Source: an uncultured Paracoccaceae bacterium
Lineage (GTDB): Bacteria; Pseudomonadota; Alphaproteobacteria; Rhodobacterales; Rhodobacteraceae
NCBI GenBank assembly: GCA_913062865.1
Contig: CAJXWO010000005.1
Coordinates: forward strand, 1 to 64,000
Direction: 5' to 3'
DNA: 64,000 nt
Shown here piece after piece: positions 1 through 64,000 of this stretch. Below the pieces are notes generated by a model. The model worked only from the letters and a program-made list of their open reading frames with translations. It did not search any database and was not told the DNA's origin. The translations under genes and the position numbers were made by a program. The number at the start of each line of letters is the position of its first letter. Positions within the stretch are counted from its first letter, which is position 1.

Positions 1-2277
1 TTCACCCAGAATGGCCGAAAGGCAATCCTGAACAAGCTGGTCGAGTCCGAAGGCTTCGAGAAGTTCCTGCACGTCAAATACATGGGCACCAAGCGGTTCG
101 GCCTGGACGGCGGCGAGGCGCTGATCCCGGCGATGGAGCAGATCATCAAGCGCGGTGGTCAGCTGGGCCTGAAGGAAATCGTCATCGGCATGCCCCACCG
201 GGGGCGCCTGAACATCCTGGCCAACGTGATGGGCAAGCCCTATCGCGCCATCTTCAACGAATTCCAGGGCGGCAGCTTCAAGCCCGAAGACGTGGACGGG
301 TCGGGCGACGTGAAATACCATCTCGGCGCATCCAGCGACCGGGAATTCGACGGTAATTCCGTGCACCTGTCGCTGACGGCGAACCCCTCGCACCTTGAGG
401 CCGTGAACCCGGTTGTCCTCGGCAAGGTTCGCGCCAAGCAGGACCAGCTGAATGACACCGACCGCACGGCGGTGATGGGCATCCTGCTGCATGGGGATGC
501 GGCTTTTGCCGGGCAAGGTGTCGTGGCCGAGGGCTTTGGCCTGTCGGGTCTGCGCGGCCACCGCACCGGCGGCACGATGCACCTTGTCGTCAACAACCAG
601 ATCGGTTTTACCACCGCGCCGCATTTCTCGCGCTCTTCGCCCTATCCCACGGATATCGCGCTGATGGTCGAGGCGCCGATCTTCCACGTGAACGGCGACG
701 ATCCCGAGGCCGTGGTCCACGCCGCCAAGGTCGCCACCGAGTTCCGCCAGAAGTTCCACAAGGACGTGGTCATCGACATGATCTGCTATCGTCGCTTCGG
801 CCATAACGAGGGCGATGAACCGATGTTCACCAACCCGATCATGTACAAGAAGATCAAGCAGCAGAAGACCACGCTGACCTTGTATACCGAACGGCTGGTC
901 AAGGACGGGCTGATCCCCGAGGGCGAGGTCGAGGAACAGAAGGCCGGGTTCCAGAGCTACCTCAATGATGAGTTCGAGGCCGGCAAGGATTACAAGCCCA
1001 ACAAGGCCGACTGGCTGGACGGCAAGTGGTCCCACATGGACCGCAAGCAAGAAGACTACCAGCGCGGCGAAACCGCCATCAAGAAAAAGACCTTTGACGA
1101 GATCGGCAAGGCGCTGACGACCGTCCCCGACGGCTTTCCCATGCACAAGACGGTGGGCCGCCTTCTGGAAACCAAGCAGAAGATGTTCCAGACCGGAGAG
1201 GGCTTCGACTGGGCCACGGCCGAGGCGCTGGCCTTCGGCAGCCTAATGACCGAAGGCTACCCGGTGCGGCTGGCGGGCCAGGACAGCACCCGCGGCACGT
1301 TCAGCCAACGCCATTCCGGCATCGTCAACCAGGAGACCGAGGAACGCTATTTCCCGCTCAACCACATTCGTGACGGGCAGGCCCGCTACGAGGTCATCGA
1401 CTCGATGCTGTCGGAATACGCGGTGCTCGGCTTCGAATACGGCTATTCGCTGGCCGAACCCAACGCGCTTGTTCTGTGGGAAGCCCAGTTCGGCGATTTC
1501 GCCAACGGCGCCCAGATCATGTTCGACCAGTTCATCAGTTCCGGTGAATCGAAATGGCTGCGCATGTCGGGTCTTGTCTGCCTCTTGCCCCACGGTTTCG
1601 AGGGCCAGGGGCCGGAGCACTCCTCGGCCCGGCTGGAACGGTTCCTGCAAATGAGCGGCGGGGACAACTGGATCGTGGCCAACTGCACCACGCCGGCCAA
1701 CTATTTCCACATCCTGCGCCGTCAATTGCACCGCACCTATCGCAAGCCGCTGATCCTGATGACGCCGAAATCCCTGCTGCGCCACAAGCTGGCCGTCAGC
1801 AAGGCCGAGGAATTCCAGAAAGGCAGCAGCTTCCACCGGGTGCTGTGGGACGATGCGCAATACGGCAATTCTGACACCCAGCTGGTCGCGGATGACAAGA
1901 TCAAGCGTGTCGTCATGTGTTCCGGCAAGGTCTATTACGACCTGCTGGAAGAACGCGACCGCCGAGGCATCGACGACATCTACCTGATGCGGTTCGAGCA
2001 GTTCTACCCGTTCCCGGCGCAATCCGCAGTGAAAGAGCTTCAGCGCTTCCCCAATGCCGACATGGTCTGGTGCCAGGAGGAACCCAAGAACCAGGGCGCC
2101 TGGTTCTTCATGGAGCCGAACATCGAATGGGTGCTGACCCGCATCAAGGCCAAGCACACGCGCCCCGTCTATGCGGGCCGCGCCGCCGCCGCCTCGCCCG
2201 CCACGGGCCTGGCCTCGCGCCACAAGGCAGAACAAGAGGCGCTCGTGAACGACGCGCTGACCATCGAAGGGAACTAA
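1..2277 (+). CDS. sucA: 2-oxoglutarate dehydrogenase E1 component, 3' part (5' end outside window)
   Basis: Frame is open from base 1 ([39 protein letters not shown]...); E1o motifs ([41 protein letters not shown]); followed by sucB. Confidence 0.97.
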
Positions 2278-2281
2278 TGCA

Positions 2282-3811
<1,530 letters not shown>

Positions 3812-3817
3812 GGACCG

Positions 3818-3872
3818 GGGTGCGTGCAAGCACGCACCCTACGCCGATCTCGTAGGTTGGGTTTCCAACCCA
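3818..3872. repeat. Intergenic double hairpin downstream of sucB (REP-like)
   Basis: GGGTGCGTGC-AA-GCACGCACCC (3818-3839), then TGGGTT-TCC-AACCCA (3858-3872). Confidence 0.85.
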
Positions 3873-3894
3873 CCGCCCCGCGCCAAAGGCTGTC

Positions 3895-4284
3895 ATGACC
3901 CCCGAACTCATCGCCCTCACCCTCGCTGCCCTTCTGCAGGTCGTGCAATTCACGATCTACTCTCTCACCGCACAACGGCAGGTGGGCACGGACTACGCGG
4001 CGTCCCCCCGGGACGAGCCGCGCCAGCTCACCGGTCTCGCGGGCCGGGCGCAGCGGGCGATGAACAACCATTTCGAGGGGCTGATCCTTTTCGGCATCGC
4101 CGTCTTCGTCATCACGGCCTCGGACCAGGCAACACCCTTCACCGCCGCCTGCGCCTGGATCTACCTGGGCGCGCGCGTCCTCTACGTGCCCGCCTACCTC
4201 TACGGCTGGACCCCGGGGCGGTCGCTGATCTGGGTCGCGGGCTTTCTCGCCACCGTCCTTATGCTGCTGGCCGCGCTTCTGTGA
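3895..4284 (+). CDS. MAPEG family membrane protein
   Basis: 129 aa, about four TM segments, MAPEG-like pattern (RAMNNHFEGLILFGIAVF ... YLGARVLYVPAYLYG). Confidence 0.8.
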   Translation: MTPELIALTLAALLQVVQFTIYSLTAQRQVGTDYAASPRDEPRQLTGLAGRAQRAMNNHFEGLILFGIAVFVITASDQATPFTAACAWIYLGARVLYVPAYLYGWTPGRSLIWVAGFLATVLMLLAALL

Positions 4285-4330
4285 TCCTCCGTTTCGGACA
4301 TATCGCGACTGGACAGGCCCCCTGCCCCTG

Positions 4331-4418
4331 TCTTCATCTTTCCAGAAATACTCCGGGGGGAGTTGCGCATCGCGCGACGGGGGGCAGCGCCCCCCACGGT
4401 TTTTCCTGCAAAAACCGT
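4331..4418. repeat. Composite intergenic palindromic element between MAPEG gene and lpd
   Basis: tcttcatctttccagaaatactccggggggag...ggggggcagcgcccccc, then ACGGTTTTT-cctgc-AAAAACCGT. Confidence 0.8.
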
Positions 4419-4446
4419 CCCCGCCCCAACAGAAAGGACCATCCTC

Positions 4447-5835
4447 ATGGCAAGCTATGATGTCATCGTCATCGGCTCGGGCCCCGGCGGCTATGTCGCC
4501 GCGATCCGCTGCGCGCAACTGGGCCTCAAAACCGCCTGCGTCGAAGGCCGCGAGACCCTTGGCGGCACCTGCCTGAACGTGGGCTGCATCCCGTCGAAGG
4601 CGCTTCTGCATGCTTCGCACCAGCTCCACGAGGCCGAGCACAACTTTGCCAAGATGGGTCTCAAGGGCAAAAGCCCCTCGGTCGACTGGAAACAGATGCT
4701 TGCCTACAAGGACGACGTGATCGGCCAGAACACCAAGGGCATCGAGTTCCTGTTCAAGAAGAACAAGATCGACTGGCTCAAGGGCTGGGGCGCGATCCCC
4801 GAGGCCGGCAAGGTCAAGGTTGGCGACGAGGTTCACGAGGCCAAGTCAATCATCGTCGCCACCGGCTCCGAGGCGTCGAGCCTGCCGGGCATAGAGGTGG
4901 ATGAGAAGATTGTCGTGACCTCGACCGGCGCGCTGGAATTGCCAAAGATCCCCAAGAAGATGGTCGTGATCGGCGCGGGCGTGATCGGCCTGGAACTGGG
5001 CAGCGTCTATGCCCGCCTCGGCACCGAGGTCACGGTGGTCGAATATCTCGACGCGATCACCCCCGGCATGGACGGTGAAGTGCAGAAGACCTTCAAGCGT
5101 CTCCTGGAAAAGCAGGGCCTCAGCTTCGTCATGGGCGCCGCGGTCCAATCGGTCGAGACGATGAAGACCAAGGCCAAGGTGCATTACAAACTGCGCAAGG
5201 ATGACAGCGACGCGACGCTGGATGCCGATGTCGTGCTCGTGGCGACGGGCCGCAGGCCCTATACCGACGGTCTGGGCCTCGATGCGCTGGGGGTCGAGAT
5301 GACCGAGCGTGGTCAGATCAAGACTGACGCCCAGTGGCGCACCAATGTGCCCGGCATCTACGCCATCGGCGATGCCATCGCGGGCCCGATGCTGGCCCAC
5401 AAGGCCGAAGACGAAGGCATGGCCGCTGCCGAGGTCATCGCGGGCAAGCATGGCCATGTGAACTATGGCGTGATCCCGGGCGTGATCTACACGCATCCCG
5501 AGGTCGCCAATGTCGGTCACACCGAGGAAGAGCTGAAAGAGGCTGGCCGCGCTTACAAGGCCGGCAAGTTCAGCTTCATGGGCAACGGCCGTGCCAAGGC
5601 CAATTTCGCCGCCGACGGGTTCGTCAAGATCCTGGCGGACAAGGAGACCGATCGCATCCTCGGTGCCCATATCATCGGGCCGATGGCGGGCGATCTCATT
5701 CACGAGATCTGCGTGGCCATGGAATTCGGTGCCTCGGCCGAGGATGTGGCGCTGACCTGCCACGCACACCCGACCTATTCCGAGGCGGTGCGCGAGGCGG
5801 CGCTTGCCTGCGGCGACGGCGCCATTCACTCGTAG
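4447..5835 (+). CDS. lpd: Dihydrolipoyl dehydrogenase (E3)
   Basis: [43 protein letters not shown] redox motif; C-terminal [15 protein letters not shown]; start corrected from ORF start 4363 to the ATG at 4447. Confidence 0.97.
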
Positions 5836-5844
5836 GAGCGTTGT

Positions 5845-5915
5845 GAGGGGCGCTGCCCCTCTTGGCCGGGCATGCCCGGCCAATTCACCCCGAGGGTATT
5901 TGGGCCAAGAAGAAG
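5845..5915. repeat. Composite palindromic element between lpd and plsC
   Basis: GAGGGGC-gct-GCCCCTC; 22-bp perfect palindrome TTGGCCGGGCATGCCCGGCCAA; then ccccgagggtatttgggccaagaagaag. Confidence 0.88.
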
Positions 5916-5916
5916 A

Positions 5917-6645
5917 TCAGGGGTGCCAGCCCGCCTCTGACATAAGCGCGTTCGAGCGCGTCTCGACAACCTCTTCGAGCCGGGACAGGAACGCCGCGCG
6001 ATCAAGCCCTGGTGGAATGGGCTCGAGAAACTCGACAACCGCGTGGCCCGGCTTCCGGTAAATGCCCGTGCGCGGCCAGAACACCCCCACATTGGTGGCC
6101 GCGGGCACGCAAGCCTGGCCCGTCTCTTCGTACAGGACCGCGCTGCCGACCTTGTAGGGCAGATAGGCGCCGGGCGCGACACGGGTGCCCTGGGGGTAGA
6201 TGATCAACTGTCCCGGCGGCGCATCGCCCTTTTTCACGTCTGCGACCATCTGGCGGATCGCTTCGGCCCGTTTTCCCCGGTCGACCGGCACGCAACCGAT
6301 GCGCTTGGCGTACCAGCCCAGGATCGGCGCCCAGCGCAGCGACCGCTTCATGATGAATTTGGGCCGCGGCACCACGCTCACGATCAGGATGATGTCGAAG
6401 AAGCTTTGATGCTTGGACGCGATCAGGACCTCGTCATGCGGCACGTTCCCACGCACCTCCGAGGTGAGCCCCACCATCCAGGACGCGGTCCAGCGCACCC
6501 AGCGGCAATAGGTACGCACCCCCGCATAGGCCCCGCGCCGGTCGACGATGGCCCAGGGCGTGAAATAGACCGCCATCAGCGCCATCATCGCGTACATCTG
6601 CCCCACGAAAAGAAGCGAGCGGATCCATTGCAGCGTGCGTCCCAT
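5917..6645 (-). CDS. plsC: 1-acyl-sn-glycerol-3-phosphate acyltransferase (PlsC-like)
   Basis: KHQSFFD (HX4D-type motif), YPQGTR motif; ATG at 6645 overlaps the ftsX stop. Confidence 0.88.
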   Translation of the reverse strand: MGRTLQWIRSLLFVGQMYAMMALMAVYFTPWAIVDRRGAYAGVRTYCRWVRWTASWMVGLTSEVRGNVPHDEVLIASKHQSFFDIILIVSVVPRPKFIMKRSLRWAPILGWYAKRIGCVPVDRGKRAEAIRQMVADVKKGDAPPGQLIIYPQGTRVAPGAYLPYKVGSAVLYEETGQACVPAATNVGVFWPRTGIYRKPGHAVVEFLEPIPPGLDRAAFLSRLEEVVETRSNALMSEAGWHP

Positions 6646-7556
6646 CAGCTCAGCCTTTGCAGGCTGCGGCGCGCGGCGGCGCGGGTGGCCAGGAAGGCAA
6701 CGGCGGCGGCCAATGGCGGGATCACCAGCGTCCAGCCCCATTGCAGGCCGGACAGGCCCAATCCCGTCAGCACGCCCGTCTCATCGTCCCCGCCACCCCG
6801 CGGCAGGATCACGAGCGTCAGAACGCCGAGCACTGTCCCCCCAAGGGCCCCGGCTGCGGCGCGAAGTGTGAAACGGCGCACGAAAGCCCCCGCGATATAG
6901 TTGTCCCGGGCCCCGACGAGCCGCATCACGGCGATGACCTGAGCATTTGCAGCGAGCGCCGCGTTTGCCGCGAGCGTGATCATCGCGCCGGTCGCGCCAC
7001 CGATCAAAAGGATCGCCAGCCATCCCAGCGCCCGGAGCCGCCCCGCGGCTTCGACCAGGGGTCGGCGCCAGGCGGCATGATCGTCCAGCACCGCGCCCGG
7101 CACTTCGGCCTGAAGCCGCAGGCGCAGGCCCGTGGCGTCGTAGCCATCGCCCTCCGCGATCACCTCGATCAGCCGCGGAATGGGCAACTGGTCCACGGGC
7201 AGGTCCGGCCCGAACCAGGGCTCCAGCAGCACGCGCTGGTCTTCGTCGCTCAATGCGCGGGCCTCGGCCACGCCGGGCGTCGTCTCGAGGACCCGAAGGG
7301 CGGCGCGTGTCTGATCCTCGATCTGGTCGGCCGGGGCGGAAATGCGGATGGTGGCGCTTTTCGCAAGGTCGTCGCCCCATCGCTCGGCAAGGCGGCCCGA
7401 CGCCAGCGACAAAGCCAGCGCAAAGACAGCAAGGAACGCCATCGCGGCCGAGGTAAAGACCGTGAGCGTGACGGTAAACCCCGCAGGCGGCACCATTCGG
7501 TCGGCCTGCGGATCGCCGATCAGGAACGCCAGGGCGGCATGCAGGGCCCGCATCAC
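6645..7556 (-). CDS. ftsX: FtsX-like cell-division permease
   Basis: 303 aa, four TM, directly downstream of and overlapping ftsE; FtsX-type extracellular domain. Confidence 0.85.
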   Translation of the reverse strand: MMRALHAALAFLIGDPQADRMVPPAGFTVTLTVFTSAAMAFLAVFALALSLASGRLAERWGDDLAKSATIRISAPADQIEDQTRAALRVLETTPGVAEARALSDEDQRVLLEPWFGPDLPVDQLPIPRLIEVIAEGDGYDATGLRLRLQAEVPGAVLDDHAAWRRPLVEAAGRLRALGWLAILLIGGATGAMITLAANAALAANAQVIAVMRLVGARDNYIAGAFVRRFTLRAAAGALGGTVLGVLTLVILPRGGGDDETGVLTGLGLSGLQWGWTLVIPPLAAAVAFLATRAAARRSLQRLS

Positions 7557-8242
7557 AGATCCGCCCCTGCCAGTTGCACCCGCCGGTTCGAGATGCGCAG
7601 CACCCGGGCCTGCACTTGGCTTTTCGCGGCGCGAATGAGTTGCAGGTCATGGGTGGCGATCATGATCGTCTTGCCCATGCGGTTGAGTTCCACCAGCAGG
7701 TGCAGCAGGCGTTGCGACATCTCCCAGTCGATATTGCCCGTGGGCTCGTCGGCCAGCACGATCTCGGGCGACATGATCACCGCGCGGGCCAGTGCCGCGC
7801 GTTGGCGTTCACCGCCCGACAGTTCCGGCGGCAGCGCATCGGCCCGGGCGGTCAGCCCGACCCACCCCAGCAGGTCGCTCAGGTTCTGCGCCTGATCCGG
7901 GCCGCCCTGATGCGACACGGTCAGCGGCAACGCCACGTTCTCGGCGACGGGCAGATGATCGAGAAACCGGCAATCCTGATGCACCACGCCGACCTTGCGC
8001 CGCAGGATCGCGATATCGTCGCGGCTCATGGCACGGATATCTTGACCCCAAAGCCGCAGATGTCCCGCGGTGGGCACGAGTGCGCCGTAGAGAAGCTTCA
8101 AAAGGGTGGTCTTGCCGGCACCCGACGGGCCGGTCAGGAAATGGAAAGAGCCCGGCGCCAGCTTGAGCGAGATCTCGGTCAGAAGCTCGCCACCGGCGTA
8201 GCCGTAGCTGTAGGCCACATTCTCAAGCTCTATCACACCCAA
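7553..8242 (-). CDS. ftsE: Cell-division ATP-binding protein FtsE
   Basis: Walker A GPSGAGKTT, signature LSGGERQR, Walker B VLADEPTGN; coupled to ftsX. Confidence 0.93.
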   Translation of the reverse strand: MGVIELENVAYSYGYAGGELLTEISLKLAPGSFHFLTGPSGAGKTTLLKLLYGALVPTAGHLRLWGQDIRAMSRDDIAILRRKVGVVHQDCRFLDHLPVAENVALPLTVSHQGGPDQAQNLSDLLGWVGLTARADALPPELSGGERQRAALARAVIMSPEIVLADEPTGNIDWEMSQRLLHLLVELNRMGKTIMIATHDLQLIRAAKSQVQARVLRISNRRVQLAGADL

Positions 8243-8393
8243 CCCCTGCCCGCTCTCGCGCCTTTTTGCATCAGCGCCCCTCCGGTTTCAATCCGCCATG
8301 GACCGGCCCGGCAGATCATTGCGTTTTCGTTTCCGCCACCGGATGATAGGACAGGCGTGGAACACCGCCTGCGGCAACGAAGCGAGAGGCTCA

Positions 8394-9308
8394 ATGCGTC
8401 TGATCTGTCCGAATTGCGGGGCGCAGTACGAAGTGCCCGATGACGTGATCCCGGAAACGGGGCGCGATCTGCAATGCTCGAACTGCGGTCACACATGGTT
8501 TCAGCTGCATCCCGACCACGACGCGGGCCTTGCCGACGATCTGGGCGCACCGCCACCTGACGACGCATGGGACGGTGATCCGAACCCGCCTCGGCCCGAG
8601 GACGACGCGCACCCGGATCCGGCACCAGAGACAAGGCGCCCCGCGGACAGCACGGCGCGCCGCAGGCTCGATCCGGGCGTCGCCGAAGTGCTGCGCGAAG
8701 AGGCCGAGCGCGAGGCACGGGCCCGGGCAGCCGAAAGCCGCGCGGCGCTGGAGAGCCAACCCGACCTGGGCCTGGCGGATCCGGCGGACGACGCCCCCCG
8801 CCAAGCCCAGGAGGCCCGGGACCGCATGGCCCGTATCCGGGGCATCAAGGCAGACCCGGATCCTGACGATCCAGCAGAAGCAGAATATGCGGATCCGATC
8901 GAGACGGGCCAATCCAACCGCCGCGACCTTCTGCCGGACATCGATGAAATCAACTCGTCCCTGCGGTCTTCGAGCGATCGGAAAGCCTCGGCCCCGGCCG
9001 GCACGGTTGCCGCCAAGGCGCAAGCGCGGCGTGGCGGCGGGTTCCGGCGGGGGTTTTCCCTGTCCCTGATCGTGGCCGCTGGGCTGATCGCCCTCTACGC
9101 CTATGCGCCGCAGGTCACTGCACGGGTTCCCGCCGTGGCGCCCTATGTCGACGCCTATGTGGGCCATGTGGATCGCGGACGGGTCTGGCTCGACGGTCAG
9201 GCGAAAACGGTGCTCAGCCAGCTTGACGCGATGTCCTCGGAAGGATCCGGTTCAGTCGAGACGCCGCAAGACGGCAGCGCGGACGGGGGTGCCGAAACCG
9301 GCGATTGA
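8394..9308 (+). CDS. Zinc-ribbon (MJ0042-type) N-terminal protein with a C-terminal TM segment
   Basis: MRLICPNCGAQYEVPDDVIPETGRDLQCSNCGHTWFQ; acidic disordered middle; single TM near C-terminus. Confidence 0.85.
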   Translation: MRLICPNCGAQYEVPDDVIPETGRDLQCSNCGHTWFQLHPDHDAGLADDLGAPPPDDAWDGDPNPPRPEDDAHPDPAPETRRPADSTARRRLDPGVAEVLREEAEREARARAAESRAALESQPDLGLADPADDAPRQAQEARDRMARIRGIKADPDPDDPAEAEYADPIETGQSNRRDLLPDIDEINSSLRSSSDRKASAPAGTVAAKAQARRGGGFRRGFSLSLIVAAGLIALYAYAPQVTARVPAVAPYVDAYVGHVDRGRVWLDGQAKTVLSQLDAMSSEGSGSVETPQDGSADGGAETGD

Positions 9309-9314
9309 CCCCGG

Positions 9315-11957
9315 TCAGAACCGGTCGAGCAGCCGTTCGAGATACTCCAGTTCAACGTCCGGGCGTTCGCCATCGCCCGACCGGCGGCGGATTTCATCCA
9401 ACAGCTCCTGCGCGCGACGATAGACGTCTTCGCCCTGCAAAAGCCCGTCTTGCGTTCCGATCTGGCCGCGGTTGCCCGCGCTGCGGCCCAACGGGTCCTG
9501 CTGTTGGCCGCCCGGGTCGCCCTGGGCGGTGCCTTGCGGGCCGCCGTTCTGCTGCTGTTGCTGTTGCGCCAGTGCCTCGCCCAGGTTGCGCATCCCTTCG
9601 CGCAGCGCTTCCATCGCTTCGGCCTGACGGTCGATGGCCTCGGCCAGATCATCGCTGCGCAGCGCCTCTTCGGCCCCGTCCATGGCCCGACCCGCCCGGT
9701 CGAGCGCGTCACGCGCGGCATCGCCTTCGGGCGTGCCCGCGCCGGGCAGGTTCTGGCTTTGACGGTTCAGCTCCTGGCGCAGCGCCTGCTGACGATCCGC
9801 GAGCGATTGTGCCGGATCCTGGCCTTGCTGGCCGTTCTGGCCGGGCTGACCCTGTTGGCCTTGGCCCTGACCCTGCCCGGGCTGCTGGCCCTGGCCTTGT
9901 CCGGGTTGCTGTCCCTGCCCCGGCTGCTGGCCCTGCTGCCCCTGGCCGGGCTGCTGCCCCTGTTGGCCTTGCTGGCCCTGTTGTCCCTGCTGACCCTGTT
10001 GCTGCCCCTGGCCGGGGTTGAACTGCTCTTGCAGATCGCGGAACGCCTGGTCGCTGAGCCCTTGCTGATTGCGCAGGGTTTCGGCCAGGCCTTCCATCGC
10101 TTGCTGGCCAGGCGATTGCTGACCCTGACCCTGGCCTTGGGTCACGCGCATGTTCTCCATCATCTCCTGCAGCTGGCGCAGCGCCTCTTGCGCCTCGGCC
10201 ATGCGGCCCTGTTCCATCAGCTCCTGGATGCGGTCCATCATGCGCTGCAAATCGTTCTGACTCATCTGCATCATGTTCTGGTCGCCCTGCTGCGGGTCAC
10301 CGTCCTGGCCCTCGTTCTGGGCTTGTCGGCTCAGCTGCCGCAGGTACTCGTCAGTCGCTTCGCGCAACTCCTGCATGAGCTGGGCAATCTCCTCGTCGCT
10401 GGCTCCGTTTCGCATCGCCTCCGACAGTTGGTCCTGCGCCCGGCGCAAACGCTCGAGTGCATCGCCCAGATCGCCCTCTTCCAATACGACGGCCAGGTCC
10501 CAAAGCGCCTGGGCGATCTCGTCCTGCTGCTCGGTGCTCATGCCAAAGGCGGCAAAGGTCTCCAGCCGCCGCAGGATGACCCGCAGACGTAGATAGGCGG
10601 TGGACGAGCGAAAGATGTCGTCGGGACGATGCGAGACGGCCCGCAGCATCTGGGCCACCCGATCCGCGTTGTCGCGGGTCCACAGAAGGTCGCGGCGCTG
10701 TTCGATCACCGCCGCCGCCAAGGGGTCGAAAAAGCGGCGCGCGGCAAGCCTGCGGGTTTCGGGCACGCTTTCGCCCGCCTGCTGGGCCGCATCGACCGCG
10801 CGCAGGGTGATCGTGACCGGCAGATTGGCCCAGGGGTGTTGGGAAAGATCCTCGATCACGGTCTCCTCGAAATCCGAACGCGATCCAGTGATCGGCATCG
10901 GCAGAGGCAGAACGATTTCGTCCCGCGGCTCAGGCTCGGCGGCCAGGCCATGCCGGCGATCGACCGCATCGAGATCCAGCGCAATCACCGCCTCGCCTGC
11001 AATGACGGCATAGTCGTCCTTGGCTGCGAAGGGCAGCGACAACTCGCCCCGCCCCGTGGCCTCGGCCTCGCCGGTCAGGCCAACCTCGGGCGGCATGTCA
11101 GGTGTCATGCTCACCGACCATTCCTGACCCGCGGGACCGTCGATGCTCAAGCTGCCCGATTGGGTGATTTCAAAATCCTGCACCGGGTCGGACGCCGGGG
11201 AGACCTCGCCCGTGCGGCCCGAGACGGTTTCCGACACGCTGAGCGCGCCCGGCTCGCCATACAGGCGCAGGGTCACGCGGCTGCCTTGGGGCGCTGTGAT
11301 CGTCCCGTCGAGGTCGTTGAGATAAAGCGCGGGCTTGCCGGTATAGGCAGGCGGCTCGACCCATCCTTCCCAGCTTGGGCCCGTGGCAACGGTCACGCCG
11401 CTGCCCGGTGCCATCTGGGTCACGGATCCGATCCGCCAGACCGACCCGAAAAGAAGCGCCACCGCCAAGGCCAAGAGTGCGACGTAACGCAAGGCGAAGG
11501 GGTCCCGGCTTGACACGCGCAGGTCCGGCTCCACCGCGTGCGCGGCCGCGGCGCGCTCTGCCATGCGCCGTTGATGCGCGGCCCAGACGGCACGCGATTG
11601 CGGGTCGGTGTCGCCGATCACGGGTTGATCGAGCAGCGCCTGGATCGGCCGGCCTGGCATGGTCTCATCGAGCCGGGCCAACGCCTCGTCCCGGGCGGGC
11701 CAGCGGAACTGCCGCGCTCCGCGCCACAGCGCCCAGACAGTCCCCGCCACCACCACGACGGCGGCCGCCCAGACAAGCTCGACCGAAAGGGTGTCCTGAA
11801 GGCCCAGCATCAAGGCCGCAAGTACAAGTGCAAGGATCGACCACAGCGGCCAGAAGCCCCGTACGAGCCGTTCCGCCACCATGCCGGCCTGCGTCAGAAC
11901 CAACGGTCGGCAGATCCGTGCCAGCGTGTCCGTGGATGCCTGCTCAGCGTTGCTCAT
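9315..11957 (-). CDS. TIGR02302/DUF4175-type membrane protein with Gln/Gly/Pro low-complexity region
   Basis: 880 aa; N-terminal TM segments; long GQGQQ/GQQPGQ tract near the C-terminus, typical of the alphaproteobacterial low-complexity family. Confidence 0.85.
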   Translation of the reverse strand: MSNAEQASTDTLARICRPLVLTQAGMVAERLVRGFWPLWSILALVLAALMLGLQDTLSVELVWAAAVVVVAGTVWALWRGARQFRWPARDEALARLDETMPGRPIQALLDQPVIGDTDPQSRAVWAAHQRRMAERAAAAHAVEPDLRVSSRDPFALRYVALLALAVALLFGSVWRIGSVTQMAPGSGVTVATGPSWEGWVEPPAYTGKPALYLNDLDGTITAPQGSRVTLRLYGEPGALSVSETVSGRTGEVSPASDPVQDFEITQSGSLSIDGPAGQEWSVSMTPDMPPEVGLTGEAEATGRGELSLPFAAKDDYAVIAGEAVIALDLDAVDRRHGLAAEPEPRDEIVLPLPMPITGSRSDFEETVIEDLSQHPWANLPVTITLRAVDAAQQAGESVPETRRLAARRFFDPLAAAVIEQRRDLLWTRDNADRVAQMLRAVSHRPDDIFRSSTAYLRLRVILRRLETFAAFGMSTEQQDEIAQALWDLAVVLEEGDLGDALERLRRAQDQLSEAMRNGASDEEIAQLMQELREATDEYLRQLSRQAQNEGQDGDPQQGDQNMMQMSQNDLQRMMDRIQELMEQGRMAEAQEALRQLQEMMENMRVTQGQGQGQQSPGQQAMEGLAETLRNQQGLSDQAFRDLQEQFNPGQGQQQGQQGQQGQQGQQGQQPGQGQQGQQPGQGQQPGQGQGQQPGQGQGQGQQGQPGQNGQQGQDPAQSLADRQQALRQELNRQSQNLPGAGTPEGDAARDALDRAGRAMDGAEEALRSDDLAEAIDRQAEAMEALREGMRNLGEALAQQQQQQNGGPQGTAQGDPGGQQQDPLGRSAGNRGQIGTQDGLLQGEDVYRRAQELLDEIRRRSGDGERPDVELEYLERLLDRF
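9820..10020 (-). repeat. Degenerate tandem repeat encoding GQQ/GQGQQPGQ in the DUF4175-like gene
   Basis: Repeated ctgttggccctgctggcc-type units on + strand; protein GQGQQQGQQGQQGQQGQQGQQPGQGQQGQQPGQGQQPGQGQGQQPGQ. Confidence 0.9.
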
Positions 11958-11993
11958 GCCTGTATCCCGCGCAGTGCCCCGCGCGGAATAGCG

Positions 11994-13259
11994 CTAGAGC
12001 CATTCGGGGATGGTATCGCGATTTATGATGTCGTCAAAGGTCGGGCGCGGACGGATCACCGCCCACCGATCGCCATTCACCATCACCTCGGGGATCAGGG
12101 GCCGGGTGTTGTATTCGCTCGACATCACCGCGCCATAGGCGCCTGCACTGCGAAATGCCACCAGATCGCCCAGTTCGAGCGGCGCAAGCGGCCTTTGGCG
12201 GGCGAATGTGTCGCCGCTTTCGCAAACCGGGCCGACAATATCAAAGGGCTGCATGTCAACGCCAGGCGCGGCTTCGACCACGGGCACAATATCGTGATAT
12301 GCCTCGTACATGGCCGGTCGGATCAGATCGTTCATCGCCGCGTCGAGAATCACGAAGTCGCGCCCCTCGCCATTCTTGAGATAAACCACCTGGGTCACGA
12401 GGATGCCCGCATTGCCCGCGATCAGCCGCCCGGGCTCGATCTCGACCTCGCAGCCCATGTGTCCGACCTCGTCCTTGATGAGCTGGCCGTATTCCGTGGG
12501 CAGCGGAGGCGCCTCGTTCGAGCGGGTGTAGGGAATGCCAAGTCCCCCGCCCAGGTCGAGCCGCGTGATCTCGTGCCCGTCGGCGCGCAGGGTCTCGGTC
12601 AGCTCGGCCACCTTGCGATAGGCCAGGCGGAACGGCTCGAGTTCGGTCAGTTGCGAGCCGATATGCACGTCGATCCCGATAACCTCGAGCCCCGGCAGCC
12701 GCGCGGCATGGGCATAGACCTCGCGGGCGCGGGAGATGGGGATGCCGAACTTGTTCTCGGATTTGCCGGTGGCGATCTTGGCGTGTGTCTTGGCGTCCAC
12801 GTCCGGGTTCACGCGCACGGTGATGGGCGCCACTGTGCCCAGCTCGGTCGCGACGCGGCTGATCACCTCCATCTCGGGCTCGGATTCCACGTTGAACTGA
12901 CGGATACCGCCGGTCAGCGCCGCGCGGATCTCGTCTTCGGTCTTGCCGACGCCCGAGAACACGATCCGCTCGCCCGGCACGCCCGCAGCCTTGGCGCGCG
13001 CGTATTCGCCGCCCGATACCACATCCATGCCGGCACCCAGCGCCGCCAGCGTTTTCAGGATCGCCTGGTTGCTGGCGGCCTTCATCGCGTAGCAGACAAG
13101 GTGGTCGATCCCGTCAAGCGCCTCGTCAAAGAGCCGGAAATGCCGGGTCAACGTCGCGGTGGAATACAGGTAGAAGGGCGTGCCAACCGCTGCCGCGATC
13201 TCGGGCACCGGGACGTCTTCGGCGTGCAGCACGCCATTCTGGTAGACGAAATGATCCAT
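11994..13259 (-). CDS. lysA: Diaminopimelate decarboxylase
   Basis: 421 aa; YAMKAASNQAIL PLP-lysine motif; HIGSQL; GPVCESGDTFA. Confidence 0.96.
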   Translation of the reverse strand: MDHFVYQNGVLHAEDVPVPEIAAAVGTPFYLYSTATLTRHFRLFDEALDGIDHLVCYAMKAASNQAILKTLAALGAGMDVVSGGEYARAKAAGVPGERIVFSGVGKTEDEIRAALTGGIRQFNVESEPEMEVISRVATELGTVAPITVRVNPDVDAKTHAKIATGKSENKFGIPISRAREVYAHAARLPGLEVIGIDVHIGSQLTELEPFRLAYRKVAELTETLRADGHEITRLDLGGGLGIPYTRSNEAPPLPTEYGQLIKDEVGHMGCEVEIEPGRLIAGNAGILVTQVVYLKNGEGRDFVILDAAMNDLIRPAMYEAYHDIVPVVEAAPGVDMQPFDIVGPVCESGDTFARQRPLAPLELGDLVAFRSAGAYGAVMSSEYNTRPLIPEVMVNGDRWAVIRPRPTFDDIINRDTIPEWL

Positions 13260-13319
13260 GACGCGGCTCTTAACAGAACGGCGGCGCGGCGCAATCGCCG
13301 TCGCCCTGGGTCGTGACCC

Positions 13320-13637
13320 TCAGGTCACCGGGCGGGTGCGCAGGAACAGGTAGAGCGGCAGACCGCAGCTGACCCCAATGCAGAACGTGGCGGGGATCGC
13401 GATCAGCGCCAGCCAGTTCCGGCGGGTGAAGGTTTCGGCCAGGATCCAGATCGTCAGCGCAATGGCTGCGATGGTCAGATCCCAGACCAGACCGGTGGTC
13501 GAGGCGTTGACATACCACGCGTCGATCAAACCCGAGAGGCCGGTGCCCGTCTCGTTCATGTAGGTTACGAACCAGTACATCGGGTGGATCGCGCCCCAGA
13601 TGGCGAGGGCGAGGTAGATCATGCGCAGGGGGGACAT
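13320..13637 (-). CDS. DUF2834 family membrane protein
   Basis: 105 aa, three TM; MIYLALAIWGAIHPMYWFVTYMNETG. Confidence 0.75.
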   Translation of the reverse strand: MSPLRMIYLALAIWGAIHPMYWFVTYMNETGTGLSGLIDAWYVNASTTGLVWDLTIAAIALTIWILAETFTRRNWLALIAIPATFCIGVSCGLPLYLFLRTRPVT

Positions 13638-13650
13638 GGGCAGAAGCTCC

Positions 13651-13824
13651 TTACAGGCCGACCGACACGGTCACGGGGCCCTTGCGCAGGTTGACCTCGG
13701 TCGCTGTGCTGACTCCGTCCGATACGATGGTCACACTTTGTGTCACGGTCGGGCGCACCGGGTCGCCATCGACACCACAGCCCGCCAAGGCCGCAAGCGT
13801 CAGGATCAGGCCAAGCCGTTTCAT
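13651..13824 (-). CDS. Small putative lipoprotein (57 aa), absent from the supplied ORF track
   Basis: My reverse-strand reading: [57 protein letters not shown]; lipobox LAGC; start overlaps argH stop by ATGA. Confidence 0.85.
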
Positions 13825-15212
13825 GCCAGCACCTCCTTCCAGCGGGCGATCTGGGCGCGCACCTGCTCCGGTGCCGTGCCACCGTAAGAGGTACGCGAGG
13901 CGACCGAGTTTTCAACGGTCAACACGTTGAACACATCCTCGGTGATGCCGTCGTGGACGTCTTGCATGTCGGCAAGGGTCAGGTCGGGCAGGTCGCAGCC
14001 CTTGGCCTCGGCCAGGGCGACCAACGATCCGGTGACGTGGTGGGCCTCGCGGAAGGGCAGGTTCAGCACGCGCACCAGCCAGTCGGCCAGGTCGGTCGCG
14101 GTGGAGAACCCGTTGCCCGCCGCGGCCGCAAGAGCCTCGCGGTTGCCGGTCATGTCGCGCACCATGCCTTCCATCGCGGCGAGCGCCAGCATCAGGCTGT
14201 CGGCGGCGTCAAAAACCTGTTCCTTGTCTTCCTGCATGTCCTTGGAATAGGCCAGCGGCAGGCCCTTCATCACCGTCATCAGCGCGACAGTCGCCCCGAA
14301 GATGCGCCCGACCTTGGCGCGGATCAACTCGGCCGCGTCCGGGTTCTTTTTCTGCGGCATGATCGACGAGCCGGTCGAAAAGCGATCCGACAGCGTGACA
14401 AAGCGGAACTGGGCCGAGGACCAGATCACCAGCTCTTCGGCAAAGCGCGACAGGTGCATCGCGCAGATCGACGCCGCCGACAGGAACTCCAGCGCGAAGT
14501 CCCGGTCGCTCACCGCGTCGAGCGAATTGGCCGCCGGCCGGTCGAAACCCAGCGCCTTGGCCGTCATCTCGCGGTCGATTGGGAACGAGGTCCCAGCCAG
14601 CGCCGCCGCCCCAAGGGGGCATTCGTTCATGCGCGCCCGTGCATCGCGGAACCGCGACAGGTCGCGGCCCAGCATCTCGACATAGGCCATCATGTGATGG
14701 CCCCATGTCACCGGCTGGGCGGTTTGCAGATGGGTGAACCCGGGCATCACCCAGTCCGCCCCGGCCTCGGCCTGGGCGAGGAGCGCGCGCATGAGCGCGA
14801 TGAGCCCTGCCTCGGCCGCGTCGATCTGGTCGCGCACCCACAGCTTGAAATCCGTCGCCACCTGGTCGTTGCGGCTGCGGCCCGTGTGCAAGCGGCCCGC
14901 CGGTTCGCCGATCAGCTCTTTCAGCCGTGCTTCCACATTCATGTGGATGTCCTCTAGCGCGGTCGAGAACGCGAACTGGCCGCCCTCGATCTCTGACAAG
15001 ACCGTGAGCAACCCTTCCCGAATGGCTGCTGCATCGCTATCGCTTAGAATGCCCGTGGCGGCCAGCATCGCCGCATGGGCACGCGAACCGGCAATGTCCT
15101 GCGCGGCAAGCCGCTGGTCGAACCCGATAGAGGCGTTGATCGCCTCCATGATGGCATCGGGGCCGGCGGCGAAGCGTCCGCCCCACATCTGGTTCGAGGT
15201 CTGATCGGTCAT
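13821..15212 (-). CDS. argH: Argininosuccinate lyase
   Basis: NQMWGGRF start; [12 protein letters not shown] signature; start corrected from 15359 to the ATG at 15212. Confidence 0.96.
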
Positions 15213-15233
15213 GGATGCGCCTTTGGAGGAAGT

Positions 15234-15800
15234 ATGAAACGGATCTTTGCCGCGTTGCTTTATACGGGCCTGGCCCTGGGCGCAAATCCCGCCCTTGCCG
15301 CCGACACCGCCGCGCTCGAGGCGCTGCGCGACGGCGACATGAAAAAGCTCAACTTCCACACCGACGCGGTCGAGATTTCCGATATCGCGTTCCTGGCCGA
15401 GGATGGCGGCGAGGCGCGGCTGGGCGACTACGCGGGCAAGTATGTGGTGCTGAATTTCTGGGCCACATGGTGCGCCCCCTGCCGCAAGGAGATGCCGCAG
15501 CTGTCAGAGCTTCAGACCGAACTGGGCGGCGAACGCTTCGAGGTCGTGACCGTCGCCACGGGCCGCAACGCGCCCCAGGCCATCGACCGTTTTTTCGACG
15601 AGATCGGCGTGACCAACCTGCCCAAGCATCGCGACCCCAAGCAGGCACTGGCCCGCCAGATGGCCGTTCTGGGCCTGCCGATCACCGTGATCCTCGACCC
15701 AGAGGGGCGCGAGATCGCGCGCCTGCGCGGTGATGCAGACTGGTCGTCGGACAGCGCCAAGGCCATCGTAGCGGCCCTGATCGAAGGCACCGAAAGCTAA
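15234..15800 (+). CDS. TlpA-family thiol:disulfide oxidoreductase
   Basis: Signal peptide [40 protein letters not shown] (WCxPC). Confidence 0.9.
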
Positions 15801-15809
15801 AGCCGAAAA

Positions 15810-15829
15810 CGGCGGCCCGAAGGCCGCCG
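15810..15829. terminator. Hairpin between convergent tlpA and peroxidase genes
   Basis: CGGCGGCC-CGAA-GGCCGCCG, 8-bp perfect stem; no strong U-tract. Confidence 0.45.
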
Positions 15830-15854
15830 GTTCCGTGAGTGATCGGTCTTGGTC

Positions 15855-16904
15855 TTACTGAACCACGTCGCCCGTCGGGCGTGGCGTGGCCGCAGTTTCT
15901 GCAGGCAGGATCGGATAGACCACCTCGGGCACCTCGCCGGTCAGCGATTCGAGGAAAGCGGTGATGTAGCCCACTTCCTCTTCGCTCAGTTCCGCACCCA
16001 GCTGCGAGCTGGCCATGATGTCGACGGCCGTGTTCAGATCCCAGACCTGGCCCGAGTGGAAATAGGGCGCGGTCACCGCGATGTTGCGCAGGGGCGAGGC
16101 GCGGAAGACATACTCGTCATCCACCGTTTCGGTCACGGCAAAGCGGCCCTTGTCACCCACGGGAAGAATATCCGCCCCGGGTTTTTCGATCAGGCCGAAG
16201 GGATAGTAGCCGTTGCCGCCCAGGTTCACACCGTTGTGGCAGCTGGCGCAGCCCGAATCGACGAACAGCTCGAGCCCCTTCAACTGGTCCTCGCTCAGCG
16301 CCGCATCGTCGCCGTTCAACCAGGCGTCGAAGGGCGCGGGCGTGATCAGCGTGGCCTCGTAGGCCTCGATCGCCTTGGCGAAATTGTCAAAGGTCACCGG
16401 ATCGCCCTCGTCGGGGAAGGACGCCTCGAACCACTCGATATATTGCGGCATCGAGTTCAGCGTGGCGATCACGTTGTCGGGCGTGTTGGCCATCTCGACA
16501 CCGGCCTGCACCGGGCCCTTGGCTTGCTCCGCGAGGTCGGGCGCACGGCCATCCCAGAACTGCGCCTCGTTGAAGATCGCGTTCAGCACGGTGGGCGAGT
16601 TGCGCGGTCCCTTCTGCCAGCCATGCCCGATCGAGGTGGGCATGTTGTCATCCCCGCCGGTCGCCAGGTTGTGGCACGAGTTGCAGGAAAACACGCCCGA
16701 GGCCGACATGCGCGGGTCAAAGAACAGCGCCTTGCCCAGGTCGATCTTTTCCGGGGTGATCGGATTGTCATTGACCGCAGGCACGGTCGACGGCAGCGGC
16801 TTGAAGAATTCCAGCGCATACTCGCGCAACTCGTTGGCCTGGGCGGCTTGGGCCAACCCGATGGCGGCGACGGTGCCTAGGATGGTGGCCTTGGACAGGG
16901 ACAT
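15855..16904 (-). CDS. Di-haem cytochrome c peroxidase (CcpA/MauG family)
   Basis: Two haem motifs CNSCH and CASCH; N-terminal signal peptide; 349 aa. Confidence 0.9.
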   Translation of the reverse strand: MSLSKATILGTVAAIGLAQAAQANELREYALEFFKPLPSTVPAVNDNPITPEKIDLGKALFFDPRMSASGVFSCNSCHNLATGGDDNMPTSIGHGWQKGPRNSPTVLNAIFNEAQFWDGRAPDLAEQAKGPVQAGVEMANTPDNVIATLNSMPQYIEWFEASFPDEGDPVTFDNFAKAIEAYEATLITPAPFDAWLNGDDAALSEDQLKGLELFVDSGCASCHNGVNLGGNGYYPFGLIEKPGADILPVGDKGRFAVTETVDDEYVFRASPLRNIAVTAPYFHSGQVWDLNTAVDIMASSQLGAELSEEEVGYITAFLESLTGEVPEVVYPILPAETAATPRPTGDVVQ

Positions 16905-17091
16905 AATGCTGTGCTCCTTAACGAAAAAGACTCGCGCGTCTCGTTCCCTGAACCTCTTTTAGAAGGGTTCCAGACCCGGTCATTTGAGGCAGATCAATCC
17001 CGAACCAATTTTCCCGCAGGCATGCCCTGACGCCACGCCAAAGTTGACAGCGCCTGCGCCAGGTTTTCCAATCCGACGCACGGAGGAGCAC

Positions 17092-17487
17092 ATGCCGCTG
17101 GAGCTGTTGTTGGCGCTGGTTGTCGGGGGCATCGCGGGGATCGTCGCGGTGTTGCACCTGTTGGGCCTGTCGCATCGCAAGCGGCTGGACAGCGACGCGG
17201 CCGCCAGAGCCGCCTGGCTGCGCGAGTTCCCCGAGGCGCTGCCCCATCATGTCACCCTGTGCCGCGACGGGCATGCGGCGCTGATCGCCACGGACCGGGG
17301 CGAGGGCATCGTGTGGTCCATGGGCGCCGACACCACCGCGCGCTGGCTGACCGGGGCCAGCCTTACACGTACCAACCAGGGCCTGACTGTCCGTCTGACC
17401 GATTACACCGCCCCGCGCATCGACCTGCGCCTGTCCGAAGACGAAACGGAGGCGTGGGCCAAGGAACTGAAAGAGACCGCTGCATGA
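17092..17487 (+). CDS. Hypothetical membrane-anchored protein
   Basis: N-terminal TM MPLELLLALVVGGIAGIVAVLHLLGL; stop overlaps next gene start. Confidence 0.7.
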   Translation: MPLELLLALVVGGIAGIVAVLHLLGLSHRKRLDSDAAARAAWLREFPEALPHHVTLCRDGHAALIATDRGEGIVWSMGADTTARWLTGASLTRTNQGLTVRLTDYTAPRIDLRLSEDETEAWAKELKETAA

Positions 17488-18413
17488 CCGATCAACTGAC
17501 CTATCCCGATGTCGTCCAGATGGCGGTGCCCTTCTTCATCGCCGCGATCCTGCTGGAGCTGACCTGGATCGTCCTCAAGGGGCGCGGAGGGCGCTACGAG
17601 ACCCGCGATGCGCTGACATCGCTGATCATGGGGGCGGGCAACGTGGCCTCGGGCATCCTGTTGGGCTTTATCGCCTATGGCTTCTTCATGCTCTTGTGGG
17701 AGATCACGCCGCTCGATCTAGGGACCGCGTGGTGGGTCGTGCTTTTGTGCTTCGTTCTGGACGATCTGCGCTACTACTGGGTGCACCGCTTCGGGCACCG
17801 CATTCGCTGGGTCTGGGCAAGCCATGTGAACCACCACTCGTCCCAGCACTACAACCTGACCACCGCGCTGCGCCAGACATGGACGGGCACCTTCACATTC
17901 ATGATGATCGTACGCGCGCCGCTGATTCTGTTGGGTTTTCACCCGGCGATGGTGCTGTTCTGCGGCGGGCTGAACCTGATCTACCAGTTCTGGATCCATA
18001 CCGAGGCGATCGGCCGGATGCCCCGCTGGGTCGAGGCGGTGATGAACACGCCATCGCACCACCGCGTCCACCATGGCCGCAACGCCCGCTATCTCGATGC
18101 CAATTACGCGGGTGTCTTCATTGTCTGGGACAAGCTCTTTGGCACCTTTGTGCCCGAGCAGGACAGCGAAAAGGTGGATTATGGCCTTGTCAACAACCTG
18201 GGCACCTTCAACCCGATCCGCGTGGCGTTTCACGAATGGGTCGGCATCTGGAAGGATGTGACCCAACCGGGCCTGACCCTGCGCGAACGCCTGATGTATG
18301 CCGTGGCCCCACCGGGCTGGAGCCATGACGGATCGCGCGATACGTCAGAGGCGATCAAGGCCAAGCATCTGGCCCGCCATCCCGAGGACAAGGGTACGCC
18401 GGGCTTCACCTGA
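17484..18413 (+). CDS. Sterol desaturase / fatty acid hydroxylase family protein
   Basis: Histidine motifs DDLRYYWVHRFGHR, ASHVNHHSSQHYN, HHRVHHGRN. Confidence 0.9.
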   Translation: MTDQLTYPDVVQMAVPFFIAAILLELTWIVLKGRGGRYETRDALTSLIMGAGNVASGILLGFIAYGFFMLLWEITPLDLGTAWWVVLLCFVLDDLRYYWVHRFGHRIRWVWASHVNHHSSQHYNLTTALRQTWTGTFTFMMIVRAPLILLGFHPAMVLFCGGLNLIYQFWIHTEAIGRMPRWVEAVMNTPSHHRVHHGRNARYLDANYAGVFIVWDKLFGTFVPEQDSEKVDYGLVNNLGTFNPIRVAFHEWVGIWKDVTQPGLTLRERLMYAVAPPGWSHDGSRDTSEAIKAKHLARHPEDKGTPGFT

Positions 18414-18493
18414 GCCGACAGGCAATGTGTCAACCTTGATTGACACGTGCGAACGGACCTGCGACGCTTGGAAGGTCTGACCCGGGGGCCGCC

Positions 18494-19729
18494 ATGAACG
18501 CACCGAAACATCCGCACTTGTCCGAGGGCCTGACCGCGCCGCGGATCGGCGGGGATGCCCGGCCGGGCCTGTGCACCGATTGCGGCGTGTCCCGCATGGG
18601 CGACGGGCGCGCCTGCGGCAAGGCCTGTCAGTTCATCCAGCCCGACTATGACAGCGCCGAGGCGCGTGTGCACGGCCGCCTGCCCGACTCGGCGACGGAC
18701 GAGGCCTTCTTTGGCGTCACCGCGGGCATGCTGCGCGCGCGGCTTTCTCCCCCGGCCGAAGGCGCGCAATGGACCGGACTGACCACCGCCCTGGCCGCCC
18801 AGCTGTTGCGCAGCGGCACTGTCGATGCGGTGCTGACCGTGGCCCCCCATCCGGACGACCGATGGCGCCCCCAGCCCGTGATCGTTACCGACCCCCAGGC
18901 CATGGCCGCCGTGCGCGGCATGCGCATGGGCTACGCACCCACACTCGCACTGCTGGAAGACGCCGCCGCCGCGGGTCACCGCCGCATCGCGATGATCGGC
19001 ATTCCCTGCCAGGTCTACGCCCTGCGCGCGATCGAGGCCGATCTGGACCTCGACCGGCTTTACGTCATCGGCACGCCCTGTTCGGACAACACCACGACCG
19101 AGAACTTCCATACGTTCCTGGGCCTTCTGGACGACCGGCCCGAGACGATCAGCTACCTTGAGTTTCGCGCCGATTACAGGGTCGAGTTGCGGTTCGACGA
19201 CGGCCGTCCGACACGGACCGTGCCGTTTCTCAAACTGCCGCTGTCCACCCTGCCCGCCGATTTCTTTCCCATGACCTGCAAGACCTGCGTCGATTACACC
19301 AATCGGCTGGCCGACATCACCGTGGGCTACATGGGCGGCGATGGCGACCAATGGCTGATCGTCCGCAATGACCGGGGGGCCGAGATGCTTGCGGCCTTGG
19401 GCGACCGGGTCACCACCCGTCCGCTCACCGACAAGGGCAAGCGCGAGGGCGCGGTCAAAGGCTTTCTGGTGAATACCGAACGCGCGGCGGGCGGTCTGCC
19501 CCTGCGGTCCATGCCTGACTGGGTGCGGCCCATCGTGGCCTTCCTGCAGCCACGCATCGGGCCACGGGGGCTGGAGTTTGCCCGCGCGCGCGTCGAGATG
19601 AAGGCGATCGAGACGATCCTGCACCTGCGCCGCGCCCACCCGGCGCGGATCAAGAACATGGTGCCGCCCCATGTCTGGCGGGTGGCGGCGCGCTATGGGC
19701 TTGTGCCCGCGCCCGATGAAACCCGGTAA
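18494..19729 (+). CDS. FrhB-type coenzyme F420 hydrogenase/dehydrogenase beta-subunit family protein; possibly BciB-like
   Basis: Cys-rich N-terminus CTDCG...CGKACQFI; IGIPCQVYALRAIE; MTCKTCVDYTNRLADITVGYMG. Confidence 0.8.
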   Translation: MNAPKHPHLSEGLTAPRIGGDARPGLCTDCGVSRMGDGRACGKACQFIQPDYDSAEARVHGRLPDSATDEAFFGVTAGMLRARLSPPAEGAQWTGLTTALAAQLLRSGTVDAVLTVAPHPDDRWRPQPVIVTDPQAMAAVRGMRMGYAPTLALLEDAAAAGHRRIAMIGIPCQVYALRAIEADLDLDRLYVIGTPCSDNTTTENFHTFLGLLDDRPETISYLEFRADYRVELRFDDGRPTRTVPFLKLPLSTLPADFFPMTCKTCVDYTNRLADITVGYMGGDGDQWLIVRNDRGAEMLAALGDRVTTRPLTDKGKREGAVKGFLVNTERAAGGLPLRSMPDWVRPIVAFLQPRIGPRGLEFARARVEMKAIETILHLRRAHPARIKNMVPPHVWRVAARYGLVPAPDETR

Positions 19730-19735
19730 TGCGGC

Positions 19736-20800
19736 CTATGCCGCCTCGTGCATGAGGATCGCCGCCTCGGAAGACGACAGGGTGCGCCGTGCATAGGCAC
19801 CGTAGAGGATCGGATCCTCGACAAGATCGGGGAACTGGCCGGTCAGGCGGGCCCGGTCCTCGTCCGACAGGCTTGCAAGCGATGCGCTGGCCGGATGGAA
19901 GCTTTCGGTTTCCACGCCATTGGCCCAAAGCACCTGGTGCCGGTCCAGCAGAAGGTGGATATACAGCACTTCGCGCACATTGGTGTCGACGCGAATGGTC
20001 GACCCGTTCACCATATCCTTGGCGGCAACCAGCACCTCGGGCGTGTTGAACAGCGCCAGGGCGGTGCGCCCGCGCACCAGCATGCGGTGCTGGGGCGACA
20101 CCAAGAACTCTTGGTCCGGACGCTCGATGCCCAGAGCGCCGGTGCTGATCCGGATCGGGCGCAATTCCGGCATCGCGTAAAGCCGCGCGCCGGTCATGCG
20201 GCGCCCGCCAGTCCAAAGGATTTCTTGTGCGCCGTCATCCTTGGTCAGGACCCGGTCGCCCTCGCGCAGCTCTTCCACTGGGCGGTCCCCGTCCGGAGTG
20301 CGGATCCGCGTGCCAGGCGTGAAACAGATCACCCCGCCAGAGCCGCTGTGCATGACCGTCTCATTGACCGGTGATAGGGTGTGATGCACGACCCAAAGCT
20401 CGGTGTTGCGCGGCGGTAATTCGTCCAGGAACATCAGGAGCGGCGGAGCATCGCCCCCCACCTCGATCAGCGTGACGGTGTAGCTTTGCGACCCGTCCGT
20501 TACCACGAAACTCGCATCGCTCAGCGGATGGCCGACCTCGACCTGGTCGAGCCTCCGCGTGCCGCTGATGGCCGCACCGACAAGCCGCCGGACCATCCTG
20601 GCGGCGCGCCTGCGCGTATCTGTTTCCCCTTCGGCATGGTCGAGCTGCAAAAGCGCACTCGAGCCATCCACGCGTACCGGTTCCCCTCGCCACGACCAGG
20701 CCGCACCGACATCGAGCGCATGCAAGGGTGCCGCGCTCAGGCCGTCCAGTTCCGTTTGCGACCAGGAAATGACGAACGTGCCACGAAAGCCCGCTCTCAT
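19736..20800 (-). CDS. Hint (Hedgehog/intein) domain-containing protein
   Basis: CFTPGTRIRTPDGDRPVEELREGDRVLTKDDG block; FLVSPQHRML; single standalone ORF of 354 aa. Confidence 0.85.
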   Translation of the reverse strand: MRAGFRGTFVISWSQTELDGLSAAPLHALDVGAAWSWRGEPVRVDGSSALLQLDHAEGETDTRRRAARMVRRLVGAAISGTRRLDQVEVGHPLSDASFVVTDGSQSYTVTLIEVGGDAPPLLMFLDELPPRNTELWVVHHTLSPVNETVMHSGSGGVICFTPGTRIRTPDGDRPVEELREGDRVLTKDDGAQEILWTGGRRMTGARLYAMPELRPIRISTGALGIERPDQEFLVSPQHRMLVRGRTALALFNTPEVLVAAKDMVNGSTIRVDTNVREVLYIHLLLDRHQVLWANGVETESFHPASASLASLSDEDRARLTGQFPDLVEDPILYGAYARRTLSSSEAAILMHEAA

Positions 20801-21009
20801 TGCCTGTAACTGCCTCAGTTTGCTCGTTTTGTTTTCTTTATTGGGGAAAGGTTAACAGAAACGAATCAGTCAAAAAAGGCTAAACTTTCAGATCATTCCG
20901 ATCCGCACAGGACTGCGCCCATCGGGCCGCAGGGCCGGGGCTTGCCACAATCCGCTTGCACCCGGCCCCGCTGACCCGGCACAAATTTGGAAAAAAGGGG
21001 GGACAAACC

Positions 21010-21924
21010 ATGCCGCTGACCATGAACCGCGAGGTGTTTATCACCTGTGCCGTCACCGGCTCGGGCGGGACGCAGGACCGCAGCCCCCATGTGCCCCGCA
21101 GCCCCGAACAGATCGCCGCCAGCGCCATCGACGCGGCCAAGGCGGGCGCGGCCATCGTCCACTGCCACGTGCGTGAGCCTGACACCGGAGCACCCACGCG
21201 TCGGTTGGAACTGTACCGCGAGGTCACCGACCGGATCCGCGCGGCCGAGGTCGATGTGGTTCTCAACCTGACCGCGGGCATGGGAGGCGACATGGTATTC
21301 GGCCCGGTCGAGGCCCCGCTGCCGCTGAAGGAAACCGGCACCGACATGATCGGTGCGACCCAGCGCATGGCCCATATCGCAGAATGCCTGCCCGAGATCT
21401 GCACGCTCGACTGCGGCACGATGAACTTCGCCGAGGCCGATTACGTCATGACCAACACGCCGGGCATGCTGCGCGCGATGGGCCGGATGATGACCGACCT
21501 GGGCGTTTGTCCCGAGTTCGAGGCCTTTGACACCGGCCACCTGTGGTTCGCCAAACAGCTCGTGACCGAGGGCGTGCTGAAGGACCCAGCACTTGTGCAG
21601 CTGTGCATGGGGGTGCCCTGGGGCGCGCCCAATGACCTGAACACCTACCTTGCCATGGTGAACGCGATCCCCGCGGGCTGGCACTGGTCGGCCTTCTCGC
21701 TCGGGCGCGATCAGATGCCATTCGTCGCCGCCGCGGTATTGGCGGGCGGCAATGTGCGCGTGGGGCTCGAGGACAACCTGTTCCTCGACAAGGGCGTGCT
21801 GGCGACCAACGCGCAACTGGTCGAACGGGCCGTCACGGTGATCGAAGGCATGGGTGCCCGGGTCATCGGGCCGCAGGCCGTGCGCGACCGCCTCGGCCTG
21901 ACAAAACGCGCCCCGGCGGGCTGA
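21010..21924 (+). CDS. BKACE/DUF849 family enzyme, probable 3-dehydrocarnitine cleavage enzyme
   Basis: FITCAVTGSG..., AGAAIVHCHVRE, LNLTAG; adjacent to carnitine 3-dehydrogenase. Confidence 0.87.
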   Translation: MPLTMNREVFITCAVTGSGGTQDRSPHVPRSPEQIAASAIDAAKAGAAIVHCHVREPDTGAPTRRLELYREVTDRIRAAEVDVVLNLTAGMGGDMVFGPVEAPLPLKETGTDMIGATQRMAHIAECLPEICTLDCGTMNFAEADYVMTNTPGMLRAMGRMMTDLGVCPEFEAFDTGHLWFAKQLVTEGVLKDPALVQLCMGVPWGAPNDLNTYLAMVNAIPAGWHWSAFSLGRDQMPFVAAAVLAGGNVRVGLEDNLFLDKGVLATNAQLVERAVTVIEGMGARVIGPQAVRDRLGLTKRAPAG

Positions 21925-21927
21925 GCC

Positions 21928-22554
21928 ATGGCAACGATCCTTTGCTACGGCGACAGCAACACCCATGGCACGCGGCCCATGGCGATCGCGGGCGTCTCGG
22001 AGCGCTATCCGCCCGGCGCGCCCTGGCCCGACGTGATGGCCGCAGCCCTGGGCCCCGATCATCGCGTCATCGCCGAAGGGCTGCCCGGGCGCACCACCGT
22101 CCACGAAGACCATGTCGAGGGCGGCGCACGCAGCGGCATCGCCGTCCTGCCCGCGATCCTGCACAGCCACAAACCCATCGACCTGATGGTGCTGATGCTG
22201 GGCACCAATGATCTCAAGAACCGCTTTGCCGTCACCGCCTACGAAATCGCACGCTCGGCCGAGCGGATGGTGCTGGCCACCCGGGCCGAGGGCGTGGTGC
22301 GCGATATCCTGATCGTCTGCCCTGCCCCCGTGCGCGAAACCGGCACCCTGACGGATGTCTTCGCCGGGGCCGAGGCGCGGCAACGGGGGCTGTCCGATCA
22401 CCTGCGCGCCGTGGCGGAACGGCAAGACTGCGGCTTTGTCGATGCGGGCGCGCATGTGCAGGTCTCGGACCGGGATGGCGTGCACTGGGAGGCCGAGGCG
22501 CATCGGGCCTTCGGCACCGCCATGGCCCGGATCCTGCGCGACCGTCTTACCTGA
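21928..22554 (+). CDS. SGNH/GDSL hydrolase
   Basis: ILCYGDSNTHGT (block I), LMLGTNDLK (block III), DGVHWEAEAH (block V). Confidence 0.88.
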   Translation: MATILCYGDSNTHGTRPMAIAGVSERYPPGAPWPDVMAAALGPDHRVIAEGLPGRTTVHEDHVEGGARSGIAVLPAILHSHKPIDLMVLMLGTNDLKNRFAVTAYEIARSAERMVLATRAEGVVRDILIVCPAPVRETGTLTDVFAGAEARQRGLSDHLRAVAERQDCGFVDAGAHVQVSDRDGVHWEAEAHRAFGTAMARILRDRLT

Positions 22555-22568
22555 ACAGGAGCATTTCC

Positions 22569-23990
22569 ATGCCCAAGGCATCCATCATCGGCGGCGGCGT
22601 CATCGGCGGCGGCTGGGCCGCGCGGTTCCTTCTGAACGGCTGGGACGTGGCGGTCTTCGACCCCGACCCGGAGGCCGAGCGCAAGATCACCGAGGTGCTG
22701 GAGAATGCCCGCCGCGCCCTGCCCGCGCTTTACGACCGGCTATTACCCGCCGAGGGGCGGCTGAGCTTCTGCCCCACGCTGGCCGACGCCGTGACAGGTG
22801 CCGACTGGGTGCAGGAAAGCGTGCCCGAACGGCTGGACTTGAAACACAAGGTGCATGCCGAGATCACGCGCCGTGCGCCATCGGGGGCGGTCATTGGCTC
22901 TTCGACCTCGGGCTTCAAACCCTCGGAGCTCACTGCGCAGGGCGCCCGCGTGATCGTCGCGCACCCGTTTAACCCGGTCTACCTGCTGCCGCTGGTGGAA
23001 CTGGTGGGCGACGCGGCCCATTGCACACAGGCCGCCGAGATGTTGCGCGGCATCGGCATGTATCCCCTGACAGTTCGACAGGAGATCGACGCCCATATCG
23101 CGGACCGCCTGCTCGAAGCCGTCTGGCGCGAAGGGCTTTGGTTGATTAAGGACGGCATCTGCACGACCGAAGAGCTCGACGATGCGATCCGCATGGGCTT
23201 TGGCCTGCGGTGGGCGCAGATGGGCCTGTTCGAGACCTACCGCATCGCCGGGGGCGAGGCGGGGATGAAGCATTTTCTCGAACAGTTCGGCCCGGCGCTG
23301 CAATGGCCATGGACCAAGCTGATGGACGTGCCCGAATTCGACGCGGCCCTTGTCGAGCTGATCGCAGAGCAGTCCGATGCCCAATCAGGCCATATGTCCA
23401 TCTGCGAGTTGGAACGCTTGCGCGACGACAACCTTGTCGGCATGATGCGAGCGCTCAAGCGTACTGGCAGCGGCGCGGGTGGCGTGATCACAGCGCATGA
23501 GGCTGCGCTGGCTGCGCCTGCGCCCATGGGTCTGCCCGTCACCGTGGACCGCACCGTGCCCCAGACCTGGGCCGACTATAACGGCCACATGAACGAAACC
23601 CACTACCTCGAGGCGGGTGCGCAGGCCTCGGACCGGTTCATGGAGATGATCGGGGCCGACGCCGCCTATATCGCGGGCGGGCAAAGCTACTTCACCGCCG
23701 AGAACCACATCACATATCTGGACGAGGTGCTGGCCGGGTCTCGCCTGACGATCACGACCCAGGTGCTGGCGGCCAAGGGCAAGGCGCTGCACCTTTTCCA
23801 CCACATGCACCGGGGCGATGGTGTGCTGGCGGCCACGATGGAGAGCCTGCTTTTGCACGTCGACCTGACGACTCGGCGCACCAGCGATCCCGCGCCCCAT
23901 GTGCGGGAACAGATCGACCGGTTTGTCGCCGCCCATGCGGACCTGGCCCGGCCCGCGCAGGCCGGTCGGTTCGTGGGGCAGAGGCCGTAG
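22569..23990 (+). CDS. lcdH: L-carnitine dehydrogenase fused to a C-terminal 4HBT/hotdog thioesterase domain
   Basis: IGGGVIGGGWAARFLLNGWDVAVFDPD Rossmann; HPFNPVYLLPLVELVG; C-terminal VTVDRTVPQTWADYNGHMNETHYLEAGAQASDRF. Confidence 0.88.
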   Translation: MPKASIIGGGVIGGGWAARFLLNGWDVAVFDPDPEAERKITEVLENARRALPALYDRLLPAEGRLSFCPTLADAVTGADWVQESVPERLDLKHKVHAEITRRAPSGAVIGSSTSGFKPSELTAQGARVIVAHPFNPVYLLPLVELVGDAAHCTQAAEMLRGIGMYPLTVRQEIDAHIADRLLEAVWREGLWLIKDGICTTEELDDAIRMGFGLRWAQMGLFETYRIAGGEAGMKHFLEQFGPALQWPWTKLMDVPEFDAALVELIAEQSDAQSGHMSICELERLRDDNLVGMMRALKRTGSGAGGVITAHEAALAAPAPMGLPVTVDRTVPQTWADYNGHMNETHYLEAGAQASDRFMEMIGADAAYIAGGQSYFTAENHITYLDEVLAGSRLTITTQVLAAKGKALHLFHHMHRGDGVLAATMESLLLHVDLTTRRTSDPAPHVREQIDRFVAAHADLARPAQAGRFVGQRP

Positions 23991-24049
23991 GCGGGTCCAG
24001 AGGAGGGCTGCCGCTGGCCCGGCACCTGCAGTGCTATTCGGGCCGGGTC

Positions 24050-25312
24050 TCAGCCCAGACCGGTCACCGCCTCATCCATCGCCGTCAGGAACCGCGCGAT
24101 CTCGGCTTCGGTATTGTAGTGGCAGACCGACACGCGGATGCAGTCCTCCATGCCCAGTGGCCCAAGGATATTGCCGCAGTAGTGATCGTTCTTTCGGATA
24201 TGGACGCGGATGCCCCGCTGCCCGAGGAACGCCACAAGGTCGGCAGAGGCAATCGCGTCAAGCCTAAGCGACACTACGCCTTCGCGCCCCTCGACCGCGT
24301 CACCGCCGACCAGCTCGACCCCCGGCATCTCGGAGAGCCCCCGCAGATTACCCGTGCCGTGCAGCATCGCGCGGATCAGGTGGGCCTCATGCGCGGCGAT
24401 CGCGCGCCCCGCAGCCTTTAGCCTGTTGCGGCGCGCACCTGTCTCGCCCATCTCGGTGCCCAGCCACTCAAGGTAGTCCACCACGTCGGAAAAGGTTGCA
24501 TAGGCCCCTGTGTCGCGTGTGCCCAACTCCCAGGCCGCCTCTGGCCCGCCGATCAGGTTCTCCTTTGCCAACCCGGTCAGCCGGTCCGACGCCCAGCCCA
24601 CGCCATAGCCATGGCGCGAGAACATCTTGTAGGGCGACACCGCGTAGCCATCGGCACCGATCGCCGCCACATCCACCGCGCCGTGGCTGGCATGCTGGAT
24701 GCCATCGACGATGAGCAAAGCGTCGGGCGCGACCTCACGGATCGCAGCGGCGATGCCCGCCACATCAACCGACATGCCTGTGACGGGCGAGGTATGTACG
24801 ATGCTCGCCACACGCACATCCGCCCGCAGATGCGCGCGGTAGGCCTCCACGCTCACGGTGCCGGTCTCGTCGTCATGGTGAACCGCGATCAATTCGCGCC
24901 CCGTGACACCGGCCCATCGGCCCATCGCGCTGCGCGACGCGGGGTGTTCCAGCGTGGAGCCGATCATCACGCCGCCCTCAGCCGCGCCCAGCGCCGCGGT
25001 GCGGATCAGGCGAAACAGAACCTCTGTCCCGCTTTCGCCCACGAACACGGTGCCACCCGGCGCGTTGAAGAACGCCGCCATATCCGCACGACCCCGGGCG
25101 ATCACCTCCATCAGCCGGGCCGAGGCCGCGTTGGCGCGGCCCTGGTTGTCGGGGATGCCCGCATAGAAGGCCGAGGTTTCGATCACCGAATTGAGATGCA
25201 GCGACCCGCCTGCGTTCTCGAGGAACAAGCGCGGGCCTTCAAAGGGACAGCTCTCCACATGGGCGAAACGGCTGCGCACGGCCTCCATCAGGCCAGGGCG
25301 GGATGTGATCAC
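24050..25312 (-). CDS. Aminotransferase class V / cysteine-desulfurase-like PLP enzyme
   Basis: LIVDGIQHASHGAVDVAAIGADGYAVSPYKMF (PLP-lysine); 420 aa. Confidence 0.85.
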   Translation of the reverse strand: MITSRPGLMEAVRSRFAHVESCPFEGPRLFLENAGGSLHLNSVIETSAFYAGIPDNQGRANAASARLMEVIARGRADMAAFFNAPGGTVFVGESGTEVLFRLIRTAALGAAEGGVMIGSTLEHPASRSAMGRWAGVTGRELIAVHHDDETGTVSVEAYRAHLRADVRVASIVHTSPVTGMSVDVAGIAAAIREVAPDALLIVDGIQHASHGAVDVAAIGADGYAVSPYKMFSRHGYGVGWASDRLTGLAKENLIGGPEAAWELGTRDTGAYATFSDVVDYLEWLGTEMGETGARRNRLKAAGRAIAAHEAHLIRAMLHGTGNLRGLSEMPGVELVGGDAVEGREGVVSLRLDAIASADLVAFLGQRGIRVHIRKNDHYCGNILGPLGMEDCIRVSVCHYNTEAEIARFLTAMDEAVTGLG

Positions 25313-27744
25313 TGGGCGGGCTCCACTTGCGGCTGGGTGTCTCTGAGCCGCAGACCATCGGGGTCAAAGGGCGGGCGGTCAAGCACCCGAGCCGTATGGG
25401 GCCGGCCCAGAATGGCCACATGCACCGTGTCGCCGGGGCCCGCCATCCCCGCCTTGAGATAGCAGATCGCAAGCGACCGGCCGACCGTGTAGCCATAGGC
25501 GCCGGAACTGACCTGGCCCGCGGGCGTGCCGTCGGGCAGGAATATGGGCTCGCCCCCGCTGGCGTCGGCCTCCTCGGCGTCGATCTCGATCAGCCTCATG
25601 ATCTCGCGCGGGGCGTTGTCCTTGATCGCCTCCCAAGCAGATTTGTTCAGGAAGTCCTTGTCAGCCCGGATGAGTCCCGCCAGCCCGCTTTCCTGCGGCC
25701 AGTATTCGGGCGAATAATCCCGGCCCCAGCTGCCATAGCCCTTTTCGACCCGCAGGCTCATCAGCGCACGGCTGCCGACGGGGCCCGCGCCCAGATCGCG
25801 CCCGGCCTCGATCAGCGCCTCATAGAGCCGCACCTGGTCTTCGGTCGCGCAATGCAGCTCCCACCCCAGATCGCCGGTGAAGGAGACGCGGACCGCCACG
25901 CAGTCCACGCCCGCCACGTCGATCCGTTTCGACCGGAAGAAGGGGAAGGCGTCGTTCGACAGTTCCGCATTGGAGATCCGCGCAAGCAGACTGCGCGCCT
26001 CGGGGCCTGCCACGTTGAACCCGCAGACCGCCTCGGTCAGGCTTTCGAACGTGGTGCCATCGGGCAGCGGCACCGCGCGGAAAAAGCGCTGGTGGAACCG
26101 TTCGGCCATGCCGGACCCGATGACCCAGAATTCGTCGTCAGCCAGCCGCGTGACGGTGAAATCCCCCGCGATCCCTCCGCGCTTGCCGATCAGCGGTGTC
26201 AGGCAGGACCGCCCCGGTTTGGTGGGCATGCGGTTGGCGAAAACGGCATTCAGCCACGCCTCGGCCCCCGGCCCGGCGAAGCGGTACTTGGCGAAGTTCG
26301 AGATGTCGATGATGCCCGCACGTTCGCGTAGCATGCAGGCTTCACGGCCCACGACCTCCCACCAGGGTTGGCGGGTGAAACCTGCGCTGTCGGGCACATC
26401 GGCGTCGAAATACAGGGGATGCTCCCAGCCATAGTTGAGCCCGAACACCGCGCCCATCCCGGCCTGCGTATCGTAAACGGGCCGCGTCCGCACCGGACGG
26501 CCGGCTATCCGTTCCTCGCCCGGGAAATGGATCTTGAAGCGGTGGGCATACTGGTCCTCGACCCGCGCGCGGGTAAAGGCCTTCCCGGCCCAAGCGCCGA
26601 AACGCGCCATGTCCCAGCCGAACATGTCAAGGCTCGGTTCGCCCTCGACCATCCATTCGGCGGCCAGTTTGCCCAGCCCGCCCGATTGCGAAAAGCCCGG
26701 GATGATGCCGCAGCAGCAGAAATAGCCCGTCATCTCGGGCACCGGACCGAACAGGGCCGAGCTGTCCGGTGACCAGATCATCGGCCCGTTGATGACCCGC
26801 TTGATGCCGGCCTCTCCGACAGCAGGCACCCGGTCGATGGCGCGCATCATGTTTTCTTCGATGCGTTCAAGGTCATCGGGGAACAGCTCGTGCCCAAAAC
26901 CCTGCGGCGTGCCATCCTCGGCCCAGAAGCGCATGTCGCGTTCATAGGCGCCGACCAGCAGGCCCTGCCCCTCTTGGCGCAGATAATACTCACCGTCCCG
27001 GTCCGCGACGGAAGGAAGGCGACGGTCCATCGCGGCGATCTGGGCGATGGTCTCGGTGACGAAATACTGATGCTCCGTGGGCATCAAGGGCAGGGTCAGA
27101 CCGGCCAGCGCGGCCACCTCCCGCGCCCAGAGTCCTGCGACATTGACCACCCAGGGCGTGCGGATATCGCCCTTTTCCGTGCGCACGACCCAGGTGCCGT
27201 CGGACTGCGGTTCGGTCCCGATCACCGGGGTGAAGCGGTGGATCTCGGCCCCGCGCTGCCGCGCGCCCACGGCATAGGCATTGGTCACGCCCGACGGGTC
27301 CACATTGCCACCGTCGGGTTCGAACATGATGCAGCGGATTCCGTCGTAATTGACCATCGGGTGCAGACGCTCGGCCTCGTCCCGGCTGACCTTGTGGAAA
27401 TTCATGCCGTAGCGGCGGGCCTTGGCCTCTTGCAGGCGCAGCTGGTGTTCGCGCGCCTCGGTCTGGGCGAGGTAGAGCGAACCGGGCTGGAACACGCCGC
27501 AGCTTTGGCCCGTCTCCGCCTCGAGCTCCTTGTACAAATTCATCGTGTAGTGCTGCAGGCGCGAGATATTCGTGCTGTCATGCAGCCCGTGGATATTCGC
27601 CGCCGCGTGCCATGTGCTGCCCGATGTCAGCTCGGAGCGTTCCAGCAGCACCACATCGGACCAACCAAGCTTGGCCAGATGGTAGAGGATCGAGCAGCCG
27701 ATCACGCCGCCCCCGATCACGACAGCCTGGGCATGGGTGCGCAT
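25309..27744 (-). CDS. FAD-dependent oxidoreductase fused to GcvT (dimethylglycine/sarcosine oxidase-like)
   Basis: N-terminal VVIGGGVIGCSILYHLAKLGWSDVVLLER; C-terminal GcvT/T-protein domain (GDLGWELHCA...); 811 aa. Confidence 0.9.
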   Translation of the reverse strand: MRTHAQAVVIGGGVIGCSILYHLAKLGWSDVVLLERSELTSGSTWHAAANIHGLHDSTNISRLQHYTMNLYKELEAETGQSCGVFQPGSLYLAQTEAREHQLRLQEAKARRYGMNFHKVSRDEAERLHPMVNYDGIRCIMFEPDGGNVDPSGVTNAYAVGARQRGAEIHRFTPVIGTEPQSDGTWVVRTEKGDIRTPWVVNVAGLWAREVAALAGLTLPLMPTEHQYFVTETIAQIAAMDRRLPSVADRDGEYYLRQEGQGLLVGAYERDMRFWAEDGTPQGFGHELFPDDLERIEENMMRAIDRVPAVGEAGIKRVINGPMIWSPDSSALFGPVPEMTGYFCCCGIIPGFSQSGGLGKLAAEWMVEGEPSLDMFGWDMARFGAWAGKAFTRARVEDQYAHRFKIHFPGEERIAGRPVRTRPVYDTQAGMGAVFGLNYGWEHPLYFDADVPDSAGFTRQPWWEVVGREACMLRERAGIIDISNFAKYRFAGPGAEAWLNAVFANRMPTKPGRSCLTPLIGKRGGIAGDFTVTRLADDEFWVIGSGMAERFHQRFFRAVPLPDGTTFESLTEAVCGFNVAGPEARSLLARISNAELSNDAFPFFRSKRIDVAGVDCVAVRVSFTGDLGWELHCATEDQVRLYEALIEAGRDLGAGPVGSRALMSLRVEKGYGSWGRDYSPEYWPQESGLAGLIRADKDFLNKSAWEAIKDNAPREIMRLIEIDAEEADASGGEPIFLPDGTPAGQVSSGAYGYTVGRSLAICYLKAGMAGPGDTVHVAILGRPHTARVLDRPPFDPDGLRLRDTQPQVEPAQ

Positions 27745-27766
27745 TTTTGTGGGTCCTTTCGTCAGA

Positions 27767-29305
27767 TCAGGGCTCGCCTGCGCCGATCTCTTCGCGGCGA
27801 TGGGCGATATAGGTTTCCAGTTCTTCCCGGATCGCGGGGTCGAGCACGGGTTCCTTGTATTCCTTCAGCGCCCTCTGCCATAGCTCGGTCGCGCGGGTCA
27901 GCGCGTCCTTGCCGCCTGCGGCCTCCCACGCGCCGTGGTTGGTCCAATCCGACAGCATGGGCTGGTAGAAGGCAGTCTCGTAGCGCTCCATAGTGTGCGC
28001 GGCGCCAAAGAAGTGCCCGCCCGTCGGCACCGACGCAATCGCATCGAAGCCGAGTGTTTGCTCGGTAAATACGAGAGGCCGCAGTACCTCGATCATGTTT
28101 TGCAGGATCTCCACGTCGAGGATCAGCTTTTCATAGGAGGCCGTCAGCCCGCCCTCGAGCCAGCCAGCGGCATGGTAGACCAGGTTGCCACCGCCCATCA
28201 CCGCGCCCCAGGTGGCCATGGTCGTCTCATAGGCGGCCTGCAGATCCACCACGTTCGAAGCATTGGCGTTCGAGGTCCGGTAGGGCAGCCCATAGCGGCG
28301 CGCGAGTTGGCCCGCGATCAGGTTCGCCTTGGTGTTTTCCGGCGTGCCGAAGGCGGGCGCGCCCGACCGCATGTCGACGTTCGAGGTGAACGCGCCATAA
28401 AGCACCGGCGCACCGGGCTTCACCAATTGCGTCAGGACCACGCCGAACAGCGCCTCGGCATTCTGCTGGGCCAGCGCGGCGGGCAGGGTCACGGGTGTCA
28501 TCGCCCCCATGAGGGTGAAGGGAGTGATCGACACGGGCTGGCCATGTTCAGCCATGGCGATCAGCCCCTCGGCCATTTCCCCGTCCAAAAGCCGCGGTGA
28601 ATTGACCGAGATGATGGTCGTCACCCCTGGGCTGTCGGCCATCTCCTCCACGCTGATGCCGCGCGCGATGGCCATCATGTTGATCCCGTCCATCGCCCGG
28701 CCCCGCCCGATGGCAGTGACGTGGAACGACAGATCGCTAAGGCGCAGATTTGCGAAATAGGTATCGAGGTGGCGGTTGTTCGCGGGCAGCTCCTGCGGCG
28801 CGGCGACCTGGTTGCCGATCATGTGGATCGCGTTGAAATGGTGGGCGAGCCGGGTGAAATTCTCGTAATCCGCCAAGTTGCCCGACCGGCGCCCCCGCAC
28901 GCAATCATGGACATTCGGCGGCCCGGCGACGAGGCCGAAGACCACCGATTGCCCGCCCAACTCGACCGCGCGATCAGGATTTCGCGGTGTCAGAGTGACG
29001 GTTTTTGGCGTTGTCGTCAGCGCGTGATCGACCAACTCCGCGTCGATCCGGACGAGGCCGCTGTCACGGTCCACCTTGGCGCCCGCGCGCTCGAAAAGGT
29101 CCATCACGCGGTCCGACATCACGCGGATGCCCAGGTCCGACAGGATGCGAAGCGAGGTCTGGTGTATCGCCTCGATCCCCTCCTCGCCCACGATCTCGGT
29201 CGGTGGATAGCTGTTCACCACCTTCTGCCAGGGCAGTTGCGGGATCGGGGCGGCACCCCTTGCGGCACGGTTGCGGCGGCCGCCTGCGCGGCGCTCATGT
29301 TTCAT
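27767..29305 (-). CDS. Trimethylamine methyltransferase (MttB/MtgB) family protein, non-pyrrolysine type
   Basis: 512 aa from the ATG at 29305 (MKHERRAGGRRNRAARG); MttB-like sequence with no in-frame TAG. Confidence 0.85.
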   Translation of the reverse strand: MKHERRAGGRRNRAARGAAPIPQLPWQKVVNSYPPTEIVGEEGIEAIHQTSLRILSDLGIRVMSDRVMDLFERAGAKVDRDSGLVRIDAELVDHALTTTPKTVTLTPRNPDRAVELGGQSVVFGLVAGPPNVHDCVRGRRSGNLADYENFTRLAHHFNAIHMIGNQVAAPQELPANNRHLDTYFANLRLSDLSFHVTAIGRGRAMDGINMMAIARGISVEEMADSPGVTTIISVNSPRLLDGEMAEGLIAMAEHGQPVSITPFTLMGAMTPVTLPAALAQQNAEALFGVVLTQLVKPGAPVLYGAFTSNVDMRSGAPAFGTPENTKANLIAGQLARRYGLPYRTSNANASNVVDLQAAYETTMATWGAVMGGGNLVYHAAGWLEGGLTASYEKLILDVEILQNMIEVLRPLVFTEQTLGFDAIASVPTGGHFFGAAHTMERYETAFYQPMLSDWTNHGAWEAAGGKDALTRATELWQRALKEYKEPVLDPAIREELETYIAHRREEIGAGEP

Positions 29306-30707
29306 GGGTGTCTCCGTTGACCGTCTGGACAGGATCATAAAGGTGGTCGGCCACCGCGGCGAAATCGCCGCCACGGGGCAGGGCAAGAACTGCATCGCGA
29401 AGGCGCTCGGCCCGCTCAGATCCCAGCACGGGGTCTGCATAGGCGTGGTATTTGGCCACGATCTCATCGGCGCCCAGCGGAGCCTCGGGCCCGCCACGGG
29501 TTTGGGTCGGGCCCGAGGAAAGGCGGCGCCCATCCGTTAACTGCAGCGTCACATCGGCCCAGCGTTCCTGTGGAAAGCGCGCGTCGAACGCGGCCGCGAC
29601 CTGTACCGTGGTGGCCTGAACAAGCCGCGCCACCTGGGCATCGCGCAGACCCGGGCCGGAAATCTCGGGCAGCCCGATCCGGCCATGGACCAACATCGCG
29701 GCCACGGCAAAGGGCAGGCTGTATTGCGCCTCTGACGTGGTCGCGGGCATGCCGGGGAACAGAGCCGCCGCGCTGGTGAAGGTGGCGATCTCGATGCCGG
29801 CAACATTGTCGGCCTTGACCCGGTGGGTGCGGGCCAGACCCGCCGCCGCCTCGATCGCAGCATGGGCCCAGCGGCAGATGGGATAGGGCTTGATATACTG
29901 CAAATCGGTTTGCCAGACGCGGCCCAGATCGGCCCAGACCTCCGCCACCTCGGGTCCGGTCACCGTGACCGCCGGTGCGCCGGTGAACCCCTGCTCGGCC
30001 AGCACCGCCGCCGACATGCCCGCCAGCGCGCCCCAACCCGAGCCATCGTGCAGCATGGTCGGGTTGGCGATTTCGCGCATCATCTGGCTGCGGGGGCCGT
30101 GGTATTCGGCGATCCCCAGGGCATGGGCCAGTTGTGCCTCGGTCAGGCCCCGCAGCCGCGCCGCCATCGCCGCGACCCCCAGCGCATTCCACGCGCCCGA
30201 GGTGTGATAGTCGCAGGCCGTCGCATGCAGCCCGATGCCCGCCCGGCCCGCGACCTCGTAGCCGATGACCAGCGCCGCCAGCGCCTCGGCCCCGCTCAGC
30301 CCGCGCCCCTCGGCCAGGGCGGCCAGCGTCGGCGCGGCGACCACACCGATATGTCCCTTGGTTGGGTTGTAGCCGTCATGGGCATCGAGATTGTCGGTCT
30401 GTGTCGCCGCCGCGTATACGGCACCGGCCAGACTGACCCGCCGCCCGTCGAAGAGCATTCGCGCGCCCGTTTGCGCGCCTGCGCCAAACAGCATCGCCGC
30501 CGTGTCGCGCCCGATGCGGCCCGCTTTCATCGGGGCGGAGGCCGCACAAATACCCAGCGTGTCGAGAAGCAAAAGCGCGGCGCGCTGCGCGGCGGCCTTC
30601 GGGATATCCGATGACCCGGTGTACAGGGCAAAGCGGCACAGCCGATCCAAGGCCGACGGTACCGGCATGACCCCACCGCTTTGCGTCTCGTCCTTCATGC
30701 CCGTCAA
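29295..30707 (-). CDS. MmgE/PrpD family protein
   Basis: 470 aa; DTLGICAASAPM..., NLDAHDGYNPTKGHIG...; start could also be at 30698 or later. Confidence 0.85.
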   Translation of the reverse strand: MTGMKDETQSGGVMPVPSALDRLCRFALYTGSSDIPKAAAQRAALLLLDTLGICAASAPMKAGRIGRDTAAMLFGAGAQTGARMLFDGRRVSLAGAVYAAATQTDNLDAHDGYNPTKGHIGVVAAPTLAALAEGRGLSGAEALAALVIGYEVAGRAGIGLHATACDYHTSGAWNALGVAAMAARLRGLTEAQLAHALGIAEYHGPRSQMMREIANPTMLHDGSGWGALAGMSAAVLAEQGFTGAPAVTVTGPEVAEVWADLGRVWQTDLQYIKPYPICRWAHAAIEAAAGLARTHRVKADNVAGIEIATFTSAAALFPGMPATTSEAQYSLPFAVAAMLVHGRIGLPEISGPGLRDAQVARLVQATTVQVAAAFDARFPQERWADVTLQLTDGRRLSSGPTQTRGGPEAPLGADEIVAKYHAYADPVLGSERAERLRDAVLALPRGGDFAAVADHLYDPVQTVNGDTHET

Positions 30708-30836
30708 GGCCTTGCGTGACAGTAAATCATCTCAAGACACAGGATACTTTTTCACTCCGGTGTCTCACGCGATAAATATTGGGTCGATGCATCAAAAAAA
30801 CGGTGTCATTATGCGTTTCGCAGACTGGATATACCC

Positions 30837-31727
30837 ATGAAACGCCCACCCCCGCCCCTGAACCAGATCCGCAGCTTCGAATGCGCCGCGCGGCACCTGA
30901 GCTTCACCCGCGCGGCCGAAGAGCTGGGCTATACTCAAGCCGCGGTCAGCACCCATATTCGCGGGCTCGAGAAATATGTGGGCCGGCCGCTTTTCATACG
31001 CCACGCCCGCAGCCTCGAGCTGACCGAAATCGGCGAGGCGTTTCTGCCCACGCTGCGGCAAGCGCTCGCGCAAATCGACACGGCAACCGATGCCATAGTC
31101 ACCAGCTCGCGCGACCAAAGCGTGATCCTTGCCTGCCCGATCAGCCTGGCCGAGAACTGGGTGCCCGGCGTCCTGGCCGGGTTTCGCGCCCAGCACCCCG
31201 AGATCGAGGTGCTGGTCCATGGCACGATCTGGAACCTCGCTGCGGACGAGATCGCGGATGTCGTCATCTCAATCCACCGCGCCGACGAGGTGCCCGAGGG
31301 GCATGGATGGCTGTGGGACGAAAAGTTGCTGCTCCTGGCCGATCCCGAGACCGCTGCAGAAATGACCCGGCCCGAGGATCTGCTGGACCGGCCCAAGATC
31401 GTGTTGTCCGGGCGGCAGGAATACTGGCGGTTGATGGGCGATGCGCTGGGGCTGCCCCGGTTCGAGATCGAGCCTGTGCTGAAAACGAACTCGTCAAACG
31501 TATCGCTGGAGTTTGCCGCGCGGGGGCTGGGCGTTGCCGTGTCGCTCTATTCGCTCTCCGAGATCTACCTGCGCCGCGGTCTTCTGGCCGAGCCGTTCGG
31601 CCTGCGCCCCCAAAGCCCTTGGAGCTATTACATCAGCGCACGGCCCGGCCGGAAAACCGGCGCGGCGCGGGAGCTTTTCGACCACATCCGCTCTGCCGCC
31701 AGAACCATGCCGGGCATCACCGGTTGA
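30837..31727 (+). CDS. LysR-type (GcvA-like) transcriptional regulator
   Basis: N-terminal wHTH NQIRSFECAARHLSFTRAAEELGYTQAAVSTHIRGLEKYVGRPLFIR; divergent from the MmgE/PrpD operon. Confidence 0.93.
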   Translation: MKRPPPPLNQIRSFECAARHLSFTRAAEELGYTQAAVSTHIRGLEKYVGRPLFIRHARSLELTEIGEAFLPTLRQALAQIDTATDAIVTSSRDQSVILACPISLAENWVPGVLAGFRAQHPEIEVLVHGTIWNLAADEIADVVISIHRADEVPEGHGWLWDEKLLLLADPETAAEMTRPEDLLDRPKIVLSGRQEYWRLMGDALGLPRFEIEPVLKTNSSNVSLEFAARGLGVAVSLYSLSEIYLRRGLLAEPFGLRPQSPWSYYISARPGRKTGAARELFDHIRSAARTMPGITG

Positions 31728-31733
31728 GGCGTA

Positions 31734-31799
31734 TGCCTTCGGTCGACCGAAGGCAAACCTGCTGCGTCGACGCAGCAGCGAACCGCGCGGTCGACCGCG
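31734..31799. repeat. Array of three perfect palindromes with GTCGAC cores spaced exactly 24 bp
   Basis: TGCCTTCGGTCGACCGAAGGCA (31734-31755), CTGCTGCGTCGACGCAGCAG (31759-31778), CGCGGTCGACCGCG (31786-31799). Confidence 0.95.
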
Positions 31800-31823
31800 A
31801 GGAGCTAAGGACCGCCCCCTGAC

Positions 31824-34109
31824 CTACCCGCATTTGCTATGCCCGCAATTCATGCAGGTCATGCACCCCTCGATCATCTGCATCTCGTACTGCCCACAGC
31901 TGGGGCAGGCCCGCCCGCGCTTGCCGCTGTCCAATCCGATCACCTGCGCCTGGGGGTCGGATTTCAGCCCCATCCCCTCGCCCTCCATGAAACCGATGGA
32001 GACAAGGTGGCGTTCGATCACCCCGCCGATGGCAGCAAGGATCGAGGGGATATACTTGCCCTGCACCCAGGCCCCGCCGCGCGGGTCGAACACGGCCTTC
32101 AACTCTTCAACGACAAAGGACACATCGCCCCCGCGCCGGAACACGGCCGAAATCATCCGCGTCAGCGCCACGGTCCAGGCGAAATGCTCCATGTTCTTGG
32201 AGTTGATGAACACCTCGAAGGGCCGCCGGTGCCCGTTGATGACGATGTCGTTGATGGTGAGGTAGATCGCGTGCTCGCTGTCGGGCCATTTGAGCTTGTA
32301 GGTGTTACCTTCCAGCGTCTGCGGGCGGTCCAGGGGTTCGGACATGTAGACGACCTCTGCGCCATCCGCGCCCCGGACCTGCTCCGGGGCCTCACCGGGC
32401 GCCACGTCTTCGGTTTCGCTCACGCTGAGCACCGACCCGGTCACATCGTTCGGACGGTAGGTGGTGCAGCCTTTGCAGCCCGTCTCGTAGGCTTGCATGT
32501 AGACATCCTTGAACGCGTCGAAATCGATGTCTTCCGGGCAGTTGATGGTTTTCGAGATCGAGCTGTCGATCCATTTCTGCGCTGCCGCTTGCATCTTCAC
32601 ATGCGCCAGCGGCTCAAGCGTCTGGGCGTTGACGAAATACTCGGGCAGATCCGCATCGCCAAATGTGTCGCGCCACATCTGCACGGCGTAATCGACCACC
32701 TCTTCCTCGGTGCGCGATCCGTCCTTTTGCAGGACCTTGCGCGTGTAGCTGTAGGCAAAGACCGGCTCGATCCCCGAGGATACGTTGCCGGCATAGAGGC
32801 TGATCGTGCCCGTGGGCGCGATCGAGGTGAGAAGCGCGTTGCGAATGCCATGCTCGGCCACGGCCGCGCGCACATCTTCGTCCATCGCCTGCATGGTGCC
32901 AGATGCCAGGAACGGCTCTGCCTCGAACAGCGGAAAGGCCCCCTTTTCCTTGGCGAGGTTGACCGAGGCAAGATAAGCCGCTCGGGCGATAGCCTTGAGC
33001 CATTGCTCGGTTTGTTCCGCCGCCGCGTCGGAGCCATAGCGCAGCCCGGTCATCAAGAGCGCATCGGCAAGCCCCGTGACACCCAGCCCGATCCGGCGCT
33101 TGGCCTGCGCCTCTCGCGCCTGCGCCTCGAGCGGGAAGCGCGAGGCATCCACCACGTTGTCCATCATCCGAACGGCTGTCGCGACCAGACGGGTCAGCTC
33201 GGCCTCGTCGATCCCGGCCCCTTCTCCGAAGGGATCGCGCACCAGCCGGGCGAGGTTGATCGACCCCAGAAGGCAGGCACCATAGGGCGGCAGGGGCTGT
33301 TCGCCGCAGGGGTTCGTCGCCGCGATGGTCTCGCAATAGTTCAGATTGTTCATCGCGTTGATACGGTCGATGAAGATCACCCCCGGCTCTGCATAGTCAT
33401 AGGTCGAGCGCATGATCTTGTTCCACAGATCGCGCGCCTCGACGGTGTGATAGACCTTGCCGTCGAACTGCAACTCCCAAGGGCCATCGGCTTTGACTGC
33501 CTCCATGAAGGCATCGGTCACCAGAACGGAGAGGTTGAACATGCGCAGGCGCGCCGGGTCGGACTTGGCCGCGATGAACTGTTCGATATCCGGGTGATCG
33601 CAGCGCATGGTCGCCATCATCGCACCGCGGCGCGAGCCCGCGGACATGATCGTGCGGCACATCGCATCCCACACATCCATGAAGGACAAGGGCCCCGACG
33701 CATCCGCCGCCACGCCCTTCACATCCGCGCCCTTGGGCCGGATGGTCGAGAAATCGTAGCCGATCCCGCCGCCCTGCTGCATGGTCAGCGCGGCTTCTTT
33801 CAGCATCTCGAAAATGCCGCCCATGTTGTCGGGGATGGTGCCCATGACGAAGCAGTTGAACAGCGTCACCGACCGCTCGGTGCCTGCGCCCGCGGTGATC
33901 CGGCCTGCAGGCAGGAACGTGAACCCGTCCAGAGCGTCGTAGAACGCTTCTTCCCACTTGGCCGGCTCCGCCTCGACGCTGGCTAGGGACCGGGCGATGC
34001 GGCGCCAGGTGTCCTCGACCGTCAGATCATGGGGCGTGCCATCGGCCGCCTTGAAGCGGTATTTCATGTCCCAGATGGCTTCGGCGATGGGGGCGGTGAA
34101 CGTGCTCAT
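31824..34109 (-). CDS. nrdJ: Adenosylcobalamin-dependent (class II) ribonucleoside-diphosphate reductase
   Basis: NCFVMGTIPDNMGGIF, NPCGEQPLPPYGACLLGSINLA, SIAPTGTISLYAGNVSSGIEP; C-terminal Cys motifs; start corrected to the ATG at 34109. Confidence 0.93.
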   Translation of the reverse strand: MSTFTAPIAEAIWDMKYRFKAADGTPHDLTVEDTWRRIARSLASVEAEPAKWEEAFYDALDGFTFLPAGRITAGAGTERSVTLFNCFVMGTIPDNMGGIFEMLKEAALTMQQGGGIGYDFSTIRPKGADVKGVAADASGPLSFMDVWDAMCRTIMSAGSRRGAMMATMRCDHPDIEQFIAAKSDPARLRMFNLSVLVTDAFMEAVKADGPWELQFDGKVYHTVEARDLWNKIMRSTYDYAEPGVIFIDRINAMNNLNYCETIAATNPCGEQPLPPYGACLLGSINLARLVRDPFGEGAGIDEAELTRLVATAVRMMDNVVDASRFPLEAQAREAQAKRRIGLGVTGLADALLMTGLRYGSDAAAEQTEQWLKAIARAAYLASVNLAKEKGAFPLFEAEPFLASGTMQAMDEDVRAAVAEHGIRNALLTSIAPTGTISLYAGNVSSGIEPVFAYSYTRKVLQKDGSRTEEEVVDYAVQMWRDTFGDADLPEYFVNAQTLEPLAHVKMQAAAQKWIDSSISKTINCPEDIDFDAFKDVYMQAYETGCKGCTTYRPNDVTGSVLSVSETEDVAPGEAPEQVRGADGAEVVYMSEPLDRPQTLEGNTYKLKWPDSEHAIYLTINDIVINGHRRPFEVFINSKNMEHFAWTVALTRMISAVFRRGGDVSFVVEELKAVFDPRGGAWVQGKYIPSILAAIGGVIERHLVSIGFMEGEGMGLKSDPQAQVIGLDSGKRGRACPSCGQYEMQMIEGCMTCMNCGHSKCG

Positions 34110-34217
34110 CGAACGATTCCCTGTTGCGCGGCGGAAGCACGCAATAGCCCGTCTGCAGCGGCATTTCCACAACCAGTTGCAGCGACGGGCAATTGTACTA
34201 CGATATAGGCCCAGTTT

Positions 34218-34658
34218 GTGGGGGTCTCTGTGGATAAGATCAACCTTGTAAAACTCTGCGTCGGCGCCGAGGCGGTCGAGGATCTGCTGAACTGGCAGAA
34301 AAACCCGCGCTCCAAGGGGCCCGATGGCTTGCCCCGGCACGTCACGCGCATGTGGCCCAAGAAAGAGGATGCGCTGCTGAACGGCGGCTCGCTTTACTGG
34401 GTGTTCAAGGGCGTGGTGCTGGCGCGTCAGCCCATCTTGCGGCTCGACCAGGTGACCGGCAGCGACGGGATCACCCGATGCGGCATCGTCCTAGACCCCG
34501 CGGTGGTGCGGACCGAGGCGCAGCCCCGGCGTCCGTTCCAGGGCTGGCGATACCTGCGCGACGAGGATGCGCCGCGCGACCTGAGCGGCACCCGCGCGCG
34601 GGAAGACGCGCTGCCGCCCAGGCTGTCGGCGGCCTTGGCGGAAATCGGGGTTCTGTAA
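34218..34658 (+). CDS. DUF1489 family protein
   Basis: INLVKLCVGAEAVEDLLNWQ...HVTRMWPKKEDALLNGGSLYWVFKG; start may be the GTG at 34230. Confidence 0.82.
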   Translation: MGVSVDKINLVKLCVGAEAVEDLLNWQKNPRSKGPDGLPRHVTRMWPKKEDALLNGGSLYWVFKGVVLARQPILRLDQVTGSDGITRCGIVLDPAVVRTEAQPRRPFQGWRYLRDEDAPRDLSGTRAREDALPPRLSAALAEIGVL

Positions 34659-34690
34659 GGGCGGGCCCGTACCGCGTGGTTTGGCAAGAG

Positions 34691-34711
34691 GTCCCGGGTC
34701 AGGCCCGGGAC
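34691..34711. repeat. Intergenic GTCCCGGG-tcagg-CCCGGGAC hairpin
   Basis: Perfect 8-bp stem, 5-nt loop, between DUF1489 gene and hisG. Confidence 0.75.
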
Positions 34712-34745
34712 GGCGTTCCGAACACGTCACACCGGTCAAGAGGAA

Positions 34746-35444
34746 TCAGTCGCCGATCCCCAACGTTTCGATCAACGCCTTCAGGGTCGCGCGCTCGGCA
34801 TCTGACAGCTCGGCCCGGCGCGCACGGAACAACGTCGCCTGGCTTTGCAGCACCATCCCGTCCGAAAGGATCTTGAGGTGGTTGGCGCGCAGCGTCTCTC
34901 CGGTCGAGGTGATGTCGGCCACCGCCTCGGCTGTCAGGTTGGCCACCGTGCCCTCGGTCGCGCCCTGGCTGTCGACCAGCTGGTAGTCGGCCACGCCATT
35001 GTCACGCAGGAACTCGCGCACAAGGCGGTGGTACTTCGTGGCGATCCGCATCCGGAACCCGTGCCGCGCACGAAAGGCCGCCGCCGCCGCATCCAGATCG
35101 TCAAGCGTGTCCACATCGACCCAGCAGGCGGGCACGGCGATGATCAGGTCCGCATGGCCAAAGCCCAGCTCGGCCAGGGGCTCAACCCGCTGGTCCCATT
35201 GGCTCAGCTTTTCCTGGATCAGATCGGTGCCCGTCACGCCCAGGTGAATGCGCCCCGCGGCCAGCTCGCGCGGGATCTCGCCCGCAGACAGCAGCACCAG
35301 TTGCATGCCCTCGACCCCATCGACCGCGCCGGCATATTCGCGTTCCGACCCGGTCCGGCTCAGCGTCACGCCACGCGCGCCGAACCATTCAAAGGTCTTT
35401 TCCATCAACCGTCCCTTGGACGGCACACCCAGTTTCAGCGTCAT
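34746..35444 (-). CDS. hisG: ATP phosphoribosyltransferase, short form
   Basis: 232 aa; LGVPSKGRLMEKTFEWF; VTGTDLIQE; overlaps hisZ. Confidence 0.94.
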   Translation of the reverse strand: MTLKLGVPSKGRLMEKTFEWFGARGVTLSRTGSEREYAGAVDGVEGMQLVLLSAGEIPRELAAGRIHLGVTGTDLIQEKLSQWDQRVEPLAELGFGHADLIIAVPACWVDVDTLDDLDAAAAAFRARHGFRMRIATKYHRLVREFLRDNGVADYQLVDSQGATEGTVANLTAEAVADITSTGETLRANHLKILSDGMVLQSQATLFRARRAELSDAERATLKALIETLGIGD

Positions 35445-36529
35445 GCCGCGCCCCCCATTTCGAGCACCAGACCGGGGCGGATCACGCCGCCCACCGCCGG
35501 GATCGCGCGGCCGCCACCCAGCCGCCGGGTCAGCGCGTCATAGCGCCCGCCCGAGGCCACAGGGGGCAGATCGGGCCGCGCCGGGGCGTAGAAGCCGAAG
35601 ACGAAACCGTCGTAATACTCCATCGAGGTGCGGCCATAGCTTGCCTCGAAATCGAGGCTTTCAACATCGACGCCCCGGTTGGCAAGCGCCTCGGCGCGCG
35701 CCTCGATCCGGTCGACGCTTGGTTGCAACGCCGCAAGGTCCACCGCAATGTCGCGCAGGTGCTCGAGCGCATTGGGCAGTGTTTCGCGCACCGACAGAAT
35801 CGCGTCGATCAATTGGACCTGGGCCGCGCTCAACGGCGGGGTCTCTGCATCCTCGCGCAACGCGTCGATCCGTGAGGCGATCTCATCGGGGCCGCGCAGC
35901 CCGATCAGCGGCGCGCACCCAGCCATCGGATCCTCGGCCGCCAGAAGTGCGGCGCGCGCGGGCGGCACGGGCGCCTTGCCCGCGAACCGCTCCATCAGCG
36001 CGCGGAACCGGCGGGGCCGCCAGATATGGCGCATCAGCGCCGCGCGCCGCCGGTCCGAGGTTTCAAGACCTTGGAGCGCCGCGGTCAGCACGCCGATATC
36101 GCCCGTGGCCGCGCGCAGGCCCAGCGGCTGGACCAGATCGGAAATGCGGGCAAACACCTCAGCCTCGGCGCCTGCCGGATCGGCGCGGTCGAAGATCTCG
36201 AACCCAACCTGCAGGTATTCGCTGGCCCGCTCCGGGTCGTCCTCCTGCCGGCGAAAAACCTCGCCCGCATAGGTGTAGCGCGCGGGTTCCGCCCCGCCCT
36301 CCATGTGCATCTGCACGACCGGCACCGTGAAATCGGGACGCAGCATCTGTTCCCCGCGCAGCGGGTCCTGGGTCACATAGGCCCGCGCGCGGATATCCTC
36401 GCCATAGAGGTCGAGCAGCGTCGCCGCCGGTTGCAAGATCGGCGTTTCGACCGGGTGCGCGCCTGCGGCCGCGAAGGCATCGCGCAGCCGGGCCGCCTCG
36501 GCCCGCGCCATGGCCCGGGTCAAGGTCAT
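35441..36529 (-). CDS. hisZ: ATP phosphoribosyltransferase regulatory subunit
   Basis: HisRS-like without tRNA-binding domain; [14 protein letters not shown]; overlaps hisG and hisS. Confidence 0.9.
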
Positions 36530-38169
36530 CTATGCGCGTCCAGGATCTCTTGCACCTTGGCGACCAGCTGATCGCGCGGCACGGTGAACTGGCTTGGGCG
36601 TTCTTTCCACTCTTCAAGCGTGGCGTTCTCGGCAATCTGGGCCCCCAGGATCAGGTCCTTGACCTGCACCAAGCCCTGCTCTTTCTCATCGCCACCTTCG
36701 ATCACGGCGACGGGGCTTTGACGCTTGTCCGCGTATTTCAACTGGTTGCCGAAATTCTTAGGGTTGCCCAGATAGACCTCGGCCCGAAGGCCCGCGGCGC
36801 GCAGCTCGGCGACCATCGCCTGGTAATCGGCCATGCGGTCGCGATCCATGACCGTGACCACGACAGGGCCCTGTGCCGAGCTGCCCATGCGCCCCTTTTC
36901 CCGCAGAGCGGCCAACAGACGATCGACCCCGATCGAGATACCCGTGGCCGGCACCGCCTGCCCGGTGAAGCGCTTGACTAGGTCATCGTACCGCCCCCCG
37001 CCAGCGACCGACCCGAACTGCCGCTTGCGGCCCTTTTCGTCGAAGATTTCAAAGGTCAGCTCGGCCTCGAACACAGGGCCGGTGTAATAGCCGAGGCCAC
37101 GCACGACAGAGGGGTCAATGACGATGCGGTCTGCTCGATAACCTTGGGCTTCTAGGAGGGAAGAAATCTGCTCAAGCTCGTCTACCCCCAGTTTCCCTTG
37201 TTCCGAATCTCGGACCAAATCGCGCAGATAGTCTATCGTCACTTTGTTGCGCAACGCTTGGGCAGGGTTGTCACTTCTGTAGGAGTAGAAATTTCCACCT
37301 TTTCCTTTAGGCTTTTGAGCACTCAATAACCTGGCCGCCATCGCCTTTGACTGGGCCGATGCGGTTTCTGCATCCTGCAACAGGCGTTCATCAATGCGTG
37401 CTTTTGCATCCACAAAGCGCATTAAGATAGCTATTTGGCTAGCGGATAGCTTGGCCCCTTCGGTGAAATCGCCGCTCTCATCCTTCCGCCCCTCACCCAT
37501 CAGCGCCCGCACTCCGTTCTCTGCTAGCCGGTCCAGCTTGTCGATAGCTCGGAGAACGATGCCGCGTTCATGCTCGAATTTCTCGGGCTCGGCAGGTGCA
37601 AGGATGCCTGCAACCTCCATAACGCCGTTCAGCACTTTCCGGTTGTTTACGCGCACGATGTAGTCGCCGCGTGGGATGCCCACGGCCTCGAGCGTGTCGG
37701 CCAGCATCGCGCAGATCTCGGCATCGGCGGCCATGGAGGCCGACCCGACCGTGTCTGCATCGCATTGATAGAACTGGCGAAACCGCCCCGGGCCGGGCTT
37801 TTCGTTGCGCCACACCGGGCCCATCGCATAACGGCGATAGGGGGTGGGCAGATCGTTTCGGTGCTGGGCATAGACCCGGGCCAAAGGCGCTGTCAGGTCG
37901 TAGCGCAACGCGACCCAGCCATCATCCTCTTCCTGCCACGCAAAGACGCCCTCGTTCGGGCGGTCCACATCGGGCAGGAACTTGCCCAGCGCCTCGACCG
38001 TTTCGACCGCACTCGATTCCAGCGCGTCGAACCCGTAGCGATGGTAGACCCCGGCGATGGTCTGAAGCATCTGCGCGCGCTCGGTGACCTCCGCGCCGAA
38101 ATAATCGCGGAAGCCCTTGGGTGTCTGCGCCTTGGGCCGGGGCTGTTTCTTGGCCTTGTCTTTCGCCAT
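36526..38169 (-). CDS. hisS: Histidyl-tRNA synthetase, enlarged (547 aa)
   Basis: [38 protein letters not shown]; start ATG at 38169. Confidence 0.93.
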
Positions 38170-38271
38170 GTCTGTCGGGTCCCTTCGCGGGCGGAAACGG
38201 GTCGCGGACCCTCTACCGGAGTGCCCGCCGGGGGGCAAGCGTGCCCCTTGTCCCGCACGCGTGGTTGCGCC

Positions 38272-38490
38272 ATGACTGCACCCATGAGTGATGACCTGAC
38301 CCAATTGCAGGAACGCGTGGCCCATCTGATGGCCGCGGTCGACGACCTGTCGGACGTGGTCGCACGGCAGCAGGGCGAGCTTGACCAGCTGACCCGACGG
38401 GTCGCCCTTCTGATGGAGCGCGAGGCGGCCCGCGAGGCGCAAGAGTCCGGTTCAGAGGTCATCGCGGACCGACCGCCGCCCCATTACTGA
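38272..38490 (+). CDS. slyX: SlyX family protein
   Basis: 72 aa; [50 protein letters not shown]...PPPHY coiled coil with PPHY tail. Confidence 0.85.
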
Positions 38491-38559
38491 GCGGACGGCC
38501 GGGCGCCGAACACTTCGAAAGAAGTCGATCCGGCTTTGTCCGAAAAGCCAGTGCCGCCG

Positions 38560-39567
38560 TCAGGGCGTTTTCACATCCTTTGCCAGAACATGCCCATCGT
38601 GCAGCAGCATGTCTGCCCAGCGGGCATTATCCTCGAACCGCTCATACAGGCTCAGAAACACCGTGTTCCGCTCGATCGTACCAATCCGGGCGCCGCAGGG
38701 CGCGTTGCGTGACACGCCACAGATGCGCGACTTGAGCTTCTCATACGCCTTGTCGGTCGTGGAATAAGGGTGCAGGTCCGCAGGCAGGCCATAGCGGATC
38801 TTTTCATGCATCGACGGGCTGCCGAACACGGCAAGCGCCGCCGTCACCTGGCGCGCGCAACCGTCAGAAAATCCGGTGATGTAAAACGTATGCGGCGCGG
38901 TATTGCCTGGGTCGCTGTCATACAGCCGGTAGCCCGCGCCTCTTTCCGGATAACGGTCGATCTCGCGGCCCATGTCACGCGGCGACAGACTGCATTGCCG
39001 GGCCACCCCGCCATAGGGCAGGCGCGTGTCCGGTCCGACTTCCTGCGCATCAGGCCCGCGGCTTGGGTCGGCCTCGCCGGTGTTACGGCCGAACAGCGCC
39101 GCCAGGCCCCGTGGCCGTGTCGCCGCATCCTGCGTTTCCGGGGCCGTCCCATTGTCATCGTCCTGATCCACCGCGGCGGCATCGGTCCCGGGCCCGTCCA
39201 CGGGCGAAGGATCCTCGGTCCCGCGACCACCCGCCTGCCCGCGGAAAAGGCCGAAGAGACCCCCGCGCTCTGCCCCGACGGGGGTGTCCAACCCCTCGGT
39301 CTCCTCGGGCTGTGCGGACTCCACACTCTTATCGGTCGCAGCAGGTGCATCCGCCTCTTGGACCCGTTCAGACGAGGGCTCGCCTCCGAAGAGCCGTGCT
39401 AGCAGCCCGCCGCCTTGCGTCACGTCTTCGGCTGGATCTGGCAGGGCGCTGGCCACCGGAGCATCTTCGGGCACTGCGACGTCATCAAGCCGCGGCACCT
39501 CGCGCGCCGGGTCACCGCAGGCCGACAGGCACAGCAGCGTCGTTCCTATCAGGATCCCGTGTCTCAA
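38560..39567 (-). CDS. Putative lipoprotein with acidic linker and repeated GLxxLFG motifs
   Basis: Lipobox LSAC at MRHGILIGTTLLCLSACG; GGLLARLFGGEP, GGLFGLFRGQ, RGLAALFGRN; conserved-looking C-terminal domain. Confidence 0.75.
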   Translation of the reverse strand: MRHGILIGTTLLCLSACGDPAREVPRLDDVAVPEDAPVASALPDPAEDVTQGGGLLARLFGGEPSSERVQEADAPAATDKSVESAQPEETEGLDTPVGAERGGLFGLFRGQAGGRGTEDPSPVDGPGTDAAAVDQDDDNGTAPETQDAATRPRGLAALFGRNTGEADPSRGPDAQEVGPDTRLPYGGVARQCSLSPRDMGREIDRYPERGAGYRLYDSDPGNTAPHTFYITGFSDGCARQVTAALAVFGSPSMHEKIRYGLPADLHPYSTTDKAYEKLKSRICGVSRNAPCGARIGTIERNTVFLSLYERFEDNARWADMLLHDGHVLAKDVKTP

Positions 39568-39668
39568 GGGCTCTCCATGGCCACTGGCGCCGACCGGGAT
39601 GCACCGGGCCGGGTTGGTTCAGAGGTAGCGCACCGCGGATCGCCGGTCTAGCGCGCCGGTTTTGCCGC

Positions 39669-42600
39669 CTAGACCTCCTCGACCTCAAGCACGCCGCCCA
39701 GCGACTTGATCGCGCCCTTGATTTGCGGGGTCACGGGAAACTCTTGCCCAAGGTCGATCTCGACCTCGCCGGGCAGGGCGGGATCCATCAGGCAAAGATA
39801 GACCGGTCCTTTGCCTGCCCGCTTCACGGTCTGCGCCGATTGTTCAAGGACCGACGCCACCGACGGGATCGCCCCCGCTGCATCGACGAAAATGCGCAGC
39901 CCGCTTGACCCTGCATCGGCCACCACCCCGTCGATAGGCGACACCGAGCGGCCCAAAAGCTTCAGCTGGTCGGACTCCATCGTCGCTTCGACCGTCACCA
40001 CGACCTTTGCACCGGGTTCGAGAAACTCGCGCGATTGTTCCAAAGCCTCGGAAAACAGCGTGACCTCGAACGCGCCTGTGGTGTCCGACATCAGGACAAA
40101 GGCAAAGCGGTTGCCGCGCGCGGATTTGCGCTCCTGCCGCTGGGTGACTACGCCGGCCATCTTGGCCACGGACAGCGCGCGCTCGGCCTCGCGCGTGACC
40201 TCGTCAAGCGTCATCACACCCTTGCGCTTCAGCGGCGCAATATAGTCATCGAGCGGGTGACCCGAGAGGTAGAAGCCGATCGCCTTGAATTCCTCACCCA
40301 GCCGCTCGGCGGGCAGCCAATCGTCCACGGGTGGCAGACGCGGTTCGGGCAGATCCTCGCCCGCATCGCCGAAAAGCGAGACCTGGTTAGACGCTTTCTG
40401 GTCATGGATCGCGGACGAGTAGCTCATCAGCGCCTCGAGGCTTTCGAAGACCCGGCGCCGGTTGCGGTCCAGGTCGTCGAAGGCCCCGGCACGGGCCATC
40501 ATCTCGAGCGGGCGTTTGCCGATGCGTTTCAGATCCACCCGGCGGGCAAAATCGAAAAGCGTGGCAAAGGGTTTCTCGCCGCGCCCCTCGACGACCAGGC
40601 GCATCGCCTCGACGCCCACGTTCTTGAGCGCGCCGAGACCGTAAACCAGCGCGCCATCCCTGACCGTGAATGTGGCGCCGGACCGGTTCACGCAAGGCGG
40701 CACATAGGGCAGGTCGAGACCCTTTTTCACCTCTTCGAAATAGACCGCCAGCTTGTCGGTCAGGTGGATATCGCAGTTCATCACACCGGCCATGAACTCC
40801 ACCGGGTGGTTGGCCTTGAGCCAGGCGGTCTGGTAGCTGACCACGGCATAGGCGGCGGCGTGGGACTTGTTGAAGCCGTAATTGGCGAACTTTTCCAGAA
40901 GGTCCCAGACCTCTTGCGCCTTGGCCTTGTCGACGCCGTTCTGGGCCGCGCCATCAAGGAACTTGGGCCGTTCGGCGTCCATCGCCTCCTTGATCTTTTT
41001 GCCCATGGCACGGCGCAACAGGTCCGCGCCGCCCAGCGAATATCCCGCCATCTCCTGCGCGATCTGCATCACCTGTTCCTGGTAGACGATGATGCCCTGG
41101 GTTTCGTCCAGGATATGGTCGATCAGAGGGTGCAGCGTGTCGCGTTCCGATAGGCCGTTCTTGACCTCGCAGTATTTCGGGATGTTCTCCATCGGGCCGG
41201 GACGGTAGAGCGCCACGAGCGCGACGATATCCTCGATGCAGGTGGGCTTCATGCGCTTGAGCGCGTCCATCATCCCCGAGCTTTCCACCTGGAACACCGC
41301 GACCGTCTTGGCACGGGCATAAAGCGCATAGGTCTTTTCGTCGTCGAGCGGGATTTGCCCGATATCATTCTCGGCCCCCTCGAAGGGTTCGTAGATCGCG
41401 CTGCCATCGGCGGCGGTGTGCAGGTCGCGGCCAGAGGCATGGATCAGGTCGATGGCGTTCTGGATGACGGTCAGCGTCTTGAGCCCCAGAAAGTCGAACT
41501 TCACCAGCCCCGCCTGCTCGACCCACTTCATGTTGAACTGGGTCGCCGGCATGTCCGAGCGCGGATCCTGGTAGAGCGGCACCAGTTCGTCGAGCGGCCG
41601 GTCCCCGATCACCACACCGGCGGCGTGGGTCGAGGCATTCCGCAAAAGCCCCTCGACCTGCATCCCGTAGTTCAAGAGCCGGTCCACGACCTCTTCGGAC
41701 CGCGCCTCTTCCTTCAGGCGCGGCTCGTCCTCGAGCGCCTTTTCGATGCTGACGGGTTTCACGCCCTCGACCGGAATCATCTTGGACAGCCGGTCCACCT
41801 GGCCATAGGGCATTTGCAGCACGCGCCCCACGTCCCGCACCGCGGCCTTGGACAATAGTGCACCAAAGGTGATGATCTGGGCGACCTTGTCGCGCCCGTA
41901 TTTGTCCTGAACGTAGGTGATCACCTCTTCCCGCCGGTCCATGCAGAAATCGATGTCGAAGTCCGGCATCGACACCCGTTCCGGGTTCAGGAAGCGTTCG
42001 AACAGCAGGCTGTAGCGCAGCGGGTCCAGATCGGTGATCGTCAGCGCATAGGCCACAAGACTGCCCGCACCGGACCCGCGACCGGGCCCGACCGGGATGT
42101 CATGATCCTTGGCCCATTTGATGAAATCGGCCACGATCAGGAAATAGCCGGGAAAGCCCATACCCTCGATGATGCCCAACTCGAACTCGAGCCTTTGCTT
42201 GTATTCTTCGACTGGCGCCGCATGGGGGATCACCGCCAGCCGCGCCTCGAGCCCCGCCTTGGCCTGGCGGCGCAGTTCCTCGACCTCGTCATCGGCGAAT
42301 TTCGGCAGGATCGGATCACGCCGATAGGCCATGAAGGCACAGCGGCGCGCGATCTCGACTGTGTTCTCGACCGCCTCGGGCAGATCGGCGAACAGCGTCA
42401 CCATCTCTTCAGGCGTCTTGAAGCAATGCTGCGGCGTCAGGCGGCGGCGCGGGTCTTGCTGGTCGACATAGGCGCCCTCGGCGATGCAGATCAGCGCATC
42501 ATGAGCCTCGTACATGTCGGATTTCGGGAAATAGACATCGTTCGTCGCCACCAGCGGCAGGCCCATCTCGTAGGCCATTTCGACAAAGCCGCGCTCGGTC

Positions 42601-43175
42601 ACACGTTCGGCTTCGGGCAGGCCGGTCTCGCCCGGATGACGCTGCAACTCCACGTAAAGCCGGTCACCAAAGGCCGCATGCAGATCGAGCATCAACGCCT
42701 CGGCCGCCGGGCGCTGGCCCTTTTGCAGTAGCTGGCCGATGGCGCCCTCGGGTCCGCCGGTCAGGCAGATCACGCCCTCGGCATGGGCGCAGACCTCTTC
42801 CAGCGTGACATGGGCCAGCTGGCCATCCCCCCGCAGATAGAGGCAGGAGTTCAGCTTCATCAGGTTCATATAGCCCGTTTCGGACTGCGCCAGCAGCACC
42901 AGAGGCGCTGGCGCCACCCGGCGGCCCGGGTTCAATGGATCGGGCTTGAGATACTGAAGGTCCACCTGACAGCCGATGATCGGCTGCACCCCGGCCGCGG
43001 CGGCGGTCACCGAGAATTCGAGAGCGCAGAACATGTTGTTCGTGTCGGTCACGGCCACGGCGGGTATGCCGGCATCGGCGCAAAGCCCCGGCAGTTTCTT
43101 GACCCGCACCGCCCCTTCTAGAAGCGAGTATTCGGTATGGACACGCAGGTGGATGAATCGAGGATCTGACGCCAT
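39669..43175 (-). CDS. dnaE: DNA polymerase III alpha subunit
   Basis: 1168 aa; PHP N-terminus FIHLRVHTEYSLLEGAV; GPGRGSGAGSLVAYAL; PDFDIDFCMDRREEVI. Confidence 0.97.
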   Translation of the reverse strand: MASDPRFIHLRVHTEYSLLEGAVRVKKLPGLCADAGIPAVAVTDTNNMFCALEFSVTAAAAGVQPIIGCQVDLQYLKPDPLNPGRRVAPAPLVLLAQSETGYMNLMKLNSCLYLRGDGQLAHVTLEEVCAHAEGVICLTGGPEGAIGQLLQKGQRPAAEALMLDLHAAFGDRLYVELQRHPGETGLPEAERVTERGFVEMAYEMGLPLVATNDVYFPKSDMYEAHDALICIAEGAYVDQQDPRRRLTPQHCFKTPEEMVTLFADLPEAVENTVEIARRCAFMAYRRDPILPKFADDEVEELRRQAKAGLEARLAVIPHAAPVEEYKQRLEFELGIIEGMGFPGYFLIVADFIKWAKDHDIPVGPGRGSGAGSLVAYALTITDLDPLRYSLLFERFLNPERVSMPDFDIDFCMDRREEVITYVQDKYGRDKVAQIITFGALLSKAAVRDVGRVLQMPYGQVDRLSKMIPVEGVKPVSIEKALEDEPRLKEEARSEEVVDRLLNYGMQVEGLLRNASTHAAGVVIGDRPLDELVPLYQDPRSDMPATQFNMKWVEQAGLVKFDFLGLKTLTVIQNAIDLIHASGRDLHTAADGSAIYEPFEGAENDIGQIPLDDEKTYALYARAKTVAVFQVESSGMMDALKRMKPTCIEDIVALVALYRPGPMENIPKYCEVKNGLSERDTLHPLIDHILDETQGIIVYQEQVMQIAQEMAGYSLGGADLLRRAMGKKIKEAMDAERPKFLDGAAQNGVDKAKAQEVWDLLEKFANYGFNKSHAAAYAVVSYQTAWLKANHPVEFMAGVMNCDIHLTDKLAVYFEEVKKGLDLPYVPPCVNRSGATFTVRDGALVYGLGALKNVGVEAMRLVVEGRGEKPFATLFDFARRVDLKRIGKRPLEMMARAGAFDDLDRNRRRVFESLEALMSYSSAIHDQKASNQVSLFGDAGEDLPEPRLPPVDDWLPAERLGEEFKAIGFYLSGHPLDDYIAPLKRKGVMTLDEVTREAERALSVAKMAGVVTQRQERKSARGNRFAFVLMSDTTGAFEVTLFSEALEQSREFLEPGAKVVVTVEATMESDQLKLLGRSVSPIDGVVADAGSSGLRIFVDAAGAIPSVASVLEQSAQTVKRAGKGPVYLCLMDPALPGEVEIDLGQEFPVTPQIKGAIKSLGGVLEVEEV

Positions 43176-43435
43176 AGCGGCACGATATTCTGTGGCCGCC
43201 GGTTGCGAAAGCCCCTCTTGTTGTGGGGCCAGCGGCGACTGCCGTCTCCTCGACCGTCTATTTTTCAGGCAATCCGAAGGCTCCTGCTCCTCATGGCGTC
43301 AAAAATACCTTGCCAAGGCCGAACACCGCTGCCTAGCCTTGGTGCGATTAAATGGATCGGCCTGCGCACGCTCTACGCCGCATCGACCGCGCGCAATGAT
43401 GGCTCATGACAGGGTAAGGCGGCAGGTTTAGCGAC

Positions 43436-44836
43436 ATGACGATCACCTTTCTTCTGAACGGAGAGAGCGTGGAGGTGGACGGCGTGGGCCCGACCACGAC
43501 GCTGCTCGACTGGCTGCGCGAAACGCGCGGCCTGACCGGCACGAAAGAGGGCTGCAACGAAGGCGACTGCGGCGCCTGCACGGTGATGGTGACAGATGGC
43601 GAGAGGGCCAGGGCGCTCAACGCCTGCATCCTTTTCCTGCCACAGCTGCACGGCAAGGCGGTGCGCACGGTCGAAGGCGTCAGCGGCCCCGACGGCCAGC
43701 TGCACCCGGTGCAAGAGGCGATGGTGGACAATCACGGCTCGCAATGCGGTTTCTGCACGCCGGGCTTCGTCGTCTCCATGGCCACGGCACATCTGAACAG
43801 GCAGACCGACCACGATGACCAACTGGCGGGCAACCTTTGCCGCTGCACGGGATACGCGCCGATCGTCCGCGCCGCCGAATCGGCCAGCGCCGCGCCCGTA
43901 CCCGACTGGATGCACGCGGATCAGGGCTTCTTCTTGGCCCAAATACCTCGGGGGGAGGCCGAAGGCCGGGGGGCAGAGCCCCCTTACGCCCAACCCGATA
44001 GCACCGATGCATTGGCCGCCTGGTACGCCGACAATCCCGACGCGACCCTCGTCGCCGGGGCCACGGATGTGGGGCTTTGGGTCACCAAGCAGTTGCGCGA
44101 CCTGCCCAAGATCGCCTTCCTGAACCGGTGCGAAGATCTCAAGCAGATCGAGGAAACGGCAGCGGGCCTGCGCATCGGCGCGATGGTCACGATGGACAGG
44201 GTGCTGGACGCGATGCGCCCCCGCCACCCGGCCTATGCCGAGATGATCCGCCGCTACGGCTCGGCCCAGGTGCGCGCGGCGGCGACCATCGGCGGCAACA
44301 TCGCCAACGGCTCACCCATCGGGGACAACCCGCCTGCCCTCATCGCGCTGGGGGCCACGCTGCATCTGCGCCACGGCGACACCCGGCGCGAGATGCCGAT
44401 CGGGGATTTCTTCATCGACTATGGCAAGCAGGACCGCGCGCCGGGCGAGTTTGTCGAGGCCGTGACCATCCCCGCCCAGCCCGACCGGCTGCGGGTCTAC
44501 AAGCTGTCCAAACGCTTCGACCAGGACATCTCGGCCGTCTGCGGCGCGCTCAGGATCACGGTCGAGGACGGCACCGTGACCGACGCCCGCATCGCCTTTG
44601 GCGGCATGGCGGGCATCCCGAAACGGGCTGCGGCGGCGGAAAAGGCGCTTTTGGGCCAAAGCTGGTCCGAGGACAGCGCGCGCCGCGCAGCGGCGGCACT
44701 GGACGAGGATTTCACGCCGCTCTCGGACATGCGCGCCTCGGCCAACTACCGGATGGAGACCGCGCGCAGCATGATCCTGCGCGCCTGGCACGAGGACCAG
44801 GGCCTGCCGATATCGGTGCTGGAGGTCGCGCCATGA
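43436..44836 (+). CDS. xdhA: Xanthine dehydrogenase small subunit (2Fe-2S + FAD domains)
   Basis: [33 protein letters not shown]; followed by xdhB. Confidence 0.94.
43926..43982 (+). repeat. Palindromic intergenic-type repeat located in frame inside xdhA
   Basis: CTTCTTCTTGGCCCAAATACCTCGGGG...GGCCGAAGGCC...GGGGGC-AGA-GCCCCC; first 20 nt identical to the reverse complement of the lpd-plsC intergenic copy (5888-5915). Confidence 0.85.
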
Positions 44837-47187
44837 GTGTGACCCAGGCCATCCCCCATGACGCCGCCACGGGCCATGTGACGGGCCGCGCGCGCTATGT
44901 CGACGACATACCCGTGCCCGCTGGCACGCTGCACCTGGCCTTCGGACTGTCTGACATCGCGGCAGGCCGGGTCATCTCCATGGAGCTCTCCGCCGTCCGC
45001 GACGCCCCGGGCGTAGTCGCCGTGCTGACCGCCGACGACCTGCCCTTCGCCAACGATGCCTCGCCCTCCGTCCATGACGAACCGCTCCTCTCGGACGGCA
45101 ACATACACTACCTCGGCCAGCCGCTGTTCCTCGTTGTGGCCGACAGCCACCTGAACGCCCGCAAAGCCGCCCGTCTGGGCCGGATCGAGACCGAGGATCA
45201 GGACGCGATCCTGACCATCGAAGACGCGATGGCCGCCGACAGCCGGTTCGAAGAGGGCCCGCGCGTCTGGGAAAAAGGCGACACGGCCGAGGCCATCGCC
45301 GCCGCGCCCCATCGCCTGTCCGGCCAAATCGAGATGGGTGGGCAGGAGCATTTCTACCTCGAGGGACAAGCCGCGCTCGCACTGCCCGGTGAAGCGGGCG
45401 ACATGCTGGTCCATTCCTCGACCCAGCACCCGACCGAGATTCAGCACAAGGTTGCCGAGGCCCTGGGCGTGCCCATGCATGCCGTCCGGGTCGAGGTGCG
45501 CCGCATGGGCGGCGGCTTCGGCGGCAAGGAAAGCCAGGGCAGCGCGCTGGCCATCGCCTGCGCCGTCGCCGCGCGCGCGACCGGGCGGCCCTGCAAGATG
45601 CGCTATGACCGGGACGACGACATGGTTATCACCGGCAAGCGGCACGATTTCCGCATCGCTTACAAGGTCGGCTATAACGATGAGGGCCGCATCCTGGGCG
45701 TCGATTTCGTGCAATACACCCGCTGCGGCTGGGCGCAGGACCTGTCGCTGCCCGTGGCCGACCGCGCGATGCTGCACGCAGACAACGCCTATCACCTGCC
45801 CGCCGCCCGGATCGAAAGCCACCGGCTGAAGACCAATACGCAATCCGCCACCGCCTTTCGCGGCTTCGGCGGACCGCAGGGCATGCTCGGGATCGAACGG
45901 GTGATGGACGCCATCGCCCATGACCTGGGGCGCGACCCGCTCGCCGTGCGCCGCGCGAATTACTACGCGGCGGCCCAAGCGGTGGCGACCGGCCCGGGCA
46001 CCGGGCAACGTTATGGCGGAACTCATTCCCCGAAACCCGCGGCATCGACCGTCCAGACCACGTCCTACGGCATGGAGGTCACCGATTTCATCCTGCACGA
46101 GATAACCGGTGCCCTGTCCCAAAGCGCAGGCTACGACCTGCGACGCGCGGCCATCGCCGACTGGAACGCGGCCAACCCGCTTTTGAAAAAGGGCATCGCC
46201 CTGACGCCGGTCAAATTCGGCATCTCCTTCACCCTGACCCATCTGAACCAGGCCGGGGCGCTGGTCCATGTCTACCAGGACGGATCAGTGCATCTAAACC
46301 ATGGCGGTACGGAAATGGGCCAGGGCCTGTTCCGCAAGGTGAGCCAGGTCGCCGCCGACCGCTTCGGCCTGCCGGTCGAGTCGATCCGCATCACCGCGAC
46401 GGACACGGACAAGGTGCCCAACACCTCGGCCACTGCAGCGAGTTCGGGGTCGGACCTGAACGGTATGGCGGTCATGGCTGCCTGCGACACGATCCGCGAC
46501 CGCATGGCCGACGCGCTGGCCACGCTTTACCAGGCCGATGCTGCTGCGGTTCGCTTTGCGGATGGTATGGTGCAGATCGGGGCCGAGACGGTCCCCTTCG
46601 CCCGCGCCGCCAAGCTTTGCTACGAGAACCGCGTCAGCCTGTCGGCCACCGGGTTCTACAAGACACCGGACCTGAGCTGGGACCGCATCAAGGGCCATGG
46701 GCGGCCGTTCTTCTACTTTGCCTACGGTGCCGCCTGTTCCGAGGTCGTGGTCGACACGCTCACCGGCGAATACCGCATTCTGCGCACCGATATCCTGCAC
46801 GATGCGGGCCGGTCCCTGAACCCGGCCATCGACATGGGCCAGATCGAGGGTGGCTTTGTCCAGGGGGCCGGGTGGCTCACGACCGAGGAGCTGGTCTGGG
46901 ACGAGTCCGGTCGTCTGCGCACCCATGCGCCCTCGACCTACAAGATCCCCGCCTGTTCGGACCGACCGGACGTGTTCAACGTGGCGCTTTGGGATGGCGA
47001 GAACCGGGCCGAGACGATCTATCGCTCCAAGGCCGTGGGCGAGCCGCCCTTCATGTTGGGCATGTCCGTGTTCTTTGCGCTCTCGGATGCGATCGCGTCC
47101 TGCGGACGGGGCTACCCTGCGCTCGATGCGCCCGCCACGCCCGAACGGGTCCTGATGGCAATCCGACAGGTGCAGAATGGCGTTTGA
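44833..47187 (+). CDS. xdhB: Xanthine dehydrogenase molybdopterin-binding large subunit
   Basis: [51 protein letters not shown]; start corrected to the ATG at 44833. Confidence 0.95.
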
Positions 47188-48115
47188 TCCCGAAGCCCTT
47201 GCTGCGGCGATGGCCGCCCATGGCCCCGTCGCCCGCGTGGTGGTCGCAGAGGCGCGCGGATCGGCCCCGCGCGAAGCCGGGGCGGCGATGCTTGTCTGGG
47301 CGGACGGGCAAGAGGGGACCATCGGGGGCGGCACGCTGGAGTTCGAGGCCGCTGCGCGGGCACGGGTGCAATTGGCCGCGGGCGGCACGCGGGTCGATCG
47401 CCTGCCACTGGGCCCCGCGCTGGGCCAATGCTGCGGCGGGGCGGTGGTGCTTGTGACCGAGGTCTTTAAAACTGTGCCCGAAACCGGCGATGACGTGTTC
47501 GCGCGCCCGGTCGCTAGCAGCCGTGATATGCCCCTGTCCGTCTCACGTCTGCTGACCCGGGCCCGGAACCAGGGCGACACCCCGACGCCCCAGCTTATCG
47601 ACGGTTGGCTGGTGGAACCCGTCGCCCGCCCGACCCGTGCACTTTGGGTCTGGGGTGCCGGCCATGTGGGCCGGGCCATCGTGACGACGCTTGCCCCGAT
47701 GCCGGACTTTGCCATCACATGGGTCGACACCGCGCCCAGCCGCTTTCCAAGGACAATACCAGATGGAGTCACGCCGCTGCCCGCGGCTGAGCCTGTGCGG
47801 CTGATCCCCCATGCACCGAAGGACGCCGAGCACCTGATCCTGACCTATTCCCACGAGCTGGACCTTGCGCTCTGCAGCGGGCTTCTGTCCCATGGCTTCG
47901 GACAGGCGGGGCTGATCGGCTCGGCCACCAAATGGGCGCGGTTCCACTCCCGTTTGGCATCGCTGGGTCACAGCCCTGCCCAAATCGCGCGCATTCGCTG
48001 CCCGATCGGCGATCCGGCCCTTGGCAAACACCCACAGGCCATTGCCGTGGGGGTGGCTGCCGCGCTACTGAGGGAACCGAGGCGCCAAGACCTCCGAAAG
48101 GACAAGACCGCGTGA
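47177..48115 (+). CDS. xdhC: Xanthine dehydrogenase accessory protein
   Basis: VVVAEARGSAPREAGAAMLV; GAGHVGRAIV; RIRCPIGDPALGKHPQAIAVGVAAALL. Confidence 0.93.
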   Translation: MAFDPEALAAAMAAHGPVARVVVAEARGSAPREAGAAMLVWADGQEGTIGGGTLEFEAAARARVQLAAGGTRVDRLPLGPALGQCCGGAVVLVTEVFKTVPETGDDVFARPVASSRDMPLSVSRLLTRARNQGDTPTPQLIDGWLVEPVARPTRALWVWGAGHVGRAIVTTLAPMPDFAITWVDTAPSRFPRTIPDGVTPLPAAEPVRLIPHAPKDAEHLILTYSHELDLALCSGLLSHGFGQAGLIGSATKWARFHSRLASLGHSPAQIARIRCPIGDPALGKHPQAIAVGVAAALLREPRRQDLRKDKTA

Positions 48116-49635
48116 CGGGGACCCTGCTGAGCCTGTCGGGCCTGACCAAGGCCTATCCCGGCGTCGTTGCCAACGACGACATCTCCTTCGACATCCGCGA
48201 AGGCGAGGTCCACGCGCTTTTGGGCGAGAACGGTGCGGGCAAGTCCACGCTGGTCAAGATGATCTACGGGCTGGTGAAGCCCGACAGCGGCACCATGACC
48301 CTACGCGGCGCGCCCTATGCCCCGGCCGAGCCGCGCGCGGCGCGGGCCTCCGGCGTGGCGATGGTGTTCCAGCATTTCTCGCTGTTCGACGCGCTGTCGG
48401 TGGCGGAAAACATCGCGCTGGGGATGGAAGACCCGCCCAAGCCCCGCGACCTGGCCCGCCAGATCCGCGAGGTGTCGGAAACCTATGGCCTGCCCCTCGA
48501 CCCCTATCGGACCGTCGGCACGCTCTCGGCGGGGGAACGGCAGCGGGTCGAGATCATTCGCTGCCTCCTGCAGAACCCAAAGCTTCTGATCATGGACGAG
48601 CCCACCAGCGTCCTGACCCCGCAGGAGGTGGAGATCCTTTTTACCACGCTGCGCAAACTGGCGGCCGAGGGCACGGCGATCCTGTATATTTCGCACAAGC
48701 TCGAAGAGATCCGCACGCTTTGCGATCACGCGACAATCCTGCGGTTGGGCCAGAAGGTGGCGACCTGCACGCCGGCCGAAACGACCGCGCGCGAACTGGC
48801 AGAGATGATGGTCGGCGCGAGCCTCAAGGCGCCCGAAGCCCATGGGCGCACGCCGGGCGACGTGGTGCTCGAAATCCGCGACCTGTCTCTACCCGCGCCG
48901 GGCGATTTCGGCACCGCGCTGCGCCGTATTTCGATGGCGCTGAGAGCAGGCGAAATCCTGGGCATCGGCGGTGTCGCAGGCAACGGTCAGGACGAATTGC
49001 TGGCCGCTCTGTCGGGCGAACGGCGCAGTGCGCCTGATGCCATCCTGTTCAAAGGCCAGCCGCTGGGCCACCTGGGACCGGGAGCGCGACGGCGGCTGGG
49101 CCTGCTGGCCGCACCCGAGGAACGGCTGGGCCACGCCGCCGCCCCGGACATGAGCCTGACGGAAAATGCCGCCCTGACCGCGATGGGCCGCAAGGGTCTC
49201 GTGCGCAACGGTCTCGTAGGCTGGGGCCGCGCCGAGGATTTCGCGCGCGAGGTGATCGCGGCCTTCGACGTGCGCACACCGGGGGCCGACACTGCGGCGC
49301 GCGCCCTGTCGGGCGGAAACCTGCAGAAATTCGTCATCGGCCGAGAGGTGATGCAGGCCCCCGAGGTGCTGGTCGTCAATCAGCCCACCTGGGGCGTCGA
49401 TGCCGCCGCTGCCGCAGCCATCCGGCAGGCGCTGATCGACCTGGCCGCCAAGGGCTGCGCGGTCATCGCGATCAGCCAGGACCTGGATGAGCTGATGGAG
49501 ATTGCCGACCGCTTTGCGGCCCTGAACGAAGGCCGCCTGACCGCGTCGAAACCCATGGCGGGCCTGACCCTTGACCAGATCGGGATGATGATGGGCGGGG
49601 CCCATGACATGGAGGCCGCCCATGTGGAGACCTGA
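48112..49635 (+). CDS. ABC transporter ATP-binding protein (duplicated ABC, nucleoside/BMP-type)
   Basis: GTG start at 48112 overlapping xdhC stop (GTGA); LLGENGAGKSTLVKMIYGL; LSAGERQRVEIIRCL; second ABC domain LSGGNLQKFVIGRE. Confidence 0.92.
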   Translation: MTGTLLSLSGLTKAYPGVVANDDISFDIREGEVHALLGENGAGKSTLVKMIYGLVKPDSGTMTLRGAPYAPAEPRAARASGVAMVFQHFSLFDALSVAENIALGMEDPPKPRDLARQIREVSETYGLPLDPYRTVGTLSAGERQRVEIIRCLLQNPKLLIMDEPTSVLTPQEVEILFTTLRKLAAEGTAILYISHKLEEIRTLCDHATILRLGQKVATCTPAETTARELAEMMVGASLKAPEAHGRTPGDVVLEIRDLSLPAPGDFGTALRRISMALRAGEILGIGGVAGNGQDELLAALSGERRSAPDAILFKGQPLGHLGPGARRRLGLLAAPEERLGHAAAPDMSLTENAALTAMGRKGLVRNGLVGWGRAEDFAREVIAAFDVRTPGADTAARALSGGNLQKFVIGREVMQAPEVLVVNQPTWGVDAAAAAAIRQALIDLAAKGCAVIAISQDLDELMEIADRFAALNEGRLTASKPMAGLTLDQIGMMMGGAHDMEAAHVET

Positions 49636-49650
49636 CGGCAGGGGACCGGG

Positions 49651-49698
49651 CCAAGACTTTTCGAAAAAGTCTTGGCAAAACTCTAATCAAGAGTTTTG
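49651..49698. repeat. Double hairpin between ABC ATPase and permease genes
   Basis: CCAAGACTTTT-CGA-AAAAGTCTTGG (11-bp stem) then CAAAACTCT-AATCA-AGAGTTTTG (9-bp stem). Confidence 0.9.
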
Positions 49699-49710
49699 CG
49701 GGGGCCTGTC

Positions 49711-50802
49711 GTGATCGCGCTCGAGAAACGCCCACAGCCGTCGCAGGCATGGACCTGGGCCACACCGGTTCTGGCGGTCCTGCTGACCATGCTCGTGGGC
49801 GGGCTGATGTTCGCCGCACTGGGCACACCGCCCGTCGAGGCAATCCGCACGATTTTCTGGGATCCGCTCTTCAATCCGCAATTCGCCAGCTATTCACGCC
49901 CGCAGCTTCTGGTGAAGGCCGGGCCGCTGATCCTGATCGCCATCGGTCTGTCGCTGGGGTTCCGCGCGGGCATCTGGAACATCGGCGCCGAGGGTCAATA
50001 CATCATGGGCGCTGTCTGCGGTGCGGCCGTGGGCCTGGCCTTTTATCCGGCCGAGTCCGTGCTGATCTTTCCCCTGATGGTCGTCGCGGGCGCACTCGGG
50101 GGGTGGGCCTGGGCGATGATACCGGGTCTTTTGAAGGTGAAGTTCGGCACGAACGAGATTCTTGTCTCGCTGATGCTGGTCTACGTCGCCGAAAGCGTTC
50201 TCGCCTCGGTCTCTTCGGGTCTGCTGAAGAACCCCGACGGAATGGGCTTTCCAGGCAGCCGCAATCTCAAGCAATACCCAAGCGGTGCCAATCCCGAGCT
50301 GATCGCCGGGACAGGCATGCATTGGGGGGTCGTGGCCGCCTTTATCGTGGTGATCCTCGCCTATGTGCTGCTCACGCGCCATGTTCTGGGCTTCCACATC
50401 AAGTTGTCTGGCGCAGCCCCGCGGGCGGCGCGCTTTGCGGGCGTGAACCCTGCGCGCATGATCCTGTTCTGCCTGGGCACCGCGGGGGCGCTTGCCGGCA
50501 TGGCGGGCCTTTTCGAGGTGTCGGGCCCCGCGGGCCAGATCACTATCGACTTCAACTCGGGCTACGGCTTTACCGCGATCATCGTGGCGTTTCTGGGGCG
50601 GCTCCACCCGGTGGGCATCCTGCTGGCGGGGCTGTTGATGGCGCTGACCTATATCGGGGGCGAACTGGCGCAGCTGATGCTGGGCCTGCCGGGGGCCGCG
50701 ATCCAGCTCTTCCAGGGCATGCTGCTGTTTTTCCTTCTGGCCACGGATGTGCTGACAAACTACCGCGTGCGTCTGAGTAACAAGGCGAAAGGTACGGTCT
50801 GA
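49711..50802 (+). CDS. ABC transporter permease (BMP/nucleoside type)
   Basis: Multi-TM; GLSLGFRAGIWNIGAEGQYIMGA; likely GTG start at 49711, as the annotated ORF begins inside the hairpin. Confidence 0.9.
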   Translation: MIALEKRPQPSQAWTWATPVLAVLLTMLVGGLMFAALGTPPVEAIRTIFWDPLFNPQFASYSRPQLLVKAGPLILIAIGLSLGFRAGIWNIGAEGQYIMGAVCGAAVGLAFYPAESVLIFPLMVVAGALGGWAWAMIPGLLKVKFGTNEILVSLMLVYVAESVLASVSSGLLKNPDGMGFPGSRNLKQYPSGANPELIAGTGMHWGVVAAFIVVILAYVLLTRHVLGFHIKLSGAAPRAARFAGVNPARMILFCLGTAGALAGMAGLFEVSGPAGQITIDFNSGYGFTAIIVAFLGRLHPVGILLAGLLMALTYIGGELAQLMLGLPGAAIQLFQGMLLFFLLATDVLTNYRVRLSNKAKGTV

Positions 50803-51725
50803 TGGATCTGACGAGCATCAACCCCGTGCTGCTGATCGCATCCCTGATGGTGTCGGCCACGCCGATCCTGCTGGCCGCGATGGGCGAGATGGTGGTCGAG
50901 AAATCCGGCGTCCTGAACCTGGGCGTCGAGGGCATGATGATCACCGGTGCAATCACCGGCTTTGCCATCGCCGTCAACACCGGCAGCCCCGCGTTGGGTT
51001 TCATCGCTGCGGCGGCTGGGGCGGCCATGCTGGCGCTCGCCTTCGGCATTCTCACGCAGTTCCTGCTGTCGAACCAGGTGGCGACCGGGCTTGGCCTGAC
51101 ATTGGTGGGACTTGGCCTGTCGTCGCTGATCGGAAAGCCCTACGAGGGGATCAAGTCGCCCACCCTGCCCAGGCTGGACCTTGGCCCGCTGTCCGACATT
51201 CCCGTCCTCGGGCGGATGCTCTTTTCCCATGATATCATGGTCTATTTCAGCCTGGCCCTTGTCGCCGCGGTCTGGGCGGTTCTGAAATTCACCCGTGCGG
51301 GCCTCGTCCTGCGCGCGGTGGGCGAAAGCCACGACGCCGCCCATGCGCTGGGTTACAAGGTCGTGCGCGTGCGCCTTCTGGCGATCCTGTTCGGCGGCGC
51401 CTGCGCGGGGCTGGGCGGTGCCTATCTGAGCCTTGTCCGTGTCCCGCAATGGACCGAGGGCATGACCGCCGGGGCGGGCTGGATCGCGCTGGCCATCGTG
51501 GTTTTTGCCAGCTGGCGCGCGGGGCGCGTTCTGGTCGGTGCCTATCTTTTCGGCGGCATCACCGTTTTGCAGCTGAACCTGCAAGCGGCGGGTGCCCAGG
51601 TGCCGGTCGCGCTCTTGTCGGCCTCACCTTATCTGATAACCATCCTGGTGCTGGTTATCATATCGGTCCGGGGGGTGCACGGCGCGCCGGCATCCCTCGG
51701 GCGCCCGTTCCATGCCTCGCACTAG
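50802..51725 (+). CDS. ABC transporter permease (BMP/nucleoside type)
   Basis: GEMVVEKSGVLNLGVEGMMITGA; starts at last base of upstream stop. Confidence 0.92.
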   Translation: MDLTSINPVLLIASLMVSATPILLAAMGEMVVEKSGVLNLGVEGMMITGAITGFAIAVNTGSPALGFIAAAAGAAMLALAFGILTQFLLSNQVATGLGLTLVGLGLSSLIGKPYEGIKSPTLPRLDLGPLSDIPVLGRMLFSHDIMVYFSLALVAAVWAVLKFTRAGLVLRAVGESHDAAHALGYKVVRVRLLAILFGGACAGLGGAYLSLVRVPQWTEGMTAGAGWIALAIVVFASWRAGRVLVGAYLFGGITVLQLNLQAAGAQVPVALLSASPYLITILVLVIISVRGVHGAPASLGRPFHASH

Positions 51726-51759
51726 AGGCGCTTTCTCAACCACCAACAGGGGATGAACC

Positions 51760-52857
51760 ATGAAGAGAAGAACCCTCCTTGCCAGTGCCGCGCTGGCTGC
51801 AAGCCTCGGCACCGCCGCATTTGCACAGGACCCGACCAAGGCCTGTTTCGTCTATGTCGGCCCGATCGGTGACGGCGGCTGGACCTATCAGCACCACCAG
51901 GGCGCGCTGGCCCTGAAAGAGGAATACGGCGACGCGGTCGAGATCGCCTGGCAGGAAAGCGTGCCCGAAGGCGCAGATTCCGAGCGCGTGCTGACCCAGA
52001 TGGCGCTGTCGGGCTGTGACATCATCTTCACGACCTCCTTCGGCTACATGGACCCGACCAATGCGGTCGCCGCCCAGTTCCCCGATATCAAGTTCGAGCA
52101 CGCCACCGGCTACAAGCGCGAGCATCCCAATGTTTCGACCTACAATGCGCGTTTCTACGAAGGCCGCGCCGTGGTGGGCCACATCGCGGGCAAGATGACC
52201 CAGACCAACAAGATCGGCTATATCGCGTCCTTCCCGATCCCCGAAGTCATCATGGGCATCAACAGCTACTTCCTGCACGCGCAGAAGGCGAACCCGGACG
52301 TGGAGCTTGTGGTGACCTGGGCCTATACCTGGTTCGACCCGGCGAAAGAGGCCGACGCGGCGCGCGCCATGCTCGACCAGGGCGTGGACGTGATCACCGC
52401 CCATACCGACTCGACCGCGCCGCTGGCCGAAATTGCCAAGGAAGGCGGCAGCGCATGGGGCTTCGGCCAGGCGTCCGACATGGCTGCGTTCATGACCAAT
52501 GACGACGGCACGCCCGGGCCGCGCGTTGCCTCGATCATCGACGAATGGGCCCCCTACTACATCAAGCGCGTGGGCCAGTTGATGGACGGCACCTACGAGC
52601 AGATCGACAGCTGGGCCGGCATGCCCGAGGGCGAGGTCGTGATCGGCGAGATGACCGATGCCATCCCGGCGGACGTTCAGGCCGAGGCCCAGGCGATGAT
52701 CGACGCCATCACCGCGGGCGAGTACCATCCGTTCACCGGCCCGATCAATCGTCAGGACGGCTCTGTCTGGCTGGCCGAAGGTGAAGTGGCCGATGACGGC
52801 ACCCTTCTGGGCATGGACTTCTACATCGAAGGCATCACCGGCGAGATCCCGAACTGA
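51760..52857 (+). CDS. BMP family (PnrA-like) substrate-binding protein
   Basis: Signal peptide; KACFVYVGPIGDGGWTYQHHQGAL; IIFTTSFGYMD. Confidence 0.92.
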   Translation: MKRRTLLASAALAASLGTAAFAQDPTKACFVYVGPIGDGGWTYQHHQGALALKEEYGDAVEIAWQESVPEGADSERVLTQMALSGCDIIFTTSFGYMDPTNAVAAQFPDIKFEHATGYKREHPNVSTYNARFYEGRAVVGHIAGKMTQTNKIGYIASFPIPEVIMGINSYFLHAQKANPDVELVVTWAYTWFDPAKEADAARAMLDQGVDVITAHTDSTAPLAEIAKEGGSAWGFGQASDMAAFMTNDDGTPGPRVASIIDEWAPYYIKRVGQLMDGTYEQIDSWAGMPEGEVVIGEMTDAIPADVQAEAQAMIDAITAGEYHPFTGPINRQDGSVWLAEGEVADDGTLLGMDFYIEGITGEIPN

Positions 52858-52878
52858 TCCACGCGCAACGCGCGACGG

Positions 52879-52906
52879 AAAGGCCCCGTTCCGGCGGGGC
52901 CTTTTT
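52879..52906 (+). terminator. Rho-independent terminator after BMP operon
   Basis: AAAGGCCCCG-ttccgg-CGGGGCCTTTTT. Confidence 0.9.
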
Positions 52907-53005
52907 CACATGCGCCCTTCGAACCAGGAAAAAGCGTCGGGCCAAGAGGATTGCAGGCCGTCCCGATGCGGGACCACGCTCGGCCTTGGAAACGGCCTGG
53001 TCGGG

Positions 53006-53812
53006 CTAATCCCGAGGGGGGAAACGGGCGGATTGTCCCAGAAGACGCAGGACACCCAACACAAGCACCAGCGCCGGCAGCATCGCCAGCACGGCCAGCG
53101 CGGCCCCGGCACCCGATCCGGGACTCACCATCTGCAGCCCGCGCATCAACGTCCAGTGCCGGTCGTCGACCGACACCATCAGCGGCCAAAGGTACTGGTT
53201 CCACCCCCAAATCATGCCGATCATCAGGACCAGCGCGATCGGCCCCCTCGACAGGGGCAGCACGATATCCCACAGAAAACGCAGCGGACCCGCCCCGTCG
53301 AGCCGGGCCGCCTCGGCCAGGGCATCAGGCAACTGGCGCAGGTCCTGCCGAAACAGGAACGTGCCCACCGCGAGCGGGAGCACAGGAAGCACGAGCCCCG
53401 CCATGGTATTGAGAAGACCAAGCCCCGTCACGACGTCAAAAGTGGGCAAGAGCCGTGCCTCGACCGGGAAATAAAGCGTCGCAAGACTGAGCCAGAACAC
53501 CCCTCGCCCGGGGCCACGGCGAAAATAGACCAGTGCATAGGCCGCGAGAAACGACACGACCGTGTTCAGCATCCCGACGGCCGCGGCCACCAGACCCGAT
53601 GTGAACAGCATCGACCCGAGATCGGGCAGGCGTCCCCCGGGCAGCCCAAGTGCCCAGAGCCGCGACAGGTTCTCGGCCAGTGCGCCCCCGGGCCAGAGCG
53701 ATGGCGCGTCCAAGCCGCCGGGCCGCGTCGCCGCCATGACCAGAAGCAGAAGCGGTGCACAGAATACGACAACCCCGATGGACAGGATGAGATGATCAAC
53801 CATTTTGCGCAT
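53006..53812 (-). CDS. Carbohydrate/glycerol-3-phosphate ABC permease (UgpE/MalG-like), orphan
   Basis: Six TM; EAARLDGAGPLRFLWDIVLPLSRG EAA motif; start corrected to MRKMVDHLIL. Confidence 0.85.
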   Translation of the reverse strand: MRKMVDHLILSIGVVVFCAPLLLLVMAATRPGGLDAPSLWPGGALAENLSRLWALGLPGGRLPDLGSMLFTSGLVAAAVGMLNTVVSFLAAYALVYFRRGPGRGVFWLSLATLYFPVEARLLPTFDVVTGLGLLNTMAGLVLPVLPLAVGTFLFRQDLRQLPDALAEAARLDGAGPLRFLWDIVLPLSRGPIALVLMIGMIWGWNQYLWPLMVSVDDRHWTLMRGLQMVSPGSGAGAALAVLAMLPALVLVLGVLRLLGQSARFPPRD

Positions 53813-53921
53813 GGGGCGAAACCTTTGGTCGGTGTCCGCAGTCGATCGCATGGTCCGGGTGGCGACCGCAAGCCGACAGGACGGTCTTGACCGGTAACGG
53901 CTTCGCCACAGGTTGCGCTGC

Positions 53922-54200
53922 ATGACACGCGCGGCTTTCATCCTGGTCTGGCTGGTTCTGCCCGGCACGGCCCTTGCAGACGAGCAGGCTTTGCCGCTCA
54001 GCGCCAGTTGCAGCGCGCTCCTGCGTGCCGATGGCGACGGGCGCAGTCTTGTCATCACCGATGCGCGTCGTGCCCGTGTTGCTGTGACCAATCTGCCCGC
54101 GGACGTTCGCTTACGCCGTATAGGCGATCTGCTCTACCTCGACGGTAGCGATGCGGATCCGTTGCATTTTCGCGATCTGTGCACCTACCCGATGAACTGA
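53922..54200 (+). CDS. Small secreted hypothetical protein
   Basis: Signal peptide MTRAAFILVWLVLPGTALADEQ; 92 aa; divergent from the permease. Confidence 0.6.
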   Translation: MTRAAFILVWLVLPGTALADEQALPLSASCSALLRADGDGRSLVITDARRARVAVTNLPADVRLRRIGDLLYLDGSDADPLHFRDLCTYPMN

Positions 54201-54245
54201 TCTTGGGGCTTTTCCAACCGGGCAGGCCATGGCACCTATGGCGCT

Positions 54246-55181
54246 ATGAAACCCATGCTGACCTCTTCGAACGGAACCCCGGCCGGTCATTACGCCTTCG
54301 GCACGATGCAATTCGGCGGATCCGCGGATGAAGCGGCCTCGGCCGCCATGTTCGAGGCATCCCGCGCCGCCGGGATCACCCATTTCGACACGGCCTTCAT
54401 CTACACGGATGGCGCGTCCGAGCAGATCCTCGGACGGCTGGCCGCCCCGGAACGCGACAGTCTGACAATCGCCACGAAAGTGGCCTTTCGTGGGGGTGAC
54501 GCGTCCGAGCTGCAGCGCCAGTTCGACATCTGCCGCCGGCGGCTGGATATGGACGTGGTCGATATCCTCTACCTCCACCGCTACGATGGCGAGGCGCCGT
54601 TCGAGCACGTGATGGACACCTTCGCCGGGTTCCGCGAGGCCGGGCAGATCCGTTATATCGGGCTATCGAACCTTGCCGCGTGGCAGGTGATGAAGATGCA
54701 GGCCGTGGCCCGCGGCATGGGTCTGCGGATCGACATCATCCAGCCGATGTACAACCTCGTCAAACGTCAGGCCGAGGTCGAGATCCTGCCGATGGCGTCC
54801 GACCAGGGTATCGCCGTCGCGCCCTATTCGCCCTTGGGCGGTGGGCTTCTGACCGGGAAATACCTGCGCGGTGAAACCGGCCGGTTGCGCGAAAACAGCA
54901 TGTACGCCGACCGGTATGCCCCCGACTGGATGTCGGATGCGGCGAGGGGGCTGGTCGAGATCGCCGCGCGTGAGGGCGTGGACCCTGCGACTCTCGCGGT
55001 GGCCTGGGTCGCCCGGCATCCGACAGCGCCCTGGCCGATCCTGTCGGCCCGCTCGGTCGAACAGCTGGCGCCGTCTCTGGCGGCCATCGATTTCCGCATG
55101 AGTGATGCGCTTTATGCAGAGATCTCGGCGCTGTCGCCCGCGCCGCCCCCCGCGACCGACCGGCTGGAGGAACAGGCATGA
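54246..55181 (+). CDS. Aldo/keto reductase
   Basis: GTMQFGGSADEA...GITHFDTAFIYTDGASEQILGR; YLHRYD; GLSNLAAWQV. Confidence 0.92.
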   Translation: MKPMLTSSNGTPAGHYAFGTMQFGGSADEAASAAMFEASRAAGITHFDTAFIYTDGASEQILGRLAAPERDSLTIATKVAFRGGDASELQRQFDICRRRLDMDVVDILYLHRYDGEAPFEHVMDTFAGFREAGQIRYIGLSNLAAWQVMKMQAVARGMGLRIDIIQPMYNLVKRQAEVEILPMASDQGIAVAPYSPLGGGLLTGKYLRGETGRLRENSMYADRYAPDWMSDAARGLVEIAAREGVDPATLAVAWVARHPTAPWPILSARSVEQLAPSLAAIDFRMSDALYAEISALSPAPPPATDRLEEQA

Positions 55182-56251
55182 GCGATATCGTGATCATAGG
55201 CGGGGGCATCGCCGGCACTTCGATCGGCGCGCGTTTGGCGACCCATGCCCATGTGACGCTGATCGAGGCGGAGTCGTCGCTGGGCTACCACGCTTCGGGC
55301 CGGTCCGCCGCGCTCTACGAGTCGAATTACGGCCTTCCCTCGACGGTGGCCCTATCCAAGGCTAGCGGTGACTATTTCCGCGAGGCCAACGGCGGCTACC
55401 TGTCGCCGCGCGGTCTGATGATCCTCTGCGGACAGGACGAGGACAGCGCGTTCGAGGCGGACATGGCCACCCTCAAGCTCGACGAGATCACGCTGGACGA
55501 GGCCCGGGACAAGCTGCCCATTCTCAACCCCGACGCGGTGACGCGGGCCGCCTGGCACGCGTCGGCCTGGGATATCGACACCGACCGGATGATCCAGGAT
55601 TTCGCGCGCGAGATCCGGACCCATGGCGGCGCGGTCGAGACCGGCACGCGCGTCACGGGCATCACCCGAACCGACCGGTGGGAGGTCATGACCAACAAGG
55701 GCGCCTTTGCCGCGGATCTGATCGTCAACGCTGCGGGCGCCTGGGTCGACGAGGTGGCGCACATGGCGGACGTCGCGCCCTTGGGCTTCACCCCCTGCCG
55801 CCGGTCCATGGCACGCCTGCCGGCACCGGGCGGGAACGATCCATCGCAGTGGCCCATGTTCTTCGGCGTGGGCGAGGCCTGGTACGCCAAGCCCGACGCG
55901 GGCGCGCTTCTGGTTTCGCCCGCAGACGAAGACCTGGTTGCGCCACAGGATGCCTGGGCCGACGACATGGTGCTGGCCGAGGGGCTGGCCCGCTACGAGG
56001 CGATGGTGACCGAACCCGTCACGCGCGTGACGTCAAACTGGGCAGGGCTGCGCACCTTTTCCCCCGACCGCGCGCTGACGATCGGCTTTGCCACCGATGC
56101 GCCCGGCTTTTTCTGGCACGCGGGTCAGGGCGGCTACGGCTTCCAGACCGCCCCGGCCGCCAGCAAGCTGGGCGCCGACCTGATCCTTGGCCGCACGCCC
56201 GCCATCGACACTGCCACCGTCACCGCCCTGAGCCCGGAGCGTTTCGCATGA
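55178..56251 (+). CDS. FAD-dependent amine/D-amino-acid oxidase family (DAO) protein
   Basis: IVIIGGGIAGTSIGARLATHAHVTLIEAE; ATGA overlaps on both sides. Confidence 0.9.
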   Translation: MSDIVIIGGGIAGTSIGARLATHAHVTLIEAESSLGYHASGRSAALYESNYGLPSTVALSKASGDYFREANGGYLSPRGLMILCGQDEDSAFEADMATLKLDEITLDEARDKLPILNPDAVTRAAWHASAWDIDTDRMIQDFAREIRTHGGAVETGTRVTGITRTDRWEVMTNKGAFAADLIVNAAGAWVDEVAHMADVAPLGFTPCRRSMARLPAPGGNDPSQWPMFFGVGEAWYAKPDAGALLVSPADEDLVAPQDAWADDMVLAEGLARYEAMVTEPVTRVTSNWAGLRTFSPDRALTIGFATDAPGFFWHAGQGGYGFQTAPAASKLGADLILGRTPAIDTATVTALSPERFA

Positions 56252-56907
56252 GCCGCCGCTTGACCCTGCCCGACACCGCCTCGGTCGCCCAGCCTGGCGA
56301 GGGCGGCAAGCTGTTCGCGCCGTCGGCCGAGCGCAACTGCGGACCGATCTGCGACCTCGTCTCGCTCTACGGTCCCGGTGCGGGCCGCGCGCTGGAACTG
56401 GCCTCGGGCACGGGACAACACGCGGTGGCCCTGGCCAGGGCTCTGCCGGGGCTCCAATGGCAGCCCTCCGATATCGACCCCGCGCGCCGCGCCAGCATCG
56501 ACGCCTATGCGTCCGAGGCCGCGCTGCCGAACCTGGCCGCCGCCATTGCGCTGGACGCCACCGATCCCGGCTGGGGCGCGGCCCATTGCGGGCAGGACCT
56601 GATCCTGCTCATCAACCTGCTGCATCTGATCTCGGAAAACGAGGCCAAGACCCTGATTGCCGAGGCCGCACAGGCGCTGGCGCCGGGGGGAACACTCATC
56701 CTTTACGGCCCCTTCATGCGCGCGGGCGAACTGACATCGGACGGCGACGAAAGGTTCCACGCCAGCCTTGTCGAGCAGGACCCCGAGATCGGCTACAAGG
56801 ACGATTTCGACGTGATTGACTGGATACATGCACAATGGCTCGACCTGGCCCATGCGATCGAAATGCCTGCCAACAACCTCGCCCTGATTGCGAAACGGGG
56901 GGGTTGA
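56248..56907 (+). CDS. DUF938 family SAM-dependent methyltransferase
   Basis: LELASGTGQHAVALARALPGLQWQPSDIDP; LINLLHLISE. Confidence 0.88.
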   Translation: MSRRLTLPDTASVAQPGEGGKLFAPSAERNCGPICDLVSLYGPGAGRALELASGTGQHAVALARALPGLQWQPSDIDPARRASIDAYASEAALPNLAAAIALDATDPGWGAAHCGQDLILLINLLHLISENEAKTLIAEAAQALAPGGTLILYGPFMRAGELTSDGDERFHASLVEQDPEIGYKDDFDVIDWIHAQWLDLAHAIEMPANNLALIAKRGG

Positions 56908-56910
56908 GCG

Positions 56911-57681
56911 CTGTCACACGACTACCTTGCGATCAACCGGGATCTCTGGAATGCGGACGCCCCCAACTGGGTGGACGCGGCTGAAAGGTTGTGGCGGCTC
57001 GACATGCCGCAATGGGGCAATTGGGGGCGTTCCGATGAAGGTCTGAAGCTACTGCCCGACGACATGACCGGGCGCGACGCGGTCGAGCTGGGCTGCGGCA
57101 CGGGCTATGTCTCGGGCTGGATGGCCCGGCGCGGCGCGCGGGTCACGGGCATCGACATCTCGGCCGAACAGCTGGCCACCGCACGGCGGCTCGCAGCAGA
57201 GCACGGCACGGACATCACCTTTGTCGAAGGCAATGCCGAGGCCACGGGACTGCCCGATGCCGCATTCGACTTCGCGATCTCGGAATACGGAGCCGCCATC
57301 TGGTGCCGCCCCGAGGCATGGCTGCGCGAGGCCTGGCGCCTGTTGCGCCCCGGCGGGCAGTTGGTGTTCCTGGGCAATCACCCGCTGTCGCTGATCTGTG
57401 CGCCGCTGGACGGATCGCCCTGCGACCGGACCCTGCACCGCCCCTATCGCGGCATGTGGGGCGCGGACTGGACCCAAGTGGAATTCGAGCCAAGCGGCGT
57501 GTGCTTCAACCTGGCCATGGCGGACTGGATCGCGCTTTTTAACGACATCGGGTTTTCGGTCGAGAACTATCACGAGATCTACGCGCCCGATCACGCCACC
57601 GACACGCGCGGGGCGGTCCCTGCGAACTGGGCCAGGGAGTATCCGGTCGAACAGGTCTGGCAGCTGCGCAAACCCGCCTGA
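56911..57681 (+). CDS. Class I SAM-dependent methyltransferase; start uncertain (CTG 56911 or GTG 56971)
   Basis: VELGCGTGYVSGWMARRGARVTGIDISAEQL; upstream in-frame SHDYLAINRDLWNADAPNW looks like a methyltransferase N-terminus but has no ATG/GTG/TTG before GTG 56971. Confidence 0.85.
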   Translation: MSHDYLAINRDLWNADAPNWVDAAERLWRLDMPQWGNWGRSDEGLKLLPDDMTGRDAVELGCGTGYVSGWMARRGARVTGIDISAEQLATARRLAAEHGTDITFVEGNAEATGLPDAAFDFAISEYGAAIWCRPEAWLREAWRLLRPGGQLVFLGNHPLSLICAPLDGSPCDRTLHRPYRGMWGADWTQVEFEPSGVCFNLAMADWIALFNDIGFSVENYHEIYAPDHATDTRGAVPANWAREYPVEQVWQLRKPA

Positions 57682-57789
57682 TCCCAGCGGCATATGCATA
57701 CCGCCCATCCGCATGATCCGGATCAAGGCAGACCCGCGCGATCCCTGTTTCAGAGGCGCATGACCACGCCAACAACAATGGGACAGACC

Positions 57790-58128
57790 ATGACCTGGAA
57801 CGACAAGCTGAACGGCACCCGTGACCAGCTGCGCACGCTGAACAAAACCATTCCGGACACTACCCGTGCCTTCGGCGCTCTGGGCAAGACCGTCAAGGAA
57901 GGCGGCACGCTCGATTTCAAGACCAAGGAATATGTGGCCCTTGGCATCGCCATCGCCACCAAATGCGAAGCCTGCATCGTTTTGCATGTCGAGGCGCTGA
58001 TCAAGGCGGGTGCCACCCGTGACGAGGTGGCGGATGTGCTGGGCATGAGCATCCAGATGGGCGGTGGACCGTCGATGATGTACGCGGCCAAGGCGCTGGA
58101 ATGCTATGACGCGCTAAGCGCGGCCTGA
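57790..58128 (+). CDS. AhpD-like/carboxymuconolactone decarboxylase family protein
   Basis: KEYVALGIAIATKCEACIVLHVEALIKAGAT (CxxC...H); 112 aa. Confidence 0.9.
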   Translation: MTWNDKLNGTRDQLRTLNKTIPDTTRAFGALGKTVKEGGTLDFKTKEYVALGIAIATKCEACIVLHVEALIKAGATRDEVADVLGMSIQMGGGPSMMYAAKALECYDALSAA

Positions 58129-58229
58129 CCGGGGCTGTCCGGGCCCGCCCATTTCGCACTCGACGGCGGCGCAGGGCTGCCGCATGGTTCCGGGGCTGCG
58201 TGCGACGCGGCCCCGTTTGCTGTAGAGCC

Positions 58230-59408
58230 ATGCCAACCGCCGTCACCCCATTAATCGTGCTGATATCGCTCGGGATCACGCAGATCATCGGGTTCGGCAC
58301 GCTTTACTACGCCTTCTCATTGCTGGCGCCTTGCATGGCGGCCTCGCTGGGTTGGAGCCTGCCGCAGGTCTTCGCCGCTTTCAGCGGGGCGTTGATCGTA
58401 ATGGGTCTGGCGTCGCCAGCGGCGGGCCGCCTGGCGGACCGGGTGGGCGCGGGGCTTGTGCTGGCCATCGGCTCGGTGCTTGCGGCTGGTTCGCTGGCGC
58501 TGTGCGCGCTGGCGCCGGGGCCTTTTCTGTACCTCGCAGGCATGGCGGGTGTCGGGCTTGCCGCGGCGGCGGTGCTGTACAACATGGCTTTCGTGGCCCT
58601 GGTGCAGCTGGGCGATGAGCACGCGCGCAGCCGGATCACCTATCTGACACTCATGGCGGGCTTTGCATCGACCGTCTTCTGGCCCGTGACAAAAGCACTG
58701 CTGGAGACGCAGGACTGGCGCAGCATCTACATCGCTTATGCCGCGCTCAACCTGTTTGTCTGTGCGCCGCTGCACCTATTTCTCGCGCGGCAGACCCGGC
58801 CGAAACCGATGACAGAGCCCGAGGCGCCGAAACCAAAGGCGGGCCGCGCACCGACCGGCCCGCTCTTTGTCGTCCTGTTCGCAGCCGTCGCGCTGGAAGG
58901 CGCGGTGATGGGCGCTGTCCTTGTCCACATGGTGCCCTTGATCGAGGCGCTGGGGCTGGGCGCCGCAGCAGCGCTGGTGGCGGCGCTTTTCGGGCCAGCG
59001 CAGGTCGGTGTCCGGATCATCAACATGACCTTCGGTGCCCGCTTGCCCCAGACCTGGCTGGCGATCATCGCGGCAGGCTTTCCACTGGCGGGGCTTATGG
59101 TCTTGCTTGGATTTCCCGGCTTTGTGGGTGCTGCGGCCTTTGCGGTTCTGTTCGGCATGGGCACCGGCCTGATCAGCATCGTGACAGGCACATTGCCGCT
59201 CGCCCTTTTTGGGGCGGATGGCTATGGCAGCGTTCTGGGACGTCTGGCCTCGGCCCGGCTGGTGGCGGGCGCGGTGTCGCCCTTTCTCTTGTCCGTGGCA
59301 CTGGGCGGGCTGGGCGTGCGCCCGGCGCTTTGGGGTGCCGTCGTGCTAGGGGCCGCGGCGCTGGCCTGTTTCTGGATCGTCCGGCGCATGGCCCCTGACA
59401 GCCCCTAA
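58230..59408 (+). CDS. MFS transporter
   Basis: About 12 TM; LITQIIGFGTLYYAFSLLAPCMAASLGWS. Confidence 0.88.
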   Translation: MPTAVTPLIVLISLGITQIIGFGTLYYAFSLLAPCMAASLGWSLPQVFAAFSGALIVMGLASPAAGRLADRVGAGLVLAIGSVLAAGSLALCALAPGPFLYLAGMAGVGLAAAAVLYNMAFVALVQLGDEHARSRITYLTLMAGFASTVFWPVTKALLETQDWRSIYIAYAALNLFVCAPLHLFLARQTRPKPMTEPEAPKPKAGRAPTGPLFVVLFAAVALEGAVMGAVLVHMVPLIEALGLGAAAALVAALFGPAQVGVRIINMTFGARLPQTWLAIIAAGFPLAGLMVLLGFPGFVGAAAFAVLFGMGTGLISIVTGTLPLALFGADGYGSVLGRLASARLVAGAVSPFLLSVALGGLGVRPALWGAVVLGAAALACFWIVRRMAPDSP

Positions 59409-59493
59409 GGATATTTTTGGGGATCTTGCGACGGAGCCACCGAAAAGCTGCGTATCACATGTATCAAAAACGGAATATAAAAGGATTCCCACC

Positions 59494-59979
59494 ATGCGCA
59501 CCCTTTTCACCCTTGCCGCCGCAACGGCGCTGACCGCAACCGCCGCTCTGGCACAAATGGACGCCCCCGGATCGCATTTCGTCGAGAACTGGGACTATGA
59601 CCGCGATGGCCAGGTGACCCTGGAAGAGGCCACGCAGAAACGCGGCGAGATTTTCTTCATGTTCGACCAGGACGAAAACGGCGTGCTGGACAGTGCCGAA
59701 TACGACCTGTTCGACGAAACCCGCGCGCTTGACCGCGAGAACAACGCAGCAGAGCACGAACAGATGGGATTGCGTAACGCCGACGAGGGCATGAACCGTG
59801 CCAACAACGATCCCGACGGCGACGGCATGGTAACCGAAGCCGAGTTCAACGCCAGCACCGAAAGCTGGTTCACGGGTATGGACAGCGATGGCGACGGCGT
59901 GCTGACAGCGGCCGATTTCGGACCCGGCAAGCGTGGCAAGGGCCAGGGTCAAGGCATGGGGAAAGCCAACAAAGGCTGA
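59494..59979 (+). CDS. Secreted EF-hand protein with four EF-hand loops
   Basis: Signal peptide; DYDRDGQVTLEE, DQDENGVLDSAE, DPDGDGMVTEAE, DSDGDGVLTAAD. Confidence 0.9.
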   Translation: MRTLFTLAAATALTATAALAQMDAPGSHFVENWDYDRDGQVTLEEATQKRGEIFFMFDQDENGVLDSAEYDLFDETRALDRENNAAEHEQMGLRNADEGMNRANNDPDGDGMVTEAEFNASTESWFTGMDSDGDGVLTAADFGPGKRGKGQGQGMGKANKG

Positions 59980-60001
59980 CTGGTCTAAGCTGAAAAAATA
60001 G

Positions 60002-60033
60002 GAAAGCCGGGCCCCTATGGTGGCCCGGCTTTC
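60002..60033. terminator. Bidirectional terminator between EF-hand gene and FAD/GcvT gene
   Basis: GAAAGCCGGGCC-cctatggt-GGCCCGGCTTTC, 12-bp stem; T/A-rich flanks. Confidence 0.85.
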
Positions 60034-60054
60034 TTGGTCTTGGGTGGCTCAGGA

Positions 60055-62559
60055 TCACCCGTCGGCGCGGATCGTCTCGTTCTTCGGGTCGTAGGGGCTG
60101 TCGCAGGTCACGACCGCATCCCAAAGCGTGTTCTGCATCTTGACCCGCAGCTTCGTGCCTTCGACCGCAAGATCGGGCCGCACATAGCCCAGGCCGATGG
60201 ACTTGCCGAAGGCCACCGAATAGCCACCCGAGGTCAGGCGCCCGACGCGGGTCCCATCCTCGGTATAAAGCGCCTCGCGCCCCCAGGGGTCGGCATCCTC
60301 TGGACCGTCGATCAGAAGCGTGCAGCATTTCGACCGGATGCCCTTGGCCTCCATTTCGGCCTTGCCATGGAAATCCTTAGACAGATCCACGAAACGCGGC
60401 AGATCCGCTTCGAGCGGTGTAGCGTCGCGGCCCAGCTCGTTGCCGAACGCACGGTAGGATTTCTCCTGCCGCAGCCAGTTCTGCGCGCGCGCGCCGACCA
60501 GCTTAAGCCCGTGCGCCTCGCCCGCGGCCAGCAGTTGATCCCACAGGTTCGTCTGCATCTCGATCGGGTGATGCAGCTCCCAGCCCAGCTCGCCGGTATA
60601 GGCCACGCGGATCGCCATGGTGGGCACCATGCCCAGCTCGATCTGGCGCATGGACAGCCACGGGAAACGCTTGTTCGACAGAACGGTGTCGGGATCGGCA
60701 TCCTTGACGATCTCGCGCAACACGTTGCGCGACTTGGGACCGGCGATGGCGAAGACGCCCCATTGGGTGGTCACGTCGTGGCAGCTGATCCAGCCGAACT
60801 CATCGCGCTTGTCCTCGATCGCCTTCATCAGGAAATCGCTGTCATAGGCCTGCCAGGCACCTGAGGAGACAAGGTAGTACCTGTCCTCGGCCAGCCTCAC
60901 GATGGTGTATTCGGTGCGCGTGGTCCCTGCCGAGGTCAGCGCGTAGGTCAGGTTGATGCGGCCCACTTTGGGCAGCTTGTTGCAGGTGAACCAGTCCAGG
61001 AACGCGGTCGCGCCGGGCCCTTCGACGATATGCTTGGTGAACGCGGTCGCGTCGATCAGGCCCACGCCCTCGCGCACGGCCTTGGCCTCGTCCACGGCGT
61101 ATTGCCACCAGCCGCCGCGGCGGAAGCTGCGGGCGTCGTGGTCGAAGCTTTCGGGCGCGTCGAGCGGCCCATAGTAATTCGGCCGTTCCCACCCGTTCAC
61201 ACAGCCGAACTGCGCGCCAAGCGCCTTTTGCCGGTCATAGGCGGGCGCGGTGCGCAAGGGGCGGCAAGCGGGGCGTTCCTCGTCCGGGTGGTGCAGGATG
61301 TAGACGTGTTCGTAGGCTTCTTCGTTCTTGCGCGCGCCATACTCGGTCGTCATCCAGCTGCCGTAGCGCTTGGGATCGAGCGACGCCATGTCGATCTCGG
61401 CCTCGCCCTCGACCATCAGCTGGGCCAGGTAATAGCCCGTACCGCCCGCCGCGGTGATGCCGAAGCTGAAGCCCTCGGCCAGCCACATGTTGCGCAGGCC
61501 CGGCGCCGGACCCAAAAGCGGGTTGCCATCAGGCGTGTAGCAGATCGGGCCGTTGTAATCGTCCTTGAGCCCCACGGTTTCCGAGGACGGAATGCGGTGG
61601 ATCATCGACATGTATTCCTCTTCGATCCGCTCCAGATCGAGCGGGAAGAGGTCGGCGCGGAAGCTGTCGGGCACGCCGTATTCGAAGCACGCGGGCGCGT
61701 TGCGCTCGTAGGGGCCCAGGATCCAGCCGCCGCGCTCTTCGCGGACATACCACTTGGCATCGGCATCGCGCAGCACCGGGTGTTCGGGATTGCCCGCCTT
61801 GCGGTAGTCCACGAGCGCGGGATCGGGCTCGGTCACGATATACTGGTGCTCGACCGGGATTGCGGGGATCTTGATGCCCAAAAGCTGCGCAGTGCGCTGC
61901 GCATGGTTGCCGGTGGCGGTCACCACATGCTCGGCCTCGATCACGACCTGGTCGTCCGACGGGATCAGGTTGCCGCCCTTTTCGACCATCTTGGTGCAGG
62001 TGACCTTCCAGTGATCGCCGCACCAGTCGTAGGCATCGACCTGCCACTTGCGCTCGATTACCGCGCCATGCATCCGCGCGCCCTTGGCCATGGCTTGGGT
62101 CACGTCGGCGGGATTGATGTAGCCATCGGTCGGGTGGTAGATCGCACCTTTCAGATCCTCGGTGCGCACCAGCGGCCAGCGTTCCTTGATCTGGTCGGGC
62201 GTCATCCATTCGTAAGGAACACCCACCGTCTCGGCGGTCGAGGCATAGAGCATATATTCGTCCATACGCGCGTCGGTCTGCGCCATGCGCAGGTTGCCCA
62301 CGACGTAAAAGCCGGGGTTCAGACCCGTCTCTTCCTCGAGCGTCTTGTAGTACTTGATCGAGTAGTCGTGGATATGGGTCGTCGCGTAGGACATGTTGAA
62401 ATAGGGCAGCAGACCCGCCGCATGCCAGGTCGACCCGCTGGTCAGCTCGTCGCGCTCGAGCAGCATTACATCCTGCCAGCCCGCCTTGGCCAGATGATAG
62501 GCGATGGAGGTGCCGATGGCACCGCCACCGACGACGAGAGCTTTGACTTGGGTTTTCAT
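60055..62559 (-). CDS. FAD-dependent oxidoreductase/GcvT fusion, dimethylglycine dehydrogenase-like
   Basis: 834 aa; ALVVGGGAIGTSIAYHLAKAGWQDVMLLERDELTSGSTWHAAGLL; C-terminal GcvT domain. Confidence 0.92.
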   Translation of the reverse strand: MKTQVKALVVGGGAIGTSIAYHLAKAGWQDVMLLERDELTSGSTWHAAGLLPYFNMSYATTHIHDYSIKYYKTLEEETGLNPGFYVVGNLRMAQTDARMDEYMLYASTAETVGVPYEWMTPDQIKERWPLVRTEDLKGAIYHPTDGYINPADVTQAMAKGARMHGAVIERKWQVDAYDWCGDHWKVTCTKMVEKGGNLIPSDDQVVIEAEHVVTATGNHAQRTAQLLGIKIPAIPVEHQYIVTEPDPALVDYRKAGNPEHPVLRDADAKWYVREERGGWILGPYERNAPACFEYGVPDSFRADLFPLDLERIEEEYMSMIHRIPSSETVGLKDDYNGPICYTPDGNPLLGPAPGLRNMWLAEGFSFGITAAGGTGYYLAQLMVEGEAEIDMASLDPKRYGSWMTTEYGARKNEEAYEHVYILHHPDEERPACRPLRTAPAYDRQKALGAQFGCVNGWERPNYYGPLDAPESFDHDARSFRRGGWWQYAVDEAKAVREGVGLIDATAFTKHIVEGPGATAFLDWFTCNKLPKVGRINLTYALTSAGTTRTEYTIVRLAEDRYYLVSSGAWQAYDSDFLMKAIEDKRDEFGWISCHDVTTQWGVFAIAGPKSRNVLREIVKDADPDTVLSNKRFPWLSMRQIELGMVPTMAIRVAYTGELGWELHHPIEMQTNLWDQLLAAGEAHGLKLVGARAQNWLRQEKSYRAFGNELGRDATPLEADLPRFVDLSKDFHGKAEMEAKGIRSKCCTLLIDGPEDADPWGREALYTEDGTRVGRLTSGGYSVAFGKSIGLGYVRPDLAVEGTKLRVKMQNTLWDAVVTCDSPYDPKNETIRADG

Positions 62560-62691
62560 GGCGCACGACTCCGATTGCGGCCGGGTTTGAGCCGTTGTGG
62601 CAAAATCCGTGGAACCGCGCCGCGCGCAGCCGACATTTGTAGGCGCGAAACCGACGCGGGGGCATGACGGGCGCGTCGGCTGGCAAAAGAA

Positions 62692-62717
62692 AAAGGCCCC
62701 GGAAAACCGGGACCTTT
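62692..62717 (-). terminator. Minus-strand terminator downstream of DUF1328 gene
   Basis: AAAGGcCCCGG-AAAA-CCGGGaCCTTT; the one mismatch on + becomes a G-U wobble on the minus RNA, followed by a U-rich tract. Confidence 0.8.
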
Positions 62718-62754
62718 CTCTGGTTCGTGCCTAGAACCGGTCGGGGCGCCGATT

Positions 62755-62916
62755 TCAGCGGCGCAGTACGCGCATCACAAGGGTCACCGCGAAGAGGATC
62801 AGGAACAGGAAGAAAAGCACCTGTGCGATCCCGGCCGAAGCCGACGCGACGCCGCCGAAACCAAGCACGCCGGCCACCAGTGCGACAACCAGGAATGTCA
62901 GTGCCCATCCGAGCAT
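62755..62916 (-). CDS. DUF1328 family small membrane protein
   Basis: 53 aa [53 protein letters not shown]. Confidence 0.92.
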
Positions 62917-63235
62917 TGGAATTCTCCTTTCTCGTTTGCTTGCCCTTCGAGATAGGTGCGCCAACACGTCACGGAAATCAGGACATTGTGAGTGTGAAAG
63001 GGATTTACAGCGGGAAAAATGACCATCAGAGCCGAATGGCATTGCCGATATTCCCCTTTACTTCAAGGCTTTGGCCGGCCCGAACCATTGTCGCGGCGGC
63101 GCAGCATATTTGTCGAGAAACGGACCCACACGGCAATTTCGGCGGAGAATTGCATATCCCGGTCGCACAGAGTTGAAATGCCGCCCCCCAACAGCCGCGC
63201 TAAACTGTAAGCAGGACTGGCGAAAGGCTTCCAGA

Positions 63236-63895
63236 ATGCTGAACCGACGCAATTTCCTCATTGGCGGCGCTGCCGTGTTCTTGGCGCGGCCGGCCTCTGC
63301 CGCACCCATCTCGATCCCCTTCGATTCATCCTGGCGCAGCCTGACCTTTCGGCGGCTCGCGGAAACGACATACCGGCCACAGGGCAACGGCCTGGGGATA
63401 TTGGCGCGGGAAAGCTCATCCGTCTTCTACCGATCGCTTCCGGCGCAAGCGCAGACCCTCACGCAGGCGGCATGGGCATGGTCGGTGGAGCGCTCCGTGC
63501 CACCCACGGACCTGTCCCGGAAAGGTGGCGATGACCGCAACATCGCGCTGTATTTCGTTTTCATGGATGCGGATGCCGCCGACCGTGTCTCGCCCGATAC
63601 CTCGCTCACGCGGTTGATGGGCAACCGGGCCGCCCGCATTCTGATCTACGCCTGGGGCGGCGCGCACCGGCAGGGGGCGACGATCCCCAGCCCCTATTTG
63701 CGCGGTCGCGGCAGCACGGTTGTTCTGAGGTCGGCCGGTACCGGTGCCCATCTCGAGCGCGTGGACCTTTTCGCGGATCACGCCCGGGTGTTCGGCGCGC
63801 GTCCCGAACGGGTGGTCGGCGTGGCGGTTTCGTCGGACAGCGACGACACGGGCAGCCTTGTGGAGGCACGCCTGTCCGATCTGGTCCTGAGCTAG
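63236..63895 (+). CDS. DUF3047-like secreted protein
   Basis: Tat-like/Sec signal MLNRRNFLIGGAAVFLARPASA; FDSSWRSLTFRRLAETTYRPQG; DDRNIALYFVF. Confidence 0.75.
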   Translation: MLNRRNFLIGGAAVFLARPASAAPISIPFDSSWRSLTFRRLAETTYRPQGNGLGILARESSSVFYRSLPAQAQTLTQAAWAWSVERSVPPTDLSRKGGDDRNIALYFVFMDADAADRVSPDTSLTRLMGNRAARILIYAWGGAHRQGATIPSPYLRGRGSTVVLRSAGTGAHLERVDLFADHARVFGARPERVVGVAVSSDSDDTGSLVEARLSDLVLS

Positions 63896-64000
63896 CGCGC
63901 GGTGTGACCGAAGCCTTCAGAAGGCTTCGGGCCGGAAACTTTCAAGGTTGCCGGCGCCCGTTGCCCATGTCGCTCACATCATCCCGGGTACGACCTGGTC

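Follow-up and report, generated by a model that had tools for sequence, protein, structure and literature searches.

A conserved gene set around a distinct MttB-superfamily subfamily suggests an N-demethylation pathway for a carboxylated quaternary amine in Alphaproteobacteria

The window, which is the whole 64,000-nucleotide stretch analyzed here, is part of a 104-contig draft genome that is 86% complete and has Rhodobacteraceae as its nearest named relatives. Four minus-strand genes in this window encode an MmgE/PrpD-family enzyme (PrpD), an MttB-superfamily methyltransferase, a FAD-GcvT fusion, and a class V PLP-dependent enzyme; a LysR-family regulator gene diverges from the first of them (Table 1). 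A preliminary description of this DNA had called the four genes tightly coupled and the LysR gene divergent, and the open reading frames bear this out. The PrpD and MttB genes overlap by 11 nt, the MttB and FAD-GcvT genes are separated by 22 nt, and the FAD-GcvT and PLP genes overlap by 4 nt; the two overlaps imply cotranscription in the window. The best start for MttB is the ATG at 29305, which has GGAG upstream and yields the 11-nt overlap; the start at 29533 from the mechanical ORF call was rejected as too long. The PrpD start is uncertain, with TTG at 30707 and ATG at 30698 as candidates. A scan for promoters and terminators gave no informative signal; the LysR-PrpD intergenic region has no match to the sigma-70 consensus.

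Table 1. Features of the operon, the adjoining carnitine genes, and the second FAD-GcvT gene (window coordinates).
Feature	Position	Strand	Basis or remark
LysR-family regulator (GcvA-like)	30837..31727	+	Pfam HTH_1 + LysR_substrate; divergent from operon
LysR/PrpD intergenic region, presumed divergent promoters	30708..30836		sequence inspected
MmgE/PrpD-family enzyme, operon gene 1	29295..30707	-	Pfam MmgE_PrpD_N and _C
MttB-superfamily (PF06253) non-pyrrolysine methyltransferase, clade W, 512 aa	27767..29305	-	MTTB 676 bits
FAD-GcvT fusion, dimethylglycine-dehydrogenase type	25309..27744	-	DAO + FAO_M + GCV_T + GCV_T_C
Class V PLP-dependent enzyme, cysteine-desulfurase-like fold, accessory gene	24050..25312	-	Aminotran_5 125 bits
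BKACE, dehydrocarnitine-cleaving type by context; not in operon	20956..21924	+	Pfam BKACE 329 bits
GDSL hydrolase; not in operon	21928..22554	+	Pfam Lipase_GDSL_2
Carnitine 3-dehydrogenase fused to thioesterase; not in operon	22569..23990	+	NCBIfam NF005716 732 bits, cut-off 592
Second DMGDH-type FAD-GcvT of the genome	60055..62559	-	37% to operon copy; DMGDH 524 bits

PrpD resembles its nearest solved relatives, IRG1-like proteins, IDS epimerase, and cis-aconitate decarboxylase, only distantly (about 50 bits). No clear orthologue emerged among the characterised enzymes of the family: no NCBIfam model matched, and the PDB matches spread over several functions. The LysR protein scored 179 bits against the GcvA subfamily, below the cut-off of 288. 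The Pfam domains of the FAD-GcvT fusion lie in one chain, the same four-domain architecture as in mitochondrial dimethylglycine dehydrogenase (DMGDH), which is also its best solved match (569 bits); the operon copy belongs to a bacterial orthologue group for which this function is predicted. The second DMGDH-type protein of the genome is a candidate for a later demethylation step. The 3' end of its gene overlaps a tRNA-Leu gene (60013-60098, +) by about 44 nt.

In the class V PLP enzyme, the PLP lysine K229 is invariant among 41 orthologues. The position of the desulfurase cysteine is occupied by Cys in the window protein and by Ser in most of these orthologues, and TIGR01976 gave 174 of 352 bits. 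Cysteine desulfurase was therefore rejected as an assignment, and the enzyme is probably not a desulfurase.

The window MttB is a full-length PF06253 protein (676 bits against a curated cut-off of 25). No in-frame stop, that is, no amber/pyrrolysine codon, occurs inside the domain match, so pyrrolysine is not involved; the pyrrolysine model TIGR02369 gave 308 bits, below its cut-off of 525. A tree of 90 MttB sequences, calculated with a quick method and assessed by SH-aLRT values alone, places the window protein in a clade that we call W (34 tree rows, support 100), which contains an inner group of 32 (support 100). The clade of the glycine-betaine methyltransferase MtgB is far from W. It contains S. 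meliloti 4YYC, a paralogue adjoining mtgC, and the MttB paralogue at C79 of the window genome, which thus probably has a separate MtgB. The window MttB is 35-37% identical to the MtgB clade and 46% identical to the third paralogue of its genome, at C14.

Four residues of MtgB, Y94, N199, R309, and H345, were proposed to contact glycine betaine (PMC6855144), a proposal that comes from docking and not from a ligand-bound structure. Y and N are retained throughout the 11 sequences of the MtgB clade, whose pocket reads Y, N, R, H. In the alignment of W members, the positions of Y94 and N199 are A and S in 83 of 83; in the window protein these are A178 and S284, numbered in the 563-aa query (29458-27767). 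The equivalent of R309 is kept in 83/83 and that of H345 in 82/83, and both residues are proposed to hold the carboxylate. As far as residues from docking can tell, replacement of the first pair and retention of the second suggests a carboxylated substrate other than glycine betaine. On the tree and the pocket together, the idea that the window MttB is MtgB was rejected. The preliminary description had named glycine betaine and related quaternary amines as substrates known for this superfamily; glycine betaine is disfavoured for the window protein by the separate clade and the two replaced residues.

To determine how far the gene set is conserved, we searched 298 Rhodobacteraceae genomes, each of which represents a separate genus group. 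W MttB was present in 14, FAD-GcvT in 119, the PLP gene in 105, and PrpD, at E<1e-85, in 87. All 14 genomes with W MttB also had FAD-GcvT (in 13 within 14 kb of MttB), 13 had PrpD (12 within 7.5 kb), and 10 had the PLP gene (8 within 8 kb). For presence alone, the hypergeometric p values are 1.6e-6, 6e-7, and 0.005 for FAD-GcvT, PrpD, and the PLP gene, respectively, with the reservation that related genomes are not independent. Gene neighborhoods were compared for the 61 W loci that are flanked on either side by 9 kb or more of sequence, a set heavily biased toward Mesorhizobium. Within 10 kb of MttB, these loci carry LysR (90%), PrpD (80%), D-2-hydroxyacid dehydrogenase (66%), DapA-family (52%), FAD-GcvT (49%), and Sox (46%) genes. 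Near the 22 MttB paralogues outside W, none of these six was found within 5 kb.

The synteny is far beyond chance, and conservation of the set in relatives, which the preliminary description had proposed as a check, was found. The conserved unit differs from the four genes first proposed: LysR, PrpD, MttB, and FAD-GcvT are conserved and are frequently joined by genes for SoxBDAG, a D-2-hydroxyacid dehydrogenase, and a DapA-family protein, whereas the PLP gene is accessory to the cassette and not part of its core. In most genomes this gene stands alone, and a search for conserved context that might indicate its role found none. PLP and FAD-GcvT genes are paired in 14 genomes, six of which lack W MttB; some of these six pairs have PrpD or LysR (L135, L244).

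Elsewhere in Rhodobacterales and Rhizobiales, W cassettes add the sarcosine-oxidase-like, D-2-hydroxyacid dehydrogenase, and DapA-family genes. The fullest annotated form, on a Ruegeria plasmid, reads PLP - FAD-GcvT - LysR / PrpD - SoxB-SoxD-SoxA-SoxG-like - D2HDH - MttB. The shorter form on S. meliloti pSymA is without PrpD and has a GlxA/GbdR-like regulator and an OpuAC-type transporter. Quaternary-amine transporters of this type occur near seven W loci, pSymA included, and GbdR-like regulators near several. The operon in the window contains no transporter gene.

The four-subunit order of the SoxBDAG / N-methylglutamate dehydrogenase type is found in about half of the W loci and is absent from the window. 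The Sox subunits at W loci scored below the curated cut-offs for sarcosine oxidase (soxA 846 of 1164 bits, soxB 450 of 529), so they may act on a compound other than sarcosine. Inside the 10-kb range around W MttB, FAD-GcvT and Sox genes appear nearly exclusive: 27 loci have one, 25 the other, and 3 both. That the two substitute for each other was considered and rejected, because the near-exclusivity is an effect of the 10-kb limit. FAD-GcvT is present in all 14 genomes searched whole, including those of the Sox type, and in Sox-type Mesorhizobium loci it lies 11-14 kb away, past LysR. In G176 and on the Ruegeria plasmid, both are in one cluster. Their joint presence agrees better with demethylations in succession than with one system replacing the other.

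Neither the operon nor the conserved neighborhood of the W loci contains a gene for a corrinoid protein. The window genome does encode an MtgC-like corrinoid protein (234 aa, at C1, adjoining a DUF1638 gene), an MtgD-like pterin protein (also at C1), and a RamA-like activase (C43), and the MtgC orthologue explains the lack of a corrinoid gene in the operon. In each of ten named relatives (G298-G307), a single close mtgC orthologue (77-90% identity) stands against 2 to 16 MttB paralogues, so that the corrinoid protein is probably shared. Most MttB clades in these ten genomes have no assigned substrate. The corrinoid and pterin proteins are thus apparently encoded in trans and shared, and the pairing of W MttB with MtgC is putative. 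In Ruegeria pomeroyi, MtgC and MtgD are required for glycine-betaine demethylation and for methionine synthesis; the same work notes that a genome may contain as many as seven PF06253 genes, which probably act on other substrates (PMC12478193).

We lean toward a catabolic role for the operon. Its substrate would be a carboxylated betaine-type or N,N,N-trimethyl quaternary amine other than glycine betaine. W MttB would move one methyl group to the trans-encoded MtgC, from which an MtgD-like protein would hand it on to tetrahydrofolate; a RamA-like activase would keep the corrinoid reduced. The FAD-GcvT protein would then remove a second methyl oxidatively as methylene-THF. The last methyl might leave via SoxBDAG where present, and here via a FAD-GcvT protein such as the second DMGDH-type copy. 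As a guess, PrpD could process the demethylated backbone, on which the class V PLP enzyme, the D-2-hydroxyacid dehydrogenase, or the DapA-family enzyme might also act in some lineages. For the LysR protein, the presumed effector is the substrate or one of the intermediates. This class of chemistry, corrinoid-dependent plus oxidative N-demethylation, had been put forward in the preliminary description; it fits the family membership and domains of the proteins, the trans-encoded partners, and the conserved linkage, all of which are read from sequence. The oxidative role assigned to FAD-GcvT fits as chemistry, but the protein is a general DMGDH-type enzyme, found mostly in genomes without W MttB.

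A more far-reaching version is advanced tentatively, as plausible without being quite probable. W MttB would mark a B12-dependent pathway, so far undescribed, by which aerobic Alphaproteobacteria break down such a substrate; one regulon would send all three methyl groups to folate (through MttB plus MtgCD, a DMGDH-type enzyme, and a Sox-type enzyme) and open the skeleton with PrpD and, as accessories, a PLP enzyme, a D-2-hydroxyacid dehydrogenase, or an enzyme of the DapA family. Three points count against the preferred reading of the operon as such: in the window it is without a transporter, the adjoining carnitine operon points to glycine betaine, and the genome is an 86% complete draft.

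The carnitine genes (20956-23990, +) form a predicted carnitine-to-glycine-betaine operon that converges on the MttB operon and that the preliminary description had not mentioned. They could feed a second glycine-betaine operon, in which MttB makes dimethylglycine, FAD-GcvT acts as DMGDH, and neither PrpD nor the PLP enzyme takes part. The closeness of FAD-GcvT to DMGDH and its wide distribution agree with this, as does the induction by glycine betaine of two PF06253 MttB paralogues in R. pomeroyi, SPO2108 and SPO2134 (PMC12478193), neither of which was placed in our tree. Creatinase/DddP-like and isochorismatase genes in the flanks of S. meliloti and other W loci could moreover feed sarcosine. 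We nevertheless consider this alternative rather unlikely, since the genome probably has its own MtgB, the two proposed pocket residues are replaced throughout W, and conservation of the carnitine genes does not extend to other W loci (only one BKACE match, at 35%, among 80 related loci). PrpD and D-2-hydroxyacid dehydrogenase, which have no role in the glycine-betaine pathway, are conserved.

It is improbable that the genes are independent modules under one LysR, with PrpD and LysR serving an organic acid and the other three genes shuffled in as add-ons. The PLP and FAD-GcvT pairs without W MttB, the mostly solitary PLP gene, and the W loci without a nearby PrpD would suit such an arrangement; the overlapping genes in the window and the frequency of LysR and PrpD near W MttB, set against their absence near the other paralogues, speak against it. 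That W MttB works without a corrinoid partner, catalyzing another reaction on the bound substrate or being a regulator or a degenerate paralogue, would account for the missing corrinoid gene but is highly improbable given the retained R309 and H345 equivalents, the strong conservation over two orders, the one shared MtgC in every genome examined, and the single corrinoid protein that serves several MttB homologues in other organisms (PMC12478193, discussion).

The closest known system to the proposed pathway is MtgBCD of R. pomeroyi, a glycine-betaine methyltransferase and split methionine synthase (PMC12478193; PNAS 2025), which likewise combines a PF06253 methyltransferase with trans-encoded MtgC, MtgD, and RamA. 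W MttB differs from it in its supported clade, in an identity of about 36%, in the two pocket residues, and in its association with PrpD, FAD-GcvT, and the PLP enzyme. Desulfitobacterium hafniense MtgB (2QNE, 9YCE) belongs to the same superfamily (301 bits, 36% identity); W MttB keeps the equivalents of its R309 and H345 and has A and S for its Y94 and N199. In the anaerobe Eubacterium limosum, likened here by description and not by sequence, several MttB homologues (MtpB, MtcB, MtyB, and MthB) act on different quaternary amines with a shared corrinoid protein (PMC12478193); its clusters are, as far as described, without PrpD and FAD-GcvT.

In the openly licensed (CC) literature, homarine-related papers included, we found no description of the W clade or its gene set. 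The earlier suggestion of an undescribed pathway is therefore to be narrowed: the set itself did not turn up in any paper, but the general type, MtgBCD, is published for Alphaproteobacteria (PMC12478193), and the novelty lies in the MttB subfamily, which is new, and in the genes that accompany it. As many as 16 MttB paralogues occur in a single alphaproteobacterial genome, apparently with one shared corrinoid protein, and among these paralogues only the demethylation of glycine betaine has been resolved genetically in an aerobic organism (PMC12478193). The W subfamily is sharply bounded and its neighborhood is fixed, so its substrate is open to direct identification. If this is another osmolyte betaine, the cassette would give marine roseobacters and legume symbionts (S. 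meliloti pSymA) an additional, B12-dependent route for turning over organic nitrogen.

Several further genes were noted at these loci; among them, the hydantoinase/lactamase genes and the threonine-aldolase-type gene are, like the quaternary-amine transporters above, leads to the substrate, none of them decisive. In the window, a Hint-domain protein (19736-20800, -) adjoins the carnitine operon. A neighbor from the enolase superfamily in S. meliloti was considered as a clue to proline betaine and discarded, its nearest solved relative being 2PGW, an unassigned structural-genomics protein, and not proline-betaine epimerase. W loci in two lineages are flanked by non-homologous sets of hydantoinase/lactamase genes (L086, 11873-17455; L024, 13038-20363); such sets comprise HyuAB with a HisC-like aminotransferase and an Asp/Glu racemase, or a D-hydantoinase with an M20 carbamoylase. 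A link to hydantoin or creatinine was examined, and the roseobacter HyuAB proved nearest to caprolactamase, below the cut-off. In L012 (17987-19710), a GntG/threonine-aldolase-type PLP enzyme adjoins a 225-aa protein that has no Pfam match and resembles a 2OG oxygenase by eye; this pair lies beside PrpD in a few W loci.

Follow-up and report, generated by a model that had tools for sequence, protein, structure and literature searches.

The REP/BIME repeats, best known together with the RAYT (REP-associated tyrosine transposase) genes (PMC2817692), are dispersed intergenic palindromes that are often clustered, lie at the 3' ends of genes and inside operons, and are linked to one protein gene bearing the same type of hairpins beside it. 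Double-hairpin elements of fungal mitochondrial DNA are short tandem hairpins whose structure is kept while the sequence varies, and they too occur in dispersed copies. The term is found in PMC7218506. Intrinsic (Rho-independent) terminators are stable hairpins located just behind stop codons and enriched between convergent genes, and the inverted repeats at the gene ends of Escherichia coli are mostly such terminators (PMC6060812). The element described here, a row of four short perfect hairpins directly 3' of genes, is compared with each of them.

In common with the REP repeats, it is an intergenic, dispersed set of palindromes associated with a protein gene, and its copy number, about 20 in the genome studied, is at the low end of the tens to hundreds of copies typical of REP systems. 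It differs in that it has far fewer copies and that the four hairpins of an array are different from each other and have variable stems, so that stem identity between copies of one genome ranges from 0.33 to 1.0 and the structure is the conserved part. Further, the linked protein has only 75-85 aa and no Y1 match, and the Y1 transposase domain PF01797 does not co-occur with the arrays: it was found in 2 of 13 carrier genomes and 1 of 13 non-carriers, and not in the genome studied. In contrast to the fungal elements, the arrays are bacterial, consist of four hairpins at a fixed pitch, are tightly tied to stop codons and are linked to a protein gene. Compared with intrinsic terminators, they lack a U-tract, stand four in a row and have mostly self-complementary loops. 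The stems covary as in the structured RNA families of Rfam, but no Rfam family matches the arrays at the gathering score or even at E up to 1. No description of these arrays was found in the literature searched, which comprised open-access papers only.

The lysR-nrdJ array and the element family

The analyzed window is a stretch of 64,000 nucleotides of an uncultured Paracoccaceae bacterium (assembly GCA_913062865.1, contig CAJXWO010000005.1). The original prediction described three perfect palindromes of 22, 20 and 14 bp with GTCGAC cores at an exact 24-bp pitch, and this observation was confirmed. The cores are at 31742, 31766 and 31790, although the third unit is better read as a 20-bp hairpin with one mismatch, which is also marked by the covariance model (Table 1). 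The array occupies 31734-31802 of the 96 bp between the stop codons of the convergent lysR and nrdJ genes. GTCGAC by itself is not enriched in the window (26 seen, 22 expected), and the signal is carried by the spacing and the self-complementary arms: two pairs of cores exactly 24 bp apart were found, whereas 0.01 was expected from dinucleotide shuffles, and one tandem hairpin pair was found in the window as opposed to none in each of ten shuffles.

Table 1. Positions of the array, its neighbors and other features in the window and in other contigs of the same genome
Feature	Sequence	Position	Strand	Description
Hairpin unit 1	window	31734..31755		Perfect 22-bp palindrome TGCCTTCGGTCGACCGAAGGCA, TCGA loop; matched to covariance model R1
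Hairpin unit 2	window	31759..31778		Perfect 20-bp palindrome CTGCTGCGTCGACGCAGCAG, TCGA loop; matched to R1
Hairpin unit 3	window	31783..31802		CCGCGCGGTCGACCGCGAGG, 20-bp unit with one G-A mismatch (31785/31800); perfect inner 14 bp at 31786-31799; matched to R1
Whole element	window	31735..31825		Found by R1 at 48.5 bits, E 1.7e-8 on + and 46.8 bits on -; fourth unit missing or decayed
lysR-type regulator gene	window	30837..31727	+	Open reading frame with N-terminal helix-turn-helix-like sequence, name from the original prediction; stop codon ends 6-7 bp before the array
nrdJ	window	31824..34109	-	B12-dependent ribonucleotide reductase gene converging on the array, 80 relatives found; stop about 24 bp from the array
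Single palindrome	window	5862-5883		Perfect 22-bp palindrome TTGGCCGGGCATGCCCGGCCAA without a tandem neighbor
A+T-rich hairpin pair	window	49650-49699		GCCAAGACTTTTCGAAAAAGTCTTGGC / GCAAAACTCTAATCAAGAGTTTTGC, about 24 bp apart, resembling the hairpin pairs behind small-protein homologues; weak R1 score (E 0.66)
Array in the rplP region	contig C87	4087-4180		Lies with a 2OG-Fe(II) oxygenase-like gene between rplP and rpmC, inside the usual ribosomal-protein operon
Small-protein gene upstream of trpB	contig C42	about 3522-3740		In-frame TAA leaving 54 codons; decay or an assembly error

The array is not isolated. In the genome containing the window (2.79 Mb, 104 contigs, 86% complete), the pattern KTCGAM repeated three times at a pitch of about 24 bp matches 18 places on the forward strand, and none with the reversed control pattern. 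These places fall into about ten arrays, most of four units, a typical one being AAGGCGCG[TCGA]CGCGCCTT n5 AAGCGGCG[TCGA]CGCCGCTT n4 CCGCGATT[TCGA]AATCGCGG n5 AAGGGCTT[TCGA]AAGCCCTT. The covariance model R1, constructed from nine arrays without the window copy, identified the window copy, the next match in the window having E 0.49 (E-values of the model are rough). In whole-genome searches the model gives about 20 places in this genome and about 10-30 in several other Rhodobacteraceae genera; since the element is nearly its own reverse complement and is matched on both strands, the counts were halved. Of 199 genomes of the family, 15 have matches at E 1e-6 or less, whereas among 296 genomes spread over the class only the genome of the window does, under stricter filters with which weak or few copies can be missed. 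The carriers include Aestuariivita boseongensis, Roseovarius sp. MMSF_3281, R. azorensis, R. gahaiensis, and Marivita hallyeonensis.

In 100 arrays containing 381 units, the loops are TCGA (267), TGCA (55), TGGA (11), and others in smaller numbers. In four-unit arrays the outer units have TCGA in 154 of 166 cases, the inner ones only in 67 of 166. The closing pair is T-A or G-C in 360 of 381 units. The units are about 20 bp long, with stems of 8 pairs, 2.4% of pairs being not Watson-Crick, and the pitch is 21-28, mostly 23-25, and 22-26 in the full form of four perfect hairpins. The cores are mainly TTCGAA, TTGCAA, and GTCGAC, so that the identical GTCGAC cores of the original prediction are a local feature. 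These cores and the outer AAG/CTT recur, whereas the interior of the stems varies. An outer stem closing the four hairpins is suggested by individual folds and by G-rich left and C-rich right flanks, but matched flanks pair no better than swapped ones (63 of 300 swaps were as good), and it is not claimed.

The stems covary strongly. In the alignment of nine arrays, 99.3% of cells are paired and 23 of 32 pairs have changes on both sides, with a score of 0.602 as compared with 0.140 in shuffles (0 of 500 as good) and at most 0.09 with slid partners. For orthologous arrays upstream of trpB in seven genomes, 96.4% of cells are paired and 16 of 32 pairs have double changes, with a score of 0.390 against 0.121 (0 of 500). 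Thus the structure has been kept at one place while the letters changed. Relatedness is not corrected for in the shuffle control but is kept in the slid control, and covariation does not distinguish RNA from DNA hairpins.

Genomic position and dispersal

Gene orientation was determined by a codon-usage gene caller written for this study rather than by curated annotation. Of the 100 arrays, 49 lie between convergent genes, 51 between same-direction genes, and none between divergent genes, the respective numbers for array-free neighbors in the same loci being 76, 479, and 119 (Fisher p 4e-17 for convergent and 2e-8 for divergent pairs). All 100 lie 3' of at least one gene. The median distance is 13 bp from the stop codon to the array and 74 bp from the array to the next start codon. 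In 27 of the 49 convergent pairs both gaps are 30 bp or less, so that the array is nearly the whole intergenic gap and no other terminator fits between the stops. Canonical hairpin-plus-TTTT terminators seem rare in these loci anyway, being present at 7 of 150 exits of array-free convergent pairs. Several arrays are located inside apparent operons, namely in the rplP region (Table 1), between nuoF and fdh, and upstream of trpB.

The arrays themselves have no U-tract: TTTT occurs within 15 nt at 2 of 149 exits, and in the 8 nt after the last hairpin T makes up 9-12% and C 50-58%. The polarity of the array is random with respect to the upstream gene (15 against 12). Same-direction arrays show G-U on the mRNA strand no more often than A-C (6 against 9), while ordinary 3' hairpins in the same loci show 27 against 12; the numbers are small and only suggestive. 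TCGA or TGCA forms 322 of 381 array loops, whereas 1 of 21 four-nucleotide loops of ordinary 3' hairpins is self-complementary. So constraint or homogenization acts on both strands, which could result from function in both transcription directions at convergent genes, from DNA function, or from correction between arms by template switching.

Both dispersal and long retention occur. Within one genome, hairpins can be identical over all 80 letters at different loci while the linkers differ, as in two pairs of loci (L259 and L262; L257 and L263) of the carrier genome G025. The mean stem identity within genomes is well above that of linkers, for instance 0.67-0.89 against 0.40 in G025. On the other hand, several sites are shared between genera: the site upstream of trpB in many, the nuoF-fdh site in two, and, as judged by eye, a copy behind an lpd-like gene in both the genome of the window and Marivita. 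In R. azorensis and R. gahaiensis the only copy found is the one upstream of trpB.

The associated small protein

The array upstream of trpB starts directly behind the stop codon of a gene encoding a protein of 75-85 aa (...GGVVKRQIRDVERLVG...RRGFQAVENGRHFVVFCN..PIRRLR). Scans of Pfam, NCBIfam, and PHROGs assigned it to no family, the only match being a weak PHROG of unknown function (E 0.0055), and no PDB sequence match was found. The AlphaFold2 model, built from two sequences, has pLDDT 81.6 and the predicted order helix-helix-strand-helix-helix-strand-strand. The C-terminal half of the predicted fold has a winged-helix-like order of elements, but no PDB fold, of a DNA-binding protein or otherwise, was matched at E 0.001 or better, and no fold is claimed.

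The array-linked type of the protein, at 57% identity or more, is present in 19 of 23 carrier genomes and in none of the 76 non-carriers examined (best non-carrier 55%). This association is partly built in, since the protein's own locus holds an array, it is not corrected for descent, and non-carrier status rests on filtered searches. The carrier genomes G208, G127, G159, and Marivita have arrays without this type, and in the genome of the window the gene is interrupted (Table 1). Homologues elsewhere, several per genome, are also followed by hairpins, though of other sequence: 38 of 40 have at least one perfect hairpin and 27 of 40 at least two within 110 nt, as compared with 62 and 19 of 213 control genes. 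Some of these pairs carry one loop in both orientations (TTCGCAGAA/TTCTGCGAA, TTCGCCGAA/TTCGGCGAA), a BIME-like layout. Other hairpin classes have the loops TTCGCAGAA, CTTTCAAAG, and GTAC. The sequences of the small protein and the hairpins are correlated (Mantel r 0.45), but a downstream control region correlates almost as well (0.31 against 0.23), and this correlation is not used as evidence.

Possible function and origin

What the analysis establishes is that the window feature is a three-unit, diverged copy of a dispersed element made of four tandem perfect hairpins, placed directly 3' of genes and conserved as structure while the stem letters change, and that one copy sits directly behind the small-protein gene in nearly all carriers, homologues of this protein elsewhere also being followed by hairpins. 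The anatomy is firm (about 0.95). The function is inferred from sequence alone. As the best reading, we suggest that the array is an orientation-independent 3'-end element, which, transcribed from either side, would fold into a row of stable hairpins that ends or trims the mRNA at a defined place, possibly after Rho-dependent or other termination, shields it from 3'-to-5' exonucleases, and keeps convergent transcripts from running into the opposite gene; inside operons it would separate cistrons, as BIMEs do. The copies may have spread from the small-protein locus, to which their maintenance may also be tied, and may be bound by its product, a REP/RAYT-like arrangement without a RAYT. This reading, function included, remains tentative (about 0.45). 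The family and its copy number, the independent model hit in the window, the covariation, the position of the arrays, the rarity of canonical terminators and the link to the small protein favor it, while the lack of U-tracts, the absence of a G-U preference (small numbers), the mostly self-complementary loops, which RNA folding does not require, and the location of some arrays inside apparent operons, where full termination would be costly, speak against it.

The main rival, though doubtful, is a DNA-level site, with each palindrome bound as double-stranded DNA or extruded cruciform by a dimeric protein, perhaps the small protein, and the four-site array forming a symmetric roadblock or topological element between genes. 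The symmetry of the units, loop included, the random polarity, and the identical hairpins with different linkers agree with this. However, stem interiors differ widely between units and genomes and only their complementarity is kept, which a sequence-reading dimer does not require; about 15% of loops are not TCGA or TGCA, and some (TGGA, TTGA, TCAA) are not self-complementary; and the predicted protein fold matches no DNA-binding protein at E 0.001 or better. A mainly selfish REP-like or double-hairpin-element-like repeat, spread by an unknown route and found at 3' positions only because insertion is tolerated there, is also unlikely. The patchy distribution across genera, the about 10-30 copies in many carriers, the identical hairpin sets at different loci of one genome, and the usual co-occurrence with the small protein speak for it, whereas the sites conserved between genera with stems kept by double changes, the trpB-upstream copy as the only one found in R. 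azorensis and R. gahaiensis, the intact hairpins between diverged linkers and flanks, and the strong excess at convergent pairs, which exceeds mere avoidance of promoters, speak against it. Tandem classical terminators would account for stable G+C-rich hairpins right behind stop codons, but are very unlikely given the C-rich exits without U-tracts and the copies inside apparent operons.

The interpretation of the original prediction was partly supported. Of its three options, a hairpin array in a shared 3' region is well supported by the position of the arrays and the covariation of the stems. A binding array for a dimeric protein is not excluded, the loops being mostly self-complementary and G-U pairs not favored on the mRNA strand, though arms that differ between units and stay self-complementary are not what a plain operator array needs. 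A tandem mobile element is partly supported by the dispersed copies, some with identical hairpins, but several sites are orthologous between genera. Chance duplication had been named in advance as the conclusion to draw if the orthologous regions lacked palindromes and no other genomic copies existed. The nrdJ 3' ends of 34 other Rhodobacterales indeed have no such array, but the pair spacing (2 seen, 0.01 expected), the 18 triple matches in the same genome and the window hit with a model not trained on it reject chance or a local duplication.

A further reading, unlikely but not excluded, is a two-part system unknown so far, in which a family of 75-85 aa nucleic-acid-binding proteins, each paralogue reading its own class of tandem hairpins, first behind its own gene and then behind tens of other genes, forms a 3'-end regulon whose sites are kept by structure and whose sequence drifts together within a genome. 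If the small protein binds the arrays, it would be a new post-transcriptional or transcription-end regulator of Rhodobacteraceae, a major marine group, and the arrays link this widespread protein without any family model to a putative nucleic-acid target. Sequence-based repeat finders are poorly suited to such arrays because the stems vary, whereas a structure model recovers them at once, and the arrays offer a compact natural test of how hairpins shape transcript ends in high-G+C bacteria in which classical terminators seem rare. Possible other classes of the same system are two-hairpin perfect palindromes in a Lentibacter-like genome (TTCGAA cores, locus L087 near 4979) and in a Shimia genome (TCTAGA cores, locus L048 near 9368). 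Finally, behind the small-protein homologue in genome G002 (locus L367), the hairpin pairs CAATTCCATCCATGGAATTG / GCATCCCGTCCACGGGATGC are repeated, apparently as several pairs in tandem.
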